Below, piece by piece: positions 1 to 64,000 of a stretch of DNA of 64,000 nucleotides. The position numbers were made by a program, and so were the translations under genes. Positions within the stretch are counted from its first letter, which is position 1. Every line of letters begins with the position of its first letter. The notes under the pieces were generated by a model. That model saw nothing but the letters and a program-made list of their open reading frames with translations, was not told the origin of the DNA and did not search any database. The stretch comes from Caballeronia turbans (GTDB lineage: Bacteria; Pseudomonadota; Gammaproteobacteria; Burkholderiales; Burkholderiaceae). Location of the stretch: positions 372,001 to 436,000 of the forward strand of contig FCOD02000002.1 of the NCBI GenBank assembly GCA_001544655.2, given 5' to 3'.

Positions 1-1465
1 TGCCGCTCATGCGTCCATCGGAGACGCGCACGATATCCTTCACGCCCTTCAACGCGAGCTTGCGCGGAATGGGGATGTAGCCGGCTTCCGGCATGCCCGG
101 TGCGCCCTTGGGCCCGATGTTCTTGAGCACGAGGATATCGTCGGGTGTGACGTCGAGATCGTCGGAATCGATGCGTGCCGCGAGATCCGCGCCATGCTCG
201 AACACGACCGCCCGGCCTTCGTGTTCCATCAACTTCGCGTTCGCCGCCGATTGCTTGATGATCGCGCCACCCGGTGCGAGATTGCCTTCCAGCACCGCGA
301 TGCCGCCTTGCGGATAGATCGGTTTGTCGAAGGGACGCACGACGTCCTGCTCGAATGCCGGCCCTGCGGCTTCGATCTCTTCGCCGAGCGTGCGTCCGGT
401 GACCGTCAATGTGTTCAGATGCAGGAGCGGCTTCAATTCGCGTAGCAGCGTGGCCATGCCGCCGGCCTTGTGAAAGTCCTCCATGTAATGCAATCCGGAA
501 GGCTTCAGGTCGACTAGCACGGGCGTTTCGCGACCCATGCGATCGAGCGCCTTCAGATCGACGTCATAGCCCATGCGTCCGGCGATCGCGGTGAGATGCA
601 CGATGCCGTTCGTCGAGCCGCCGATCGCGAGCAGCACGCGCATCGCGTTTTCGAATGCCTCGGCCGTGAGGACCTTGTCGATGGTGAGGTCATCGCGCGC
701 CATCTGCACGGCTTGCGTGCCCGTGAGTTCGGCGATACGCATGCGATCCGACGTGACCGCGGGCGGCGATGCGCCGCCCGGCACCGTCATGCCGAGCGCT
801 TCGGCGATGCATGCCATCGTGCTCGCCGTGCCCATCACGGAACAGGTGCCCACGCTCGCGACGAGCTGATTGTTCACGGCCGCGATTTCCGCTTCGTCGA
901 TTTCCTCCGCGCGAAAACGCCCCCAATAGCGGCGGCAATCCGTGCATGCGCCGACGCGCTCACCGCGATGCGCGCCCGTGAGCATCGAGCCCGTGATGAG
1001 TTGAATCGCAGGAATGCCGGCCGATGCCGCGCCCATCAGTTGCGCGGGCACGGTCTTGTCGCATCCGCCGATCAGCACGACCGCGTCCATCGGCTGGGCC
1101 CGGATCATCTCTTCCGTGTCGATCGACATCAGGTTGCGAAGGTACATGCTCGTCGGCTGCGAGAACGATTCGGCGATCGAGATCGTCGGAAAGTCCATCG
1201 GCAAGCCGCCCGCCAGCATCACGCCGCGCTTCACCGCTTCGATCAGTTGCGGTGCATTGCCGTGACACGGGTTATACGCGCTGCCCGTATCGACAATGCC
1301 GATCACCGGGCGATCCAGGGCGCTGTCGGTATAACCCGCGCCCTTGATGAAGGCTTTGCGCAGGAACAGCGAGAAACCGTTGTCTCCATAGCTCGTGAGC
1401 GATTTGCGCAAGCCGCCCGGTTTCGCGGGCTCTTCGCCGGGCTTTTTCCTGAATGTGTCGGTCAT
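1..1465 (-). CDS. IlvD/Edd family dehydratase (dihydroxy-acid or sugar-acid dehydratase), 3' end outside window
   Basis: The reverse strand reads an open frame of 488 residues from the ATG at 1465 to the window edge, so the C-terminal fifth is missing. IlvD/Edd enzymes dehydrate 2,3-dihydroxy acids or aldonic acids with an iron-sulfur cluster. The three cluster cysteines are visible: C67 (AYNPCHG), C135 (GGCDKT) and C208 (GTCSVMGT). The lysine after C135 is the usual modified Mg ligand. The GACTDCRRYWG stretch and the lack of valine/isoleucine genes nearby lean towards the sugar-acid branch (arabonate/xylonate-type) rather than branched-chain biosynthesis, but this is inference. No strong ribosome binding site precedes the start. 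It appears monocistronic here, with 378 bases upstream before the next gene. Confidence 0.85.
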   Translation of the reverse strand, partial: MTDTFRKKPGEEPAKPGGLRKSLTSYGDNGFSLFLRKAFIKGAGYTDSALDRPVIGIVDTGSAYNPCHGNAPQLIEAVKRGVMLAGGLPMDFPTISIAESFSQPTSMYLRNLMSIDTEEMIRAQPMDAVVLIGGCDKTVPAQLMGAASAGIPAIQLITGSMLTGAHRGERVGACTDCRRYWGRFRAEEIDEAEIAAVNNQLVASVGTCSVMGTASTMACIAEALGMTVPGGASPPAVTSDRMRIAELTGTQAVQMARDDLTIDKVLTAEAFENAMRVLLAIGGSTNGIVHLTAIAGRMGYDVDLKALDRMGRETPVLVDLKPSGLHYMEDFHKAGGMATLLRELKPLLHLNTLTVTGRTLGEEIEAAGPAFEQDVVRPFDKPIYPQGGIAVLEGNLAPGGAIIKQSAANAKLMEHEGRAVVFEHGADLAARIDSDDLDVTPDDILVLKNIGPKGAPGMPEAGYIPIPRKLALKGVKDIVRVSDGRMSG

Positions 1466-1843
1466 GGTCGCACTACCGTTTGATGAGCGTTGAACGTCTG
1501 CGTGCCTCGATTATCGCGGCTTTGCCCAGGCTTTGTGCGCGCTTGGCGCGTGCTTCGAACCGAAGACGTTTTTGCTTTCGCAAGCGCCAGACGCAAATGG
1601 CCCCTCACGTTGTCACTTTCTTCGGACCGATTCGGCGGCGGCAAGAAACGCTTGCGCGAGGCGCAGTCGCGCGGACGAGCGTCCCTAAAGCAATCCGACG
1701 CAGCGTCTGCGCGCGCCATGCGGCAATGTCCGCTTTTCAGGGACAGTCCGCTCAATTCCTGCGATGCCCAGTGCACGGCTCTGTAGCGCGTCGCCTGAGG
1801 TCGATCAATCCGTGGCGGTCCTGCTGCGAAATCGCTCTGGAAA
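1466..1843. other. Non-coding gap upstream of the IlvD/Edd gene
   Basis: This 378-base stretch lies between the start of the dehydratase and the stop of the siderophore-interacting protein, both on the reverse strand. It must hold the dehydratase promoter. I found no convincing operator, hairpin or small gene; the open frames across it have no ribosome binding site or recognisable product. Confidence 0.5.
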
Positions 1844-2674
1844 TCAGCCGTCGATCGTCTCGTGCACGCCCTGTTCGCCGCGTTTCCAGTAAGCGGAAGC
1901 GCGAATGCGCTTCTTGTCGACGCCGCGTTCGTCGCATAGCAGCTTGCGGACCGCGCGCATCAGCGTGGCTTCTCCCGCGGCCCACACGTAGCCTTCGCCA
2001 TCGGGCACGTAGGTTTCGCGCAAGGCGAGCAGCAGCGCGCCGCCGGGATGCTCGCTCTCGTTGCGATAGCGCCATTGCGCGTAGAGATCGGCGCGCGTAT
2101 CGAATTCGATGCGTGCGGATTGATCGGCGACTTCGATCAGCGTCGCGACGCGCGTGCCTTCGGGCAGCTCTTCCAGACGCCGCGCGATGGCGGGCAGGGC
2201 GGTTTCATCGCCGATCATCAGATGCCAGTCGAACTGCGTCGGAATGACGAACGACCCACGCGGTCCGCCGATGCCGAGATATTGACCCGGCGCGGCTTGC
2301 GCGGCCCATGCCGTCGCGGGGCCGGCTTCGTGCAGCACGAATTCGATATCGAGCTCGCGCGCTACACGGTCGAAGCGGCGCGGCGTGAAATCGCGCGCGA
2401 TCGGACGCGGCTTCGACGCATCGAATATGGGCCCGTCGGGACCGGCCTGCGGGAGCGCGGGCATCGCCTCGCCGGGCTGCGGGAAGAAGAGCTTTACGTG
2501 ATCGTCGAATGAGGCGCTCACGAAGTCGTCGAGCGAATCGCCCGTGAAGGTCACGCGCACGAGATACGGATTGAGCGCCGTTACGCGCGTGACTTGCAGC
2601 AACCGGAACTTGAGCGCGTGACGAATGCGCGCGACTTCGAGATCGGGTCTGTCTTGAAGAATGGAATCTGTCAT
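1844..2674 (-). CDS. Siderophore-interacting protein, NAD(P)H-dependent ferric-chelate reductase (YqjH/ViuB family)
   Basis: A 276-residue cytoplasmic flavoprotein that would reduce ferric siderophores to release iron. The N-terminal FAD-binding barrel (about residues 20-135) carries the family arginine motif as RDFTPR at 94-99, followed by an SIP-type NAD(P)H domain with GDETALPA at 155-162 and WAAGE near residue 240. I chose the ATG at 2674 because AAGGAG lies 9 bases upstream; a longer frame reaching 2743 would overlap the regulator. It follows the PadR regulator by 16 bases on the same strand, so the two are likely cotranscribed. In E. coli the homologous pair yqjH/yqjI is divergent and metal-controlled; here it is tandem. 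Function is inferred from family, not shown. Confidence 0.88.
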   Translation of the reverse strand: MTDSILQDRPDLEVARIRHALKFRLLQVTRVTALNPYLVRVTFTGDSLDDFVSASFDDHVKLFFPQPGEAMPALPQAGPDGPIFDASKPRPIARDFTPRRFDRVARELDIEFVLHEAGPATAWAAQAAPGQYLGIGGPRGSFVIPTQFDWHLMIGDETALPAIARRLEELPEGTRVATLIEVADQSARIEFDTRADLYAQWRYRNESEHPGGALLLALRETYVPDGEGYVWAAGEATLMRAVRKLLCDERGVDKKRIRASAYWKRGEQGVHETIDG

Positions 2675-2690
2675 CGTGTATGGCTCCTTC

Positions 2691-3449
2691 TTACGCCTGC
2701 TTCGGCGCCGGGTTCTGTTCGATTTCGGCCGTCGCGCGCGCAAGGATCGCGGCGATGCGGCGTTGCTCGTCCTGCGATGCGTCGGTGCGCAAGAGCAGCG
2801 CTTTCTTCAGCGCGCGGCGCGCGGCGATCAGCTCGGGCGCCCAGCCGCTATCGGCGGCGGTGTCATCGGCTTCCTCGCCCATGTAGGCGCGGCGCACGAG
2901 ATCCATCTTGCGTGCGAAGTGCGTGAGCTTCGCGAGCATGATGTCCACGCGCTCGCGGTTCGACGCGAGATAGTCGCGACCCGCATCCGAAAGCGCATAG
3001 CGCTTGCGATTGCCTTCCAGTTCGACGGTGGCGTAGCACAGCTCTTCCAGATACGTGAGCGCCGGATAGACCATGCCGGGGCTCGGCGTGTAGAAGCCGT
3101 TCGAGCGGTCTTCCAGTGCCTTGATGAGTTCGTAGCCATGACGCGGCGCTTCGGCGAGCATCGCGAGCAGCAGCAGTTGGAGATCGTCGGAGGAGAACTT
3201 GCGTCCGCGCGGCATGCCGTCCTCGCCGCCGAATCCACCCATGCCACCCATGCCACCCATGCCACCCATGCCACCCGTTCCGCCGGGACCGCCGCCGAAG
3301 CGACCGCCGGCGCCGTGGCGATGACGGCCGATCATGCCCCAGCGTTCGAAGATCGAACGCTCAGACCACTCGGGGGCGTCGAAGGGAAAACCAGATCCGA
3401 ATGCGCGGAAGCCGGCTTCACGCGCGCGTTGAATGCAGCGGGATTTCAT
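2691..3449 (-). CDS. PadR family regulator, YqjI-like, with Gly/Met-rich N-terminal extension
   Basis: A 252-residue repressor. The PadR winged helix spans about residues 85-165, with HGYELIKALE and YTPSPGMVYPAL matching what I recall of the nickel/iron-responsive E. coli YqjI. The N-terminal 80 residues are unusual: a short His cluster (GRHRHG, 41-46), then a Gly-rich stretch with a (MGG)n run at 61-72. YqjI has a His/Cys-rich metal-binding tail at this place, so this segment may be the sensor, although it has far fewer ligands. I chose ATG 3449 because GGAG lies 8 bases upstream; the frame continues to 3512 through the operator. A perfect inverted repeat directly upstream suggests autorepression of the regulator-reductase operon. 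Confidence 0.87.
   Translation of the reverse strand: MKSRCIQRAREAGFRAFGSGFPFDAPEWSERSIFERWGMIGRHRHGAGGRFGGGPGGTGGMGGMGGMGGMGGFGGEDGMPRGRKFSSDDLQLLLLAMLAEAPRHGYELIKALEDRSNGFYTPSPGMVYPALTYLEELCYATVELEGNRKRYALSDAGRDYLASNRERVDIMLAKLTHFARKMDLVRRAYMGEEADDTAADSGWAPELIAARRALKKALLLRTDASQDEQRRIAAILARATAEIEQNPAPKQA
3241..3276 (-). repeat. Four perfect 9-bp tandem repeats encoding Met-Gly-Gly
   Basis: The plus strand reads ATGCCACCC four times without change inside the PadR gene. A partial fifth unit (CCACCC) precedes it. The repeat is in frame and 9 bp long, so slippage would add or remove Met-Gly-Gly units from the regulator without a frameshift. Confidence 0.9.
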
Positions 3450-3460
3450 CAGAACACTCC

Positions 3461-3495
3461 AGATATGTCTTAAAACATATCTAAAGATATATATC
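3461..3495. promoter_or_regulatory. Palindromic operator of the PadR/YqjI-like regulator
   Basis: AGATATGT (3461-3468) and ACATATCT (3475-3482) form a perfect 8-bp inverted repeat around a 6-base spacer. A second palindrome, GATATATATC (3486-3495), follows at once. PadR proteins bind ATGT/ACAT-type dyads, and YqjI sites are AT-rich palindromes. The site starts 11 bases upstream of the regulator start codon, well placed for autorepression. The AT content stands out sharply from the surrounding GC-rich DNA. Confidence 0.8.
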
Positions 3496-3602
3496 GTAAG
3501 AGTGTCTGTCAAGCGGGAATACGAGGGGCGGGGCGCGCAAGTGCCGACGATCGCCGCATTCGCCGATACGCATCGCGCCGTCCCGGCCGTCCCGCGAGCG
3601 GC

Positions 3603-4478
3603 TCAGCGCCCCTTCCACGGCACGAGCCGCCGCTCCAGCGCGCGCATGCCGAAGTCGAATATCCACGCGATCGCGCCGATGAGCACGATGCCCATCACCA
3701 CCACGTCGGTGCGCAGGAAGCTCGACGCGTTGAGCACCATCTGCCCGAGGCCGGCGGTCGCGGCAACCATCTCGGCAGCGACAAGTGTGGTCCAGCCGAA
3801 GCCCACGGCGATGCGCAGGCCCGTCAGGATCTCCGGCAGCGCGGCGGGCAGCACGACATGCCACACCACCTGCCGGAAGTTCGCGCCGAGCGACCACGCT
3901 GCGTTCACCTGCTCGGCGGTCGCGCTTTTCACGCCCGCACGCGCGGCCATCGCGATCGGCGCGAAGCAGGCGAGCCAGATCACGACGATCTTCGCGGTCT
4001 CATCGATCCCGAAGTAGATGACGACGAGCGGCAGATAAGCGAGCGGCGGCAGTGGCCGATAGAACTCCAGCGGCGGATCGAGCACGCCGCGCGCAATGCG
4101 GCTCACGCCCATCAGGATGCCGACCGGCACCGCCGTGACGACCGCGAGCGCGAATGCACCGAACACGCGGATCGCGCTCCACAGCAGATGTTCCGAGAGC
4201 GGCAGTCCGCCCTGAAGCCGTCCATGCCACGCATCGGTGAATGCCTGCCATACGGCTTCGGGCGAGGGCAGAAAGAGCGGCGGCAGCCAGTGAAAATGCG
4301 TGGCGGCCCACCACAGCACCGCGAGTGTCGCGACGCACAGCGCACTGGGCAGCGCCGTCGGGCCCGCGCCCGGCATGCCGCGATAGCGCGCGCGCCTTTT
4401 CGCGCGCGAAGCAGCTCGTGTGGTCTGCGGCGTCGTGACGGCGCGCGGCAGCGGGACGTCTCGAGCGGGGTGAGTCAC
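3603..4478 (-). CDS. tauC: ABC transporter permease, taurine/sulfonate type (TauC/SsuC family)
   Basis: A 291-residue inner-membrane permease of the BPD (binding-protein-dependent) type, with about six hydrophobic segments. The EAA-type loop is visible as [28 protein letters not shown]. The start is taken as GTG 4478, because it overlaps the ATPase stop as GTGA and has GGAGG six bases upstream; an internal ATG 100 bases later has no such support. Residues 1-35 are basic and cytoplasmic. It is the last gene of a three-gene operon with the ATPase and binding protein upstream. The tau name follows the binding protein; no tauD dioxygenase is next to it. Confidence 0.87.
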
Positions 4479-5254
4479 GCCACCTCCGTGTCGGTGCGAT
4501 GCAGTCGGCGCGTCAGCCGTTCGCGCCATTCGATGAAAGCGGGCGACGATTTCACGGCGCGCGCGTCGCGGTTGCGAATGTAATCGCGCGAGAAGGGCAG
4601 CTCGTGCACTTCCTCGATGCGTCCCGGGCCGGGTGTCATCAGCACGAGGCGCGTCGCCAGGAAGAGGGCTTCCTCCACGCTGTGCGTGATGAAGAAGACC
4701 GTCTTGCCGGTGCGCGCCCACACGTCGAGCACGAGTTCCTGCACGCTTTCGCGCGTGAGGGCGTCGAGCGCGCCCATCGGCTCGTCCATCAGCAGCACTT
4801 CGGGATCGCTCGCGAGTGCGCGCGCGATTCCGACGCGTTGCTGCATGCCGCCCGAAAGCGCGTAGACCTTTGCCCGCTCGGATTGCGCCAGACCGACGAG
4901 CGCGAGCGTGCGGCGCGCGATCTCGAGGCGCTCGTCGCGCTTCACGCCACGAAAGCGCAGGCCGAGCGCGACGTTGTCGATGACATTCAGCCACGGCATC
5001 AACGCATGTTTCTGGAACACGACGCCGCGCTCCGCGCCGGGCCCGGCGATCGGTTCGCCATTGAGCGATGCCTCGCCTTCGGTCGGCTCGAGAAATCCGG
5101 CGAGGCAATTCAGCAGCGTGGTCTTGCCGCAGCCCGACGCGCCGAGCGCCACCACGAACTCGCCGCTGCCGATCTGCAAATCGACGCCTTTCAACGCGGG
5201 CGTGTGCGCGCCTTCGTACGTGACGCCGAGATTGCGGATGGCAAGCGATGTCAT
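4475..5254 (-). CDS. tauB: ABC transporter ATP-binding protein, taurine/sulfonate type (TauB/SsuB family)
   Basis: A 259-residue nucleotide-binding subunit that powers sulfonate import. All motifs are intact: Walker [10 protein letters not shown] (38-46), signature LSGGMQQR (133-140), Walker B VLLMDEP (153-159) and the H-loop in [10 protein letters not shown]. It overlaps the binding-protein stop by 4 bases (ATGA) and its own stop overlaps the permease GTG, so the three genes are translationally coupled in the order binding protein, ATPase, permease. Confidence 0.9.
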
Positions 5255-6285
5255 TTCGCGGCCTGCTGCGCGAAGCGGGGATCGACGCCCGTGGAGTAAT
5301 CCGCGAGCACGTTCTGGATCGTGCCCTGCTGCTTGAGGAACTGCGCGGTGGCGGCGAGCGACTTCGCCGCGCCGGACTGCTGTCCGCCGCCGAGCCAGGT
5401 CGGCGAAGCCTGCTCGCCTGCGCTCGGGAAGGCGTAGAGCGCGAGACTCGCGGGCACGTCGGCGGCGTTCGCCCCGGATTCCTGCGCGACCGCCTGCACC
5501 TGTTTCGATGCGGCGGTCCAGTCGGCCTTGTGGTCGCGGTATTGCGCATCGGTATCGGCGAGCACCTTGACGAGCCCGTTCAGGAACGCGGGATTGTCCT
5601 GCGCGAACTTGCGTGCCGCGACGAAGCCGTCGAAGGTCGCCTTGCCCGATTCCTTCGCCACCTCACCCGACGTGATGAGCACGCGGCCGCTCTGCTTGGC
5701 CTTGGCGAGCACCGGGTCCCAGATGTAAGTCGCGTCGATGTTGCCGCGCTCCCACGCCGCCGCGACTTCGGGCGGACGCAGATTGACGATCCTGACCGTC
5801 GACGGATCGACACCCGCCTGCTGCAAGGCGACGAGCGCATGAAAATGCGAAGTCGATACATACGGCACGCCGAGCGTCTTGCCCTTCAGATCGGCGAGCT
5901 TGCTCACGCCGGACCCGTTGCGCGCGACGAGCGCTTCGGCATCGTTGATGTTGTCGAGAATCCAGAACAGCGACAGATCGACGCCTTGCGAGAGTCCCGC
6001 CGCGATCGGGCTGGAGCCCGCTTCGCCCACCTGTATGGAACCGGACGCGAGCGCGCGGATGACGTCCGCGCCGCTGCCGAGCTTGCGATAAGTGACCTTG
6101 TATCCGGTGGCCTTCTCGACGGCTCCGCTTGCCTGCGCATAGCGCCACGGCACCACCATGTCCTGATAGCCGATGACGACCTCGCGTGTTTCGGCCTTTG
6201 CATGAACGGGCGCGAAAACGACGGCGGCAAGCATGAAGGCAGCGGCGCCGGCGATCAGTGTGCGGCGATGGATCGTATGTTTCAT
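5251..6285 (-). CDS. tauA: Periplasmic taurine/aliphatic sulfonate-binding protein (TauA family)
   Basis: A 344-residue exported binding protein. Residues 1-31 form a signal peptide (RR then a long hydrophobic core ending near AHAKA). The mature part begins with the NMT1/TauA-type sheet [29 protein letters not shown] and [11 protein letters not shown]-like positions ([15 protein letters not shown]) fit the TauA family, which binds sulfonates. It is the first gene of the operon and is divergent from a serine acetyltransferase, which fits a role in sulfur supply. Taurine specificity is inferred from family resemblance only. Confidence 0.87.
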
Positions 6286-6657
6286 GGAGCGAACGGAGTG
6301 GTGTGGTGAAGCCTTCGACTATAGGCACTTTGTGTGCCGCGGCTACCAATCAATTGTGCGTAGCAAATGACGTGGAGCGCGCTTCGCATATACGCCTGGC
6401 CGAACCGCGAACGGTCGCGCACGAGCCGTCATTTGCAAATGAAAAATACTTGGTACCACCTCCGGCGGATGTCTCGCATAGTCGTACGTATTGGCTATCG
6501 ACGGTTGACTTTGCATCGGACGAGTACCGCCGCCATCGCTTCTGTGACGAAACAAGAAATACGGCGACGTCGTGACTATGACCGGCGGCGGCGCGGCATG
6601 CAGAACCGCTGGCGCTATTCCGGCTTGCCCGGCCGACATCATGGAAAGGACTGCACT
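6286..6657. promoter_or_regulatory. Divergent control region between tauABC and serine acetyltransferase, with a 14-bp palindrome
   Basis: This 372-base region must carry both promoters. A perfect palindrome TCATTTGCAAATGA lies at 6429-6442, and a related half (CAAATGACG) lies near 6364-6372. Its position about 145 bases from the tauA start and 215 from the cysE-like start suits a regulator shared by both genes, for example a CysB-like sulfur regulator. That assignment is inference; the dyad itself is seen directly. Confidence 0.5.
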
Positions 6658-7602
6658 GTGGCTGTATTCGACATCGACGACATCGTCCAATCGCTTCAGA
6701 CGGTCCGCCAGCAGTGGCGGGAAATGCAAAAGCGCTCGCTCGAGCCGGGCGGGCGCGAACTCCCCGCGCGCGAGGCGCTCGCCGACATCATCGGCGCGCT
6801 GAAAGGCGCACTCTTTCCGATGCGGCTCGGCCCGCCCGATCTGCGTCAGGAAAGCGAGAACTTCTACGTCGGCCATGCGCTCGATTTCGCGCTGCAGGGC
6901 CTGCTCGCGCAGGCGAAGCTGGAGTTGCAATACAAGGCACGGCATGAGCCGCGCGACGACCACGCGATCGACACGCGCGCGATCAACGCAATACGCGCGT
7001 TCGCCAAAACCCTGCCGCGCATCCGCACCCTGCTCGACAGCGACATCCTCGCGGCCTATCAGGGCGATCCGGCGGCGGGCAGCGTCGACGAAGTGCTGCT
7101 TTGCTATCCCGGCATCCTCGTGATGATCCACCATCGCATCGCGCACGAGCTTTATCGGCTCGAATTGCCGCTGCTCGCACGCATCGTGGCCGAGCTCGCA
7201 CATGGCGAAACCGGCATCGACATCCATCCCGGTGCGCGCATCGGCTCGGGGTTCTTCATCGATCACGGCACGGGCGTCGTGATCGGCGAGACGGCGGTGA
7301 TCGGCAACCACGTGCGCATCTATCAGGCGGTGACGCTCGGCGCCAAGCGCTTTCCGCGCGACGCGCAAGGTCAACTCGAGAAAGGGCTCGCGCGTCATCC
7401 GATCGTCGAGGACGACGTCGTGATCTACGCCGGCGCGACGATCCTCGGACGCGTGACGCTCGGACGCGGCGCGGTCATCGGCGGCAATGTATGGCTCACG
7501 CACGACGTCGCGCCGGGCGCTTCGGTCACGCAGGCGCTGTCGCAAAGCGGTGAGGCCGCGCGGCGCGCCCAGACGCAGCGGACCGAGCCTGTCTCGTCAT
7601 GA
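6658..7602 (+). CDS. cysE: Serine O-acetyltransferase (EpsC/SrpH-type CysE)
   Basis: A 314-residue enzyme that acetylates serine to O-acetylserine, the carbon acceptor for sulfide in cysteine synthesis. An N-terminal helical domain (about 1-180) precedes a left-handed hexapeptide-repeat beta helix, with IDIHPGARIGSGFFIDHGTG, VVIGETAVIGNHVRIYQAVT and AVIGGNVWLT. The catalytic His is in DIHPGA/FIDHGTG. The start is GTG 6658, seven bases after GGAAAGGA; an upstream frame to 6367 lacks a binding site. Length fits the long EpsC/SrpH class rather than the 270-residue E. coli CysE. Divergence from tauABC links it to sulfonate-derived sulfur. Confidence 0.88.
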   Translation: MAVFDIDDIVQSLQTVRQQWREMQKRSLEPGGRELPAREALADIIGALKGALFPMRLGPPDLRQESENFYVGHALDFALQGLLAQAKLELQYKARHEPRDDHAIDTRAINAIRAFAKTLPRIRTLLDSDILAAYQGDPAAGSVDEVLLCYPGILVMIHHRIAHELYRLELPLLARIVAELAHGETGIDIHPGARIGSGFFIDHGTGVVIGETAVIGNHVRIYQAVTLGAKRFPRDAQGQLEKGLARHPIVEDDVVIYAGATILGRVTLGRGAVIGGNVWLTHDVAPGASVTQALSQSGEAARRAQTQRTEPVSS

Positions 7603-7819
7603 GCACACCGGTGCGCCATGTCGGCGCGACCGTTCGACAACTGCGCGAGCGCTGCCTTTATGCGCAGCGCCCGCTCAGGCGATCCACTATCAGCCTGCGA
7701 TATGCAATCAGCGCGGCGTGATGTGGGCGCACGCCGATTAGCTTATGAGAAATCAGTCCAACCGCGCGCCGATGGGTGCGCTAACTTGGAGCGCCTCGAC
7801 AGAGCGCCAGGAAACCGCC

Positions 7820-8464
7820 ATGTCCACGATCGCAGCATCCGATCCATTCGCCGATCATCTCAACCCCTTCGATGCCGATCTGCAACGCGAGCCGGTCTCG
7901 CGTTTCGGCGTGCCCGACGAGACGCGCCTGCCGCCGCACGTCGCGTCGATCCACGCGAAGTTCCGCAGACAGTACGGCTTCGTGCCGAACTGGCTCGCGG
8001 CGCTCTCGGTCAATCCCGATACCGCTTATCGGCTCGTCACGTTCTACGAGCATCTTTTCGATCCGCACCGCAGTCATCTGACGGCCGCGGAGCGCGAACT
8101 GATCGCGGTGGTCACGTCGGCCGCGAACGAGTGCAGCTACTGCGTGTTCAATCACACGCAGGCGCTTGCGAACGTGCTGGGCGATACGGTGCGCGCGCAG
8201 CGCATCGCACAGGGCTTTCGTCATGTGCGTCTTTCGGTGAAGGAGGCTGCGCTCGCGGAAATCTCGGAGCGTCTCACGCGCGAGCCGGGCGGCATTCGCG
8301 AAGAAGATCTTCAATCGCTGCGCTCGATCGGCTTCACGCAGCAGGCCGTGACCGAGGTGCTGGAGATATCGGCGTTCTTCAACTATGCCAATCGGTTGAC
8401 GATCGCACTGAACGTGGTGCCGGACGATCAGTTTTTTGCGGGCCGCGATCTCAGGCGTGCGTGA
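7820..8464 (+). CDS. AhpD-like peroxidase-related protein (carboxymuconolactone decarboxylase domain)
   Basis: A 214-residue protein of the uncharacterised peroxidase-related type. The CMD/AhpD core lies at about residues 50-180 with the redox pair CSYC (105-108) and the conserved His at 112, the arrangement used by alkylhydroperoxidase D. The start at 7820 has CAGGAAA upstream; the frame open from 7745 has no such site. It stands 78 bases before a DszA-type flavin monooxygenase, so it may remove peroxide leaked by flavin chemistry or handle a pathway intermediate. The role is inference. Confidence 0.8.
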   Translation: MSTIAASDPFADHLNPFDADLQREPVSRFGVPDETRLPPHVASIHAKFRRQYGFVPNWLAALSVNPDTAYRLVTFYEHLFDPHRSHLTAAERELIAVVTSAANECSYCVFNHTQALANVLGDTVRAQRIAQGFRHVRLSVKEAALAEISERLTREPGGIREEDLQSLRSIGFTQQAVTEVLEISAFFNYANRLTIALNVVPDDQFFAGRDLRRA

Positions 8465-8542
8465 AGCCGGCCGCTCGTTCAAGCGCGTTTTTGCGGCTTG
8501 CAGTACCTTGACGCAATCCGCCACTCGTTCATCACCGACGCG

Positions 8543-9874
8543 ATGTCAACCACCCGACAACTCCATCTGGGCGCGTTCATGCGGCCGGTCAGCCTGCATA
8601 CCGGCGCGTGGCGCTTTCCGGGTGCATGGCCCGACGCCAACTTCAATTTCAGCCATCTCAAACGATTCGTGCAGACGCTCGAAAGCGCCTGCTTCGATGC
8701 GTTCTTCATGGCCGATCACCTCGCCGTGCTCAACATGCCGGTAGACGCGTTGAAGCGCAGCCATACCGCGACGTCGTTCGAGCCGTTCACGCTGCTTTCC
8801 GCGCTCGCCGCCGTGACCGAACGCATCGGGCTGATTGCCACGGCATCGACCACCTTCGACGAGCCGTATCACATCGCGCGGCGCTTTGCGTCGCTCGATC
8901 ATCTGAGCGGCGGGCGCGCGGGCTGGAACCTCGTCACCACGTCGAACCCCGACGCCGCGCGCAACTTCGGCCGCGAGGAACACATGGAGCACGACGAGCG
9001 TTATCGCCGCGCGCACGAGTTCTACGATGTCGTCACCGGCCTCTGGGATAGCTGGGCCGATGACGCCTTCGTGCGCGACACCGAAAGCGGCCTGTTCTTC
9101 GATCCCGACCGGCTGCACGTCCTCGACCACAAGGGCGCGTATCTGTCGGTGCGCGGCCCGCTGAACATCGCGCGGCCGGTGCAGGGATGGCCGGTGGTCG
9201 TGCAGGCGGGATCATCGGAAGCGGGCAGGCAGCTCGCCGCCGAAACCGCCGATGCGGTCTTCACCGCGCAGCCGAATCTAGCCGCGGGCAAGCGTTTTTA
9301 TGCCGATGTCAAAGGCCGCATGGAACGCGTCGGCCGCGCGCGTGAGCATCTGAAAATTCTGCCGGGCGCGTTCGTCGTGGTGGGCGACTCGCGCGACGAA
9401 GCGCAGGAGAAGCGGGGGCTGCTCGATACCTTCGTGCATGACGACAGCGGCTTCGCGTCGCTGTCGATCGCGCTCGGTCACGATGTCTCGTCGTTCGACC
9501 CGGATGGTCCCTTGCCCGAGATTCCCGAGACCAACGCGAGCCGGAGCGCGCGCGAGCGCGTGATCGACATGGCGCGCGCCGAAGGGCTCACCGTGCGTCA
9601 ACTGGCGCAGCGCGTCGGCGGCTATTCCGGCTTGCAGATGGTCGGGACCGCGACGGATATCGCCGATCAGATGGAGCAATGGCTCGTCGAAGAAGCCAGC
9701 GACGGCTTCAACGTGATGTTTCCGTATCTGCCCGCAGGCCTGGATGACTTCGTCACGAAGGTGGTGCCCGAGTTGCAGCGGCGCGGCATTTTCCGGCGCG
9801 CCTACGAAGGGGCGACCTTGCGGGAGCATCTCGGCTTGCCGAGGCCCGCCAACCGCTTCTTCGAGCATCGCTGA
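8543..9874 (+). CDS. LLM class FMN-dependent monooxygenase, NtaA/SnaA/DszA family
   Basis: A 443-residue TIM-barrel flavoprotein that uses reduced FMN and oxygen to insert oxygen into, or cleave, organosulfur or amine substrates. Family marks are the N-terminal LHLGAFMRP, the EPYHIARRFA helix, SLDHLSGGRAGWNLVT and the late IPETNASRS segment with a large insertion absent from bacterial luciferase. DszA (dibenzothiophene sulfone), NtaA and dimethylsulfide monooxygenase DmoA share these. It lies between an AhpD-like gene and an SfnB/DszC-like gene, pointing to desulfurisation. A partner NADH:FMN reductase is not in the window. The start ATG 8543 is preferred over an upstream in-frame codon at 8498. 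Confidence 0.87.
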   Translation: MSTTRQLHLGAFMRPVSLHTGAWRFPGAWPDANFNFSHLKRFVQTLESACFDAFFMADHLAVLNMPVDALKRSHTATSFEPFTLLSALAAVTERIGLIATASTTFDEPYHIARRFASLDHLSGGRAGWNLVTTSNPDAARNFGREEHMEHDERYRRAHEFYDVVTGLWDSWADDAFVRDTESGLFFDPDRLHVLDHKGAYLSVRGPLNIARPVQGWPVVVQAGSSEAGRQLAAETADAVFTAQPNLAAGKRFYADVKGRMERVGRAREHLKILPGAFVVVGDSRDEAQEKRGLLDTFVHDDSGFASLSIALGHDVSSFDPDGPLPEIPETNASRSARERVIDMARAEGLTVRQLAQRVGGYSGLQMVGTATDIADQMEQWLVEEASDGFNVMFPYLPAGLDDFVTKVVPELQRRGIFRRAYEGATLREHLGLPRPANRFFEHR

Positions 9875-9952
9875 TTCGAAGGCGCCCGGCGAAATGCGCT
9901 TCGTCACAGATAAGCGCCCCATTCTCGCGTTGCTGACCGGGCGGCATGGCGC

Positions 9953-11128
9953 TCACGAATAGAACGACGGCTTCGGAATCCGCCCGTTGAGCGCCCAGTC
10001 TCCCAGCTCGCGCACCTTGTAGTCGATCGGATCGTGCAGCGTATGTACCCGCACGTTGCGCCAGAAGCGGTCGAGGCGCAATGCCGCGGTGGTCGAGCGT
10101 GCGCCCGTCACTTCGAACATGCGATGCGCGACGTCCAGCCCCGCGCGCGCCGCCGCGACCTTGGATGCCGCCACCGCGACGGCCACTTCGCCCCGCTCAT
10201 GTTCGGTCAGATCGAGCCCGCGCGACCACGCCTGATCGAATGCCTGCATCGCGCGCTCGACGAAGAGCCGCGCCCCTTCGAGCGCGAGCCAGAAGTCGCC
10301 GTAATGCGCGAGCACGTAGGGATCGTCGGCGGGACGCTCGGCGGCCGATGCGATCCACGGCCGCGTCTGCGCGAGCGTCGCGGCGCGCGCGGCCTGCAAC
10401 GCGCCTTCGCCGATGCCCAGATAGATGTGGCTCAGGATCGACTGTGCGAGCAGCGGCCGCAGCGTGGCGAACGGGCTGGAGAGCGGTCCGGGCTGAAGCA
10501 GCAGTTCGTCCGTCGCGATGGGTACGCGCTCGAACACCACCGTGCCGCTGTCGGTCTGACGTTGCCCCATGTTGTCCCAGTCGTCGAGCACGGTGATGCC
10601 CGCGCGATTCGTCGGCGTCACACCGATGAGGAGCCGCCCGTCGCCGTCGAAAGCGGAGGCGAGCAGCTGGTCCGAATCGCGAGCGCCGGAACAGAAACTC
10701 TTGCGGCCGTCGAAGACATGGCCGCCGGCGCCATCGGGTAGCGCACGCGTGCTCTTGTCGAGCGGATTGAGCGCATTGCCCCAGAACCATCCTTGCGCGA
10801 CGGTTTCGCCGAGCCAGCGACGGATCTGCACGGCGCTTGCGAACAGACGGATCGTTGCCAGTTGCAGGTGATGGAACGCGAACAGATGCGCGAGCGAGCT
10901 GTCGACCTGCGCCATGCGCCGCACGACATCGAGGGTCGTCGACCAGCTGGCGCCGTCGCCGCCGAACTCCACCGGCACCGAAAGCCTGAGCAGGCCGCTC
11001 TCGCGCAGCAGGTTGCGCTCGTGAAAGGCAGTGCCGCCCGACCTGTCGCGCGCGGCGGCCGTGGTTGCCCATTCATGCAACACCGCATTGAGCGGCTCGA
11101 GCCATGCGGCGTCTTCGGTACGATTCAT
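9953..11128 (-). CDS. Acyl-CoA dehydrogenase-fold monooxygenase, SfnB/DszC-like
   Basis: A 391-residue flavoprotein of the acyl-CoA dehydrogenase superfamily. The N-terminal helical domain has ESGLLRLSVPVEFGGDGASW, the beta domain has FWGNALNPLD and the C-terminal helices carry FEVTGARSTTAALRLDRFWR followed by RVHTLHDP. These mark the DszC/SfnB/HsaA-like hydroxylase branch, where the catalytic Glu of true dehydrogenases is absent and reduced flavin plus oxygen is used. SfnB is linked to dimethyl sulfone use. ATG 11128 has AGGAG eleven bases upstream; a longer frame to 11491 crosses the control region. It is divergent from an SfnG/SsuD-like gene. Confidence 0.83.
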   Translation of the reverse strand: MNRTEDAAWLEPLNAVLHEWATTAAARDRSGGTAFHERNLLRESGLLRLSVPVEFGGDGASWSTTLDVVRRMAQVDSSLAHLFAFHHLQLATIRLFASAVQIRRWLGETVAQGWFWGNALNPLDKSTRALPDGAGGHVFDGRKSFCSGARDSDQLLASAFDGDGRLLIGVTPTNRAGITVLDDWDNMGQRQTDSGTVVFERVPIATDELLLQPGPLSSPFATLRPLLAQSILSHIYLGIGEGALQAARAATLAQTRPWIASAAERPADDPYVLAHYGDFWLALEGARLFVERAMQAFDQAWSRGLDLTEHERGEVAVAVAASKVAAARAGLDVAHRMFEVTGARSTTAALRLDRFWRNVRVHTLHDPIDYKVRELGDWALNGRIPKPSFYS

Positions 11129-11498
11129 TGCGCTTTTCTCCTGATCGTGATGGTTTTGGCTATGCAGAAAACCATGGATTGATTCGTCGGTTCTGGCTTT
11201 TCGTGGCTCGTTCGTATGCTTGCGGCGGATCATCGACGACCCCTGCGGCGCTCCCAGCGAAGGCGTGCGGCGAAAGTGAAGGCCTATGACAAAGTTTCGC
11301 CGATCACGAGCCGGCGCGCTCGCCAATGCGTTGAGCGGCGCGCTCGTTGTTTCTCCGGCGCGCCGCCCGATCCGGGACGTGTCCCCGTGCGCCAAATGCC
11401 GATATGGCAATTCCTTATCGATAGAAATTGGATCGCCATGAGCACACCCGGCGTTAGCATGAGCATCCTTTCTACTCTGTCTTTCGTTCATTCAAGCG
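11129..11498. promoter_or_regulatory. Divergent control region of two sulfur-oxidation genes with an imperfect dyad
   Basis: The 370 bases separate the SfnB/DszC-like gene from the SfnG/SsuD-like gene. At 11408-11430 there is a dyad CAATT-N-CT, 7-base TATCGAT-centred spacer, AG-N-AATTG. It is AT-rich against a GC-rich background and lies 69 bases before the plus-strand start. It could be a LysR-family (CysB-like) or sigma-factor-associated element. I see no TGGC-N9-TGCA sigma54 promoter although sfn genes elsewhere use one. Confidence 0.4.
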
Positions 11499-12557
11499 AT
11501 GTCCAAACTTCCCCGTTTCGGCGTCTGGGCGCTCGTGCATGGCAGCCGCGCGGCGCTGCAGGATCCCGCGGAGCCGTACGACGCCTCGTGGACGCGCAAC
11601 AAGGCGCTCGTGCTCGAGGCCGAGCGCCTCGGTTATGACGCCGTGCTCGTCGCCCAGCATACGATCAATCCGCACGATGCCTCGCTCGATCAGCTCGAAG
11701 CGTGGACATCGTCGGCGGCACTGGCGGCGCTCACCTCGCGCATCGAGATCATCGCCGCGATCAAGCCTTATCTCTATCATCCGGTCGTGCTCGCGAAGAT
11801 GGCGCAGCAGATCGAGCACATTAGCGGCGGGCGCTTCGCGATCAACCTCGTGAACGCGTGGAATCGTCCGGAGCTCGAACGCGCGGGCATCGGCTTTGCC
11901 GAGCACGACGAGCGCTATGCGTATGGCCGCGAGTGGATCGCCGTCGTCGAAGCCTTGTTGCGCGGCGAAGCCGTCACGCATCGCGGCGACCACTTCCGTA
12001 TCGATGATTACCAGTTGCGTCCCGCCGATCCGTTCCGCGCGCGTCCGCGCATCTATGTCGGCGGAGAGTCGGATCCGGCGCGCTCGCTCGTGGCGGCGCA
12101 TGGCGACGTGTGGTTCATCAACGGCCAGCCGCACGACGACGTCGCCGCCCTGATCGCCGATGTCTCCGCCCGCGCGCGTCCGGCAGGCCGCGACGCCTTG
12201 CGCTTCGGCCTGTCGGCGTTCGTGATCGCTCGCGACACGCAGGACGAAGCGCAGGCGCATCTCGAACATCTCTTCGCGCTGGCGGAACTCGACAAGCCGC
12301 TGCGCGAACGGCAGAAAGCCAATACCGATCCGAAGGCGGTCATGCACCAGACCTTCGCGCGCTCGGCGCGGGTCGGGTCGAACGGCGGCACGGCGGCGGA
12401 TCTCGTCGGCGATTACGATACGGTCGCGCGGCGCATCGTGGATTTTCATCGTGCGGGGATCGAACTGTTCATGCTGCAGTTCCAGCCGTTCGAGGCCGAC
12501 ATGGGCCGCTTCGCACACGAAGTGATGCCGCGCGTGCGCCGTCTGGTGGGCGGCTGA
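11499..12557 (+). CDS. LLM class FMNH2-dependent monooxygenase, SfnG/SsuD-like
   Basis: A 352-residue luciferase-like TIM-barrel enzyme. The order RIEIIAAIKPYLYHPVVLAK, HISGGRFAINLVNAW, FAEHDERYAYGREWI and IYVGGESDPARSL matches alkanesulfonate monooxygenase SsuD and dimethyl-sulfone monooxygenase SfnG. These split a C-S bond and release sulfite using FMNH2 and oxygen. No reductase gene (SsuE-like) is adjacent, so a reductase from elsewhere must serve it. It lies between two acyl-CoA-dehydrogenase-fold genes on the opposite strand, an arrangement that supports a sulfone/sulfonate pathway. Substrate is unknown. Confidence 0.85.
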   Translation: MSKLPRFGVWALVHGSRAALQDPAEPYDASWTRNKALVLEAERLGYDAVLVAQHTINPHDASLDQLEAWTSSAALAALTSRIEIIAAIKPYLYHPVVLAKMAQQIEHISGGRFAINLVNAWNRPELERAGIGFAEHDERYAYGREWIAVVEALLRGEAVTHRGDHFRIDDYQLRPADPFRARPRIYVGGESDPARSLVAAHGDVWFINGQPHDDVAALIADVSARARPAGRDALRFGLSAFVIARDTQDEAQAHLEHLFALAELDKPLRERQKANTDPKAVMHQTFARSARVGSNGGTAADLVGDYDTVARRIVDFHRAGIELFMLQFQPFEADMGRFAHEVMPRVRRLVGG

Positions 12558-12564
12558 GCACGCG

Positions 12565-12598
12565 GTCCGCTCGCCGCGTCGGTCGCGCGCGAGCGGAC
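12565..12598. terminator. Hairpin between convergent genes
   Basis: GTCCGCTCG (12565-12573) and CGAGCGGAC (12590-12598) form a perfect 9-bp stem between two converging genes. There is no clear T run on either side, so termination strength is uncertain. Confidence 0.55.
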
Positions 12599-12611
12599 AC
12601 GTCACGCACGA

Positions 12612-13853
12612 TCAGAAGAACGCGCCCGTGGGCGGCAGTCGCCCGCTCAGCAGGTTCTGCCCGAGCAGACGCTCCTTGTAGAGCCGCGGATTGTGCGAGG
12701 CGATCACCTTGATGTTGCGCCAGTGCCGGTCGAGCGCGCCGATGCGCGAGACGACCGAGCCCGAGCCGAGATCGATCAGCCAGCTCGTGATCTGCGGGGC
12801 GAGATCGTCGATCACGACTTTCGCTTCGGAGGCCGCGAGCGTGGCGGCGAGCGTGGTTTCGTATTCGTCGCGCGTGCCGTGGGCATCCCATGCGCGCTGC
12901 AGGGCGCCGACCGCGCGGTCCGCGGTCGCCTCGACGCTCGCCGCGTACGCGCGAATACGGCCGAGCAGCGATTGCAGCACGGGTTCGCCGGCGGGATGCG
13001 CGGCTTCGCCGTGATAGAAGTTGCGCCCGCGCGCGCGCAGCACGTCGACGGCGTCCAGCGCCACGCGCCGCACGATGCCCGCGATGCAGTTGGTCAGATA
13101 GACCTGATGGAAGGTGTAGCCCCACGGCGCCGCTTCGTCGGACTTCGGCGGGTCCGTCGGGTAGAGGTGGGCGGCTGGCACCGTCACGTCGCGAAACCGC
13201 GCCGTGCCCGAGCCTGTCAGGCGCTGGCCAAAACCTTGCCAGTCATCCTCGTCGCTGACGCCTTCGCCGCGATCGAGCACGTATTGCACGGTGCGGCCTG
13301 CGCGACTCTCCACCGCGAGTCCGATGAACGCGTCGTTGTACAGATTGCCCGTGGCGTAGACCTTGTCGCCCGAGCCTACGTAGACGTCGCGCGATGCGTC
13401 CCATTCGAGCCGGCTCAGCACCTTCGTCGGGCGCGCGCCGGCCGCTGTCACGTCGCTGTCGACGAAGCTGAGACCGATGGTCTTCTTCTGCCCGGCGAGT
13501 TCCAGCACACGCGCATGAAAGGGATGCTCGCGCCGTCTGAGCGCGGCCTCCACTTGCCACAGATGATTGCGGAACGCATGGGCGATGTTCGAGTCCGCTG
13601 CGGCCACATCGCGCGCGAGCGCGAGCAATTCGCGCAGCGACACGCCCCGCCCGCCTGCATCGACGGGAAGACGCAGCGCGCCGAAGCCGAGCGCCTTGAG
13701 ACTTGCGATTTCCTCGTGCGGCAGGCGATGCGCGCGTTCGCGTTCCGCGGCGGTCGCGGCGATATCGCCGATGATCTGCGCGAAGCCGAGGGCTGCGGAC
13801 AATGGCGAGACGAGCGTGGGTCCGCCGCTCGCGGGATAGGTGAGCTCAGACAT
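12612..13853 (-). CDS. Acyl-CoA dehydrogenase-fold oxidoreductase, SfnB/DszC-like
   Basis: A 413-residue paralogue of the gene at 9953-11128. It has LKALGFGALRLPVDAGGRG near the N-terminus, AFRNHLWQVEAALR, GQRLTGSGTARFRDVTVP in the beta domain and SVVSRIGALDRHWRNIKVIASHNP at the end. The RHWRNIK..SHNP motif matches the GRxWRNxRxHTxHDP motif of the flavin-dependent hydroxylase branch. It begins 22 bases after the stop of an ssuA-like binding-protein gene, so it forms the 3' end of the ssuCBA-type operon. The transporter would deliver the substrate that this enzyme oxidises. Confidence 0.82.
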   Translation of the reverse strand: MSELTYPASGGPTLVSPLSAALGFAQIIGDIAATAAERERAHRLPHEEIASLKALGFGALRLPVDAGGRGVSLRELLALARDVAAADSNIAHAFRNHLWQVEAALRRREHPFHARVLELAGQKKTIGLSFVDSDVTAAGARPTKVLSRLEWDASRDVYVGSGDKVYATGNLYNDAFIGLAVESRAGRTVQYVLDRGEGVSDEDDWQGFGQRLTGSGTARFRDVTVPAAHLYPTDPPKSDEAAPWGYTFHQVYLTNCIAGIVRRVALDAVDVLRARGRNFYHGEAAHPAGEPVLQSLLGRIRAYAASVEATADRAVGALQRAWDAHGTRDEYETTLAATLAASEAKVVIDDLAPQITSWLIDLGSGSVVSRIGALDRHWRNIKVIASHNPRLYKERLLGQNLLSGRLPPTGAFF

Positions 13854-13871
13854 GATCGTGCGTTCCTCGAA

Positions 13872-14876
13872 TCAGACCTTGATGCTGTAATCCGCGACCT
13901 TGATGCGCGAATTGATGATCTTGCGTTCCGCGAGCCAGTCGGCGGCGCGCTGAAACTGCGCGATGAAAGCGGCGTCGTCGGGCTCGTGGAACTGATTTAC
14001 GCGCTTGAGGCTCGCCAGATAATCGCGCACCTGGTCCGGATACTTGCCTTCGCGCTGAACGAGAAGCTCGGCGTCGGCGGAATGCGCGGACTGCCATGCG
14101 CCTTCGACGTAGTACGCATCGATCACCGCGCGGATCAGCTCGGCGTTCTCTTCGGTGAACTTCCGGCGCGTCACGAGCGAGCTGTAGTCGATCAGGAAGT
14201 CCAGATCGCGGCCTTCGTTGAAGATGTCCTTCGCGTCATTCGAGAAGCGCGAGATGTCGACGCCCGGCGACCACATCGACCATGCGTCGACCTTGCCTTG
14301 CGCGAAAGCCGGTGCGGCGTCCGGCGGATTCAGATAGACGAACTGGACTTTGTCCCGATCGACGCGATGCTTTTCCAGCGCCGCGATGAGCAGAAATTCG
14401 CCGAGCCCGGAACGGTTGACGGCCACCTTGCGGCCCGCCAGATCGGCAACCGAACTGATCCCGCTCGACTTCTTCGCGATGATGGCCGTCGAACGCGGCG
14501 AATAGATATCGAACGCGTTGAAGACGATCGGCGAGCCGGCGAGCATCGCGGCGAGCGCGGGTGTCGTCGATCCCCAGAAACCAAAGTCGGCGCTGCCGCC
14601 GACCACGGCCTGAATCGACGGCGCATGGTTCGGAAACGGGCCGATCCATTCGACCTTGATGCCTTTGGCGGCGAGCGTTTTTTCGAACACGCCGCGCTGC
14701 TTGGCGATGTCGGGCAGGCTGCCGTAGCCCCAGCCGATGCGCACCGTGTCGGTATTGCGCGTGAGCTTGCGCGGCTCGGCCGCCTGCGCCGGGAAAAGTC
14801 CGCTGGTGGCGACGCCGGCCAGCAGGCCACCCGCCGCGCGCAACAACTGGCGGCGGCTCAGCGAAGAATCAGTCAT
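13872..14876 (-). CDS. ssuA: Periplasmic aliphatic sulfonate-binding protein (SsuA family), Tat-type leader
   Basis: A 334-residue exported binding protein. The leader has a twin-arginine motif, SRRQLLRAAGG, followed by a weak hydrophobic stretch ending near AQAAE, so Tat export is likely. The mature domain starts VRIGWGYGSLPDIAKQRG and has GSADFGFWGSTTPALAAML, typical of SsuA. I chose ATG 14876, with AGGACC upstream, over an in-frame codon at 14927 inside the ATPase gene. It is the third gene of the permease-ATPase-binding protein operon, an order reversed from tauABC. Confidence 0.86.
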   Translation of the reverse strand: MTDSSLSRRQLLRAAGGLLAGVATSGLFPAQAAEPRKLTRNTDTVRIGWGYGSLPDIAKQRGVFEKTLAAKGIKVEWIGPFPNHAPSIQAVVGGSADFGFWGSTTPALAAMLAGSPIVFNAFDIYSPRSTAIIAKKSSGISSVADLAGRKVAVNRSGLGEFLLIAALEKHRVDRDKVQFVYLNPPDAAPAFAQGKVDAWSMWSPGVDISRFSNDAKDIFNEGRDLDFLIDYSSLVTRRKFTEENAELIRAVIDAYYVEGAWQSAHSADAELLVQREGKYPDQVRDYLASLKRVNQFHEPDDAAFIAQFQRAADWLAERKIINSRIKVADYSIKV

Positions 14877-14910
14877 GCTTTGAGGTCCTTCTGGTTGTGC
14901 GGGAAAGAGG

Positions 14911-15630
14911 TCAGTGAGTTCGGACACCCAGCTCGGCGAGCAGGATGGGCCGCAGCGCCAGCGGCGCGTGGTCTTTGGGCTGGAACGCAGCCGCGATGCG
15001 CCCGGCGCGCATCACGAGAATCCTGTCGGCGAGCGTGAGCGCTTCATCGACGTCATGCGTCACGATCAGCACGCCGGGTTGATGGAGCGCGACGAGTTCC
15101 TTGACGAGGCCGTGCATCCGGATGCGCGTGAGTGCATCGAGCGCCGCGAACGGCTCGTCGAGCAGCAGCAGCGCGGGATCGTGAATGAGTGCCCGCGCGA
15201 GCGCCACCCGCTGCGCCTGACCGCCCGACAGATTGCGCGGCCAGTCGTCCTCGCGTCCGGCGAGTCCGACTTCGGCCAGTGCGCGCGCCGCGCCGTCGCG
15301 GCCGATCGTGTTCTCGTGACCGAGCGCGACGTTCTGCCATAACGGCGCCCAGGGCAGCAGGCGAGGCTCCTGGAACACGACGGAGGGGCGCGCCGGCGCG
15401 CGGATCGTGCCCGCGTCGGGCCGATCGAGCGCCGCCAGCGCGCGCAGCAGCGTAGTCTTGCCGCATCCGCTTTCACCGAGCAGCGCGACGAATTCGCCTT
15501 TGCGGATGTCGAGATCCAGCGCATCGATGACGACACGGCTGCCATAGCGCCGCTGTAGTCCGCGCACCGATACGGCCATTGAAGACGATGCGCCGACGCT
15601 CTCGCGGGACAGAACCTGGCTCTGCGTCAC
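14911..15630 (-). CDS. ssuB: ABC transporter ATP-binding protein, sulfonate type (SsuB family)
   Basis: A 239-residue nucleotide-binding subunit with Walker A GESGCGKTT (52-60), signature LSGGQAQR (134-141), Walker B LLLLDEP (154-160) and H-loop VTHDVDEA. It is short in the region between Walker A and the Q-loop, as is usual for SsuB. The start is GTG 15630, which overlaps the permease stop as GTGA and has AAGGAG eight bases before it. The same GTGA coupling is used in the tau-type operon. Confidence 0.88.
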   Translation of the reverse strand: MTQSQVLSRESVGASSSMAVSVRGLQRRYGSRVVIDALDLDIRKGEFVALLGESGCGKTTLLRALAALDRPDAGTIRAPARPSVVFQEPRLLPWAPLWQNVALGHENTIGRDGAARALAEVGLAGREDDWPRNLSGGQAQRVALARALIHDPALLLLDEPFAALDALTRIRMHGLVKELVALHQPGVLIVTHDVDEALTLADRILVMRAGRIAAAFQPKDHAPLALRPILLAELGVRTH

Positions 15631-16466
15631 TTGCGCGCTCCTTTGGCGTAGTTCGCGTGCCACGAGAGGTAGCGGGCTTCGAGCAGGCGCACGAGCGCGT
15701 CAGCGACGACGCCGATGATCGCGTAGATGATCACGGTCAGCAGGATGACGTTGGTGTTCAGGAATTCGCGGGCGTCCATCGCCAGAAAGCCGATGCCTTT
15801 GGTCGTCGCGAGCGTCTCCGCGATGACGAGCGCGAGCCACGCGTGGGCGAGCGCATAGCGCACGCCGGTCAGGATGGAAGGCATCGCGCCGGGAAGAATG
15901 ATTCGCCGCACGACCGCGATGCGGTCCATGCCGATCACGCGGGCAAGTTCCATCAGCTTCGGATCGATCTGCCGGATGCCGAGCATGGTGTTGATGTAGA
16001 TCGGAAAGAGTACCGCGAGCGCGACCAGGAAAATCTTCGCGACTTCGCCGACGCCGAACCAGACGATGACGAGCGGCAGCATCGCCAGAAAAGGAATCGC
16101 GCGCACCATCTGGATCGAGCGATCGAAGAGCGCCTGCGCGAACGGCGAGAACCCGACGACGACGCCGAGCGCGAGACCGATCGTGCCGCCGATGACGAAG
16201 CCTGCCGCGGCGCGCACTAGCGAGACGCCGAGATGAACGAAGAGCTCGCCGTTCCTGCCGAGATTGACGGCGGTGTCGAAGACGCTGCTCGGGGCCGGGA
16301 GCACCTGCGGCGCGATCAGTCCGATGCGCGATGCGGCTTCCCATGACTGGACGACGATCGCGGGAATGGCCCAGGAAAGCCATCGGTAGAGCACGACTCT
16401 CGAAATGCCCGCACGCGGCGCATGCGAAGTCACATAGCTGTTGCGGGTGGAAGTCAGGTCAGCCAT
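15627..16466 (-). CDS. ssuC: ABC transporter permease, sulfonate type (SsuC family)
   Basis: A 279-residue inner-membrane permease with about six membrane segments. The coupling loop reads ARVIGMDRIAVVRRIILPGAMPSILTG. It is the first gene of its operon (permease, ATPase, binding protein, SfnB-like enzyme) and is divergent from a third importer operon. Alkanesulfonate or a related organosulfur substrate is inferred from the family and neighbours. Confidence 0.87.
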   Translation of the reverse strand: MADLTSTRNSYVTSHAPRAGISRVVLYRWLSWAIPAIVVQSWEAASRIGLIAPQVLPAPSSVFDTAVNLGRNGELFVHLGVSLVRAAAGFVIGGTIGLALGVVVGFSPFAQALFDRSIQMVRAIPFLAMLPLVIVWFGVGEVAKIFLVALAVLFPIYINTMLGIRQIDPKLMELARVIGMDRIAVVRRIILPGAMPSILTGVRYALAHAWLALVIAETLATTKGIGFLAMDAREFLNTNVILLTVIIYAIIGVVADALVRLLEARYLSWHANYAKGARK

Positions 16467-16776
16467 TTCATTTCCGTATCAGCCATGAAGGACGGGGGCT
16501 CCGATGAACGTTATCCGCGAGTCGGGCAGGAGAGCTTCTTATTAGAAGCCGTCGAACGGCGCGACGACAAACGTTTTATTGTTCTTTGCTTTTCAGTGTT
16601 CCTGTGCGCCGCTGCCATTGCGCATCGGCTGAATTGCATTTCAGTTTTCGTCGCGGCAGCTAAGCACATTTCCTTGGTTCGCGCGCATCGCTCACGGCGT
16701 GAGAATGCGTGAGCACCGCATGGCGGCCGCGCTGCGCCAGACCATTTCTTTTTGCTGCTCTCCTCATTCCGATTCC
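16467..16776. promoter_or_regulatory. Divergent control region between two sulfonate-type importers
   Basis: The 310 bases contain a short perfect inverted repeat GCTTCT (16534-16539) and AGAAGC (16544-16549) around TATT, close to the ssuC start, and AT-rich runs around 16565-16600. These are plausible promoter or operator elements, but I cannot assign a regulator. No small gene is supported. Confidence 0.4.
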
Positions 16777-17859
16777 ATGAAGGCGTCCAATTCGCATCGC
16801 CGGCCATACGCTGCCGGAAAGCTCACTCTGGTGGCCTGCGCGGCCGCCGCGCTCGTTCTGCTGGGCGGCTGCAAGCCTCGCGAAGAGCGGGCGCAATCGT
16901 CGCAGACGCCGGTCGCGCAGAGCGGCCGGCAAGAAGTGGCGTACTTCAAGTATCCCGACAACCCGGCGTTCGATCTTGTCTATCTCGCCGACAAGCTCGG
17001 CTATTTCGAAGGCACGAGCACGCGGCCGAAGTATGTCGGCAAGATCGCCGCGCCGCAGATCATTCCGCTCGTCGGCACGGGCGAGATCGACTTCGGCACA
17101 CGCATGGTGCCGCTCGTCATCTCCGCGATCGCGAGCGGCGCGGATATCAAGGTCGTGTCCGCGGGCGGCGAGACGCTCCCCGATGCGCCGCATATGAAGT
17201 ACTTCACACGCAAGGACTCGGGCATTCGCGGACCCAGGGACTTCGAGGGCAAGACGGTGGCGTTCAACAGCTTCGGCGCGTGCGCGGAATTCGTGACGAA
17301 GAAGTATCTGTCGCAGCACGGCGTGGACGTGTCGAAGGTCAACTGGCTCGTCGTGCCCGACAACCAGTCGCAGCAGGCGCTCGTCACGAAAAACGTGGAT
17401 ATCGCCATCATTCACCCGCCTTTCTCCGGCGCTGCCGAGGCCGATCCGCAACTGCACAAGCTGTGGAGCGACTGGGACGAGGACGGCGGCCTCGGCGGCA
17501 TGGCGCCCTACAGCGTGAACGGCGCATTCGCACGCGCGCATCCACAGGCCGTGAAGGATTTCGTGACGGCGATCGCGAAAGCCGGCAACTGGGTCAACGC
17601 GCATCCCGACGAGGCGCGCAAGCTCACGGCGGAGCGGCTCGGCATCGACGTGAAGCTGGTCGAGCGCTATGCCTACGTGAAGGATCTCGTGGTGACCGAG
17701 CCGCCGATCCAGTACTACATCGACATCCTGGAGCAGGCCGGAAAGATACCGAAGGGCAAGGTGCAGGTGAAGGACGTCTACACGAACCAGTACAACCCGT
17801 TCGCCGCGAAGCAGTCACAGGCGAATGCGACGCCGGTCGCGAACGGAAGGCCCTCATGA
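16777..17859 (+). CDS. Lipoprotein substrate-binding protein of an ABC importer (NMT1/SsuA-like)
   Basis: A 360-residue binding protein. A hydrophobic leader ends in the lipobox LLGGC, with the acylated cysteine at residue 32, so it is membrane-anchored, unlike the two soluble binding proteins nearby. The mature part has VAYFKYPDNPAFDLVYLADKLG, GTGEIDFGTRMVPLVISAIASGADIKVVSAGG and IIHPPFSGAAE, an NMT1/nitrate-sulfonate-bicarbonate fold. The start ATG 16777 directly precedes the basic n-region; the frame upstream to 16699 would bury the leader. It overlaps the next ATPase gene by four bases. The ligand is unknown; organosulfur is suggested by context. Confidence 0.84.
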   Translation: MKASNSHRRPYAAGKLTLVACAAAALVLLGGCKPREERAQSSQTPVAQSGRQEVAYFKYPDNPAFDLVYLADKLGYFEGTSTRPKYVGKIAAPQIIPLVGTGEIDFGTRMVPLVISAIASGADIKVVSAGGETLPDAPHMKYFTRKDSGIRGPRDFEGKTVAFNSFGACAEFVTKKYLSQHGVDVSKVNWLVVPDNQSQQALVTKNVDIAIIHPPFSGAAEADPQLHKLWSDWDEDGGLGGMAPYSVNGAFARAHPQAVKDFVTAIAKAGNWVNAHPDEARKLTAERLGIDVKLVERYAYVKDLVVTEPPIQYYIDILEQAGKIPKGKVQVKDVYTNQYNPFAAKQSQANATPVANGRPS

Positions 17860-18695
17860 GCGGGACACGCGCGGCACGCGACAAGATCGTCGTGCGCGAT
17901 CTGTCGCTCACCTACGTCAACGAGGCGACGGCGTCGAGCCATACCGTGCTCGACGCCTTCGACCTGCGCGTGCGCGAGGGCGAATTCCTGGCTGTGCTCG
18001 GTCCGAGCGGCTGCGGCAAGTCGACCCTGCTCAACCTCCTCGCGGGCCTGAGCGCGCCGACCTCGGGCCGGATCACCGTCGATGGCGAGCCTGTCGGCGG
18101 CGCGCGCAACAAGCTCGGCTTCGTGTTTCAGGGCTATGCGCTGTTTCCGTGGCGCACGGTGCGCAAGAACGTCGAAACCGGACTGGAGATTCGCGGCGTG
18201 AAGCGGGCGCAACGGCGCAGCGAGGCAGAACGCTTCCTGCGTCTCGTCGGCCTGCTCGATTTCGCGGATCACTATCCGCATCAATTGTCGGGCGGCATGC
18301 GGCAGCGCGTGGCGATCGCGCGGGTGCTCGCCTACGGTCCCGAGATCCTGCTGATGGACGAGCCTTTCGGCGCGCTCGATGCCCAGACGCGCGAGTCGTT
18401 GCAGCACGAGTTGCTCGGCATCTGGGAGCAGAGCGCGAAGACGGTCGTGTTCGTCACGCACAGCATCGACGAAGCGATTTTTCTGGCGGACCGTGTTGCC
18501 ATCGTCGGGCGCGGGCCAGGACGCGTGAAGGAGATCATCGATATCGATTTGCCGCGTCCGCGTCCGGCATCGGTACGACACAGCGCCGCGTTTGTCGCGC
18601 TGCGCCAGCGCGCGTGGGCGAGCCTGAGCCATGAGCTGGACGATGCGCGGGGCGCGCCGCGTGAGCTCGTCGCCGAAACACTGACGGGGGCGTGA
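17856..18695 (+). CDS. ABC transporter ATP-binding protein of third importer
   Basis: A 279-residue nucleotide-binding subunit of the nitrate/sulfonate/bicarbonate class. Motifs are Walker A GPSGCGKST (49-57), signature LSGGMRQR (144-151), Walker B ILLMDEP (164-170) and H-loop VTHSIDEA. The start ATG overlaps the binding-protein stop (ATGA). The C-terminal 40 residues extend a little beyond typical SsuB. Confidence 0.88.
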   Translation: MSGTRAARDKIVVRDLSLTYVNEATASSHTVLDAFDLRVREGEFLAVLGPSGCGKSTLLNLLAGLSAPTSGRITVDGEPVGGARNKLGFVFQGYALFPWRTVRKNVETGLEIRGVKRAQRRSEAERFLRLVGLLDFADHYPHQLSGGMRQRVAIARVLAYGPEILLMDEPFGALDAQTRESLQHELLGIWEQSAKTVVFVTHSIDEAIFLADRVAIVGRGPGRVKEIIDIDLPRPRPASVRHSAAFVALRQRAWASLSHELDDARGAPRELVAETLTGA

Positions 18696-18698
18696 AAA

Positions 18699-19553
18699 GT
18701 GGCGGAACAAGAGACATTGAACGAGCTGCCCGTCTTGCTGGGCGCAAAGCGGAGCGTTGCGCGCGGGGCAAGGCGCGGGCGCGGCGTGAACCTTTCGTTC
18801 GCGTTCGAGCGCTCGATCGCGCTGATCGTTTTTGCGGTGTTGTGGGAAGTGCTGCCGCGCTCGGGCATCGTGAGCACGGCCTATTTGAGCCCGCCCTCAC
18901 AAGTGGCGCTCGCGATCGCGCGCCTGTTCGATAGCGGCGACGTGTGGACGCATCTCGGCGCGAGCGCGCTGCGCTCCATCAGCGGCCTTTTGCTGGCCAT
19001 CGCGGGCGGCGTCGTGTCGGGCTTCGCGCTGGGATGGTTTCGCCGCGCGGAAAGAATCATCGATCCGCTCTATCAGCTGCTGCGCCAGGTGTCCGCGTTC
19101 GCGCTGTTTCCGGTGTTCATGCTGTTCCTCGGCATCGGCGAGTCGTCGAAGATCGCCATCATCGTGTGGGCCGCATTCTGGCCGGTGCTGCTCAATACCA
19201 TCTCGGGCGTGAAGCAGGTGGAGCGCGTGTTCATCGATTGCGCGCGCTCGATGGGCGCCTCGCAGGGCTTCATCTTCGCCAAGGTGGTGCTGCCCGCCGC
19301 GCTGCCCGAGATCCTGACCGGCATCCGGCTCGCGGGCGCATACAGCATCACGGCGCTGGTCGCGGCGGAGATGATCGGCGCACGCTCCGGGCTCGGCTTC
19401 TACACGCTCAATTCGCAGGAGACGTTCCAGATTCCCGACATGTACGCGGGCATCGTGCTGCTCGCGCTGTTCGGCCTGCTGATCAACAAGAGTCTTTCGC
19501 TGCTCGAGCGGCGCCTGCTGCGCTGGCGTGTGGGGCTCGCGCAAAATGGCTAG
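18699..19553 (+). CDS. ABC transporter permease of third importer
   Basis: A 284-residue permease with about six membrane segments and the coupling loop [27 protein letters not shown]. Translation starts at GTG 18699, three bases after the ATPase stop. Residues 1-30 are polar and cytoplasmic. It overlaps the next gene by eight bases, which makes a four-gene operon with two different binding proteins. Confidence 0.87.
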   Translation: MAEQETLNELPVLLGAKRSVARGARRGRGVNLSFAFERSIALIVFAVLWEVLPRSGIVSTAYLSPPSQVALAIARLFDSGDVWTHLGASALRSISGLLLAIAGGVVSGFALGWFRRAERIIDPLYQLLRQVSAFALFPVFMLFLGIGESSKIAIIVWAAFWPVLLNTISGVKQVERVFIDCARSMGASQGFIFAKVVLPAALPEILTGIRLAGAYSITALVAAEMIGARSGLGFYTLNSQETFQIPDMYAGIVLLALFGLLINKSLSLLERRLLRWRVGLAQNG

Positions 19554-20424
19554 GAGCGCGCTCGCGGCGCTTCCGGGTCACGGCAGACGCCTGCGCTGGC
19601 TCGCCCTCGCGGTCATGGCGATGGTGGCGCTCTCGTCGTTGCCGCTGCGCGATGCATGGCGCAATCGCCCGGGAGATGACCGGCCTTTCGCCGCTGCGCT
19701 CACACGCGGAACGCTGATCGTCGCGGTCCCGTCGCGGCCCGCGCCGACGCTCAACGTCGGCCGGGTCGATCATTTCGCGCGCGTACCGGACGGCTTTGCC
19801 GCGGCGCTGGCCGAAGACATCGGACAGCGCGCGGGACTGCCCGTCACCCTGCTGCTCGCCGGGCCGGGCGAAGCCGCAGACGCGCTGCGATCGGGCCGCG
19901 CGGATGTCGCCGTCGCGGGGCTCGCGTTCGGCGCCGAACCGTCGCTCGCCTATGCGCCGAGCCCCTATACGTCCGGACGCGGCACGGCGCTCGTGCTTCG
20001 GCGCGGCACGGTGCGCGACTGGGGCGATCTCGCGGGAAGCCTGATCTGCGTCTCGCACGGCAGTCCGTTCGCGCGGGAGGCCGCGCGCCGCGCGCATGCG
20101 GGCGTACAGGCGTTCGACCGTCCGCTCGATGCGTTGCTGGCCTTTCAGGCGGGGGAGTGCGCGGCGCTCGTCGACGACGAGTATGTGATCCGGCAGTTGC
20201 TCAGGCAGCCCGACTGGGCGTATTACCGGCGTCTGCCCGGCACGGTCGCGGCTGCGCCCGCCTTCATCGCGACGCGCATCGGCGATGCCGCGACCACTGC
20301 GTTCACGGAACGGATCGTCGAGAGCTGGCGGCGGCAACGCTGGCTCTCGACGGTGCGCGAAGATCAGGCGACACGCCTCGCATTCGACATGTTCAACGCC
20401 CAGAACGATCTCTATTGCCACTGA
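19546..20424 (+). CDS. Substrate-binding protein, family 3 (amino-acid-type PBP), fourth gene of importer operon
   Basis: A 292-residue protein with a basic leader and one hydrophobic stretch (about residues 14-35), then a bacterial family-3 solute-binding fold: RGTLIVAVPSRPAPTLN, GFAAALAEDIGQRAGLPVTLL, LRSGRADVAVAGLAFGAEPSLAYA and [21 protein letters not shown]. The leader lacks a clear cleavage site, so it may stay membrane-anchored. It starts inside the permease gene at ATG 19546. Family-3 proteins normally serve amino-acid or opine importers, so a second, unrelated binding protein in an NMT1-type importer is odd. It could widen substrate range or be an enzyme-like relative. Its job is unknown. 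Confidence 0.75.
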   Translation: MARSALAALPGHGRRLRWLALAVMAMVALSSLPLRDAWRNRPGDDRPFAAALTRGTLIVAVPSRPAPTLNVGRVDHFARVPDGFAAALAEDIGQRAGLPVTLLLAGPGEAADALRSGRADVAVAGLAFGAEPSLAYAPSPYTSGRGTALVLRRGTVRDWGDLAGSLICVSHGSPFAREAARRAHAGVQAFDRPLDALLAFQAGECAALVDDEYVIRQLLRQPDWAYYRRLPGTVAAAPAFIATRIGDAATTAFTERIVESWRRQRWLSTVREDQATRLAFDMFNAQNDLYCH

Positions 20425-20478
20425 GCGGGCGGGGCGTGGCTACCCCGAACGCACGACGACCACCAGAAACGATCGAAC

Positions 20479-21873
20479 ATGACTCAACGAAACGGACATC
20501 TGCATCTCGGCGCGTTTCTCTATCCCACGGGCCATCATATCGCCGCGTGGCGGCATCCTCATGCGAGCGCCGATGCAGGCAGCAATTTCGCCCACTATGC
20601 CGAGCTTGCGCAGGCGGCGGAAGCGGCGAAGTTCGATCTGATTTTTCTCGCCGACGGCACGGGGACGCGCGGCGACGATCCGCAATTCCTGAGCCGCACC
20701 GCCCACAGCTACGTCGCGCAGTTCGAACCGGTCACGCTTCTTTCAGCGCTTGCCGCAATCACGCGGCGCATCGGTCTGGTCGGCACGGCGTCGACCTCGT
20801 TCAACGAGCCTTATCACATCGCGCGCAAGTTCGCGTCGCTCGATCACATCAGCGGCGGGCGCGCGGGCTGGAACCTGGTCACGTCATCGAGCGAGCATGA
20901 AGCGCGCAACTTCGGCTTCGACGAGCATCTCGCGCATGCAAGGCGCTACGAGCGTGCGGACGAATTCGCGGATGTGGTGTCGGGTCTCTGGGATAGCTGG
21001 GACGAAGACGCCTTCCTGCGCGACAAGGCGTCGGGGCGTTACTTCGATCCGGACAAGCGCCACGTGCTCGATCATCGCGGGGCGTTTTTCAAGGTGCGCG
21101 GGCCATTGAACGTCGCGCGCTCGCCGCAGGGACATCCGGTGACCGTGCAGGCGGGCTCGTCGGAGGCGGGCAAGGAACTCGCCGCCCGCACCGCGGAAGT
21201 GATATTCACGGCGCAACAGACGCTCGACGACGCCGTCGCGTTCTACGCCGACGTCAAGGGCCGCATGGCCCGCCACGGTCGCCATCCGGACTCGCTCAGG
21301 ATCATGCCGGGCGTCATGCCGATCGTCGGCCGCACGGAGGCGGAGGCGCGCGCGAAGTTCGACGAGCTGCAGACGCTCATCGATCCTGTCGTGGGCCTCG
21401 CGATGGTCTCGACGCTGACGGGCGGCTTCGATCTGTCGGCGTACCCGCTCGACGGACCGATTCCCGAATTGCCCGAGACCAACGCAAGCAGAAGCCGGCA
21501 GACGCTAATGATCGAACTGGCGCGCCGCGAGAATCTGACGATCCGCGAGCTATATCGCCGGATCGCCGGCGCGCGCGGACACTGGCAACTCGTCGGCACG
21601 CCTGCGCAGATCGCGGATGCGCTGGAAGAGCGGTTCGTGCACTACGGCGCGGACGGATTCAACGTGATGCCCGCGCTGCTGCCCGATTCGCTGAACGATT
21701 TCATCGAACTGGTGCTTCCGGAGTTGCGGCGGCGCGGACGTTTTCGCAGTGAATATGAAGGCCACACGCTGCGCGAGCATCTCGGTCTAAAGCGGCCGGT
21801 GTCGCGTTACGCGAGGCGGGATGACCCTCTTTCACGTCGGCCGGAGACTGACGACAGGCTTCACGCCGTCTGA
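20479..21873 (+). CDS. LLM class FMN-dependent monooxygenase, NtaA/SnaA/DszA family (second copy)
   Basis: A 464-residue paralogue of the enzyme at 8543-9874, sharing LHLGAFLYPTGHH, NEPYHIARKFA, SLDHISGGRAGWNLVT, VQAGSSEAGKELAA and LPETNASRSR. It closes the third importer operon after a 54-base gap, so importer and monooxygenase probably act on the same compound. The N-terminal LYPTGHHIAAWRHP pattern resembles DszA/DmoA-type enzymes. No flavin reductase accompanies it. The final 20 residues are polar and not conserved between the two copies. Confidence 0.86.
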   Translation: MTQRNGHLHLGAFLYPTGHHIAAWRHPHASADAGSNFAHYAELAQAAEAAKFDLIFLADGTGTRGDDPQFLSRTAHSYVAQFEPVTLLSALAAITRRIGLVGTASTSFNEPYHIARKFASLDHISGGRAGWNLVTSSSEHEARNFGFDEHLAHARRYERADEFADVVSGLWDSWDEDAFLRDKASGRYFDPDKRHVLDHRGAFFKVRGPLNVARSPQGHPVTVQAGSSEAGKELAARTAEVIFTAQQTLDDAVAFYADVKGRMARHGRHPDSLRIMPGVMPIVGRTEAEARAKFDELQTLIDPVVGLAMVSTLTGGFDLSAYPLDGPIPELPETNASRSRQTLMIELARRENLTIRELYRRIAGARGHWQLVGTPAQIADALEERFVHYGADGFNVMPALLPDSLNDFIELVLPELRRRGRFRSEYEGHTLREHLGLKRPVSRYARRDDPLSRRPETDDRLHAV

Positions 21874-21900
21874 CCTACCGAAGCATCGTCGGCGCGCGTC

Positions 21901-22872
21901 CTACTTGCGGGAACGATAACGCCGATCGAGAAAACTTCTGACCAGTGCCGCAATCTCGTTCGGTTTATCGTTGAGCGCGAAGTGCCCCGCCTCGATTATG
22001 TGAACGTCGGCGTCGGGCAGATCGCGCTCGTAGGCGGGAACCTCGGCGAGTTGAAAGGACGGATCGTACTTGCCCCACACGATCAGAGTCGGCGGCTGAT
22101 GCTCGCGCAGCCACGCCTGCCATGCCGGATAACTCGCGACATTGGTCTGATACGAATAGAACAGATCGGTCTGGATATCGGCCTGGCCCGGACGGCTCAG
22201 GAACGCATATTCATCGGTCCAGCGATCCGGATCAATCTGCTCCGGATGCGGGTTCGTTCCCACATGACGCTGGCGCGTCGCTTCGAGCGAAAGAAAGTTC
22301 TTGCGAAGCGCCGCCTCGTTCGATACGCGATCCTTCCAGAATGCCCGACGCGGTTCCTACAACGGACCGAGCCCTTCTTCGTGCGCGACGGCGTTCTGAA
22401 CGATCAGCGCATCGACGCGCTCCGGATTGCGCACGGCGAGGCGCATGCCGATCGGGCCGCCGTAATCCTGCACGTAGAGCGTGTAATGCGTGAGTCCGAC
22501 CGCTTCGGTGAAATGCGCCGTGATCTCGGCGAGATGATCGAAGGTATAGGCGAAAGTCTTCGCATCGGGTGCATCGCTGTGGCCGAAACCCGGGTAGTCG
22601 GGTGCGATCAGATGGTAGCGATCCGACAGGCGCGACAGCAAAGGCTCATACATGCGCGACGACGATGGAAAGCCATGCAGCAGAAGCAGCGTCGGCGCAT
22701 CGGGATTGCCCGCTTCCCTGTAGAAGATCGAAAGCCCATCGACCTGCTTCGTTCGGTAGAGGATGGAGCGGTCGGTTGCCGTGCGCTTTGCAGCCGACGA
22801 TGCGGCCTCGCTTGCCGGGCTGATCATGGCAAGCATCGCGCAAAGCGCAGTTAGTTTCAGAGCACGGTACAT
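21901..22872 (-). pseudogene. Exported alpha/beta hydrolase (epoxide hydrolase/dehalogenase type) with internal amber codon
   Basis: The reverse-strand frame from ATG 22872 (AAGGGA upstream) to the stop at 21901 would encode 323 residues but is interrupted by TAG at 22357-22359, codon 172. Both halves are in the same frame and are clearly one protein: signal peptide (1-23), HGFPSSSRMY oxyanion loop, nucleophile motif VQDYGGPIG before the stop, then WGKYDPSF and catalytic-His motif EAGHFAL after it. The codon follows GLGPL, where I recall a Trp in relatives, so a single TGG to TAG change is the simplest cause. A truncated product would lack the acid and His of the triad. It is divergent from the ATP-citrate-lyase-like operon. 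A sequencing error cannot be excluded. Confidence 0.85.
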
Positions 22873-23355
22873 ATGAAGTCCCTTGAAGGATGATTGAAAC
22901 CTGGACCGCCTCGAGTCCATGCGCCAACCGCTCGCTTCGCCCAATTCAGCGTAGCGTCGTCGCAGGCGTAATTCGATCGTCGCACGCCTCGCGGCCGTCG
23001 TGCAGCGGTCCCGCAAAACTCTGATTCGGTGCACGCATTGATAGCCACGGAACATCAATAGTTGAAAAAATTGCACTTTTGGTTTCAGCCGGTTTGCGTG
23101 AGTATCCGTACTCAAGATTCCAGCGAAATTGGAACGTAAGTAAAACGCATCGGAGACACGCCATGCACGTCGCACGACACATTCAACGCGGCTAACGATT
23201 GCCGCTCGAGGCCGCCCGGTCTCGCGGCCCAGCCTTAACGCATACCAGACATCCGAACCCGAGCGTCAAATGGCGCGGCGGCCGCGTCGTCACGTCTGGC
23301 TCTCGTCCAAACACCCGTTTCTTTTCTATCGCAATGCCTTCAGGAGACAAACTTC
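22873..23355. other. Divergent control region ahead of the ATP-citrate-lyase-like operon
   Basis: This 483-base gap holds the duplicated promoter element described at 23031-23108 and, from there to 23355, a leader of almost 250 bases before the first gene. The leader has no convincing open frame with a ribosome binding site. A good site, AGGAGACA, lies just before the 23356 start. Confidence 0.6.
23031..23108 (+). promoter_or_regulatory. LysR-type operator/promoter element, copy A
   Basis: ATTGAT (23037-23042) and ATCAAT (23054-23059) form a perfect dyad with an 11-base spacer, the T-N11-A geometry of LysR-type regulators. Aligned without gaps to 27384-27461, 56 of 78 bases agree by hand count, far more than chance for intergenic DNA. 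Shared blocks include GCATTGATA, ACATCAAT, GCACTT and GAGTAT. The nearest LysR gene is at 30929-31873. Confidence 0.75.
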
Positions 23356-24654
23356 ATGCAAATCACCGGAATGTTGCACGGCGCGCGCCTGTTGCAATTC
23401 GTCGGATTCCCGGCGAGTGAAATCCTCGGTCCGAGCGCCAGCGAAGAGGAGATCAAGACGTTGATCGATCGTCATCGGCAGATCTTCATCAAGCCCGTCT
23501 TCAAGGGAGGCGTCGGAAAGAAGGGCAAAGCGGGCTTGCTCGGCCGCGCTACGGATCTCAAGACCGCGTTGAGCGAAAAAGAACGGTTGTACTTCGCCGA
23601 ACACACTGTCGGCCATCTGAAAGCGAAGGCAAATGGTGTGACGTTCGAAGCCGGCGTGCCGGCCGAGCACGAAGTTTATTTCTCGATCACCGATTCAACC
23701 CGCTTTCGCGCACCGACGATGACCCTCTCGCACAAGGGCGGCATGGACATCGAAGAGGTCGATCCGAAGCATGTGGCGATGGTGCCTTTCGACGCGTTGA
23801 CGGGCCTGAAGGCGTTCGTCGTGGCAAATGCGCTGAGCGAGATCGGCGCGCCGAAGGAGATCATCTCGCCGCTCGTGCAGCAGTTGCCGAAACTCTGGGA
23901 GCTCTTTCACGACTTCGGCATGACGACGCTGGAGCTCAATCCGATCCGCATGCGCGAGGACAGGAACGGACGCCTGACGCCGGTCGCATGCGACTTCAAG
24001 TGCGGCTTCGATCGCGACGATCCGCGCTGGACGCGCCTTGGACTCCCGCAACACCTGTTCGCCGCCGACTACTCCGACTTCGAGCAGGAGATCAATCAGT
24101 TGCGCACGCATCAGGGCCAAAGCGATGTGTACGTGATCAACGACAAGGGAACGATCCTCGCGCCGACCTTTGGCGGGGGCGCCAACTCGCTCGTCACCGA
24201 AATGCTCGGCGACGCCGCGATCATTTCGTCGGATTTCGGTGGCAATCCACCTTACGCGAAGATGAAGGAAGTGGCCCGTATCTGCTTCAGGCATTGGCTC
24301 AGGCAATCGAACGTGCTTTTCATCATCGGCGGCAAGTCGAACAACACCGACATCTTCGAGACGTTGCGAGCGATGGCCGATGCCCTTCGCGAACACTTCA
24401 GCGAGCATGGACCGACGCCGCTCTACGTGGTGCTCGGCCGTGGCGGGCCGAACCTTGTGCGCGGCATGGCGGCGTTGAGAGACACCTGCGACTCGCTCGG
24501 GTTGCCTTACAGACTTTTCGGATTCGACTCCGACATCAGCGAAGTCATCCAGTACGCCCGAAAGGCGGATGCGTGGATGCGTGAGGGTGGCCGGGCCGAG
24601 ATCGCAGCACGGATCGGCGCGACCGTGAAGACAGCCGAAACGGCTCAGGCTTGA
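23356..24654 (+). CDS. ATP-citrate-lyase-like subunit: ATP-grasp succinyl-CoA-synthetase-beta and citrate-binding domains
   Basis: A 432-residue cytoplasmic protein resembling the beta (AclB) part of ATP-citrate lyase. An ATP-grasp domain covers about residues 1-240, with IKPVFKGGVGKKGKAGL, HKGGMDIEEVDP and MTTLELNPIRM. A C-terminal ACL-type citrate-binding domain follows, with GGGANSLVTEMLGD, FIIGGKSNNTDIFETL (compare GGSIANFTNVAATF in animal enzyme, from memory) and GRGGPN. With the next gene it would activate a carboxylate as a CoA thioester using ATP. ACL-like enzymes are rare in heterotrophic proteobacteria. It starts after AGGAGACA and lies 10 bases before its partner. Substrate is inferred to be a tri- or dicarboxylate from the transporters alongside. 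Confidence 0.82.
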   Translation: MQITGMLHGARLLQFVGFPASEILGPSASEEEIKTLIDRHRQIFIKPVFKGGVGKKGKAGLLGRATDLKTALSEKERLYFAEHTVGHLKAKANGVTFEAGVPAEHEVYFSITDSTRFRAPTMTLSHKGGMDIEEVDPKHVAMVPFDALTGLKAFVVANALSEIGAPKEIISPLVQQLPKLWELFHDFGMTTLELNPIRMREDRNGRLTPVACDFKCGFDRDDPRWTRLGLPQHLFAADYSDFEQEINQLRTHQGQSDVYVINDKGTILAPTFGGGANSLVTEMLGDAAIISSDFGGNPPYAKMKEVARICFRHWLRQSNVLFIIGGKSNNTDIFETLRAMADALREHFSEHGPTPLYVVLGRGGPNLVRGMAALRDTCDSLGLPYRLFGFDSDISEVIQYARKADAWMREGGRAEIAARIGATVKTAETAQA

Positions 24655-24664
24655 GGAGTACGAC

Positions 24665-27364
24665 ATGCATAAGCAACACAGCAAACCGTTCAAGTATTTC
24701 GTCGGCGTCAACTCGCTCGCGCAGATCGCCACACGCGACGATCGCGTGTGCGTGCTCAACATTCTGGGGGGCGAGTCGTCGGACGTGACGCCCGTCAGCC
24801 ACGCCTTCTCGGGCGGCAATATCGTCTTCGGTACGGCACCGGGGAAGGGCGGGAAAACGCTCGCGACACCGATCGGCGATATCCCGGTGTACAACAACGT
24901 CCGCGAAGGGCTGGAGGCCGGGCACCGTTTCAATTGCGGCGTGGTGTACCTGCCGCCATCGGCTGCGCGCGACGGCGTCGCCGAACTGATTCGCGTCAAT
25001 CCAGAGCTTAAGAAGATTTTCATCATCACCGAGAAGATCGCTGTGCACGACGCCCGCGAAATTCGAGCGATGGGCCAGCAAGCCGGCATCGACATCTTTG
25101 GGGCGAACGGGCTGGGGGTCGCGGACTCGTGGAATCGCGTGAGGATCGGCGGAGCGCTCGGCGGCGACAATCCGGACGATTCGCTGCGCAAAGGGTCGAT
25201 CGCGATCTTCTCCAACTCAGGCGGATTCAGCACGACGATCGCGCAATATTTGCGCATGAGCGGCTGGGGCACATCGACCGTCATTTCGAGCGGCAAGGAT
25301 GTCTACATCCACTACGCCGCGCCGGAGTTTGCATTTGCACTCGCCAACGACGCGCGCAGCAAGGCCGCCGTGCTCTATTGCGAACCGGGCGGCTATTACG
25401 AAGCCGACGCGACGTTCACGAAGCCGGTAGTCGCCTGCGTGGTGGGCCGATGGAAGGGCCGCCTGACGCGTGCGGTCGGTCATGCAGGCGCGATGGCCGG
25501 CGGTTCCGATGACGCGCAGGCGAAAGAACGCTGGTTCATGGAGAAGTTCGGCGTCGACCGGCTCTTCACGCCTGACGATCCTTGCTGCTCGGCAAAAGGC
25601 GCGGTCGTGACGAACATCGCGCATATCCCGGCGGCGCTGACGGCCGTCATGCGCGCCAACGCGACGATGCCCGACTTCGAGCCCGAAGGCAGCCTCGCGC
25701 TCAAGCCGTGGTTCGGCTCAGACCAGGGCATCGAGCTGCCCTCCGGTCTTGCGATTCCCGTGGTCGGTGCGGTCGCTCCGTACGACGAGCAAGTCTTGCA
25801 GGTCAACAGCCAGATCGGGGCGGTCGCGCCGCGTCAATCGCTCAAGGACGCATCGGGCGCATCGCAGATGGATGCGAAGACGCAAGTCAGCAGCCTGCAC
25901 GGAACGTCGATGCTCGACGCCGCGACGCGCTCACTCGAAGCGAACGTGAATCTCGCGCTGCTGCACGAACCCGGCGGCGAGAACGACGAAAAGCTGATCA
26001 ACGTGGCGGTCGCGGCATCGGTCAATCTGCATGGAACGCCGGAGCTCGTCGCGGCTCAGGCGGCGCGAGAGGCGGGCAATGCACCCAACGCGATTCTGGC
26101 GGCTGCGGCATCGATCGTCGGGCCGAATCGTCAGCGCGCCGCGCGCGATGCCGCCCAATGGTTGATCGACCACTTCTCGGCTGCGGGCCTCACGAATGCG
26201 CTCGACGACAGCTTCGATATCGGCCAGATCGACGGCACCGGCAGCGAGCCGCTCTTCACGGACGCTCGCGATCCGCGCGCCGAGGCGATGCTCGCGGGAC
26301 TTGCGAGGCGCGGCGCCAAGTCCGTATTGATCCGCTGGCTCACGTCGCAGCCGGCGCACCCGACGGCGGACGCCGTGCTCGCCGCGATCACGACCACGCT
26401 GGCGTGGGGGCCGCTCATGCGCAAGCGCGTGTCGCGCGTGACCGCCGAGAGCCTGCCTTGGTGGACCATGTTGTTCGGACGATTGATCGGCGCTTCGGCC
26501 GATGCATCTCGTCACGCCCCGGGAGGCTTCTGCGGCTTCACCACCGAATCGCTCCTGAACGAACGCAGCCTCACCGAAATTTGCTTCGCCGCATTGCTCG
26601 ATCTCGAACCCGGCCCCGACGATCTGTTCGCCTTCAAAACGCTCGCGGGGCTGCTGCTCACCAACGGTCCCGGAGCCATTTCGGCGCAAGGGGCGAAAGG
26701 CGCCGTATCCGCCGACGGTCCCGAAAGCCCCGAGCGCGTGCAACTCAACAAGGCGCTCGTCGGCTTCCTTTCGCATACCGGCTATACGCATGGCGGCAAC
26801 GGCTACGAGGGAATCGCCTTTTTGATCGAAGCGTTCCGCGACACGCCGCTCAGCGATCCGTCGGACGCCGGCCACGGCGTGGATCTGCGCAAGCTGGCCG
26901 CGCGCGCGGTGGAGCATTACGCGCAATACAAGGCGCGCAAGAAGAACGCGGGCAGCCTGGACATCGCGAAGCTGCCAGGGGTCAATCATCCGGTGTTCAA
27001 GGACAGGCCCGTCAATCATGACCCGCGCGAAGTGTTCATCGCAAATCTGTGCGAGCAACGCGGGGAATACAACGCGTTCCATGCGTTCTATCGCGAGCTC
27101 GTGCAGGCGCTGTTCGATGCCGGCGTGTCGCGCAACGTGTATTGCGTGAACGTCGATGCGGTGATCGCGGCGCTGCTGCTCAAGATGCTGTGGCAACCGC
27201 TGCGACGCGGCGATCTGGCGGAGTCGGATCTGGAAACTGCCGCGTTCACGATCTTCCTGTATCCCAGGATGCTCGGCTGCGCGGCGGAAATCGACGATCA
27301 CCTGAACCGTGGACGCAACATGGACACGCGCACGCCCGCTTCCCAGTGCCGCTTCGTCGCCTGA
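24665..27364 (+). CDS. ATP-citrate-lyase-like subunit: SucD-type CoA ligase fused to citrate-synthase-like domain
   Basis: An 899-residue protein. Residues 1-340 are a succinyl-CoA-synthetase-alpha-like unit with the phosphohistidine motif [10 protein letters not shown] (H273). Residues about 420-890 are citrate-synthase-like: [18 protein letters not shown] (H775) aligns with the GIGH motif, and [15 protein letters not shown] (D831) with LNVDGLIG. At the place of the other catalytic His (HGPAVSGAH in ATP-citrate lyase) it reads [10 protein letters not shown] (667-676), so that His seems replaced by Gln or lost. It is about 290 residues longer than a two-subunit AclA, with the first half of the citrate-synthase fold expanded. 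It may split a citrate analogue, or only make a CoA thioester. AGGAG precedes the start. Confidence 0.8.
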
Positions 27365-27383
27365 ACGGGAAGCCGGCAGCGAT

Positions 27384-27461
27384 GCGTGCATTGATAACCA
27401 GCGCACATCAATCGTTCCGAAAATAGCACTTATCGTTTTGCGCCGTTCGGGCGAGTATTCG
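27384..27461 (+). promoter_or_regulatory. LysR-type operator/promoter element, copy B
   Basis: The same ATTGAT-N11-ATCAAT dyad (27390-27412) and flanks as copy A, placed 101 bases before the MFS symporter start. This indicates that the symporter and binding-protein genes have their own promoter under the same control as the lyase-like operon. Confidence 0.75.
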
Positions 27462-27512
27462 ACAAACAATAAATCGCCCGGACACCAAGTCGAAATTTCT
27501 GGAGACACCTCG

Positions 27513-28811
27513 ATGCATCCCTCTTCAACCACCTCTGCCCCCGGCCAATCGAAGACATCCGCCGTACTGCGCGTGACGGCCGGCAACTTCCTGGAGCAGT
27601 TCGATTTCTTCCTGTTCGGGTTCTACGCCACGCAGATCGCCGCGGTCTTTTTTCCCGCGGGAAGCGAGTTCGCTTCGCTGATGATGACGTTTGCCGTGTT
27701 CGGCGCCGGTTTCCTGATGCGTCCGCTGGGCGCGGTCATTCTCGGCGCGTATATCGACGATGTGGGCCGGCGCAAGGGCCTGATCGTCACGCTGTCGATC
27801 ATGGCGAGCGGCACCATCCTGATCGCGTTCGTGCCCGGCTATGCGACGATCGGACTCTTCGCGCCGGCGCTGGTTCTGATCGGCCGTCTGCTGCAAGGCT
27901 TCTCGGCGGGTGCGGAACTGGGCGGCGTATCGGTCTATCTCGCCGAAATGGCGACACCGGGACGCAAGGGCTTCTTCACGAGCTGGCAGTCCGCCAGCCA
28001 GCAAGTTGCGATCGTGGTGGCGGCAGCGCTCGGCTTCGCGCTCAATCAATGGCTCGACACGGCGACGATCGCCGCGTGGGGATGGCGCGTGCCGTTTTTC
28101 GTCGGCTGCATGATCGTGCCTTTCATCTTCATTCTTCGGCGCAATCTCGAGGAAACGCGGGAATTCAAGCAGCGCCAGCATCGACCGAGCATGAAGGAAG
28201 TCTTTGCGACGCTCGTGCAGAACTGGACTGTCGTGATCGCCGGGGTGCTGCTGGTCGCAATGACCACCACGAGCTTCTATCTCATCACCGTCTATGCGCC
28301 GACCTTCGGCAAGACGGTCCTGCATCTGAGCACCGCCGACAGTCTGCTCGTCACGCTGTGCGTGGGCATCTCCAACTTCATCTGGCTGCCGATTGGCGGC
28401 GCGCTGTCAGACCGCATCGGACGCCGTCCGCTTCTTCTTGGAATGACGATCCTCGCTATTGCGACCGCCTATCCGGCGCTTTCGCTCCTCGCTCACGCGC
28501 CGAGCTTCGTCAACATGCTGCTCGTGCTGTTGTGGCTCTCGTTCATGTACGGCATGTACAACGGCGCGATGGTTGTCGCGCTCACCGAAGTGATGCCGGT
28601 CGACGTGCGTGTCGCCGGATTCTCGCTTGCCTACAGCCTCGCGACGGCGGTTTTCGGCGGCTTCACGCCAGTCATCTCGACCGCGCTCATTCACATGACA
28701 GGCGACAAGGCCGCGCCCGGCTACTGGATGAGCTTCGCCGCGGTGTGCGGACTCGGAGCAACGCTGGCACTGTATCGTCGCCGTTCCGTTCCGCTGCATG
28801 CGGCGTCCTGA
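27513..28811 (+). CDS. MFS metabolite:proton symporter, citrate/tricarballylate type (CitA/TcuC-like, MHS family)
   Basis: A 432-residue, 12-segment inner-membrane transporter. The N-terminal [20 protein letters not shown] is the hallmark of citrate and tricarballylate proton symporters of the metabolite:H+ symporter family. The loop 2-3 signature is present as [13 protein letters not shown], and [16 protein letters not shown] follows in the second half. The start ATG 27513 has GGAG eleven bases upstream; an upstream in-frame codon at 27309 lies inside the previous gene. It would import the tricarboxylate that the lyase-like enzyme acts on. Confidence 0.85.
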
Positions 28812-28832
28812 ATCATCGCATCTCTTCCAGAC

Positions 28833-29615
28833 ATGAAATCCATCCTTCTGAAATTCTGCACCGCCGCGCTGCTCGGCAACGCCGTCGCCGCGGCGAACGT
28901 ACAGGCCGCCGATCTGCATGTGATGAGTTCGGGTGGCTTTACCGCGGCGTACAAGCTGCTCGGACCGAAGTTCTCGGCATCGACGGGCGATACCCTAGAC
29001 ACCGCGCTCGGCCCGTCGATGGGCAAGTCGCCGGAGGCCATTCCAAACCGTCTTCAGCGCGGCGAGCCTGCGGACGTGGTGATCATGGTCGGCTATGCAC
29101 TCGACGACCTGATCAGGCAGGGCAAGGTAATGCCCGACTCGCGTGTGGAGCTCGCGGACTCGCGCATCGGCATGGTTGTGCGCGACGGTGCGCCGAAGCC
29201 TGACATCGGGTCCGAGGCGGCGCTCAAGGAGACCCTGCTGCGCGCCCGGTCGATCGCGTATTCGGACAGCGCGAGCGGCGTCTATATCGAGCGCGAGTTG
29301 TTCAAGCGGCTCGGTATCGAAGAGCAGGTGAAGGCCAAGGCGAAGATGATCCCGAAGATCCCGGTGGCCTCCGTGGTGGCGACCGGCGATTACGAAGTGG
29401 GCTTTCAGCAGGTGAGCGAGTTGCTTCCGGTGAAGGGCGCCGCGTACGTCGGCAAGATTCCGGAGTCGATGCAGTCCGTCACGCGCTTTGCGGCCGGCAT
29501 TCCCGTTGGCGCGCAACATCCGAAGGAAGCGAAGGCGCTGCTCGACTATCTCGCGTCGCCCGCCGTGCAGCCGGAGGTGATATCGACCGGACTCGATTCC
29601 GTCGCCGCGCATTGA
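28833..29615 (+). CDS. Exported ModA-like (extracellular solute-binding) protein without partner transporter
   Basis: A 260-residue protein with a signal peptide (1-25, ending VQAAD) and a ModA/PBP type II fold: LHVMSSGGFTAAYKLLGPKF, NRLQRGEPADVVIM, SIAYSDSASGVYIERELFKRLGI and YLASPAVQPEVI near the end. Molybdate proteins use Ser/Ala-type oxyanion contacts; the SSGG and SDSASG loops here could bind an oxyanion or carboxylate. No ABC permease or ATPase is adjacent. It starts 22 bases after the symporter, so it may present a carboxylate or signal its presence. Molybdate is unlikely given the context. Confidence 0.78.
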   Translation: MKSILLKFCTAALLGNAVAAANVQAADLHVMSSGGFTAAYKLLGPKFSASTGDTLDTALGPSMGKSPEAIPNRLQRGEPADVVIMVGYALDDLIRQGKVMPDSRVELADSRIGMVVRDGAPKPDIGSEAALKETLLRARSIAYSDSASGVYIERELFKRLGIEEQVKAKAKMIPKIPVASVVATGDYEVGFQQVSELLPVKGAAYVGKIPESMQSVTRFAAGIPVGAQHPKEAKALLDYLASPAVQPEVISTGLDSVAAH

Positions 29616-29630
29616 GAAGAGCGCAACGAT

Positions 29631-30932
29631 TCAGCCCGGCAGGTCGGCGGGCTGATCGAAGTCTTCTTCAGGCTCGTGCGCGAGGCTCAGTGCTTCTTTC
29701 AGGCGCGCTCGGTCGCACGCGCGCTCCCACATCGATACGAAGATCACCGCGCACGCGTTGCTGATCACGCTCGTCAGGGCGCGCGACTCGGACATGAACC
29801 GATCGATGCCCACGAGCAGCGCGACGCCCGCCAGCGGCAGGTCCGGAATGACGGCGAGCGTCGCGACGAGCGCAACGAGTCCGCTGCCCGATACGCCTGC
29901 CGCGCCCTTCGACGTGAGCAGCATGACCGCGAGCATCGTCGCGATTTGTCCGCCGGAGAGGTGGACGTCGCATGCTTGAGCGATGAACATCGAAGCGAGC
30001 GTCAGGTAGATTGCCGTTCCGTCGAGGTTGAAGGAATAGCCGGCGGGCAGCACGAGCCCGACGATCCCCTTGTCGCAGCCAAGCGCTTCCAGCTTGACGA
30101 TGAGGCGCGGCAACACGGGTTCTGTCGACGACGTCGCGAGCACGATGATGAGTTCCTCGCGAATGTAGCGCAGCAGCCGCCAGAGCGAGAAGCCGTGCAG
30201 GCGCGCGAGCGGGCCGAGCACGCAGACGACGAACAGCAGGCACGCCGCATAGAACGACACCATCAGCATGCCGAGCGAGCCGATCGAGCGGATGCCGAAC
30301 CGGCCTACCGTGAAAGCCATCGCGCCGAATGCGCCGGCCGGCGCGAGCCGCATGATCAGCGCGAGAATGCCGAACAGCACGTGCGCGATTCCATCGATGA
30401 ATTCCTGTACCCGCCGCCCCGTGCCTCGACTGGCGTTCAATGCGAAGCCGAACAGAAGGGCGAGCAGCAGGACCGGCAGCACTTCGCCTTTCTCGAACGC
30501 GCCGACGAGCGTCTCCGGAATCACGTGCAGCGCGAATTCCACGAGTCCGTGCGGCTGTGCGCGCGTCGAATACTGGGCGAGGACGGCCGTGTCGAGATGG
30601 TGCGGGTCGATGTGCAGTCCTGCGCCGGGATGCAGCGCGAAGGCGGTTGCGAGCCCCAGGACGAGCGCGACGATCGTGAGAAAGTAAAACAGCGCCAGCG
30701 CTTTCAAAATGGCGCGGCCGATCTTCGAGCCGCTCGACAGCGACGTGATGCCGGTCACGATCGTGCAGAAGACGATGGGCGCGATCATCATGCGCACCAG
30801 CGCGACGAATGCATCGCTGAGCGGCTTGAGCGACGCACCGGCCTGCGGCCAGAAGTGCCCGACGATCACGCCGAGCCCCATGCAGAGCAGGACCTGGACG
30901 TAGAGCAGATTGAAAGGCCTCGGCAGGGTCAT
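29631..30932 (-). CDS. dctA: C4-dicarboxylate:cation symporter (DctA family)
   Basis: A 433-residue DAACS-family inner-membrane symporter for succinate, fumarate, malate or similar acids. Family marks are MMIAPIVFCTIVTGI, ATSSTEPVLPRLIVKLE, the re-entrant AGYSFNLDGTAIYLTLASMFIAQA and LLTSKGAAGVSGSGLVAL. ATG 30932 overlaps the LysR stop (ATGA), so it is translationally coupled to the regulator. A longer frame on this strand is an artefact of the overlapping LysR gene. The gene converges on the citrate-type operon with a 15-base gap. It could export or import the C4 acid produced by the lyase-like reaction. Confidence 0.9.
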   Translation of the reverse strand: MTLPRPFNLLYVQVLLCMGLGVIVGHFWPQAGASLKPLSDAFVALVRMMIAPIVFCTIVTGITSLSSGSKIGRAILKALALFYFLTIVALVLGLATAFALHPGAGLHIDPHHLDTAVLAQYSTRAQPHGLVEFALHVIPETLVGAFEKGEVLPVLLLALLFGFALNASRGTGRRVQEFIDGIAHVLFGILALIMRLAPAGAFGAMAFTVGRFGIRSIGSLGMLMVSFYAACLLFVVCVLGPLARLHGFSLWRLLRYIREELIIVLATSSTEPVLPRLIVKLEALGCDKGIVGLVLPAGYSFNLDGTAIYLTLASMFIAQACDVHLSGGQIATMLAVMLLTSKGAAGVSGSGLVALVATLAVIPDLPLAGVALLVGIDRFMSESRALTSVISNACAVIFVSMWERACDRARLKEALSLAHEPEEDFDQPADLPG

Positions 30933-31873
30933 TTCGCGGTCTTCTTTGCTGCAGCGGCCATGCCGCTGCGCTTGGTGTCGAGGATGGTTTGATAGAACTG
31001 CTGCGCGGCCGGCGCGAGCGGACGCCCCCTGCGCCGCACGATGCCGACTCGCCTCGTTACGACCGGATCGACGAGCGGCACGCTGGTCAGGATCGGATGG
31101 TCGCGCATGGGCATTGCCATCGAAGGCACGGCGGCCACGCCGAGGCCCGCTTCGATCAGGCCGAGCATCGTGGTGACATGGCGTGTCTCGCAGATGCTCG
31201 GCACAGCCGGCGCCACGGTGGTCAATGCCTGATCGAGCAGCAGGCGGTTGCCGGAAGTCTTGTCGACGGATACGTATTCGTGTTCGTACAGCTCGCTCCA
31301 GGACACACGGGTCTTTCGGGCAAGCGGATGATCGCGGCGGCACGCGGCCACGAACTTTTCCTGCAGCAGGACCTTGAACTCGACCTCGGTCTCCTGGCTG
31401 CCCATGAAGCTGACGCCGAAATCGGCTTCGCCGCTGATGACCGAGCCGAGGACTTCGTTCGCGCTCGTGTCGAGCAGCTTGACCCGGATGCGCGGATAGC
31501 GGGCGTGGTAGGCAGCAACGACGCTCGGCAGGAAGTAGTAGGCTACCGACGGCACGCACGCGATGGTCACATGGCCCAGGCGGCTGGTGGACACGTCGCG
31601 GATGCCGAGCAACGCGACATCGAGATCGTCGAGAAGCTGTTCCGCACTTGGGGCGAACACGCGGCCTACGGTCGTGAGTGTCACACTACGGGTGGTGCGC
31701 TCGAAAAGTCGCACGCCGAGCGCCGCTTCCAACTTCTCGATGCGCCGGCTCAGTGCCGGCTGCGAGATGTTGACTGAGTCCGCAGCCTTGCGAAAGCTGC
31801 CCAACTCCACGACGGCTCGAAACGCCTGCAAATCGTTCAGATCGAAGTTGACGCCCACAAGCTGTCTCCGCAT
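30929..31873 (-). CDS. LysR family transcriptional regulator, candidate controller of the carboxylate module
   Basis: A 314-residue regulator. The winged helix is at about residues 8-70 (FRKAADSVNISQPALSRRIEKLE), followed by a LysR substrate domain with VTIACVPSVAYYFLPSVVAAYHARYPRI. It heads the lysR-dctA operon. The two ATTGAT-N11-ATCAAT sites in the facing operons have LysR geometry, which makes this the likely protein, but I found no copy of the site in its own upstream region. Start ATG 31873 is used; a GTG 18 bases in is also possible. Confidence 0.87.
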   Translation of the reverse strand: MRRQLVGVNFDLNDLQAFRAVVELGSFRKAADSVNISQPALSRRIEKLEAALGVRLFERTTRSVTLTTVGRVFAPSAEQLLDDLDVALLGIRDVSTSRLGHVTIACVPSVAYYFLPSVVAAYHARYPRIRVKLLDTSANEVLGSVISGEADFGVSFMGSQETEVEFKVLLQEKFVAACRRDHPLARKTRVSWSELYEHEYVSVDKTSGNRLLLDQALTTVAPAVPSICETRHVTTMLGLIEAGLGVAAVPSMAMPMRDHPILTSVPLVDPVVTRRVGIVRRRGRPLAPAAQQFYQTILDTKRSGMAAAAKKTAK

Positions 31874-32150
31874 ATCAGAAGCGGGTATTTTGCATGACGT
31901 GGAGCCAGGCGCCCATCGAGGAGAGTACTCGTTGCTCGTGAAGATACATCAGAGTGATTGCCGCGAGTAGGCGCAAAGTCGCCTGAGACATTCGGGCGGA
32001 TTGAAGCGCTGCTCGGGATAGCGAATGCCGCGCCGGACACGAGCAGCATGTTCCCTGCAATGGAAGCGCTGCGTGCAAGGCGACGAAAGCGATAATCAAC
32101 TCCGCCGCGTTGCCGAACGTCGCATCAAGAACTCGGCCGTTCGTGGAGCA

Positions 32151-33329
32151 TCAGAAGCGGTGCCTCAGGCCGACGGTCGCTTCAACCTGAGTACTCGTGG
32201 AAGACGGCGCGGCGACGCCGTTGATCCATGCCACGCCCAATGGCGAAGTGCCGCTTGGACTCGACCGTTGCCACGCGCTTTGAATGTAGATATCGGTGCG
32301 CCGCGAGAAGCGATAGTCGGCCATCGCGCTTAGCTGGTTCCAATGGGGAATGCCGCCTCCGCCGTTTCCGCCGGCGCGCGAATAGGTGTACGCGCCCGAT
32401 AGTTCGACCGCCGGTGTCAGCGCATAACGAAAGTTTCCTTCGAAGTTCTGGAAAGTGCCGCTCAGCCCGGACTGAAAGAATTGGGTGAGCTTGGTGTGCG
32501 AGTAGACGAAACCCGCCACAGCCGGACCGAAGGTGTAGTTCACGCCGGCGCCGAAGGTCTTCTGATTGCTCGCCAGCACGCCTAGAGGCACACCCGTCGG
32601 CGCGAGCGCGCCCTGCAGGGACGCGCCGGTCGTATCGGTGACTGCGCCGCCCGTATTCAACTGTGCCGGCGTGCGCGCGGAACTGCTGAGCCCGAGGTAA
32701 CCAGCACCAAAATTCAGCGCTCCCCAGGCATAGGACATACCAAAGCTATATGCGCGATTATTCGTGAATCCGCCAGCCTGATTGGAAAAGCCGTACAGCG
32801 CACCGATCCTGAGGCCGCCGAAATTCGGACTCAGATACTTGACCGAGTTATTGATCTGAAACGAATCGTTCAGGTTGTCATTGTCCAGCGGATGCGCGAA
32901 GTGCGTGCCGCCGAATTCCGTACCCGTCAATGAAAGCGGCGCGACGAAATCGACCATGCTGTCGGTTTGGCGGCCCAGCGTGAGCGCACCGTAATCGCGG
33001 CTCGACAAGCCGATATACGCTTGGCGATTGAAGATGCGGTTGCTCGACGAGAACTGCCCGTTGTTCAGATTGAAGCCGCTCTCCAGGGTGAAGATGGCCT
33101 TCACTCCCGCACCGAGGTCTTCAACTCCGCGCAAACCCCAGCGACCGTACTGGACCGCGCCGCTCGTCATCTCCCAGTTGCTGTGGCCGCCGCCCGTTCC
33201 GCTGATCTGGTTGTTGGTGTAGGTGAGGCCTGCGTCGATCAGGCCATAAAGCGTGATACTGCTTTGCGCATGCGCTACTCCGGCAACTGTGACAATCGCC
33301 GTCGCGCCGATTCCAAGCATCTTGTTCAT
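32151..33329 (-). CDS. General outer-membrane porin (Burkholderia OmpC-like trimeric porin)
   Basis: A 392-residue beta-barrel porin. The signal peptide (1-21, ending VAHAQ) is followed by SSITLYGLIDAGLTYTNNQ, the standard opening of Burkholderiales porins, and the chain ends in VGLRHRF with the terminal Phe needed for outer-membrane assembly. The strands include RWGLRGVEDLGAGVKAIFTLE and RQAYIGLSSRDYGALTLGRQ. It is placed upstream of the lysR-dctA pair on the same strand, separated by 277 bases, so it is probably separately transcribed. It may provide the outer-membrane route for carboxylates. Confidence 0.9.
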   Translation of the reverse strand: MNKMLGIGATAIVTVAGVAHAQSSITLYGLIDAGLTYTNNQISGTGGGHSNWEMTSGAVQYGRWGLRGVEDLGAGVKAIFTLESGFNLNNGQFSSSNRIFNRQAYIGLSSRDYGALTLGRQTDSMVDFVAPLSLTGTEFGGTHFAHPLDNDNLNDSFQINNSVKYLSPNFGGLRIGALYGFSNQAGGFTNNRAYSFGMSYAWGALNFGAGYLGLSSSARTPAQLNTGGAVTDTTGASLQGALAPTGVPLGVLASNQKTFGAGVNYTFGPAVAGFVYSHTKLTQFFQSGLSGTFQNFEGNFRYALTPAVELSGAYTYSRAGGNGGGGIPHWNQLSAMADYRFSRRTDIYIQSAWQRSSPSGTSPLGVAWINGVAAPSSTSTQVEATVGLRHRF

Positions 33330-33562
33330 TTGCCTGCTCCAGCCAAGACCGAGAGATTCAATTCTCCCGGAACGCTTTCTACACAGACCTCGATGTCTTT
33401 CAGGCGCGCAGCCGTGCGAATCATCGACACGAAAAGGCGCGATGTGTTCCTCTCACTTTATGCGACCGCAGTCGAACCCGCCAACTTCAAATGGGCATTG
33501 CGAACATCGGGGTGAGGCAAAGCCTGACGAGCCTCCTCGAGGTGAAGGAACAACGCAGCGGT

Positions 33563-34477
33563 TCAAGGCGCCTCCTTTTCCCACCCCGCTCCGGGATCGA
33601 ATGACTTCATCGCTGCGACCTTTTTGTCACCGTCCGGGCCAAGATCGCGCTCATAGACCTGTCCGTCGTGACTGACCATAAAGCTCTTGATGCCCGTTTC
33701 GCCATACTGGGCGGGCCATGCGACCACGGCAAAGCCGCCCAACAGACGGCCGTTGACCATGTAGTCGTATGCGCCACCCGGTGCATGAGGCCCTTGGGCG
33801 CGTAGCAGCTTGTAGTGGTAACCGTAGTAGCCGGCCTCCGATCTGGCGCGAGCGCCAGCCGTCATGAAGGCGGGACCGAGCGGGCTCGGTTCTTCATCCG
33901 CGCCGGTCGGCCAATACAGCCCGTCATGTTTGCCGTCGCTGCTGACGAACTTGTCTGCATAGACGTAAACCTTGTTGCCGTCGTGATACTTCGATGCGTA
34001 CTCGCGTTGTGCATCGTAGATTGCGAGCATCGTCTGAATCACGGCGAGCTCGTTGCGCCCGATCTGCCGAAGGCGCATTTCGTCGGCGCCTGCGCGCATG
34101 TCGAATTCCCAGCCTTGCTGCCTTTTCACGAGCGGGATGGGCAGCGTCCAGCCGTCGTTGCCGACGACGATTCGGGCGTGCTCGCTGTCGGTCGTCTGAA
34201 TCGCGTGGGAAGCCTTCCAGGCGGTCAGGAACTTGTTCCGGAGCTCGGCGCCGACCGAAGGAATCACGTTGCGGAAATCGGCGCCCAGCAAAGCCTTGAG
34301 TTCGCCTTCGTCGTTGTCGGCGACGGCGGTCCCGAAGGCGTTCATCGCCGCTTCAGGTGTCTGGAAGAACTTCTGTGCGCTCAACGCCGGAACCGGAATG
34401 ACGGCGAGCGCGAGCGCGACGGTCATCGTGCTTCCGGCCACGGCGAGGAGCGCGACAATCTCCGATAGTCTCTTCAT
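33563..34477 (-). CDS. DUF2950 family exported protein, copy 1
   Basis: A 304-residue periplasmic protein of unknown function. After a signal peptide (about 1-33, ending ALSAQ) the DUF2950 body includes FFQTPEAAMNAFGTAVADND, DGLYWPTGADEEPSPLGP, YYGYHYKLLRAQGPHAPGGAYDY and FAVVAWPAQYGETGIKSF. ATG 34477 has GGAGAG ten bases upstream. It lies 11 bases after a DUF3300 gene, and this pair recurs at 50201-52415 with a product of exactly the same length. DUF2950 and DUF3300 genes are often adjacent, so they probably act together in the envelope. Confidence 0.85.
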   Translation of the reverse strand: MKRLSEIVALLAVAGSTMTVALALAVIPVPALSAQKFFQTPEAAMNAFGTAVADNDEGELKALLGADFRNVIPSVGAELRNKFLTAWKASHAIQTTDSEHARIVVGNDGWTLPIPLVKRQQGWEFDMRAGADEMRLRQIGRNELAVIQTMLAIYDAQREYASKYHDGNKVYVYADKFVSSDGKHDGLYWPTGADEEPSPLGPAFMTAGARARSEAGYYGYHYKLLRAQGPHAPGGAYDYMVNGRLLGGFAVVAWPAQYGETGIKSFMVSHDGQVYERDLGPDGDKKVAAMKSFDPGAGWEKEAP

Positions 34478-34488
34478 GGTCGCTCTCC

Positions 34489-36060
34489 TCAACGCCGTCC
34501 GCCGCCGCGTCCACCGCCACCACCACCGCCACGCGCGCCGCCACCGCCGCCACGGTTGAAGTTCGACGACTGAAAGCTCGACTGGCCACGGTTGAAATCG
34601 CGTTGCGCCGCGCCACCGCCGCCGACGCCCTGGAATGCGGTATCGCGCGCGCCGCCGGCGTACGCCCCCCGATTGCCCGCCTGCGTGCTCCCTGCGTTGC
34701 CGCGGGCCGGTGACTGAGCGCGGTCTGGCATTTGAGCCGTCCGATTGGCGGTCTGAGGACGATTGCCCGCGACCGCATTGCGGTTCGCCGTCTGCGCTCG
34801 ATCGCCTGCTGCCGCCTGACGATTGGGCGCATTCGCGCGATTGCCGGCGCCGGTGGCATTCGCGCCTGCGCGGTTGGCGACCGATGCGTTGTTTGCGCGA
34901 CCCTGCCGGCTGGCCGTTCCCTGGTTGCGTGCCGCCGTCCGATCGGCCGTGCTCACGCGCTCGGGCGTGGCGCCGTTGCGTCCGCGATAGTCGCGCCGGG
35001 AATCTGCGCCTTGCACGCCGCGTGAGTACTTGTCGCGCGTCGCGTTGTCGCGATAGGCAACTCCCTGGCGGTGCCGCGCGTCATGCTGCCACTTGCCGCT
35101 CTCGACCTTGGTGCGGTCGAAGTTGCGATCGATGTTCGTGGCCTTGTTGATGTTGACGTTGACGTCGTTGCTGTTCCAGTTGCAATCGCTAAAAATCGCG
35201 CCCGCCGCGGCGATGCCGAGGCCCCATGCAAATCCGCTCGCAAGGGCGGCTCCGGGGTAATAGGCCGGTGGCGGCGGCCAGTACGTCGGCGGGTAGGCCG
35301 GCGCGGGCCAGCCCCCATAGACGACGGTCGGATTGTAGGAGGGCACGTAGATGACCTGCGGGTCGGCCGGTTCGATGCGCACGATGCTCTGCGTGGGAGG
35401 CGCTTGGCCCGGCTGGCCGGTCTGGCTCGTGGCGGAACGTGCTTCGACGCTCACTTTCTGCTGCGGAGTCGACTTCAGATGTCCGGTATCCTGCGCGCGA
35501 ATCCTCAGACGCTGCACGGCGGCCAGCACGTCATTCGGCTGAGCGAGAAACGCATCCCCGAGTCGTTGGGTCGAGTCGAGCTTGTCGTTCATGGGTACGA
35601 GCACTTGGGGAAACGCCACCAGGGATTTGACGCTGACGTCCCATGACTGATCCTGGACAGCTATCACCGCGGCGTCGCCCTTCACATTCGGATGCGACTT
35701 GACCCACCGGGCGGCGTGCACGATCTCCAGCGGATACGTCGACGCCATCAGCACCTGCGACAACAACGAATCAGGATAAAGCGCGACCGGCGCGACCAGC
35801 GCCTCCAGTTCTTCGGGCGGATATTGCTGGGCCGCAGGCTGCGTCGCAGATGCGGGTAAGGGAGGCAAGGCCGCAACGGACGCGGGGGCCGCTGCAGAGG
35901 CAAGAGCCGCGATGGAGGCGGGAGCTGCTGCTGAAGCATTAGCGGGCGCCGACGCGGCCGCGGGCGGGTTCTGAGCCGGCTGATCCTGTTGTTTCGAGGG
36001 GCAGCCTGCCAGCAAGACGAGGAGGCTCGCGCTAAGGAGCCGTCCACTCCGTGTCGTCAT
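34489..36060 (-). CDS. DUF3300 family lipoprotein with Gly/Arg-rich tail, copy 1
   Basis: A 523-residue lipoprotein: lipobox LLAGC with Cys20. An Ala/Pro-rich linker (25-85) leads into the DUF3300 domain (about 85-260) with LVAPVALYPDSLLSQVLMAS, AVQRLRIRAQDTG and DPQVIYVPSYNPTVVYG. From about residue 300 the chain is low-complexity, Asn/Arg/Ala/Gln-rich with repeated ANR motifs, and ends in a Gly/Arg tract. The C-terminal half looks disordered and cationic, which could bind nucleic acid, lipopolysaccharide or cell wall. Function is unknown. It is first in a two-gene operon with DUF2950. Confidence 0.83.
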   Translation of the reverse strand: MTTRSGRLLSASLLVLLAGCPSKQQDQPAQNPPAAASAPANASAAAPASIAALASAAAPASVAALPPLPASATQPAAQQYPPEELEALVAPVALYPDSLLSQVLMASTYPLEIVHAARWVKSHPNVKGDAAVIAVQDQSWDVSVKSLVAFPQVLVPMNDKLDSTQRLGDAFLAQPNDVLAAVQRLRIRAQDTGHLKSTPQQKVSVEARSATSQTGQPGQAPPTQSIVRIEPADPQVIYVPSYNPTVVYGGWPAPAYPPTYWPPPPAYYPGAALASGFAWGLGIAAAGAIFSDCNWNSNDVNVNINKATNIDRNFDRTKVESGKWQHDARHRQGVAYRDNATRDKYSRGVQGADSRRDYRGRNGATPERVSTADRTAARNQGTASRQGRANNASVANRAGANATGAGNRANAPNRQAAAGDRAQTANRNAVAGNRPQTANRTAQMPDRAQSPARGNAGSTQAGNRGAYAGGARDTAFQGVGGGGAAQRDFNRGQSSFQSSNFNRGGGGGARGGGGGGGRGGGRR

Positions 36061-36140
36061 GACCGCCCCCGTTCGTTACGCCCTTCGAATCCAGCGCCGA
36101 TGTTGCTGCAATTGACGCGAACTTCATCGGCGCTCCGCGA

Positions 36141-38537
36141 TTAAAACGGCCACACCCATTCCGCGATTTCCGGCTTATCGGTGCCGTGCGTGTGCGCGTA
36201 ATCCAGATGAGAGATGACCGCGTTCTTCATGTCCTCTCTCAGGTGCGCGGTTCTTCCGCGCAGGCGAGGCACGCGATCGAGCACATCGATCACGAGATTG
36301 AAACGATCGACCTGATTGAGTATTGCCAGTTCGAGCGGCGTGTTGATGTTGCCCTTCTCCTTGTAACCGCGCACGTGCAGGTTTTCATGATTTCGGAACC
36401 GGTAGGCGAGCCTGTGGATCAGCCATGGATAGCCGTGGAAATTGAAGATCACGGGCTTGTCGATGGTGAACAGGCTTTCGAAATTGCGCACGCTCGATCC
36501 ATGCGGATGCTCCGTGTTCGGCTGCATCTTGAAGAGATCGACGACGTTCACGAAGCGCACCTTCAGCTCTGGCAAACGCTCACGGAGAATAGCGGTCGCG
36601 GCGAGCGCTTCCTGCGTCGCAACATCGCCGCAGGAAGCCATGACGACGTCGGGTTCTTCGTGTTCGTCGTTGCTCGCGCGCCGCCACACGCCGATGCCCT
36701 TCTCGCAGTGGACGATCGCTTCGTCGATGGTCATGAACTGCAAATGCTTCTGCTTGTCCGCGACGATCACATTGATGCAATCGCTCGAGCGCAGGCATTG
36801 ATCGGCCACGACGAGCAGCGTGTTGGCATCGGGCGGGAGATACACGCGCGTCACCGACGGGCTCTTGTTGGTGACGAGATCGATGAAGCCGGGGTCCTGA
36901 TGCGAGAAGCCATTGTGATCCTGCCGCCATACGGTCGACGAGAGCAGGATGGTTTCCGACGAAACCGACGCGCGCCACGGCACATGGTTCTTGCAGATGT
37001 CGAGCCATTTCGCATGCTGATTGAACATCGAATCGATGACATGCGCGAATGCTTCGTACGTATGGAAGAAGCCATGTCGCCCCGACAGCAGATAGCCTTC
37101 GAGCCAGCCGAGAAGCGTGTGCTCGGAGAGCATTTCCATCACGCGGCCGTCGCGCGACAACTCGCCGCCGTCCTCGTCTTCCGGAAGGAGATCGGCCATC
37201 CAGACTTTCTTGCTGACTTCATAGATGGCCTGTAGGCGATTCGATGCCGTCTCGTCGGGGCCGAACACGCGAAACCTGTCCATATTGCAACGCATCACGT
37301 CGCGCAGGAAGGCGCCCAGCGGACGCGTGTTCTCATGCTGGATCTTGCCTGCCTGACCGACATCGACGGCGTAGTCGCGAAAATCCGGCAGCTTCAGTTC
37401 CTTGCGCAGCACGCCGCCGTTAGTGTGGGGATTCGCGCTCATGCGGCGCGTACCGGTGGGCGCGATCGCCCGAATCTCCGCGCGCAGCCGGCCGTCGGCG
37501 TCGAAAAGTTCTTCGGGCTGGTAGCTCTGCATCCAGCGTTCGAGCACCGCGAGATTCGCGGGATTGCCGTGCACATCGGAGAATGGGACCTGATGCGCGC
37601 GCCACGAGCCTTCGACCTTGTGACCGTTGATTTCCTTCGGGCCGGTCCAGCCTTTCGGCGTGCGCAGGACGATCATCGGCCAGCGCGGCCGCTCGACGTC
37701 CTTATTGCTGCGCGCCTCGTCCCAGATCGCGCGGATCTCGGCGGTGGCGGCATCGAGTGTTTCCGCCATCTTTTGATGCATCTCGACGGGATCCGATCCT
37801 TCGACGAAATACGGTCGATAGCCATAGCCGACGAACAACGCCTCGAGTTCGTCATGGCTGATGCGCGCGAGGATCGTCGGATTGGCGATCTTGTAGCCGT
37901 TCAGATTCAGGATCGGCAGCACGGCGCCGTCGCGCGCGGGATTGATGAACTTGTTCGAGTGCCAGGCCGTCGCGAGCGGGCCGGTCTCAGCTTCGCCGTC
38001 GCCGACGACGCAGGCGACGATCAAGCGCGGATTGTCCAGTGCCGCCCCATACGCGTGAGAAAGGCTATACCCAAGCTCCCCGCCTTCATGAATGGAGCCC
38101 GGGGTTTCCGGCGTCACGTGCGAGCCGATATGCCCGGGAAAAGAGAACTGCTTGAAGAACTTCTGCATGCCTTCTTCATCTTCGCTCTTGTCCGGATACA
38201 CCTCCGAATAGGTGCCTTCGAGGTACGCCGGACCGAGCACGCCGGGCGCGCCATGACCGGGCCCGGCCATGAAGATCACGTCGAGATCGTCACGCTTGAT
38301 CACGCGGTTCAGATGCGCCCACACGAACGAGAGAGCGGGGCTCGCGCCCCAGTGACCGAGCAGGCGCTGCTTGACGTGCTCGGGTTTGAGCGGCTCGCGC
38401 AGGAGCGGATTGTCAATGAGAAAGATCATGCCCGCGGAAAGGTAGTTGCACGCGCGCCACCACGCATCGACGAGTCGAAGTTCGTCGCTCTCGAGGACAG
38501 GCTCTTGCGATGTATCGCCTCTGGAGTGCTTGCTCAT
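36141..38537 (-). CDS. xfp: Xylulose-5-phosphate/fructose-6-phosphate phosphoketolase
   Basis: A 798-residue thiamine-diphosphate enzyme that splits xylulose 5-phosphate (or fructose 6-phosphate) with phosphate to acetyl phosphate and an aldose phosphate. Seen are [20 protein letters not shown] near the N-terminus, [19 protein letters not shown], the ThDP motif [19 protein letters not shown], and [15 protein letters not shown]. Length matches the family (about 800). ATG 38537 has GGAG nine bases upstream; a TTG 18 bases earlier is in frame but unsupported. A relic of a second copy lies at 48835-48979. Acetate kinase or phosphotransacetylase genes are not adjacent. Confidence 0.93.
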
Positions 38538-39014
38538 TACGACGTCTCCATTCAATGAACGTGCATCGGAACATAGGTGGCATGTATCCGCGCGGCGTTG
38601 CGCCGCGCACGGGTCGTCCCTTCGCCGCGAGGACGCTGAGCGTTGCCGGTGTCATGTACAGCTTTAACTGACCCTTCGTTATAGAGTCGATATCACGCAC
38701 GCGCACCAAATTCAAGTAGCACGAGGCCTTGCTTAAGTCAGTACTTAAAGTTTCCTTCAGGACGACGCTCTTGCTGCCACCACGGTGTCATGTCTGTTGC
38801 GTTGCGGTCGTCGCGTGTGGCCAGGCGCTAAGGAATACTGCCGCGGATAGTGCAATGAGGAGGCGAATCGTTTTCGAAAAGCTGGAATGCTTTGGACGGT
38901 CGCGTATCGAGTTTTTAATCGATTGCGCTCATCGCTCTGGCTGAACTATCTTGAAAGCGAAGCCCTCGCGACCGGATCGAACGCGAAGGGCGTTCATCGG
39001 GCGCGGAGGGGGAC
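38538..39014. promoter_or_regulatory. Divergent control region of phosphoketolase, with hairpin and dyad
   Basis: The 477 bases contain a perfect GC hairpin, GCGCGGCG-TTG-CGCCGCGC (38590-38608), in the phosphoketolase leader, and a dyad TTAAGT-CAGT-ACTTAA (38733-38748) about 200 bases upstream of the start. The hairpin and its flank recur beside the phosphoketolase relic at 48950-48979. The dyad has FNR-like spacing but not the FNR sequence. I see no small gene. Confidence 0.5.
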
Positions 39015-39803
39015 ATGAATGCCTTGTTCGGTAGCCTGATCGCCTGTCTGGTTGTGGCAATGTACGCGTCTCAAGTCCATGCTGCGTTCAGATATGATGA
39101 GCTTTGGCTCGGCACTTCGACCGTGCTCGATCACTCGCCAGCGCTTTCCGCAGCAAACCGTCGACCCGTCTACGACGAGATGCTGGTTGCAAACGGCGTC
39201 GATCCCGCTTCCGATAAAGGGAAACTCATCCTCGCCTGGGTCTCGCGCATCAATGCCGATTCCATGGTCGCCGGAAACGCCCGTCGTTCGAGCAAAATCT
39301 ATTTGAATCCACGCGCCCGTGCCGAACTGATGTCGGACGGCCTCGAACGACTGTCGCCGGCGCTACGGCTGCAATATGTCTCGCTCATATCGAAGTTCCT
39401 CGACACGCTGGTTCCATCCGATTGCTTCGGTTTGAACGAAATGAGCGAAGTCGTCGATCGAATCTCGCTGAGTGCGATATCTGAAGCCGATATCGACGCG
39501 TATTTTCATGTGTTGTCGGCCGCCCTTCGAGCAGCCGGGTCTGAAACACGGCCGGATGTGCCCACCGCCCAGCAATACGCGCATGCCGACGAGAGCCTGA
39601 AGCGGTCTTTGCTGAATGAGCTTGGTTATATTCCAGCGAACATCGCGCGTTACCTGGCTTATTCCCGAGACCCGAGAGCCGCGGCACCCGTCGAAGCATG
39701 CTGGGCGATGCGAGTGACAATGCACGCGATCCTTGCGCTGCCCGATCCCGAACGCGACATCGTATTGCGGAGAACGGTCCGGTCGGAGGGCGTATCGCAT
39801 TGA
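39015..39803 (+). CDS. Exported protein of unknown function
   Basis: A 262-residue protein with a signal peptide (1-23, ending VHAAF) and GGGGG-type ribosome binding site (GGAGGGGGAC) six bases upstream of ATG. I do not recognise a domain. The body is mostly helical in composition, with two cysteines (VPSDCFGL and VEACWAM) that could form a periplasmic disulfide. It stands alone between the phosphoketolase and a CBS-BON gene. No function is proposed. Confidence 0.7.
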   Translation: MNALFGSLIACLVVAMYASQVHAAFRYDELWLGTSTVLDHSPALSAANRRPVYDEMLVANGVDPASDKGKLILAWVSRINADSMVAGNARRSSKIYLNPRARAELMSDGLERLSPALRLQYVSLISKFLDTLVPSDCFGLNEMSEVVDRISLSAISEADIDAYFHVLSAALRAAGSETRPDVPTAQQYAHADESLKRSLLNELGYIPANIARYLAYSRDPRAAAPVEACWAMRVTMHAILALPDPERDIVLRRTVRSEGVSH

Positions 39804-39945
39804 GCAATCCAGTCAGTCGCCGATTTCTTTAATTGCTGACTACGGCGACAGGCTCGCCGAGGATTTTTTCCTCACATTCGAAACGAGCGATCGATTCGAG
39901 CTTCAAAGCGTCCGGATCCAACGAGACACGCACGCGTCCGGTTCC

Positions 39946-39983
39946 TTGAATTCACTTTGGAGTTCGCATACTGTGACCACAGC
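39946..39983 (+). promoter_or_regulatory. Shared promoter element, copy 1 (upstream of CBS-BON gene)
   Basis: TTGAATTCAC, a 6-base variable spacer, GTTCGCATACTGTGA and then CA and AGC with single variable bases. The identical arrangement is at 49721-49758. TTGAAT and TACTGT are 17 bases apart, so it may be a -35/-10 pair, or an activator site overlapping one. It lies in the 382-base gap (39804-40185) ahead of the CBS-BON gene; nothing else is recognised in that gap. Confidence 0.65.
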
Positions 39984-40185
39984 GGCATTCTGCTTTTTGT
40001 CTTGGGATTGCCTCGCTCCAGTTGAATTGTGACTGGGCGGGCCCCGCGGTGTAGAACTCGCCGGTAATGCGGATTCGGTTGTGTACCTCATGAAGTTGCC
40101 CTGATTCCGAAGTCAGGCGCACGGCCCACAAACGGCACACCAACCGTCGTGGCACACCGCGATGACTTCCCCGAAGGAGATGAAC

Positions 40186-40881
40186 GTGCGAGCTTCCGAC
40201 ATCATGACAACCCGGATCATTACGGCCAGTCCGGACATGTCCATACGGCACGCCGCGGGGATGATGGTGTTCGCTGGCATCAGCGGGATGCCTGTGGTCG
40301 ACGAGTCCGGCAGGCTACTTGGTATGGTCACGGAGGGCGATCTGATGCGGCGCGCGGAGATCGGGACCGGCGTCAAACAGCGCTCGTGGTGGCTGGAGCT
40401 TGCTGCGTCCACGACTGAACTCGCAAACCAGTATGTGAAGGAACACGCGAGGAAGGTCGAAGATGTGATGACGACCGACGTCTCGACGGTGACTGAAACA
40501 TGTCCCGTCGCCGATATCGCCGAGCTGCTCGATCGTCGCCGTATCAAACGTGTGCCGGTCATGCGCGACGGAAAAGTTGTCGGCGTGGTGAGCCGGGCCA
40601 ACCTGATTCGCGCGCTCGTGACCATGGCGCCCGACGTGTCCACTGCGGCGGAGAGCGGCGATAACGCGATCCGCGAAGACGTGCTCGCGGCCATGAAAGA
40701 TCATCCTTGGGCGCTCGCGCGGGAAAACGTCACCGTTGAGAACGGAACCGTTCATCTCTGGGGGCCCGTGATTCCTTCGGAAGAAGGCAACGCGATCCGC
40801 GTTGCGGCCGAGAACGTCCCGGGCGTGAGAGACGTCAAAACGCACTTCGGGCTTCCGCCGTCCGTTTCGTCGTCGCGCTAG
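40186..40881 (+). CDS. CBS-domain pair with C-terminal BON domain
   Basis: A 231-residue protein: CBS domain 1 at about 1-60 (MTTRIITASPDMSIRHAAGMM, VVDESGRLLGMVTEGDL), CBS domain 2 at about 85-150 (VEDVMTTDVSTVTETCPVADIAELL, GVVSRANLIRAL) and a BON domain at about 160-225 (NVTVENGTVHLWGPV, VAAENVPGVRDVKTHF). CBS pairs sense adenine nucleotides; BON domains bind membranes or partners. I prefer GTG 40186, six bases after AAGGAG; ATG 40180 and 40162 are alternatives. It leads a run of stress genes and is followed after 119 bases by a universal stress protein. Confidence 0.87.
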   Translation: MRASDIMTTRIITASPDMSIRHAAGMMVFAGISGMPVVDESGRLLGMVTEGDLMRRAEIGTGVKQRSWWLELAASTTELANQYVKEHARKVEDVMTTDVSTVTETCPVADIAELLDRRRIKRVPVMRDGKVVGVVSRANLIRALVTMAPDVSTAAESGDNAIREDVLAAMKDHPWALARENVTVENGTVHLWGPVIPSEEGNAIRVAAENVPGVRDVKTHFGLPPSVSSSR

Positions 40882-41000
40882 CAACAACGAACGGTTCTCG
40901 CAGCGTGCAGTGCACGGAACTGTGCAGGACAGGCGCATGAGTGCCAATGGCCTCGGACGGAGGCACGCCGCGTCTGCTGTACACGCCGGGAGAATGAGTC

Positions 41001-41966
41001 ATGGAACCAATCAAGGATGCGCCGCCGCAACCCCGCGGCTCTCAGCATATCGTTCTCTGCCTGGATTCTTTGGAAGTGTCTCGATGCGCCGCCGGGTTCG
41101 CGCGGCGACTTGCAACCCCCGACACCAAACTGACGATTCTCTCCCTGGCGCTCGATCCGCACGAGTACGCATCGAACACGGCTCGCTCGGAGCCGGATCG
41201 CGGCATGGAGCACAGGGAACTGATGGAACGAGCGGAACGCGCGATCACCGAGGCGAGCACTGTGCTTGCAAAGTCGGTTGCTGCAGTGCGAAGTCGCGTA
41301 ATCGATCTCGCGAAGGAAGGTGATAGCGTCGTACATGAACTTGCCGCAGAGGCGGGCGAGGATCGCGCGGGCCTGCTGATTCTTGGTATCCGCCAGCATC
41401 ACGGATTGGTAAGGTGGTTCGACCCAGCGGTGATGGACAGGCTCAGCCGGTTCGCGACATGCGCATTGATCGTCGTGCCGGCCGTATACGAAAGTACATA
41501 CGACGCCGGCGTGCAGCGCGTCCTCTTCGCGGTCGATGGCAGCGTAACGTCGCTTGTGGCAGTGGGCGTCGGAGCGAGGTTCGCAGCCGCCGACACGCAG
41601 ATACGCGTGGTCTATGTCGTGGACCGCGCGATATGTCCCGGCGGATTGATGCCGGCGACCCCGCTCGAGCTGGCTTTGGTCAAGGAGGGAACCTTGGCGA
41701 TCGCGGCCGCGGCCAAGGAGCTTGAATGCCTGCACAACGTAACGCCTTCACTGGTCTCGACCGCTCTGATCAGCACAGAGACCGGCACCGACGACATAGC
41801 GAGCGCCACATTGCGTGAAGCACAACGCTGCGATGCGGATCTCATCGTGATGGGAACGCACGGCAGGCGCGGCGGCGCGCGAGCCTATCTTGGCAGCGTT
41901 CCCAATCGGGTAGCCAGTCTCGTCGAGATCCCGCTGATGCTGGTTAGGGAGCGACACAACGTGTAA
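41001..41966 (+). CDS. Universal stress protein with two UspA domains
   Basis: A 321-residue tandem UspA protein. The first domain (about 15-155) starts HIVLCLDSLEVSRCAAGFARRL; the second (about 168-318) starts RVLFAVDGSVTSLVAVGVGARF and ends with the ATP-binding type GTHGRRGGARAYLGSVPNRVA...PLMLVR. The G-2x-G-9x-G(S/T) nucleotide motif is clear only in the second domain, so the first may be degenerate. ATG 41001 has GGGAGA eight bases upstream. Such proteins accompany phosphoketolase and CBS genes in low-oxygen or energy-stress sets. Confidence 0.88.
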   Translation: MEPIKDAPPQPRGSQHIVLCLDSLEVSRCAAGFARRLATPDTKLTILSLALDPHEYASNTARSEPDRGMEHRELMERAERAITEASTVLAKSVAAVRSRVIDLAKEGDSVVHELAAEAGEDRAGLLILGIRQHHGLVRWFDPAVMDRLSRFATCALIVVPAVYESTYDAGVQRVLFAVDGSVTSLVAVGVGARFAAADTQIRVVYVVDRAICPGGLMPATPLELALVKEGTLAIAAAAKELECLHNVTPSLVSTALISTETGTDDIASATLREAQRCDADLIVMGTHGRRGGARAYLGSVPNRVASLVEIPLMLVRERHNV

Positions 41967-42414
41967 GCCCCCCACAAAAAACTAATGACAAACAATGCAC
42001 AATCGACTATCTGAGAGATTGAGATAGTTGAACTGGTCCGGTGTTGCCTCGCGCGGCGCGCAGCACACTTCGTGATACGCAGGCAAGACAATTGGGCGCA
42101 TCGAGGGCACGGCGCGCAAAGCCCGCCCGTCGCCGTCGCGACCGATATCAAGTTCATTCGGATTGTCGGTTGCGGGCGCATCATCACGGCGACCACCGGG
42201 AGCAGGCTTTTCGTTTCACTGAAGAATGTCGACGATGCCAGAGGCCCCGGCATGCGATGCTCATCGTCCGGTCCCGCAGAATAAGACGAGATCGGTCGCG
42301 CTCCAATAGGGCACGCCGCCTACGTCTCGCGCGTTCGGTGCTCCGGTGCCATCCGTTGAGCCGGTTCGGGTGCCCCATGCGCGTTCATCGCGTGCCGGTT
42401 CGGGAGGTCGACGC
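41967..42414. other. Gap with inverted repeat downstream of universal stress gene
   Basis: The 448 bases contain ACTATCT (42006-42012) and AGATAGT (42022-42028), a perfect 7-bp dyad with a 9-base spacer about 40 bases after the stop. There is no T run, so it may be a weak terminator or an operator for the Kef gene. The rest shows no supported gene. Confidence 0.45.
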
Positions 42415-43587
42415 ATGACGAAGCTGCTGATCGACGTGGTCATCTTTCTTGCGTCGGCGCTGATCACCGTGCCGCTGGCTGTTCGCTTCGGCTTTGGCGC
42501 GGTGCTCGGCTACCTGCTGGCAGGCATCATGATCGGCCCCTGGGTACTGAAGCTCGTGACCGACGTCGACGCCATCCTCCACTTTTCCGAGTTGGGCATC
42601 GTGTTGATGATGTTCGTGATCGGCCTCGAAATGAAGGTCGACGCGCTGTGGGCGATGCGCCGCACCATCTTTGGCTACGGCACGATGCAGATGACCGTCT
42701 GTGCCGCTGCTTTGCTGGGGATTTTCATGATGCTGGGACTGCCCTGGCGAGTCGCACTGACTGGCGGCCTCGCGCTGTCGCTGTCATCGACCGCAATGGT
42801 CATGTCCGAGCTTCAGGCGCGCAAGCTCATGGACATGCCGACGGGCCGCGCCGGATTCGGCATTCTGCTGTTCCAGGACATGGCCGCCATCCCGCTGATC
42901 GCGCTGCTGCCATTGCTCGGTACGACGGTGCCCGTACCCGCGGCGGAATCGGGCTGGCTCGTCGCCCTGAAGGCACTTGCCATGCTGGGCGCGATAGCGC
43001 TCGTCGGCCGCTATCTGCTGAACGTCGTGCTGCGGCTGATCACCAGCACCGGCGTCGCCGAGATCTTCACTGCGTTCGCACTGCTCTGGATCATCGGCAT
43101 TGCACTGCTCATGCAAAGCGTGCATCTGTCGATGTCCCTGGGCGCCTTCGTCGCGGGCGTACTGCTCGCCGATTCCGATTACCGCCATGAAGTCGAAGTC
43201 GACATGGCGCCATTCAAGGGCTTGCTGCTCGGCCTGTTTTTCATTGCGGTGGGTATGTCGATGGATTTCAGCGTGCTGATGCGTGAGCCGGTGCGCGTTG
43301 CGGTGCTCGTCGTGGCGGTGGTCAGCGTGAAGGCGGCCGCGCAGTGGTTTCTTGCGAGCCGCTTTGAAGTGCCGGATTCGCAGCGCGGCTACTTCGCCAT
43401 TTTGCTGTCACAGGGCGGCGAGTTCGCGTTCGTCGTTATGGCCGCGTCACTGGCCGCCGGTGTCATCGATCAACGCCAGGCATCGCTCGTCACGCTGGTC
43501 GTCGCGCTGTCGATGGTCTCGACGCCTCTTTTGCTGCTCGTTCACCGGCGGCTCTTCGAGGCGACTGCGCAGGCTCGAACAGAGTAG
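42415..43587 (+). CDS. Kef-type monovalent cation:proton antiporter (CPA2), membrane domain only
   Basis: A 390-residue protein with about 12 membrane segments of the Na+/H+ exchanger (CPA2) fold: FGFGAVLGYLLAGIMIGPW, HFSELGIVLMMFVIGLEM, SLSSTAMVMSELQ, GRAGFGILLFQDMAAIPLIAL and LLSQGGEFAFVVMA. These match KefB/KefC. The cytoplasmic TrkA-N (RCK) nucleotide-binding domain of KefB/KefC, normally another 200 residues, is absent, and the frame ends cleanly. ATG 42415 follows GGGAGG. It probably exchanges K+ or Na+ for protons without glutathione gating. Confidence 0.87.
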   Translation: MTKLLIDVVIFLASALITVPLAVRFGFGAVLGYLLAGIMIGPWVLKLVTDVDAILHFSELGIVLMMFVIGLEMKVDALWAMRRTIFGYGTMQMTVCAAALLGIFMMLGLPWRVALTGGLALSLSSTAMVMSELQARKLMDMPTGRAGFGILLFQDMAAIPLIALLPLLGTTVPVPAAESGWLVALKALAMLGAIALVGRYLLNVVLRLITSTGVAEIFTAFALLWIIGIALLMQSVHLSMSLGAFVAGVLLADSDYRHEVEVDMAPFKGLLLGLFFIAVGMSMDFSVLMREPVRVAVLVVAVVSVKAAAQWFLASRFEVPDSQRGYFAILLSQGGEFAFVVMAASLAAGVIDQRQASLVTLVVALSMVSTPLLLLVHRRLFEATAQARTE

Positions 43588-43891
43588 ACGTCATTTCGCG
43601 ATTACGGTGCCCATATGGTGATCGCGGGCACCATGCACCGATTCGTTTGTGAAGTCGTGCTGCCCGTCCTAGACTTGGACGGGTGAGCGCATTCTCGGGA
43701 GCGCATATCTTCTGGCATGCAGTCTTTGCGTGCGTATTCATCGGCACGTCCTGAACGTGAGCGGCACGACTCAGTGAGTGGCGATGCCGCCGCGCGAGCG
43801 ATTGAGAAGTTGCGTCCGGTTACCAAGTTGATCCCTGGCAAGCATGGTTTGCCCACGGAAATGCTCGCGGCAAACTGCGAGGAGGCACGAG
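43588..43891. terminator. Gap with two hairpins after the Kef-type gene
   Basis: Two perfect stems follow the Kef stop: GGTGCCC (43606-43612) with GGGCACC (43626-43632), and CCCGTCC (43663-43669) with GGACGGG (43677-43683) around a 7-base loop. Neither has a strong T run. They probably separate the Kef gene from the AI-2E permease operon. No other feature is seen in the 304 bases. Confidence 0.5.
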
Positions 43892-44992
43892 ATGCTATCG
43901 CCGATTCCCGAGCGCACGCTCTCCAGAGAGCTGCTCGACGTCCTGATTCGCGCCGGACTCGTTGCCGTTCTGGCCGTCTTCTGTTTCCGGGTTTTCGTCC
44001 CGTTCCTCGACCTGATGGTCTGGGCGCTGATCCTTGCGGTCACGCTCTATCCGCTTCAGCTCAGACTCCGCAACGTACTTTCAGGCAAGGATGGCCTCAC
44101 CGCCTCGCTGATCGTCCTCGTCGCCTTCGTCGTCATCCTCGTGCCGACGTATTTGCTGGGCGTGGCGGTGGCCAATTCGATCGAGCGTGCGATGGCCGTC
44201 ATCAGGAGCGGTAACTTCCAGATTCCGCCTCCTGCAGAATCGGTGGCCGCGTGGCCTCTGGTGGGGCAGCGAATATACGGCTTCTGGGCGCAGGCATCCA
44301 CGGATATCTCAGGTCTCGCGCAGAAGTTCGCGCCCCAGCTCAAGGAGGCCGGTCTTGCCATGCTCGGCACAATCACCGGTCTGGGAGCCGGGCTGCTCGT
44401 CTTTTTCCTTGCCCTGATCGTCGCGGGTATTTTCATGGCTCACGGCGAGAAGGGCTATCGTAGCGCCGTGCAGATCGCTTCGCGCATCTCCGGGCCCGAA
44501 AACGGCCAGCAGATCGCCGATCTGTGCACGGCTACCATCCGGGCCGTGGCGCAGGGTGTGGTCGGGATCGCGTTCATCCAGATGCTGTTGATCGGCATCG
44601 GTTTCATCGTCATGGGCATTCCTGGCGCGGGCCTGCTTGCCCTCGCCGTGCTACTGATCGGCATCATGCAGTTGCCCGCCACATTGATCACCGTTCCGGT
44701 CATCATCTTCGTGATTGTCACCGAGGGAGTGAGCACGGCGACGATCATCTTCTCGGTCTATATTTTCGTCGCGGGACTGGCCGATAACGTGCTCAAGCCG
44801 CTCTTGCTGGGGCGAGGCGTCGCCGTACCGATGCCCGTCGTGTTGATCGGCGCGCTCGGCGGGATGGTGACGGGCGGGGTGATCGGCCTCTTCATCGGTC
44901 CCGTGATGCTCGCAGTCGCCTACAAGTTGTTCTGGCGGTGGGTGAGAGACCAGCCGGCCCCCGAAACCGCGCAACAACGGGAGCCTCAGTGA
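43892..44992 (+). CDS. AI-2E family transporter (PerM/YdiK-like membrane protein)
   Basis: A 366-residue protein with about eight membrane segments and the family core: FVPFLDLMVWALILAVTLYP, a soluble loop (about 95-160), AIVAGIFMAHGEKG-like ALIVAGIFMAHGEKG, GVVGIAFIQMLLIGIGFIVMGIPGAGLLAL and DNVLKPLLLGRGVAVPM. Members export diverse small molecules or act as Na+/H+ antiporters. ATG 43892 follows GAGGAGG by eight bases. It lies 22 bases before the outer-membrane efflux gene, so it may be cotranscribed with the efflux operon. Confidence 0.87.
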   Translation: MLSPIPERTLSRELLDVLIRAGLVAVLAVFCFRVFVPFLDLMVWALILAVTLYPLQLRLRNVLSGKDGLTASLIVLVAFVVILVPTYLLGVAVANSIERAMAVIRSGNFQIPPPAESVAAWPLVGQRIYGFWAQASTDISGLAQKFAPQLKEAGLAMLGTITGLGAGLLVFFLALIVAGIFMAHGEKGYRSAVQIASRISGPENGQQIADLCTATIRAVAQGVVGIAFIQMLLIGIGFIVMGIPGAGLLALAVLLIGIMQLPATLITVPVIIFVIVTEGVSTATIIFSVYIFVAGLADNVLKPLLLGRGVAVPMPVVLIGALGGMVTGGVIGLFIGPVMLAVAYKLFWRWVRDQPAPETAQQREPQ

Positions 44993-45014
44993 AGGGCGCC
45001 GCGGAGACGGCGCC

Positions 45015-46589
45015 ATGTCCCCATCAATGCACGCGAGCGGGATGAGACGGCTGCGGCGGGCCGCCCGCGTCAGCGTGAGCCTCGCGTGGTTCCTGAGCGG
45101 CTGCATGCGCGTGGGGCCGGACTTTCATCCGCAGCACGAGAGGTGGAGCGAGCACTGGAGCAGCGCGTCGCTCGAGCAGGTCACGCAGCAGGCGCCGCAG
45201 CCCGACGTTCGGCAGTGGTGGGCGGTTTTCAGCGATGAGAACCTCGAACGCTTGATGGCACAAGCCGATGCGGGAAATGGTGATCTGCAGATCGCCGGTT
45301 TGCGCGTGATCGAGGCTCGCGCGCAACTCGGCATCGCGCTCGCGGGGCGCTACCCGCAGGTGCAACAGGCCAGCGGCGAGGTGCTCGTGTCGGCACGCAA
45401 GCGCTCGGACGGATTCGAGCCCCGCTCGGGCGTCTATCTGCAATATGGCGCGGGCTTCGTCGTCGGATGGGAACTCGACTTCTGGGGGCGTTTCGCGCGC
45501 GCGATCGAGTCGGCGGACGCCGGGTTCTTCGCCGCGCAGGCGAACCGCGATGCCGCGCTGGTCCTGTTGCACGCGCAGGTGGCCGACACTTATTTCACGC
45601 TGCGCACTGCCGAGGCGCGCCTGCGCATCGCCCGCGAGAACGCCCGGTTGCAGAAGCGCAGCTACGACATCGCGCAAAAGCTCTTCAAGGCCGGCGAGAC
45701 GGACGAACTCGATCTCCAGCAGGCGAGGACTCAGTACCTGGGCACGCTGAGCAGCATTCCGGATCTGGAGAGCCAGATCGTGCTCGCCAGGCACGCGCTG
45801 TCCCTGCTGATGGGGCGACCGCCCGGCCCGTTGCCGGAACTCGATGTGTCGTCCGGCAAGGAAGGCGTGATTCCGCTCGTGGACCATGCCGTCCTTCAGG
45901 ACGTGCCCGCCGATCTGCTGCTGCGCCGCCCCGACGTGCGCGCCGCCGAATATCAGATGGCCGCGCAGTCGGCACTCATCGGCGTGGCTGAGGCGGACTT
46001 TTATCCGTCGGTGTCCCTGCTCGGCACGCTCGGCTTCAGCGCGAGCTCGCTCGCCGGCTCACCGAGCACGCTTGCCGTGGCGACCGGCCCGAGCGTCGTC
46101 TGGAACGTCTTCGATCACGGCAGGATCACGAACAACGTGCGTGTTCAGGACGCGCGGCTGCAGCAGTTGACCGTCGCCTACCAGAACACCGTGCGCGAGG
46201 CGGCGCGCGAGGCGGATGATGCCGCCACGGCCATGAACGCCGCGTTGCGGCGCGACGCCATCCTGAACGAGGCACAGTTGGCTGCGCGGCGCTCGCTGAC
46301 GCTCGCGAGCACGATTTATCGGGAAGGATATTCGGACTTCCAGCGGGTACTCGATGCACAGCGCGCGCTGTTCGCCCAGCAGGACGCGTATGTCGTCAAC
46401 CGGCGCAATGCGGTCGGCAGTCTGATCGCGCTCTACAAGGCGCTGGGCGGTGGCTGGACCACGCGCCAGCCGCTCATCGACCCCGCGACACGCCAGCAAA
46501 TGCAGCAACGCACAAACTGGGGCGACCTGCTAAACGAGGTGAGCGTGCCCCCGGCGGCGAACGCGCCGTCCGAAGGAGCGTTCCGATGA
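45015..46589 (+). CDS. Outer-membrane efflux lipoprotein (NodT/OprM family)
   Basis: A 524-residue TolC-like channel subunit. The leader ends in LSGC with Cys30, an acylated outer-membrane anchor. The family opening MRVGPDF and the repeated helical hairpins WWAVFSDENLERLM, DLQIAGLRVIEARAQLGIA and PADLLLRRPDVRAAEYQMAAQSALIGVAEADFYPS are typical. It overlaps the HlyD gene by four bases (ATGA). With it and the DUF2955 protein it forms a three-part efflux system. The start at 45015 has GGAG nine bases upstream; ATG 45027 is possible. Confidence 0.9.
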   Translation: MSPSMHASGMRRLRRAARVSVSLAWFLSGCMRVGPDFHPQHERWSEHWSSASLEQVTQQAPQPDVRQWWAVFSDENLERLMAQADAGNGDLQIAGLRVIEARAQLGIALAGRYPQVQQASGEVLVSARKRSDGFEPRSGVYLQYGAGFVVGWELDFWGRFARAIESADAGFFAAQANRDAALVLLHAQVADTYFTLRTAEARLRIARENARLQKRSYDIAQKLFKAGETDELDLQQARTQYLGTLSSIPDLESQIVLARHALSLLMGRPPGPLPELDVSSGKEGVIPLVDHAVLQDVPADLLLRRPDVRAAEYQMAAQSALIGVAEADFYPSVSLLGTLGFSASSLAGSPSTLAVATGPSVVWNVFDHGRITNNVRVQDARLQQLTVAYQNTVREAAREADDAATAMNAALRRDAILNEAQLAARRSLTLASTIYREGYSDFQRVLDAQRALFAQQDAYVVNRRNAVGSLIALYKALGGGWTTRQPLIDPATRQQMQQRTNWGDLLNEVSVPPAANAPSEGAFR

Positions 46590-47743
46590 GCGAGAAGTCC
46601 GAGCCGTCCGATACCGCATCGGCGCGGACGCCGTCGGCGCCACCGTCACCCGCTCCGCCGCCGCCACCGGCCGACGATCCGTCGGGCAGGACGGTGAAGT
46701 GGGTCGTCGCTTTGATCGTCGTGAGCCTGATCTGGTATCTGCTTGCCGACCGCATCACGCCCTATACGCAGCAGGCGCGCGTGCAGGCCTATGTGGTGCC
46801 CGTGGCCGCGGAAGTATCGGGTCGGGTGACGCGCGTGCTGGTGCGTGACAATCAAGAGGTCAACGCGGGCGACGTGCTCTTCGAGATCGAAGGCGAGCAA
46901 TATCGCATCGCCGCCGACCGTGCGCGGGCCGATCTCGAAACCATGCGCCGCCAGATCGGCGCGAGCACGGCTGCCATCGATTCGGCGCGTGCGTCATTGC
47001 GTGCGGCCATCGCAAACGAGGTCAAGGCGCGGCAGGACAGCGAGCGGCTCGAAAGGCTGTATCGCGAGGACGAGGGCACGATCTCGCTGCGGCGTCTCGA
47101 AGTGGCGCGAGCGACGTACGAGCAAGCGCAAAGTCAGGTTGTCGCGGCGCGTGCGGAAGTCGAGCGTGCGCGCGAACAGCAGGGCGGAATCGAGGCGGAG
47201 AACGCGCAGTTGCGCAGCGCCGCCGCAGCGCTCGAGAGGGCCGAACTCGATCTCGCCAACACGCGCATCAGGGCGCGCACCGGCGGCGTCATTACCGATC
47301 TCGGCACCGAAGTCGGCCAGTTCGCCTCGGCAGGCAAGGCGGTGATGACGCTCATTGCAATCCGCGACGTGTGGATCAGCGCGGACATGACCGAAAACAA
47401 TCTCGGCCGCCTCAGGCCCGGCACACCGGTGTCTATCGTGCTGGATGCGCTCCCGGGCAAAGTTTTCAAAGGGCGGATTCGCAGCATCGGGTTCGGTGTG
47501 AGCGTGGGGCAGAGCACGCCACCCGGCAGTCTGCCTAGTGTGCAGACAAGCCGCGATTGGCTGCGACCGGCTCAGCGCTTCCCCGTGATCGTCGAGTTCG
47601 ATAAGGACGAGCGCGCGCGCCTGAGCAACATGCGTGTGGGCGGGCAGGCCGAGGTGATGGCGTTTCCGAGCGAAGGCAATCCGCTCAATCCGCTCGGTCG
47701 CATTTTCCTGCGTGCGATGAGCTGGCTGGCCTACGTCTATTGA
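46586..47743 (+). CDS. HlyD-family membrane fusion protein (AaeA/EmrA-like)
   Basis: A 385-residue periplasmic adaptor. A Pro-rich cytoplasmic start (1-33) precedes one membrane helix (VVALIVVSLIWYLLAD), a lipoyl half (VSGRVTRVLVRDNQEVNAGDVLFEIE), a long coiled-coil hairpin (about 105-220), the second lipoyl half (RARTGGVITDLGTEVGQFASAGKAVMTL) and a beta barrel. It links the inner-membrane DUF2955 protein to the outer-membrane channel. Confidence 0.9.
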   Translation: MSEKSEPSDTASARTPSAPPSPAPPPPPADDPSGRTVKWVVALIVVSLIWYLLADRITPYTQQARVQAYVVPVAAEVSGRVTRVLVRDNQEVNAGDVLFEIEGEQYRIAADRARADLETMRRQIGASTAAIDSARASLRAAIANEVKARQDSERLERLYREDEGTISLRRLEVARATYEQAQSQVVAARAEVERAREQQGGIEAENAQLRSAAAALERAELDLANTRIRARTGGVITDLGTEVGQFASAGKAVMTLIAIRDVWISADMTENNLGRLRPGTPVSIVLDALPGKVFKGRIRSIGFGVSVGQSTPPGSLPSVQTSRDWLRPAQRFPVIVEFDKDERARLSNMRVGGQAEVMAFPSEGNPLNPLGRIFLRAMSWLAYVY

Positions 47744-47750
47744 TGACGCC

Positions 47751-48782
47751 ATGGAAAACAGGCTCCCGCTTCGAGATGGTCGTACGCTGCGCATGGCGAC
47801 GGGGACGGCGTTGTGCCTCGCGATCAGTTTCGCGCTGGATTTCCCGGTTCCCGTGATCGCGCCGGTGTTCGCGGTCTTTCTGCTCGCGACACAGAACCGG
47901 CCGCTTTCGTTCAAGGCAGCCGCGATGTTGGCGCTGATCGTGATGCTGACCACCGGCAGCGGCCTGCTGCTCGTTCCGCTGCTTCGACATTACGCGCTTG
48001 CCGGCGTGATGCTCGTCGGCCTGTTGCTATTCCTTGCGTTCCTCTACGGGGTACGTGGGGGCAACAATCTGGTCGCGACCTTTCTGGTGGCGGGGCTCAC
48101 GATGATCTCCGCGGCCGGCACGGCCGACTTCCAGGTGGGCGTAACGGTGGTCGGCGCGCTGGTGAAGGGGTTGCTGCTCGCCTTGCTGGTGTCCGCGCTC
48201 ATGCACGGCCTGTTTCCCGAGCCAGCGAGCGCGCAGCCACCGCCTGCGGCGAGGGCCGTGTCCTCCGGTCAGGCGAGACGCATTGCGCTGCGCGCCGCGC
48301 TCGTGGTCATGCCAGCGTACCTTCTCGCATTGACCGATCCGACAAGCTATATGCCGATCATCATGAAGTCAGTCAGCCTCGGCAGACAGAGCTGCACGAC
48401 GACCGCGCGTGGGGCGGCGCGCGATCTCATCGGCTCGACACTGCTCGGTGGACTGCTCGCGATCATATTTTGGTTCGCGCTGAAACTCTCCGTGCACCTT
48501 TGGATGTTCTTCCTATGGATGCTGCTGTTCGGTTTGATGGTCGGGCGCAGGCTCTATGGCATAAGGATGACGCGCTACTCGCCGGGCGTCTGGGTGAACG
48601 GCCTCGTCACGATGATCATCCTGCTCGGCCAGTCAGTGCAGGACAGCATCGCGGGCAAAGACGTCTATGCCGCGTTCGCGGTGCGCATGGGGCTTTTTCT
48701 CGCGGTTTCCTTTTATGCGTGCTTGATGCTGCTGGTTTTCGATCGGCCGCGCAGCCTTCGTTGGCAATCCGACGCAAACTAG
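47751..48782 (+). CDS. DUF2955 inner-membrane protein of efflux system (FUSC/AaeB-like)
   Basis: A 343-residue protein with about 10 membrane segments in two halves, typical of the DUF2955/FUSC group. Visible are MATGTALCLAISFALDFPVP, VFLLATQNRPLSFKAA, YGVRGGNNLVATFLVAG, and in the second half TTARGAARDLIGSTLLGGLL. It starts 7 bases after the HlyD gene. By analogy with AaeAB it may move aromatic carboxylic acids or other organic anions; that role is inference. It is the last gene of the operon. Confidence 0.85.
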   Translation: MENRLPLRDGRTLRMATGTALCLAISFALDFPVPVIAPVFAVFLLATQNRPLSFKAAAMLALIVMLTTGSGLLLVPLLRHYALAGVMLVGLLLFLAFLYGVRGGNNLVATFLVAGLTMISAAGTADFQVGVTVVGALVKGLLLALLVSALMHGLFPEPASAQPPPAARAVSSGQARRIALRAALVVMPAYLLALTDPTSYMPIIMKSVSLGRQSCTTTARGAARDLIGSTLLGGLLAIIFWFALKLSVHLWMFFLWMLLFGLMVGRRLYGIRMTRYSPGVWVNGLVTMIILLGQSVQDSIAGKDVYAAFAVRMGLFLAVSFYACLMLLVFDRPRSLRWQSDAN

Positions 48783-48834
48783 CGCTTCCGATGCGGGCCC
48801 ACGCAAAGAGAATGCTCGCATCGGCCCCATGGAC

Positions 48835-48979
48835 GCATGCCCGGACGTCAGCGGCTTGCGCATGAGCGGCTTGTCGACGGGAAAAGTCATGCCCGCTGAG
48901 AAATGGTTGCACGCGTGCCGCCATGCACGAGCGCATCATCGCTCAGGCAGCATGTTTCGGACGGCGTTGCGCCGCGCGT
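48835..48979 (-). pseudogene. Relic of a second phosphoketolase gene and its leader
   Basis: On the reverse strand, bases 48926-48835 translate as WRHACNHFSAGM then TFPVDKPLMRKPL, matching [11 protein letters not shown] and [13 protein letters not shown] of the intact phosphoketolase. Just upstream, 48950-48979 matches 38580-38608 of the intact gene leader almost base for base (GCATGT, then CGGCGTTGCGCCGCGC). About 100 bases of N-terminal coding sequence between them and the rest of the gene are gone. It is a degraded duplicate, not a working gene. Confidence 0.8.
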
Positions 48980-49021
48980 GAAATGCAGGCCAGTTGTCGT
49001 CAGTGGGCGCGTCTCGCGTAG

Positions 49022-49279
49022 TCAGTATTTGATGTCTCTTGCAGCTTGACGCCCGTGCTGCTTTGTCTGCCGCTTGTCGTGTCGGCAATGCGCGTTTGCT
49101 TGCTGATTGGCGGCGCGGCAGTCCTGCTTGGTGTGCCGGGCGTTCTGGCGCGTATCCTGACGGACGTCGCGGCCGGCGCGACGTTGTTGCGCCTGCTCCG
49201 TTGCAAAAGACACGTCCGGCCAGGAGCAGACGAGCATGCCAGTGAGCAACGCGATCAGCCTGAGTTTGCGAGCGAGCAT
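49022..49279 (-). CDS. Small exported basic protein rich in Arg/Gln/Asp
   Basis: An 85-residue protein with a signal peptide (MLARKLRLIALLTGMLVCSW...VSFA) and a highly charged mature part with repeating QDTRQNARHTKQDCRAANQ and HDKRQTKQHGRQAARDIKY segments. Two cysteines (DCRAAN and HCRHDK) could pair. I recognise the pattern from unnamed Burkholderiales proteins but know no function. The start is ATG 49279; the frame continues upstream without a binding site. It neighbours other charged exported proteins. Confidence 0.65.
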   Translation of the reverse strand: MLARKLRLIALLTGMLVCSWPDVSFATEQAQQRRAGRDVRQDTRQNARHTKQDCRAANQQANAHCRHDKRQTKQHGRQAARDIKY

Positions 49280-49873
49280 GATGTGAGTTCCGGACGACGA
49301 GTCGAGACATCTTGGATGTGGTGTGTGCATCAAGATAGCGGCATCCTCGACCGTTGTGAATCGACTTTTGCAACGACGACGCTTGGCGATCGGTGGCACG
49401 ACAATTCGATCGGTTAAAAAAAAATCGAAATGCCGCCGGGCAGGCGGGGTTATCGCGCAATATAACTTCGGAAGCCGGACCGGATTCCAGTGGGGAGCGG
49501 CTTTCGCGCTTTGTCCAGGACGAAGGAAGGTCGACGACCCGGTCGTGTCGCAAGTTCACGACGTCTCCACCACGCTGGAAGGCAACGGTACGTCGGCTAC
49601 GAGTACAGTCACGTCGGCGACGTGCCCTCTACACGGTGCGTGCACCTCTGTGAATACGAGCGCATGGTTTAATGCGCGACATTTTCCTTCTTGTTGTTTC
49701 GGGCACGCGCGACGGCTTTCTTGAATTCACGAACGCGTTCGCATACTGTGAGCAGAGCAGAGTGCGGTTTTTATCGCGTTGTCGTTCCTGGAAATGTTTG
49801 CGCGGAGAGGAACGGCCGGCACACCTCGGATCTCCGTGAAGAAGTTGGTGGCAGTCAACGAGAGGAGGCAGTC
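49280..49873. other. 594-base gap holding the shared promoter element
   Basis: Apart from the element at 49721-49758 and an A run (AAAAAAAAATC near 49420), I see no supported feature. Several open frames cross it, but none has a ribosome binding site or recognisable composition. It may be another degraded part of the duplicated block. Confidence 0.5.
49721..49758 (+). promoter_or_regulatory. Shared promoter element, copy 2 (upstream of small exported protein)
   Basis: TTGAATTCAC-N6-GTTCGCATACTGTGA, then CA and AGC, identical in order and spacing to 39946-39983. It lies 115 bases before the 49874 start. The flanks beyond 38 bases differ between copies, so selection on the element is likely. 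Confidence 0.65.
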
Positions 49874-50134
49874 ATGAATCGTCTCAACGGAGCTGTAGTG
49901 CTGATGTCGATCGCGCTCGCAACGAATGCGTGGGCACAAACCGATCAGGGCGCGGCTCAACCTGCGAATAACGACGAAATCGTCAAGATGCGAATGGAAA
50001 TCTCCGCAGCCAACAAAAAATATAATCAGAAAGTCGCAGCGGCCAAGAAAGTCTTCGAGCACAAGAAGGCGGAAGCCGCCAAAGAGCGCGACGCGGCGAT
50101 CGCAGCAGCACATGGCGGTGCGAGCGCGCAATGA
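49874..50134 (+). CDS. Small exported Lys/Ala/Glu-rich helical protein
   Basis: An 86-residue protein with a cleavable signal peptide (1-22, ending AWAQT) and a helical, Lys/Ala/Glu-rich mature part (AANKKYNQKVAAAKKVFEHK, then KAEAAKERDAAIAAA) likely to form a coiled coil. ATG 49874 follows GAGGAGG by eight bases. It precedes the second DUF3300 gene by 66 bases and carries the shared promoter element. Function is unknown. Confidence 0.75.
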   Translation: MNRLNGAVVLMSIALATNAWAQTDQGAAQPANNDEIVKMRMEISAANKKYNQKVAAAKKVFEHKKAEAAKERDAAIAAAHGGASAQ

Positions 50135-50200
50135 CCGCTTGCGTCGAACGAGATTTGCAATCTGATGTTCTTCGGAACTGAGACACGCGCGGTATAGCCA

Positions 50201-51490
50201 ATGTCGGTGGTGCTGGACATGCGTGAGTGCTTTAGCGTGATCGTGATCGCATCCGCGCTGTGCGCAGGCGGGTGCGCAGTCCCTCAGACGCCGCCGGAAA
50301 GCGGTGCGCAAACGGTCGCTCCGACACCTGTCGCAAGCGGTACGCAAACCATGGCTCAGGCGTCGGAGGCAGGACCTGCGCCACCGGTAGCGATGGATTC
50401 GGGTTCGCTGGACAAGCTCGTCGGTCCGATCGCACTCTATCCCGATGACCTCGTCGCGATCATTCTTCCGGCATCGACTTATCCGGTGGAAGTAGTGCAG
50501 GCAGACCGGTTCCTTGATCGCAGAAAAACCGAGAAGGACTTGCCGGTCAACGAAGCATGGCAGGACCCGATCAAGGCGCTGCTGAATTACCCCGAAGTGC
50601 TGAAGAAAATGAGCAACGACCTCGACTGGACCGTGGCGCTCGGCGAAGCGGTGGTCGCGGATCAAAGCGCCGTGCTGCAGGCCGTGCAGCGTTTCCGACG
50701 TCAGACCCAGTCAGTGGGAAATCTCAAGACGGATGACAAGCAGACGGTGGTGGTCGAGAAGGAAGTCATCAAGATTGTTCCGTCGAATCCCGAAGTCATC
50801 TACGTGCCTCAGTACAACCCGTCGACGGTTGTCATCAGCAGCCCGACGCCGGTATATAGCTACTGGCCGGCGCCTTATCCGGTCTACTACTATCCCTACG
50901 CGCCGGGGGCGGCGTTCGCGACCGGCCTTATCTGGGGCGCGGCGATCACTGCGGCGTGGCACGGCGGGCATTACGAAGCGAACTACAGCGGCGGCAACAA
51001 CACGATCAACATCAACCGCGAAGGCAATGTCAACCGGGCCGAGGTCAAGAACGAGCTGAGCAATCGCGCTGCGAACCGCTCGGCGAACGGAAGCTCTGCG
51101 TCTCAGGGCTCGACCCAATGGCGCTCGGAAAAGAAGCCCGGACAGGTGTCGGGTGCCAGCACACGCGCATCGGCCCAGCGCGTGGGCGACGCTCCGACTC
51201 GCGCCAGCGGCGGCAACTTCGGCGCGGCGGGCGGCGAACGCGCTGGCGCGCGCGCCCCGACGGCCGCGCAGTCGCCACGCGCACAGAGCGCCGGCAACCT
51301 TCAGGGACGGGGTGGCGACGCGTTCAGCGGCTACGGGTCCGCCCAGGGCGCCAGAGCGGACAGCACGCGCGGCGCAGCGAGCCGGCAGTCTATGTCGGGC
51401 GGGCCGGGTGGGCGCAATTTTCAGGGTGGCGGCTTTTCGGGCGGTGCGCGCGGTGGATTCGGCGGGGGCGGCCGCGTCGGCCGCCGATAG
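50201..51490 (+). CDS. DUF3300 family envelope protein with Gly/Arg-rich tail, copy 2
   Basis: A 429-residue paralogue of the gene at 34489-36060. The leader ends in a weak lipobox (AGGC, Cys25). The DUF3300 domain (about 70-240) has LVGPIALYPDDLVAIILPAS, YPEVLKKMSNDLDWTVALGE, AVQRFRRQTQSVGNL and NPEVIYVPQYNPSTVV, each aligning with copy 1. A Tyr/Pro-rich segment, a membrane-like GAAFATGLIWGAAITAAW and a Ser/Ala/Arg-rich disordered tail ending in Gly/Arg repeats follow. Start could also be ATG 50219. It lies 10 bases before the second DUF2950 gene. Confidence 0.83.
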   Translation: MSVVLDMRECFSVIVIASALCAGGCAVPQTPPESGAQTVAPTPVASGTQTMAQASEAGPAPPVAMDSGSLDKLVGPIALYPDDLVAIILPASTYPVEVVQADRFLDRRKTEKDLPVNEAWQDPIKALLNYPEVLKKMSNDLDWTVALGEAVVADQSAVLQAVQRFRRQTQSVGNLKTDDKQTVVVEKEVIKIVPSNPEVIYVPQYNPSTVVISSPTPVYSYWPAPYPVYYYPYAPGAAFATGLIWGAAITAAWHGGHYEANYSGGNNTININREGNVNRAEVKNELSNRAANRSANGSSASQGSTQWRSEKKPGQVSGASTRASAQRVGDAPTRASGGNFGAAGGERAGARAPTAAQSPRAQSAGNLQGRGGDAFSGYGSAQGARADSTRGAASRQSMSGGPGGRNFQGGGFSGGARGGFGGGGRVGRR

Positions 51491-51500
51491 GAGACGTTTC

Positions 51501-52415
51501 GTGAATATCTTGTCCCGCCGGTTCGTCGCATGCTCAGTTGTCGCAATGCTCACCGTTCCTCTGGGTGCTCTCGCCGCCGGGTCGCAGCAGACCTTCAAAA
51601 CGCCGGACGAAGCGGTCAGTGCACTGGAACAGGCGCTCAAGTCGAACGACGACGCCGCACTCATCGCCATCTTCGGCGATGCGCACAAGGAACTCGTCGT
51701 GACGCCGGATGAAGCCGAGAACCGCGAGCTGCGCGCCAACGCGCTCGCTGAGTTCAATGCGTATCACATGCTGGAGGAAACGGCGCCGGACCGCCGCATC
51801 CTGCGTATCGGTGATGAAGCGTGGCCCATGCCGATTCCACTCGTTCGCACGCAGGGCGCGTGGCGCTTCGCAACCGAAGAGGGCGAGCAGGAAGTGCTGG
51901 ATCGGCGCATCGGCGCGAACGAGCGCGAGGCCATCAAGGTGATGCGCGCGTATGTCGATGCGCAACGCGAGTACGCGACGCGCGACCGCGTGGGCGACGG
52001 CGTGCTGCAATACGCGCGCAAGCTCGGCAGCACGCCAGGCAAGCGTGACGGGCTGTATTGGCCGGCGGATGAATCGAAGGGTGAAGAGCCGAGTCCGTTC
52101 GGGCCGCTGATCGCAGCAAGCGCGAACTATCTCAAGGATCGAAACCCAGGCGATGCATATCACGGATATTACTTCCGCATTCTCACGCGACAGGGAAAGC
52201 ACGCGCCGGGCGGCCCTTTCAACTACATCATCAACGGGCGCATGCTGGCCGGCTTCGCGATGGCCGCGTACCCCGCGCAGTATGGCGCAAGCGGCGTGAT
52301 GACTTTCGTCGTCAACAACAACGGCGTCGTGTATCAAAAGAATCGCGGCCCATCGGCACAGCCGCTAACCGAGTTCGATCCCGATGCGTCCTGGACCCGC
52401 GTCGAGGAGCCTTGA
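51501..52415 (+). CDS. DUF2950 family exported protein, copy 2
   Basis: A 304-residue paralogue of 33563-34477, with signal peptide (1-26, ending ALAAG) and matching blocks FKTPDEAVSALEQALKSNDD, KRDGLYWPADESKGEEPSPF, YHGYYFRILTRQGKHAPGG and MAAYPAQYGASGVMTFVV. Translation starts at GTG 51501 after AGGAGACG; the frame upstream lies within the DUF3300 gene. The two copies have the same length, gene order and spacing, which shows a duplicated operon. Confidence 0.85.
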   Translation: MNILSRRFVACSVVAMLTVPLGALAAGSQQTFKTPDEAVSALEQALKSNDDAALIAIFGDAHKELVVTPDEAENRELRANALAEFNAYHMLEETAPDRRILRIGDEAWPMPIPLVRTQGAWRFATEEGEQEVLDRRIGANEREAIKVMRAYVDAQREYATRDRVGDGVLQYARKLGSTPGKRDGLYWPADESKGEEPSPFGPLIAASANYLKDRNPGDAYHGYYFRILTRQGKHAPGGPFNYIINGRMLAGFAMAAYPAQYGASGVMTFVVNNNGVVYQKNRGPSAQPLTEFDPDASWTRVEEP

Positions 52416-52526
52416 TGGACGAGCTAGCGCACCCTGCTTCGAAGGCCGCTCATCGAAAACAAAAAAGTGTCGCGATGAATGCCAAAAGCGTCAGTGCGGA
52501 CTGCGCCAGGACGAGTGACGATTAAA

Positions 52527-52552
52527 GGCGATCGGCCAGCGGCACGATCGCC
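52527..52552. terminator. Bidirectional terminator between convergent genes
   Basis: GGCGATCG (52527-52534) and CGATCGCC (52545-52552) form a perfect 8-bp stem with a 10-base loop. A T-rich run follows on the plus strand (ATCATTTT) and TTTAAT on the reverse strand, so it can serve both the DUF2950 gene and the gene ending at 52562. Confidence 0.75.
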
Positions 52553-52561
52553 CATCATTTT

Positions 52562-53050
52562 CTATTGCTTCTTTGCGGCGTCGACTTTGGCTTCCGCCGC
52601 CTTTTTGTTAGCGTCGTTTTGCGCTTCGACCTTTTTCTCGTCGGCCTTCGCTTGTGCTACGTTCGCATCGTTTGCGGCGTCGTGCTTCTTTCTGTCAGCT
52701 TTGCTCTGGGCCTGCTGCATTTTTTTATTGGCCTTGGCTTGCGCGTTCGCCGCATCATGTCGAGCGCCGGACGCCTCGGCGGGCGTGGTCGCCTTGGCGC
52801 CTTTGGCGGCCTTCTTGTCGGCGTCGGCCTGAGCAGACGCTTTGTCTTCATTAGCTGAGGCCTGCGCCTTCTCGGCATCGGTCTGTGCCTCCGCCTTCTT
52901 CTTGTTCGCGGTGGCCTGCGCTTCCATCTTCTCACTGTTTGCCTTCAGCTGAGGTTTTTGCGCATCGTTAGCGTCTGCCGCCGCCGCCGTTTGTTCGAAA
53001 ACAGTAGTGGCTAGCAATGCGGATGCGATGACAGCTATTAACTTTTTCAT
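52562..53050 (-). CDS. Exported Lys/Ala/Asp-rich coiled-coil protein
   Basis: A 162-residue protein with a signal peptide (MKKLIAVIASALLATTVFEQ, ending AAAAD) and a mature part made almost only of Ala, Lys, Asp, Glu and Gln. Short repeats such as ANKKKAEAQ, DADKKAAK and ANDANVAQAKADEKKVEAQ suggest one long coiled coil. ATG 53050 follows AGGAG by eight bases. It resembles histone-like or Lpp/TolA-like alanine-lysine proteins in composition only; I do not assign a function. Confidence 0.78.
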   Translation of the reverse strand: MKKLIAVIASALLATTVFEQTAAAADANDAQKPQLKANSEKMEAQATANKKKAEAQTDAEKAQASANEDKASAQADADKKAAKGAKATTPAEASGARHDAANAQAKANKKMQQAQSKADRKKHDAANDANVAQAKADEKKVEAQNDANKKAAEAKVDAAKKQ

Positions 53051-53432
53051 GATTGCAATCTCCTGTACGTCTATTTTTAAAGGCAAACTTGCGGCACTCT
53101 CGAAGCCGCGATTCCCGGCTGAGCCATAGCAAATTGGCGACTTCCAGCTCGAATCCGATATCGCGACGACTAAAGGAAATCGAAATCCGTCGCCGCCCTT
53201 TATTGCGCAAAAAATGTTCCGCTCGCCTTCGTTATTGTTGCGTGCTCTTGCGGCCCGACGATAGTGAATCTCATCTTGCCGAAATGAGAACCGTTGAGCG
53301 TCCATTGCAGCTCCGCCAAATCTCGCGGCAAGGCTCGTGCTAACCAACATTGGAGGAACTGCCGTGCAAATCAAATAGTCATTCGCAGGCGACGTTTAAA
53401 CCTGTCCGCCCAGCGATGTGGAAGGAGGAAAA
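53051..53432. other. 382-base divergent gap
   Basis: This region separates the coiled-coil gene from the gene at 53433 and must hold both promoters. It has AT-rich patches near 53070 and 53210 but no dyad or repeat I can support, and no copy of the 38-base element found elsewhere in this island. Confidence 0.45.
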
Positions 53433-53828
53433 GTGGCCAGAACTTTAATAGCGAAGTTCTCGAGCGCGGGAGCGGCAGAACATGCGTCAGAGAAACTGAT
53501 GCTGGGCTATGGAAGCGAAGTGCATGAACTGGATTCAATCAGGCTAGCGCGTTACATTGCGAGCACTGAGTACTGCACGGAACGCGACACTGGCTGCATG
53601 GAAGACCACGCAACCTTTGCCGCTCATGGCGAAGATCTAGGACTGTATCCTTCTCTTGCGCCGCATTACGAGTCATTCGGTGCGGCTGCGCTCAAGCACG
53701 AAGCGTCGTCGGTTTCGCGCTTGCTCTTTACACTAATCGTGATCGTCGAGGACGCCGCCGGGACGGCCCGCATTAAGGAAGCACTTGCTGATGCTCTTGT
53801 CGTCGAGTCTTCTGCTGAAAAAATCTGA
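53433..53828 (+). CDS. Small cytoplasmic protein of unknown function
   Basis: A 131-residue acidic protein starting at GTG 53433, five bases after GGAGG. It opens ARTLIAKFSSAGAAEHASEKL and ends LFTLIVIVEDAAGTARIKEALADA, with no signal peptide. The N-terminal part resembles short domains seen in proteins that sense envelope stress, such as general-stress 17M-type folds, but the match is weak. It converges on a PRC-barrel gene. Function is unknown. Confidence 0.65.
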   Translation: MARTLIAKFSSAGAAEHASEKLMLGYGSEVHELDSIRLARYIASTEYCTERDTGCMEDHATFAAHGEDLGLYPSLAPHYESFGAAALKHEASSVSRLLFTLIVIVEDAAGTARIKEALADALVVESSAEKI

Positions 53829-53847
53829 CGAGCGGTGCAGTTCGACC

Positions 53848-53870
53848 CGGCGACGCCTAAGGCGCCGCCG
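53848..53870. terminator. Hairpin between convergent genes
   Basis: CGGCGACGCC and GGCGCCGCCG pair in nine of ten positions around a TAA loop, between the stops at 53828 and 53889. No T run is present. Confidence 0.5.
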
Positions 53871-53888
53871 ATCCTGGAAGGTTATCGT

Positions 53889-54347
53889 TTAGAACGCCGG
53901 CGGAACGTCGCGATATGTTGCATCGTCGCGCTCCAGGCGCTGCCAATATGGCGGCCGGCCATAGTAGCGATGGATCGAATCCGCCCACGAACGGTCCGCC
54001 ATCGAGGGCCAACCGTCCTTGTCGAATCCCGGCGCATTCCTCACCTGTTCAGTAGTCGCCGCTATCCGGAAGCATTTGTTGTCGGTGTCGAGCGTCAAAG
54101 CGCTCCACGGAACCGCCAGCAGCTTATCTCCGATACCGAGGAAGCCGCCGCTCGAGAGAACCGCGTAGGCGACGCGACCAGAAGCGACGTCGAGCATGAT
54201 CTCTTTGATCTTGCCCACATCGTCCCCATCGGAACTCAGCACGTTATTTCCATCCAGCGTGCTCGCGGCCATGACGTCCGGGCCCGGACCATCTGCCGTT
54301 GCCGCGCCTTTGCCAACGATGTTCATATGGTTTGTATCGACTGACAT
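53889..54347 (-). CDS. PRC-barrel domain protein
   Basis: A 152-residue soluble protein. The PRC barrel occupies about residues 22-100: VMAASTLDGNNVLSSDGDDVG, KIKEIMLDVASGRVAYAVLS, SGGFLGIGDKLLAVPWSALT. The C-terminal segment DRSWADSIHRYYGRPPYW is Tyr/Trp-rich. Stand-alone PRC proteins occur in stress-induced sets with BON and CBS proteins. ATG 54347 follows GGGAGA. It ends 41 bases from the converging gene. Confidence 0.85.
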   Translation of the reverse strand: MSVDTNHMNIVGKGAATADGPGPDVMAASTLDGNNVLSSDGDDVGKIKEIMLDVASGRVAYAVLSSGGFLGIGDKLLAVPWSALTLDTDNKCFRIAATTEQVRNAPGFDKDGWPSMADRSWADSIHRYYGRPPYWQRLERDDATYRDVPPAF

Positions 54348-54596
54348 GATGTGTCTCCCACAAAGAAGCCGAATCGCTCTCGGCTTGTCTGGGCTCGCGC
54401 AAAGAACGTTCCGGCGCGCGATGCAGTCTGATCGTCGTTCATTGAGTTCATAAAGGCCTGCAGATAAGCTTTTTTCCGCCCCAGGGCGCGTTCGCTGTCG
54501 GGATGGAACGCACAGTCGAGAAGCGAGCTCCTGGCGATGCTCCCGAACGGTCGTGTGCAACGCCTGGGGGAACGTCTGGGGGAACGTCGCCGCGCC

Positions 54597-55523
54597 TCAC
54601 TCGTCGATATCGGCGTCGCTGAATCCGGTGGGGTCTTCCTTCGCGGCTTCGGTGAACATCGACGTGAACTGGTCGAGTGTGGCGAGCGTGTCGCGCCCGG
54701 TTCGCGTGATGCGATAAAACGAAAGCGGAACTTCGGGCCGCAACGCGTCGACACGCACCCTGTAGCGGTAGCAGATATGTTCGCAGAAGGAAGGCATGAC
54801 CGCGGTGCCGAGCCCTTCCTGCGCCATCGCGATGGCTGTCTGCAAGTGACCCACGACGATGCGGCGGCTCACGGTCACTTCCTCTTTCGATAGTGTCGCC
54901 TCGATGAGCCGTTGCAGCGGATTGTCCTTCGGCAGCGTGATGAGCGGCTGATTCTCGAGCGCGGTCCAGCGCATGCCGGAGCCGCGCAGCGGCGCGCCTG
55001 CCTGCGCGGGCGATACGGCGACGAGCCGCGTCGGGAAGATCGGCGTGCGGTCGATGCCGGAAAGCTGTGAGAAGAACACGCCGAACGCGGCGTCGAGATG
55101 GCCTTCCTCGACCATCTGCACGAGTTCGGTCGGATTGCGGTCGACGAGTTCGATCTGCGCGTTCGGATAGACATTCGAAAAGCGCGCGAGCACCGAGGGC
55201 ATGAGGCTCGCTGCGATCATCGGCGTGCAGCCGAGCAGCAGCGACGATTGTTTCTGACGCCCCAGCTCGTTGAGTTCGATGACCGATTTCTCGAGCGACT
55301 CGACGATCGCCATCGCGGTGGGATAGAACAGGCGGCCGGCTTCGGTCAGCGAGACCGTGCGCGTGGTGCGTTCGAGCAGACGGCAATCGAGCTGCGTTTC
55401 GAGTTCACGAATGATCGCGGAAAGCGCCGCCTGGCTGAGATGCATGCTCTGCGCGGTCTTCGTGAAGCTCGACGCATTCGCGACGCCAAGAAAAACCTTG
55501 AGTTGCTTGAGGGATAGATTCAT
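54597..55523 (-). CDS. LysR family transcriptional regulator of the UbiD/molybdenum hydroxylase operon
   Basis: A 308-residue regulator with an N-terminal winged helix (SLKQLKVFLGVANASSFTKT, SQAALSAIIRELE) and a LysR effector domain beginning SSLLLGCTPMIAASLMPSVLARF. It lies directly downstream of the catabolic operon on the same strand, 104 bases after the UbiD stop, and is probably the pathway regulator. A possible -10 (TAGAAT) precedes it, so it may have its own promoter. A much longer frame on this strand is an overlap artefact. Confidence 0.87.
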   Translation of the reverse strand: MNLSLKQLKVFLGVANASSFTKTAQSMHLSQAALSAIIRELETQLDCRLLERTTRTVSLTEAGRLFYPTAMAIVESLEKSVIELNELGRQKQSSLLLGCTPMIAASLMPSVLARFSNVYPNAQIELVDRNPTELVQMVEEGHLDAAFGVFFSQLSGIDRTPIFPTRLVAVSPAQAGAPLRGSGMRWTALENQPLITLPKDNPLQRLIEATLSKEEVTVSRRIVVGHLQTAIAMAQEGLGTAVMPSFCEHICYRYRVRVDALRPEVPLSFYRITRTGRDTLATLDQFTSMFTEAAKEDPTGFSDADIDE

Positions 55524-55585
55524 CGACGACGGCCGTTTGTTTTTCGGGCGTGGAGCATGCCCGATTCTATCCCGTCCGCAGCAGC

Positions 55586-55621
55586 GGCTGCCGCACCGCG
55601 GGACTTTCCGGTGCGACAGCC
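55586..55621 (-). terminator. Strong hairpin after the UbiD gene
   Basis: On the reverse strand GGCTGTCGCACCG pairs with CGGTGCGGCAGCC over 13 positions (one G-T wobble), starting seven bases after the UbiD stop. No T run follows, so it may act as an attenuator or RNA-end stabiliser between the operon and the LysR gene. Confidence 0.6.
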
Positions 55622-55627
55622 CGTGCG

Positions 55628-57193
55628 TCACGCAAGGACGTAGCGGCCTTCCTCGTCCCGTGTGATCGCGCGCCGTTGCGCCGTGTCTTCGAGCCAGCGG
55701 ACCACTTCGCGGCCGTCGCGCGTGCCGGTCGCGGCCATCAGTTCGGAAAAGCGCTTCGGTCCGTCTTCGAGCGCCGCTTCGAGCGAGTCGAAGCGCGCGC
55801 CGCGATACGCGGGCGGCGTCGGCACGCGATGCTCGAGATCGCGCTCGGCGCCCGGCGCGAGCAACGGCAGCGTGAGATCGAAGCCGGCCTTCGCCGTTTT
55901 CGTCGCGCCGAGCAGCGACGGGTCGAGCGGCATCGCGCGCAGGCTGTCCTGGAGCACCAGATCGCGATCGGCCTGAAAGCGCGTGGCGAGCGCCCAGTCC
56001 ATCTGCTCGTCCGAGAACACGTCGATGTCGGGATCGACCACGAAAACATGCTTCACGTTTGCAAGCGATGCGAACACGGCCGCGATCGCGTTGCGCGCCT
56101 CGCCCGGCACGCGCTGCTGCATCGCGACGCGCACGTTGAACATGCCGCCGGTGGCCGGGTTCGCATAGACGGCCTTCACTTCGCGCACGGCGGTTTCGAG
56201 CGCGCGCCACACCGTCACTTCGGTGCGCAGCGCGGCGAGCTGCGCGGTATCGGTGCGCGCCATCGAGCGGCCGCCGATCGTGCACGTCTGAAAGACTGCG
56301 TCGCGCCGATGCGTGATCGCGGTCAGATGGAACAGCGGATTCGTCTTCACGCCGCCGTAATAGCCGAGGAATTCGCCGTACGGGCCTTCGGGCTCGGCGT
56401 GGCCGCGCTCGTCGAGATAGCCTTCCAGGATGAACTCGGCGTCGGCGGGCACGAGCAGGTCGTTCGTCACGCACTTGACCACGCCCATCGGCGCGCCGCG
56501 CAGCGCGGCGACGAGTTCGAGCTCGTCGGCGGGAATGCGCATGGTCGCGCCGACATGATCGACCGGATGCGTCCCGACGGCGAATGCGATCGGGGTACGC
56601 TCGCCGCGCTTCGCGTGGCCGATGGCGATGGCCCGCAGATCCGACGGCGCGACGAGATCGATGCCCGCCGTGCGGCGCCCGCGCAGCATCAGGCGGCGAA
56701 TGCCGACGTTGGTCCAGCCCGTGTCCGGATCGACGGCGAAGTCGATCGACGCCGAAATGTACGGCGCGCCGTCGAGATCGTGCTGGAGATGCACGGGCAG
56801 GGCGGTGAAGTCGCACGCGTCGCCGGTGAGCACGACTTGCTGCGCGGGTGCTTCCTCACGGCTCACTTCGACGAGCTTGCCTTTCACGCGCAGGCGTTCG
56901 CGCACGGTGTCGAGCAGTCGCTGCGGCGTCGTATCGAACGCCTTGGCGAGACGCGATCGGCTCGCGGCGACGCTGCCCGCGAGCGACACGGCGCCGCCGG
57001 ACGGCCGCCTGAACCACACGGCGCGCGGGTTGCCTTCCATGATGCCGGCGATGTCGGCGAGATCGACGGACGCGTCATGGCGTTCGAGTTCGCTCTCGTC
57101 GAGCGATTCGAGGAAGCGGCGCAGGCGGAAGCGTTCGAGGTCGGGCGCGGGCGTGCCATCGACGGTCGAAGGAATGGCGGTGTTGGGTCTCAA
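55628..57193 (-). CDS. UbiD family prenyl-FMN-dependent decarboxylase
   Basis: A 521-residue enzyme of the UbiD family, which reversibly decarboxylates unsaturated or aromatic acids using prenylated FMN. Seen are NPRAVWFRR, VVLTGDACDFTALPVHLQHD, a metal/prFMN-site region ISASIDFAVDPDTGWTNVGI and the active-site glutamates in EPEGPYGEFLGYYGG. Translation appears to start at TTG 57193, six bases after AAGGA; no ATG is well placed, and the frame upstream runs into the crotonase gene. The prenyltransferase UbiX is not in the window. Last structural gene of the operon. The substrate may be the hydroxylated acid made by the molybdenum enzyme. Confidence 0.87.
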   Translation of the reverse strand: MRPNTAIPSTVDGTPAPDLERFRLRRFLESLDESELERHDASVDLADIAGIMEGNPRAVWFRRPSGGAVSLAGSVAASRSRLAKAFDTTPQRLLDTVRERLRVKGKLVEVSREEAPAQQVVLTGDACDFTALPVHLQHDLDGAPYISASIDFAVDPDTGWTNVGIRRLMLRGRRTAGIDLVAPSDLRAIAIGHAKRGERTPIAFAVGTHPVDHVGATMRIPADELELVAALRGAPMGVVKCVTNDLLVPADAEFILEGYLDERGHAEPEGPYGEFLGYYGGVKTNPLFHLTAITHRRDAVFQTCTIGGRSMARTDTAQLAALRTEVTVWRALETAVREVKAVYANPATGGMFNVRVAMQQRVPGEARNAIAAVFASLANVKHVFVVDPDIDVFSDEQMDWALATRFQADRDLVLQDSLRAMPLDPSLLGATKTAKAGFDLTLPLLAPGAERDLEHRVPTPPAYRGARFDSLEAALEDGPKRFSELMAATGTRDGREVVRWLEDTAQRRAITRDEEGRYVLA

Positions 57194-57239
57194 TCTGGGT
57201 TCCTTGATGCTTGGGGGTGACGGCGCACGTGCGCCGTCC

Positions 57240-57965
57240 TCAGAAGCGCGCGGAAAGCGCTGTCGCCGCGAGATGCGCGGCAAAGCCGCTCGCACCGTTC
57301 GCCGGCATTTCGGGCGCGAGATGCAGGAACTGCTTCACCGCGCGCAGCGTGACCGCGCTGCAGCCGAGCAGCGTGTCGGCGAGCGCGTCCGCTTCGGCGT
57401 CCAGGTTCGCCGCCGGCACGACACGGCTCACGAGCCCGGCGTGCAGCGCTTCGCTCGCGGACAAGCGCACGCGGCTCAGCACCATGTGTGCGACGGTTTT
57501 CAACGGCACGCGGCCGATCAGCGCCGACATCACGAGCGTCGGCGGAATGTCGCGTTCCATTTCGGGGATCTGGAACACGGCATCGTCGGACGCGAGCGCG
57601 ATGTCGCACACGCCCGCGAGCGCGCAGCCCACGCCGAGCGCATTGCCGCGCACGACCGACGCCACGGGCACGCGCACGGCCTTGAGCGCGTCGTAGAGCG
57701 CGAGCGGCGGCGCGGCGACCACGCGGCGCAGCGTTTCGGCGGACGGCTTCGCGTCCTTCGGCGGCATCGGCGAAAGGCGGCCCTTGCAGAAGTCGGGGCC
57801 GCTCGCGAGGATGCGCACGAGCTTCACATCGTCGTCGAGCGTCGTGATGCATTCGATGATCGTCTCGCTCATCGGCGCGTCGATCAGATTGCCGTTTTCG
57901 GGATGGTCGAGGACCACGTCCACGAGCGGGCCGTTGCGGCGGATCGCAACGTGAGGGCTTGTCAT
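57240..57965 (-). CDS. Enoyl-CoA hydratase/isomerase family protein (crotonase fold)
   Basis: A 241-residue crotonase-fold protein. The oxyanion-hole region reads ASGPDFCKG and RGNALGVGCALAGVCDIALAS. In hydratases the motif is GGGCE; here the first catalytic Glu is Ala, while the second (FQIPEMERDIPP) is kept. It may therefore be a hydrolase, isomerase or C-C lyase of the fold rather than a hydratase. ATG 57965 follows AAGGAG by six bases; an in-frame ATG overlapping the previous stop has no binding site. It lies 23 bases after the molybdenum subunit gene. Confidence 0.83.
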   Translation of the reverse strand: MTSPHVAIRRNGPLVDVVLDHPENGNLIDAPMSETIIECITTLDDDVKLVRILASGPDFCKGRLSPMPPKDAKPSAETLRRVVAAPPLALYDALKAVRVPVASVVRGNALGVGCALAGVCDIALASDDAVFQIPEMERDIPPTLVMSALIGRVPLKTVAHMVLSRVRLSASEALHAGLVSRVVPAANLDAEADALADTLLGCSAVTLRAVKQFLHLAPEMPANGASGFAAHLAATALSARF

Positions 57966-57988
57966 GCCGGTCTCCTTGTCGAGCGTGT

Positions 57989-60322
57989 TCATGCGTCGCG
58001 GTGGATGAATTCCCACACGACTTTCGGCGTGGCGGGCATCGCGAGTTCGTCGGTGCCGTATTCGCTGAGCGCGTCGGCGAGCGCGTTGAAGATCGTCGCC
58101 GTGGCGGGCGTGATGCCGCTCTCGCCGCCGCCCTTCACGCGCAGCGGATTGCCGTGGGTCGGGTCTTCGGTCAGTTCGAGGTTGAGTCGGGGAATCACGC
58201 CTGCGCGCGGCATGCCGTAATCCATGTACGAGCCGCTCAGCACCTGGCCCGTTTCGCGATCGACATAGCAGGTTTCCGACAGCGCCTGTCCGATACCCTG
58301 CGCGAGACCGCCGTGCACCTGGCCTTCGACGATCAGCGGATTGATCGGCTGGCCGACATCGTCGACCGACGTGTAATTGACGAGCTTCACGACGCCCGTG
58401 TCCGGGTCCACTTCGAGTTCGCACACGGCCGCGCCCGTCGGATGCGCGGGGACACGCGTGTTCACTTCGGCCTCGGCGTACAGCGTGCGCTTGGCGCGCT
58501 CGCCCGGCAGACCGTCGCGCGCGACGTGGGCGGCCACCTCGAAGAGGCCGATTTCACGCGATGAAGCTGCATCGGAAAACACGCCGTTAGCGAAGCTCAC
58601 GTGCTCCGGCGCGACATCGAACAGCTCGGCTGCGACGCGCTTGCCGAGCATCACGATCTGCGCGGCGGTATCGACGAGCAGCATGCCGCCGAGGCGCATC
58701 GAGCGGTCCGAATGACTGCCGCCGCCCACGCTCACGAACGCGGTATCGCCGGTGCGCAGCGCGATCGACGCGATCGGCACGCCGAGATGCTGCGCGATGA
58801 CCTGCGCAAACGTCGTTTCGTGGCCCTGGCCGGTGGACTGCGTACCGGACACGATATCGATGCGGCCTTCCGGCAGCACGGTCAGTTCGATGCGCTCGCG
58901 CGGCGCGCCCACGGGCGACTCGACGTAGTTCGCAAGCCCGATGCCGCGCAGCATGCCGTTCGCGCGCGAGGCGGCGCGCCGCGCCTCGAAGCCGTCCCAT
59001 TGCGCGAGCTCGAGCGCGCGCGCCATGTTGCGCGCGAATTCGCCGCTGTCGTAGGTGAGGCCCATCGGGCTGCGGTACGGCAGCTTCTCGTGCGCGATCA
59101 GATTGCGCCGGCGGATCTCCGCGCGGTCGAGGCCGAGCTCCGCCGCCGCGAGGTCGAGCATGCGCTCGATCACGTGCGTCGCTTCGGGGCGGCCCGCGCC
59201 GCGATAGGGCGCGGTCGGCACGGTGTTGGTCATCACCGCGCTGATGTGCACGGCGGCGAGCGGCACGTCATAGACGGTCGTCATGATGCGCGTGCCATTG
59301 GACATTGGCACATAGGACACCGTATGCGCGCCGACATTGCCGATCCATTCGTTGTCGATGGCGAGGATGCGGCCGTCCCGCGAAAAACCGAAGGTGGCGC
59401 GCACGATCTGGTCGCGGCCCTGATAGTCGGAGAGGAACGCTTCGCTGCGATCGCTCGTCCACTTCACCGGCCGGCCGATGCGGCGCGCGGCCCACACCAC
59501 GGCAAGCTGCTCGACGTAGATGAACGAACGCGGGCCGAAGCCGCCGCCCGTGTCGGGACAGACGACGCGAACCTGTGACGGCGGCACCTTGAGCGCGGCG
59601 GCGAGGCAGAGCTTTTGGCGCACGGCGCCCTGGCTGCCGGAGATCAGCGTGTAAGCGCCGCTTTCGGCATCGAACACGCCGATCGCGGCGCGCGGCTCCA
59701 TCTGGCAATTCACGACGCGGCTGTGATGAAACTCGCGCGTGAGGACGAACGGCGCATCCGCGATGATGCGGCGCGCTTCGTTGCGATCGCCGATCTGCGT
59801 CTGGAAGCACAGGTTGTGCGCCGCGCCCGCCCACAGTCGCGGCGCGCCTTCCTGCATCGCATCGGCTGCATTGACGACGGCGCCGAGCACGTCGTAATCG
59901 ACCTCGATCATTTCCGTCGCGTTGCGCGCGGCGAGGGCGGTGTCGGCGATCACCATCGCGATCGCCTCGCCGACGTAACGCACGCGGTCGATCGGCAGCG
60001 GAACATGCAGCTGGTTGAAGATCTCGCCGGTCGATGAAGTCAGGAAGGCCTTCTTCGTGGCGTCGATAGCATCGATGGGATTGGGCACGTGATCGACGCC
60101 CTGAAAGCCGTCGTCGAGATAATCTTGGCCCACGAGCACCGCGATCACGCCGGGCGCCTCGCGCGCGGCCGATACGTCGATCGAGCGCAGCGCGGCGTGA
60201 GCGTGCGGCGAGCGCAGGAACGCCGCATGAACCTGGCCCTCGACGCGCAGGTCGTCGGTGTATTGGCCGTTGCCGGTCACGAAGCGCCGGTCTTCGAGGC
60301 GCGGGATGGGTTGGCCGATCAT
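57989..60322 (-). CDS. Molybdenum hydroxylase large subunit (CoxL/xanthine dehydrogenase family)
   Basis: A 777-residue molybdopterin-cytosine-dinucleotide-type large subunit. It has [20 protein letters not shown] at the start, the cofactor motif [26 protein letters not shown] and the catalytic Glu region [12 protein letters not shown]. The active-site loop reads [10 protein letters not shown], as in form-II or generic hydroxylases, not the AYxCSFR of true CO dehydrogenase. It would hydroxylate an aromatic or heterocyclic ring with water as oxygen source. It overlaps the small subunit gene by four bases (ATGA). Confidence 0.9.
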
Positions 60323-60828
60323 CGTGTGGCGTCCTCGGTGGTGGCATCGCCGAGCGACGGATACATCGCGTGCGCCGCATGACGCACGGCCTCGATGATG
60401 TTCACATAGCCCGTGCATCGGCAGATGTTGCCTTCGAGCGCGTGGCAGATGCTCTCTTCGTCGAGCGACGGCTCTTGGCGCAGATAGAAGCTCGACGACA
60501 TGATCATGCCCGGCGTGCAGAAGCCGCATTGCAGGCCGTGGCATTGCACGAACGCGTTCTGCACCGGATGCAGCGGAGCATTCTCGTCTTTACGCAACCC
60601 TTCGACCGTCGTGACGGCGCCGCCGCTCGCCTGCGCGGCGAGCACCGTGCACGACTTCACCGAGACGCCGTCGAGATGCACCGTGCACGCGCCGCATTGA
60701 CTCGTGTCGCAACCGACATGCGTGCCCGTGAGACGCAGCGTTTCGCGCAGAAACTCGACGAGCAACGTCTCGTCGGGCACTTCGCGCGTCACGTCCTCGC
60801 CGTTCACCCGTAGTTGGATTTCAGCCAT
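60319..60828 (-). CDS. Molybdenum hydroxylase [2Fe-2S] small subunit (CoxS family)
   Basis: A 169-residue electron-transfer subunit. The plant-type cluster cysteines are [16 protein letters not shown] and SCTVLA; the second cluster is [12 protein letters not shown] and [12 protein letters not shown]. Both sets are complete. Order in the operon is FAD subunit, CoxG, small subunit, large subunit. Confidence 0.92.
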
Positions 60829-60840
60829 GGTTCACCTCGC

Positions 60841-61308
60841 TTACTGTGCGGCGGCGGCGCTTGCGTTTGCGCTCATCGTCGCGTTGAAGCGCTTGAAGAA
60901 CTCCGCCGCGAGCTTGTTCGCCACCGATGTGACGAGGCGCGAGCCGATCTGCGCGAGCTTGCCGCCTACCTGCGCATCGGCGACGTACGTGAGAAGCGTG
61001 CCGCCTTCGTCGGCGTCGGCGAGCGTGACCGTCGCACTCATCTTTCCGAAGCCCGCGATGCCGCCTTCGCCCTGGCCGAGAATCTTGTAACCGTTCGGGC
61101 CGTCGCGCTCCGACAGCAAGAGCGTGCCCTTGAAGCGCGCCTTGACGGGTCCGACCGACGCGATCACGACGGCCCTGTACTCGTCGTCGTTTTGTGCGAC
61201 GAACTCTTCGCAGCCGGGCACGCATGCCTGCAGCACCGCGGCATCGTTCAAGCCCTTCCATACCTGCTCGCGCGAGGCGGCAATGGTTTGCGATCCGGTG
61301 AACTCCAT
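60841..61308 (-). CDS. CoxG family (SRPBCC) protein
   Basis: A 155-residue START-like protein of the CO dehydrogenase subunit G family: FTGSQTIAASREQVWKGLND, LQACVPGCEEF, GFGKMSATVTL and VGGKLAQIGSRLVTSVANKLA. CoxG helps attach molybdenum hydroxylases to the membrane. It lies between the FAD and iron-sulfur subunit genes, spacing 12 and 21 bases. Confidence 0.9.
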   Translation of the reverse strand: MEFTGSQTIAASREQVWKGLNDAAVLQACVPGCEEFVAQNDDEYRAVVIASVGPVKARFKGTLLLSERDGPNGYKILGQGEGGIAGFGKMSATVTLADADEGGTLLTYVADAQVGGKLAQIGSRLVTSVANKLAAEFFKRFNATMSANASAAAAQ

Positions 61309-61329
61309 GTCTTGTCTCCTGAAAACGGT

Positions 61330-62148
61330 TTAGGCGGGCTGGCGCAGCGGCTGCGCCAGCAGCGCCAGCAATGCGCGGCGCGTGTAGGTTTCGATCAGAT
61401 GGGCGCGATACGCGGACGAGCCGTTGGCGTCGTCGGGCAGGGTGGCGGCATCCATCTTCAGCGGGATGAGCGCGGCTTCGGACAGATCGACGGCAAGCGC
61501 GGCTTCGGCCTCGAGCCAGCGGAACACCGACGCGCCCGCGCCCGTCACCGCGACGCGAATCGCATCCGCGAACTGCGCGATGAACACGCCCACCACGGCA
61601 TAACCGGACGCCGGCTGGCGGAACTTCGCATAGGCGGCGCGCAACGGAAGCGGATACTCGAATTCGGTCACGAGCTCGCCGGGTTCGAGCGCGGTCTCGA
61701 AGGTGTCGACGAAGAAATCGTCGGCGCCGATGCGGCGCTGCGAAGTGAGCACCTGTGCGTTGAGCGCGAGCACGGCGCTCGGATAATCGGCGGCGGGGTC
61801 GTTGTTCGCGACCGAGCCGCCCATCGTGCCGCGGTTGCGCACTTGCGGATCGGCGATCACGCTCGCGAGTTGCGCGAGCGCGGGGATCGCCGCGATCACC
61901 ACGGGCGAAGCGGCCACTTCCGCATGCTTCGTCAGCGCGCCGACGCGCAGCACGCCGCTTTCGACGCTCACGCCGCGCATCGACTCGATGCGCGTGAGAT
62001 CGATCAGATGCGAAGGCGCGGCGAGACGCTGCTTGAGCGTGGGAACCAGCGTCATCCCGCCGGAGAGCGGCCGGGCGTCCTCGTGTTCGCGCAGCAGGCC
62101 GAGCGCTTCATCGAGCGAGGACGCGCGCAGGTAAAGGGTTTCGTACAT
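61330..62148 (-). CDS. Molybdenum hydroxylase FAD subunit (CoxM family)
   Basis: A 272-residue flavoprotein. The FAD motifs are PLSGGMTLVPTLKQRL and TMGGSVANNDPAADYPSAVLAL, matching the AGGxSL and TxGGxxAxxDPAAD motifs of CoxM. The C-terminal CO_deh_flav_C-like part has FRQPASGYAVVGV. It is upstream of coxG and downstream of the alpha/beta hydrolase. Confidence 0.92.
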   Translation of the reverse strand: MYETLYLRASSLDEALGLLREHEDARPLSGGMTLVPTLKQRLAAPSHLIDLTRIESMRGVSVESGVLRVGALTKHAEVAASPVVIAAIPALAQLASVIADPQVRNRGTMGGSVANNDPAADYPSAVLALNAQVLTSQRRIGADDFFVDTFETALEPGELVTEFEYPLPLRAAYAKFRQPASGYAVVGVFIAQFADAIRVAVTGAGASVFRWLEAEAALAVDLSEAALIPLKMDAATLPDDANGSSAYRAHLIETYTRRALLALLAQPLRQPA

Positions 62149-62172
62149 GAAGTCTCCCGCGGCCGGTGGCCG

Positions 62173-62940
62173 TCAGGCCTGTTTCAGCCAGTTTTCCAAT
62201 GCGGTCGCTAGCGCGACCGGCACTTCGTACATCGGGTAATGTCCCGCGTTCGCGAGCGTTTCGATGCTCGCGCGCGGATACCACGCGAGCCAGGTGCGAT
62301 CCATGACGTCGGCGGTGAGCGACGGATCGTGCTCGCCGATGAAAAGCTTCACGGGCGTCTCGTTGCCCGTCACCTCGGCGGAAAAATCGCTCGCCGCCCA
62401 GTGCGGCAGATAGCCCGCGAATGCCTGCGCGCGCGATTGGCGTTGCGATTCCCGCGCAAGATGCGCGGTGAAACGCGGTGCAAGGCGATTGCCGGTCGAG
62501 AACGCGATGATCGCCGCGCGCCGTTCGACATCGTCGACAGCCGCACGAAACCCGGCGAGGCGCGTTTCGTCCATGCGCGAGCCGCACGCGGGCACCGCGC
62601 ACACGCCCGCCATGCGATCGATGCGTCCGCGCGCGGCGAGCATTACGCGCTGAATCGCGACGCCGCCCATCGAATGACCGATGAGGCTGAAGGTGTCCCA
62701 GCCGAGCTGGTCGGCGAGCGCGAGCACGTCCTCTGCGGCTTCTTCGAAGGTGAATGCGCCGTGTCGCTCGCGCGAGCGGCCATAGCCGCGATAGTCGAAG
62801 AACACGTAGGTGAAGGCATCCGTATCGAGTGCGGGCACGAGCGGCTGCCAGTCATCGGCGCTGCCGAACCAGCCGTTCATCGCAAGCACCTTGCGCGGGC
62901 CGTGGCCGAGCTGCGTGTAACCGTTGAACGCCTGCGTCAT
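62173..62940 (-). CDS. Alpha/beta hydrolase
   Basis: A 255-residue hydrolase with an oxyanion region MNGWFGSADDWQPL, nucleophile elbow GHSMGG, acid loop FIGEHDPSLT and catalytic His in NAGHYPMYE: a complete Ser-Asp-His triad. Its start codon overlaps the stop of the fumarylacetoacetase-like gene (ATGA). It probably hydrolyses an ester, thioester or C-C bond in the same pathway. The substrate is unknown. Confidence 0.88.
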   Translation of the reverse strand: MTQAFNGYTQLGHGPRKVLAMNGWFGSADDWQPLVPALDTDAFTYVFFDYRGYGRSRERHGAFTFEEAAEDVLALADQLGWDTFSLIGHSMGGVAIQRVMLAARGRIDRMAGVCAVPACGSRMDETRLAGFRAAVDDVERRAAIIAFSTGNRLAPRFTAHLARESQRQSRAQAFAGYLPHWAASDFSAEVTGNETPVKLFIGEHDPSLTADVMDRTWLAWYPRASIETLANAGHYPMYEVPVALATALENWLKQA

Positions 62941-64000
62941 GCCGCAACCTCCGTTGGCCGCGGCACGAACGCCGGCGCAATGCGCCCGCGACATTCGCCG
63001 AAGCCGATCGACACCGCGCCCGGCTTCGTCGCGCGCGCGCTCAACACGATTTCGTCGCCGTCTTCGAGCGCGGTGCGTGTCTCGCCGTTGGGCAGGCGAA
63101 GCGGGTCGCGGCCGGCGTTGGTGAGTTCGGTGAGGCAGGCGCGCGCGGCATCGTCCGCGCCGGAAATCGTGCCGCTGCCGAGCAGGTCGCCCGCGCGCAG
63201 ATTGCAGCCGTTGCTCGTGTGATGCGCGACCATCTGCGCAAACGTCCAGTACAGATTGTCGAGATGCGTTTTCGTGATGCGCAGGTCCGCGGCGCCGGCT
63301 TCGCGCAACTGGCGCGTCGACAAATGCGCGTGCAGTTCCAGATGCAGCCCGCCTTGCTGCCGATCGCGCGCGCCATGCAGATGCGGCATGACGGGCGGAT
63401 CATCCACGGCGCGCGCGACCGGCGCTTTGCGGAACGGCGCGAGCGCCTCCGACGTGACGATCCACGGCGACACGCTCGAATGAAAGCTCTTGCCGAGAAA
63501 CGGACCGAGCACTTGTTCGAACCACTGGATGCTTTTTGCGGACCAGTCGTTGAGCAGCGAATAGCCGAAGATGTGCGCGTGTGCATCGTCGACGGCGATC
63601 GGTTGCGTGAACGCATTGCCCTCGCCGATCCACGCCGCCAGCTCCAGCTCGAAATCGAGCGCGGGCGCGGGGCCGAACACGATCTGCCCGTTCGCATCGC
63701 GATACTGGCCGTTCGGACGGCGCACGTCGCCGCCGCTCACGCGCAGCGACGAAGCGCGGCCGTGATACGCGATCGGCAGCGACTTGAACGCGGGCGGCAG
63801 CGGATCGGCGAGGCCCTTGTAGCGGCCGTGGCGCTCGGTGTGATGAAGCGACGTGAGAAAGTCGGTGTAGTCGCCGACTTCGCACGGCAGGCGCAGTTCG
63901 AGCGTGTCGATGCGCGGCAGCAGGGCGTCGGCTCGTTGCTGCATGCGCGCGCGCTGCGGCGCATCGCTTTTCAGCAGATCCGACAGCGCGGCGCGCAAAG
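62937..64000 (-). CDS. Fumarylacetoacetase-like hydrolase, 5' end outside window
   Basis: The visible 354 residues match the catalytic part of fumarylacetoacetase, which cleaves a C-C bond in beta-diketo acids. Present are VGDYTDF, PIAYHGRASSLRVSGG, DFELELAAWIGEGN (metal-ligand Glu pair), LNDWSAKSIQWFE, GPFLGKSF and GSGTISG. The start codon and the N-terminal SH3-like domain lie beyond base 64000. It is the most upstream gene seen of the operon. Homogentisate dioxygenase is not in view, so its natural substrate may be a related ring-cleavage product. Confidence 0.88.
   Translation of the reverse strand, partial: LRAALSDLLKSDAPQRARMQQRADALLPRIDTLELRLPCEVGDYTDFLTSLHHTERHGRYKGLADPLPPAFKSLPIAYHGRASSLRVSGGDVRRPNGQYRDANGQIVFGPAPALDFELELAAWIGEGNAFTQPIAVDDAHAHIFGYSLLNDWSAKSIQWFEQVLGPFLGKSFHSSVSPWIVTSEALAPFRKAPVARAVDDPPVMPHLHGARDRQQGGLHLELHAHLSTRQLREAGAADLRITKTHLDNLYWTFAQMVAHHTSNGCNLRAGDLLGSGTISGADDAARACLTELTNAGRDPLRLPNGETRTALEDGDEIVLSARATKPGAVSIGFGECRGRIAPAFVPRPTEVAA

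Follow-up and report, generated by a model that had tools for sequence, protein, structure and literature searches.

A putative type II ATP-citrate lyase of Caballeronia turbans with two tandem citrate-synthase-homology repeats in its large subunit

We analysed a window of 64,000 nt of the soil bacterium Caballeronia turbans (contig FCOD02000002.1, positions 372,001-436,000; feature coordinates are window positions) and found that the 899-residue large subunit of an ATP-citrate-lyase (ACL)-like enzyme carries two tandem citrate-synthase-homology (CSH) repeats, R1 and R2, which is new. The gene pair is real and not peculiar to one genome. Judged by homology, it belongs to type II ATP-citrate lyase, a postulated family that had been named (Huegler and Sievert; Thiel et al. 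2012) on the basis of tubeworm symbionts and magnetotactic cocci. Its role is probably the catabolism of imported citrate, which would be cleaved in R2 as in citrate synthase reversed.

Gene pair and its neighbours

The two-subunit, ACL-like enzyme and the adjacent tricarboxylate symporter and dctA described in the initial annotation were all recovered. The ORFs of 432 and 899 aa lie on one strand with 10 bp between them (Table 1), and the small subunit matches ATP-grasp_2 (PF08442, 56.3 bits; cut-off 29.5) and the ATP citrate lyase citrate-binding domain (PF16114, 55.7 bits; cut-off 26.8). The TcuC-type symporter scored 762.4 bits against NF011656 (cut-off 445) and DctA 315.8 bits against PF00375. 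The TcuB model TIGR02484 (tricarballylate catabolism) had no match in the genome, with a weak control, 0/14 control genomes having passed its cut-off.

Table 1. Features of the locus (window positions)
Feature	Position	Strand	Remarks
Small subunit, 432 aa	23356..24654	+	ATP-grasp and citrate-binding domain; citryl-CoA-synthetase-large-subunit-like (N329 N330 T331; R362 of RGGPN)
Large subunit, 899 aa	24665..27364	+	ligase half (CoA-binding/phospho-His) and, fused to it, the tandem of citrate-synthase-homology repeats R1 and R2
Large-subunit residues 1-335, citryl-CoA-synthetase-small-subunit-like half	24665..25669	+	phosphohistidine H273 at 25481-25483
Repeat R1, residues about 393-615	25841..26509	+	degenerate citrate-synthase-homology repeat
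Repeat R2, residues about 616-890	26510..27334	+	conserved; N667, H709, H775, D831, R868
N667 codon	26663..26665	+	position of ACLY His900; low-confidence alignment columns
H709 codon (HGGNG)	26789..26791	+	position of citrate-synthase HGGA His and ACLY Phe935
H775 codon (NHPVFK)	26987..26989	+	position of ACLY His975
D831 codon (NVDA)	27155..27157	+	position of ACLY Asp1026
TcuC-type tricarboxylate/proton symporter (MFS), 432 aa	27513..28811	+	NF011656
Orphan periplasmic binding protein, putative	28833..29615	+	PF13531
DctA C4-dicarboxylate symporter	29631..30932	-	PF00375; annotated relative
LysR-type regulator	30929..31873	-	strand shared with dctA

Family membership and distribution

Computation supports the family assignment, the order of the domains, the tandem repeat, the invariance of residues and the gene neighbourhood. 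The stretches under the published primers acl2F1/acl2R1 correspond as peptides (VAKEEWF/NGFEAIA versus QAKERWF/NGYEGIA), with a poor match of the forward primer at the DNA level. These primer-site peptides, the two-gene order and a length of about 900 aa are common to the window pair and the putative type II ACLs of Riftia/Lamellibrachia symbionts, Magnetococcus and Chromatiaceae. Full-length homology links the large subunit to Magnetococcales WMHbin3 (L076; 55.5% over 908 columns), and type II members from Magnetococcales, Sedimenticola and Hydrogenophilales are 55-63% identical to the window protein, sharing its invariant residues. For the type II family, citrate cleavage is reported in strain MC-1. 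Of the two domains compared as features of type I, the citrate-binding domain PF16114 is matched, as stated above, but PF24948 (ATP-citrate synthase ATP-grasp domain) scored 42.7 bits, below the cut-off of 83. No type I ACL exceeded this cut-off in 398 Pseudomonadota genomes, and therefore the alignments contain no bacterial type I sequence.

Relatives are encoded on 104 stretches of the genome contigs searched, 80 of which were kept. This number corrects the earlier view that such enzymes are unusual in heterotrophic proteobacteria, but the gene is patchily spread: within the family it was present in 12/200 genomes (one remnant, the other 11 full length), and within the order 2/300 genomes had it at full length. 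From 83 large subunits (fetched or from the window) we drew a 78-row alignment, omitting L085 (own copy) as well as L022, L060, L062 and L073 (duplicate, incomplete, broken or without small subunit); alignments A1 and A2 comprise 41 of the 78 rows and A3 39. Two candidates for unusual architectures were rejected. In L062, the apparent split into separate ligase and lyase ORFs is due to a single in-frame stop in the linker, and no ribosome site was seen just before the second ORF. The seemingly free-standing R2 of G778 is a truncated remnant (residues about 560-899), and neither a small subunit nor TcuC or DctA was found within the surrounding 14 kb.

Tandem repeats in the lyase half

The profiles of R1 and R2 align with a score of 72.6, compared to at most 21.0 in 30 shuffles. 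R2 retains the catalytic residues; R1 is degenerate. In profile alignments, R2 matched citrate synthase with a probability of 30-33%, an E-value of about 5e-4 and a score of 33.4 (shuffle maximum 23.6, 30 shuffles), and an ACLY fragment with a probability below 2%. R1 aligned to citrate synthase at about the shuffle level (20.8 versus a maximum of 20.6; 13.0 versus 14.6). Pfam Citrate_synt (PF00285) gave 24.2 bits for the whole chain and 26.6 for residues 380-899, below the cut-off of 27, and, with E-values up to 1 allowed, matches 19/41 family members. In an hmmsearch with a profile built from 17 citrate synthases, the window protein was found at E 0.067 and the best member, L080, at 4.4e-5. 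Sequence profiles of the lyase half alone returned nothing useful from the PDB (one chance match at E 0.32), and hhalign gave no global alignment of the entire lyase half to citrate synthase or the ACLY fragment; sub-regions alone aligned. We also considered whether citrate synthase itself is internally doubled and rejected this, there being no sequence signal.

The predicted lyase model matches the citryl-CoA lyase of Hydrogenobacter (6hxp; Foldseek E 2.5e-5, TMt 0.67). The full-chain model was weaker (pLDDT 76.3, pTM 0.58), its top Foldseek match being 6hxj_B (E 1.1e-11). Among the fold neighbours, 2-methylcitrate synthases rank alongside citrate synthases, with Z within 1. ACL chains are absent among the best 50 VIA rows, an absence that carries no weight.

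Type I ACL (human ACLY, Chlorobium 6hxj) shares with the window protein the domain order and the counterparts of His975 and Asp1026, but has one CSH domain per chain instead of two. Citrate synthase and 2-methylcitrate synthase lack the ligase half, and their sequence signal to the window is weak. In Hydrogenobacter, ligase and lyase are separate enzymes and the lyase domain is short and single (6hxp, 256 aa), whereas the window protein unites both functions in one chain and has the lyase part twice. As described in PMC5459899, the CcsB-Ccl fusion proteins of Planctomycetes likewise join ligase half and lyase in one chain; the tree of that paper places them between CCS-CCL and type II ACL.

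Predicted active-site residues

H273, H775 and D831, the residues first noticed, lie in GHAGA, GVNHPVFK and VNVDAVIA and are, together with N667, Q675, H709 and R868, invariant in 78/78 rows. The initial annotation had proposed an altered citrate-synthase site, with the first His, in residues 667-676 ([10 protein letters not shown]), replaced by Q675 or a gap. The His900 counterpart is indeed missing, but if DHGP of ACLY and NGPG are read without gaps, His900 pairs with N667, and Q675 falls on ACLY His908. This pairing is our own reading, anchored on GP in low-confidence columns, with the ACLY residue numbers derived from its PDB row. Nor is the site simply one His short: H709 of the HGGNG motif, likewise conserved, had been overlooked as a third His. 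It profile-aligns to the citrate-synthase His of HGGA, at the position of Phe935 in ACLY. Thus the change at His900 appears to be a family-wide exchange rather than a plain loss. The residues of a citrate-synthase-type His/His/Asp set (HGG, GxGH and NVD motifs) are invariant, although the alignment has the low probability given above, and the residue map to citrate synthase combines weak alignments with a strong fold match. Judged by these residues, the predicted active site looks more like citrate synthase than human ACLY. Of the three explanations offered earlier, a shifted residue fits best, and an enzyme restricted to CoA ligation is disfavoured because H709, H775, D831 and R868 are invariant. 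Both tandem repeat and residue exchange are seen in the 41-row alignment, which contains reverse-TCA-described and symporter-linked members.

Within the PDB, both ligase parts are closest in sequence to Hydrogenobacter citryl-CoA synthetase (6hxq), with a common NNT citrate motif. The ligase half is similar to that enzyme in its citrate site, too: the RGGPN and NNT motifs are kept, and Asn330 stands at the position of ACLY Phe347.

Proposed mechanism and alternatives

We infer the substrate, the reaction, the location of cleavage and the role of R1 as follows. Citrate would enter through the TcuC symporter. ATP and citrate would be bound by the small subunit, and His273 of the large subunit would be phosphorylated and then hand its phosphate to citrate. 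Attack by CoA would yield citryl-CoA, whose thioester would move to R2 for retro-Claisen cleavage by Asp831, His709 and His775, as in citrate synthase reversed, with Asn667 in place of one oxaloacetate-binding His; the products would be acetyl-CoA and oxaloacetate. R1 would be a structural, inactive partner that takes over part of the core which four CSH copies form in ordinary ATP-citrate lyase.

In the cell the enzyme could instead work in reverse and make citrate with formation of ATP (acetyl-CoA + oxaloacetate + ADP + Pi -> citrate), in line with the reversibility of the succinyl-CoA-synthetase-type half reaction and the likeness of the active site to citrate synthase. We regard this as scarcely credible, given that the genome encodes a separate citrate synthase (474.6 bits) and that the neighbours are importers.

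A different challenge concerns the place of cleavage. Glu123 of the ligase half, presumably the counterpart of Glu599, is invariant (41/41), as would suit CSH repeats that are allosteric only, with both formation and cleavage of citryl-CoA placed in the ligase half, after Wei et al. The site of cleavage in ATP-citrate lyase is disputed, and human ACLY data favour the ligase half, ACLY D1026A still forming citryl-CoA from products there (PMC10115795). For the window pair this is nevertheless unlikely: at the position of Phe347, whose flip Wei et al. emphasise, the window protein has an Asn (Asn330), as does citryl-CoA synthetase, and R2 keeps the citrate-synthase-like residue set with a His at the Phe935 position. 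With the His900 and Phe347 positions replaced and a citrate-synthase-like His present, the type II family offers a natural experiment on the cleavage site.

Cleavage in R2 is also part of a wider evolutionary reading, which we consider rather doubtful. Type II ACL would be a living intermediate between the four-copy CCL core of ordinary ACL and two-copy citrate synthase. Its lyase half would have arisen when a citryl-CoA-lyase domain was doubled in tandem; of the two copies, one would have lost the active site, while the other would carry the catalytic His of citrate synthase, so that one chain now covers the extent of one citrate-synthase chain; coupling to importers would have turned a CO2-fixation enzyme citrate-catabolic in heterotrophs. 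The tandem repeat is a concrete candidate for a stage that links citryl-CoA lyase with citrate synthase.

Genomic context across relatives

Published type II ACLs are described within the reverse TCA cycle; the window pair adjoins a tricarboxylate symporter instead. Among 89 loci, the pair lies beside tricarboxylate transport or catabolism genes in 50, of which 33 are closely related to the window locus (identity of the large subunit to the L115 protein >80%), and beside TCA/reverse-TCA enzymes in four (L062, L065, L071, L086). Both kinds co-occurred at 0/89 loci, and 26/89 had neither, although in 11 of these cases 5 kb or more of sequence flanks the pair on each side. A looser definition gave 59 tricarboxylate loci, nine resting solely on a TctC-like receptor (at least 30% identity) or tautomerase. 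Because 50/89 loci (many of them near copies) are tricarboxylate-linked and four TCA/reverse-TCA-linked, metagenome studies that take type II aclAB as a marker of the reverse TCA cycle can be misled; these genes alone do not necessarily indicate autotrophy.

The neighbours also bear on the substrate. Another hydroxy-tricarboxylate (2-methylcitrate, homocitrate) or citramalate would agree with the changed His900 position and with the 2-methylcitrate synthases among the fold neighbours. This is quite improbable in view of the retained RGGPN and NNT motifs, the TCA-type neighbours of other members and the carriers near the pair in different genomes, which come from three unrelated families, each with citrate or tricarboxylates in its name. 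In L048, a 2HCT carrier starts 35 bp downstream; its best NCBIfam model is TIGR00783 (citrate:cation symporter; 331.7 bits, a fragment, cut-off 549). Tricarballylate, as a citrate analogue, has no hydroxyl for retro-Claisen cleavage.

In a first context labelling, the reference genes came partly from the same loci, which thus count themselves; it gave five reverse-TCA loci, L063 solely via Fe-S/NAD-binding reductase genes common with L065. The tree does not cleanly split the contexts. With three context labels and L063 as reverse TCA, it requires 12 changes versus a shuffled mean of 17.2, a value as low being reached in 0/200 shuffles.

Organization and surroundings of the gene pair

According to the ORF reading of the window, two genes separated by 10 bp encode the 432-aa small and the 899-aa large subunit of a putative type II ATP-citrate lyase (ACL). 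Our domain search identified ATP-grasp and ATP-citrate-lyase citrate-binding domains in the small subunit and CoA-binding and succinyl-CoA-ligase domains in the large one, whose match to the citrate synthase domain remained below threshold. The top PDB relatives of the two ligase parts are both subunits of Hydrogenobacter citryl-CoA synthetase. The pair is accompanied by genes for a TcuC-type symporter, an orphan PF13531 binding protein, DctA and a LysR regulator. Two adjoining pieces of an alpha/beta-hydrolase look like a broken gene. About 9 kb off the pair lies a phosphoketolase gene, which also encodes an acetyl-group-producing enzyme. The genome assembly (7.35 Mb, 120 contigs) contains a normal citrate synthase, a second TcuC-class symporter and a single POR_N match barely above the cut-off (30.2 bits vs 27); a model search with a weak control found no TcuB match in it.

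Coordinates of the gene pair and of further features in the window and in related loci
Feature	Sequence	Position	Strand	Remark
ACL small subunit	window	23356-24654		
ACL large subunit	window	24665-27364		
Alpha/beta-hydrolase pieces	window	21901-22263, 22357-23175	minus	two Abhydrolase_1 ends, middle absent
PF13531 binding protein	window	28833-29615		
Phosphoketolase (XFP)	window	36141-38555	minus	
Second TcuC-class symporter	own genome, G000:C57	34984-36240		65%
PF13531 homologue	L042	7122-7919		51%, between the two lyase subunits
YciA-like thioesterase	L119	10702-11088		overlaps large-subunit gene end
YciA-like thioesterase	L051	10693-11109		overlaps large-subunit gene end
YciA-like thioesterase	L117	2911-3288		upstream
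Large-subunit remnant	L177 (genome G778)	6691-7716		truncated

Active-site residues

In human ACLY (PDB row, positions counted from the printed coordinates), His900 lies in DHGP, Phe935 in RFGG, His975 in GIGH and Asp1026 in NVDG. The large subunit shows NGPG, HGGNG, VNHP and NVDA at these sites, and comparison of the first two with DHGP and RFGG therefore pairs His900 with N667, in an ungapped reading anchored on GP, and Phe935 with H709. Alignment to a profile of 17 citrate synthases taken from genomic loci (probability 30-33%; score 33.4 vs a maximum of 23.6 in 30 shuffles) placed H709 on the His of HGGA, H775 on the His of GFGH and D831 on the Asp of NVD, positions which we take to be the acetyl-CoA-binding His, the oxaloacetate-binding His and the base of citrate synthase. 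Verschueren 2019 is said to have linked citrate synthase to a tetrameric citryl-CoA lyase module. H273, N667, Q675, H709, H775, D831 and R868 are unvarying in all 78 aligned large subunits. The initial annotation had noted that one citrate-synthase-domain His seems to be missing. Its observation holds for the His900 position, but because N667, H709 and the other residues are invariant and H709 falls on the citrate synthase His, this is a family-wide residue exchange and not a plain loss.

In the ligase half, ACLY Phe347 pairs with N330, which is invariant (39/39) and is the same Asn as in the NNT motif of citryl-CoA synthetase, and Arg379 pairs with R362 of RGGPN. PMC10115795 (Wei et al. 2023) emphasises Phe347 for cleavage in the ligase half. 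It distinguishes two models, in which the cut takes place either in the citrate-synthase-homology (CSH) module (model 1) or in the ligase half, the CSH module then acting allosterically (model 2), and favours model 2 for human ACLY. Judged by sequence, the residue pattern of the type II family leans towards model 1; for ACLY it is not decisive.

Distribution and relation to described enzymes

The genome_contigs scan matched 127 stretches, 104 of which encode a relative; the 80 retained (55-96% identity) come from beta-, alpha- and gammaproteobacteria and Magnetococcales, the closest from Caballeronia telluris, humi and glebae (96%). At least 80% of the protein lies in one place in 19 of 72,556 plasmid records. 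Among 300 sampled Burkholderiales genomes, 264 match at E up to 0.001, only 2 of them at full length; the other listed matches are confined to the succinyl-CoA-synthetase-like part. At E up to 1e-100, 12 of 200 Burkholderiaceae genomes match, one across residues 610-899 only. Two divergent large-subunit copies occur in Paraburkholderia lacunae S27 (L050, L079; 69% and 90%) and in another single genome (G761; 91% and 72%), suggesting separate acquisitions. The remnant in G778, with no small subunit found nearby, is a decay-type loss in one species of the genus.

The type II ACL family is known by name and, as far as a search of open-licence PMC papers shows, uncharacterised; since it is already named, the pair represents a transport-linked variant of a known family. 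The passages found in this search mention neither the doubling of the CSH repeat nor the exchanged His, and none of them describes type II ACL in the citrate-uptake setting of a heterotroph. The tree of PMC5459899 has the fused enzymes of Planctomycetes in a position intermediate between CCS-CCL and type II ACL, so a descent from citryl-CoA synthetase plus lyase counts as prior art. The cited paper on the enzyme terms type II ACL postulated and reports citrate cleavage in strain MC-1 though known ACL genes are absent.

Genomic context of related loci

We compared 89 loci (the 80 retained relatives, one from the order sample, seven plasmid loci and the window). TcuC, TctA/B, 2HCT or TcuA/B genes lie near the pair in 50 of them, or 59 if weaker labels are counted. 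Aconitase, isocitrate or malate dehydrogenase, or SucCD genes do so in four, and both kinds occur together in none of the 89. Neither was found in 26, of which 15 have less than 5 kb on one side. TcuC (at least 60%) is present in 38 loci, directly downstream in 36; of these 38, 33 are Burkholderiaceae loci arranged in a very similar way, and the remaining five come from Variovorax and Methylobacterium. In our tree, the window groups with Burkholderiaceae rows of the same TcuC context. Elsewhere the neighbours of the pair are TctA/TctB plus a sensor pair in L117, TcuA/TcuB along with a tautomerase in L119, and a 2HCT carrier in L121 and L048. That three unrelated carrier families occur near one enzyme points to citrate as the shared substrate.

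The rTCA-labelled rows split into two separate groups in the tree. PMC6315080 describes type II aclAB within rTCA clusters alongside acn, idh and mdh; mdh and idh lie near the pair in Sedimenticola (L071), aconitase and idh in Hydrogenophilus (L065).

Homologues of the PF13531 protein, which scores below the ModA model cut-off (33.4 vs 62.5 bits), lie near the pair in 33 of the 89 loci, mostly right after TcuC. Three of the 89 loci carry a YciA-like acyl-CoA thioesterase gene near the pair, each under the NCBIfam cut-off; hydrolysis of acetyl-CoA or of a dead-end CoA ester is a possible role of this putative enzyme.
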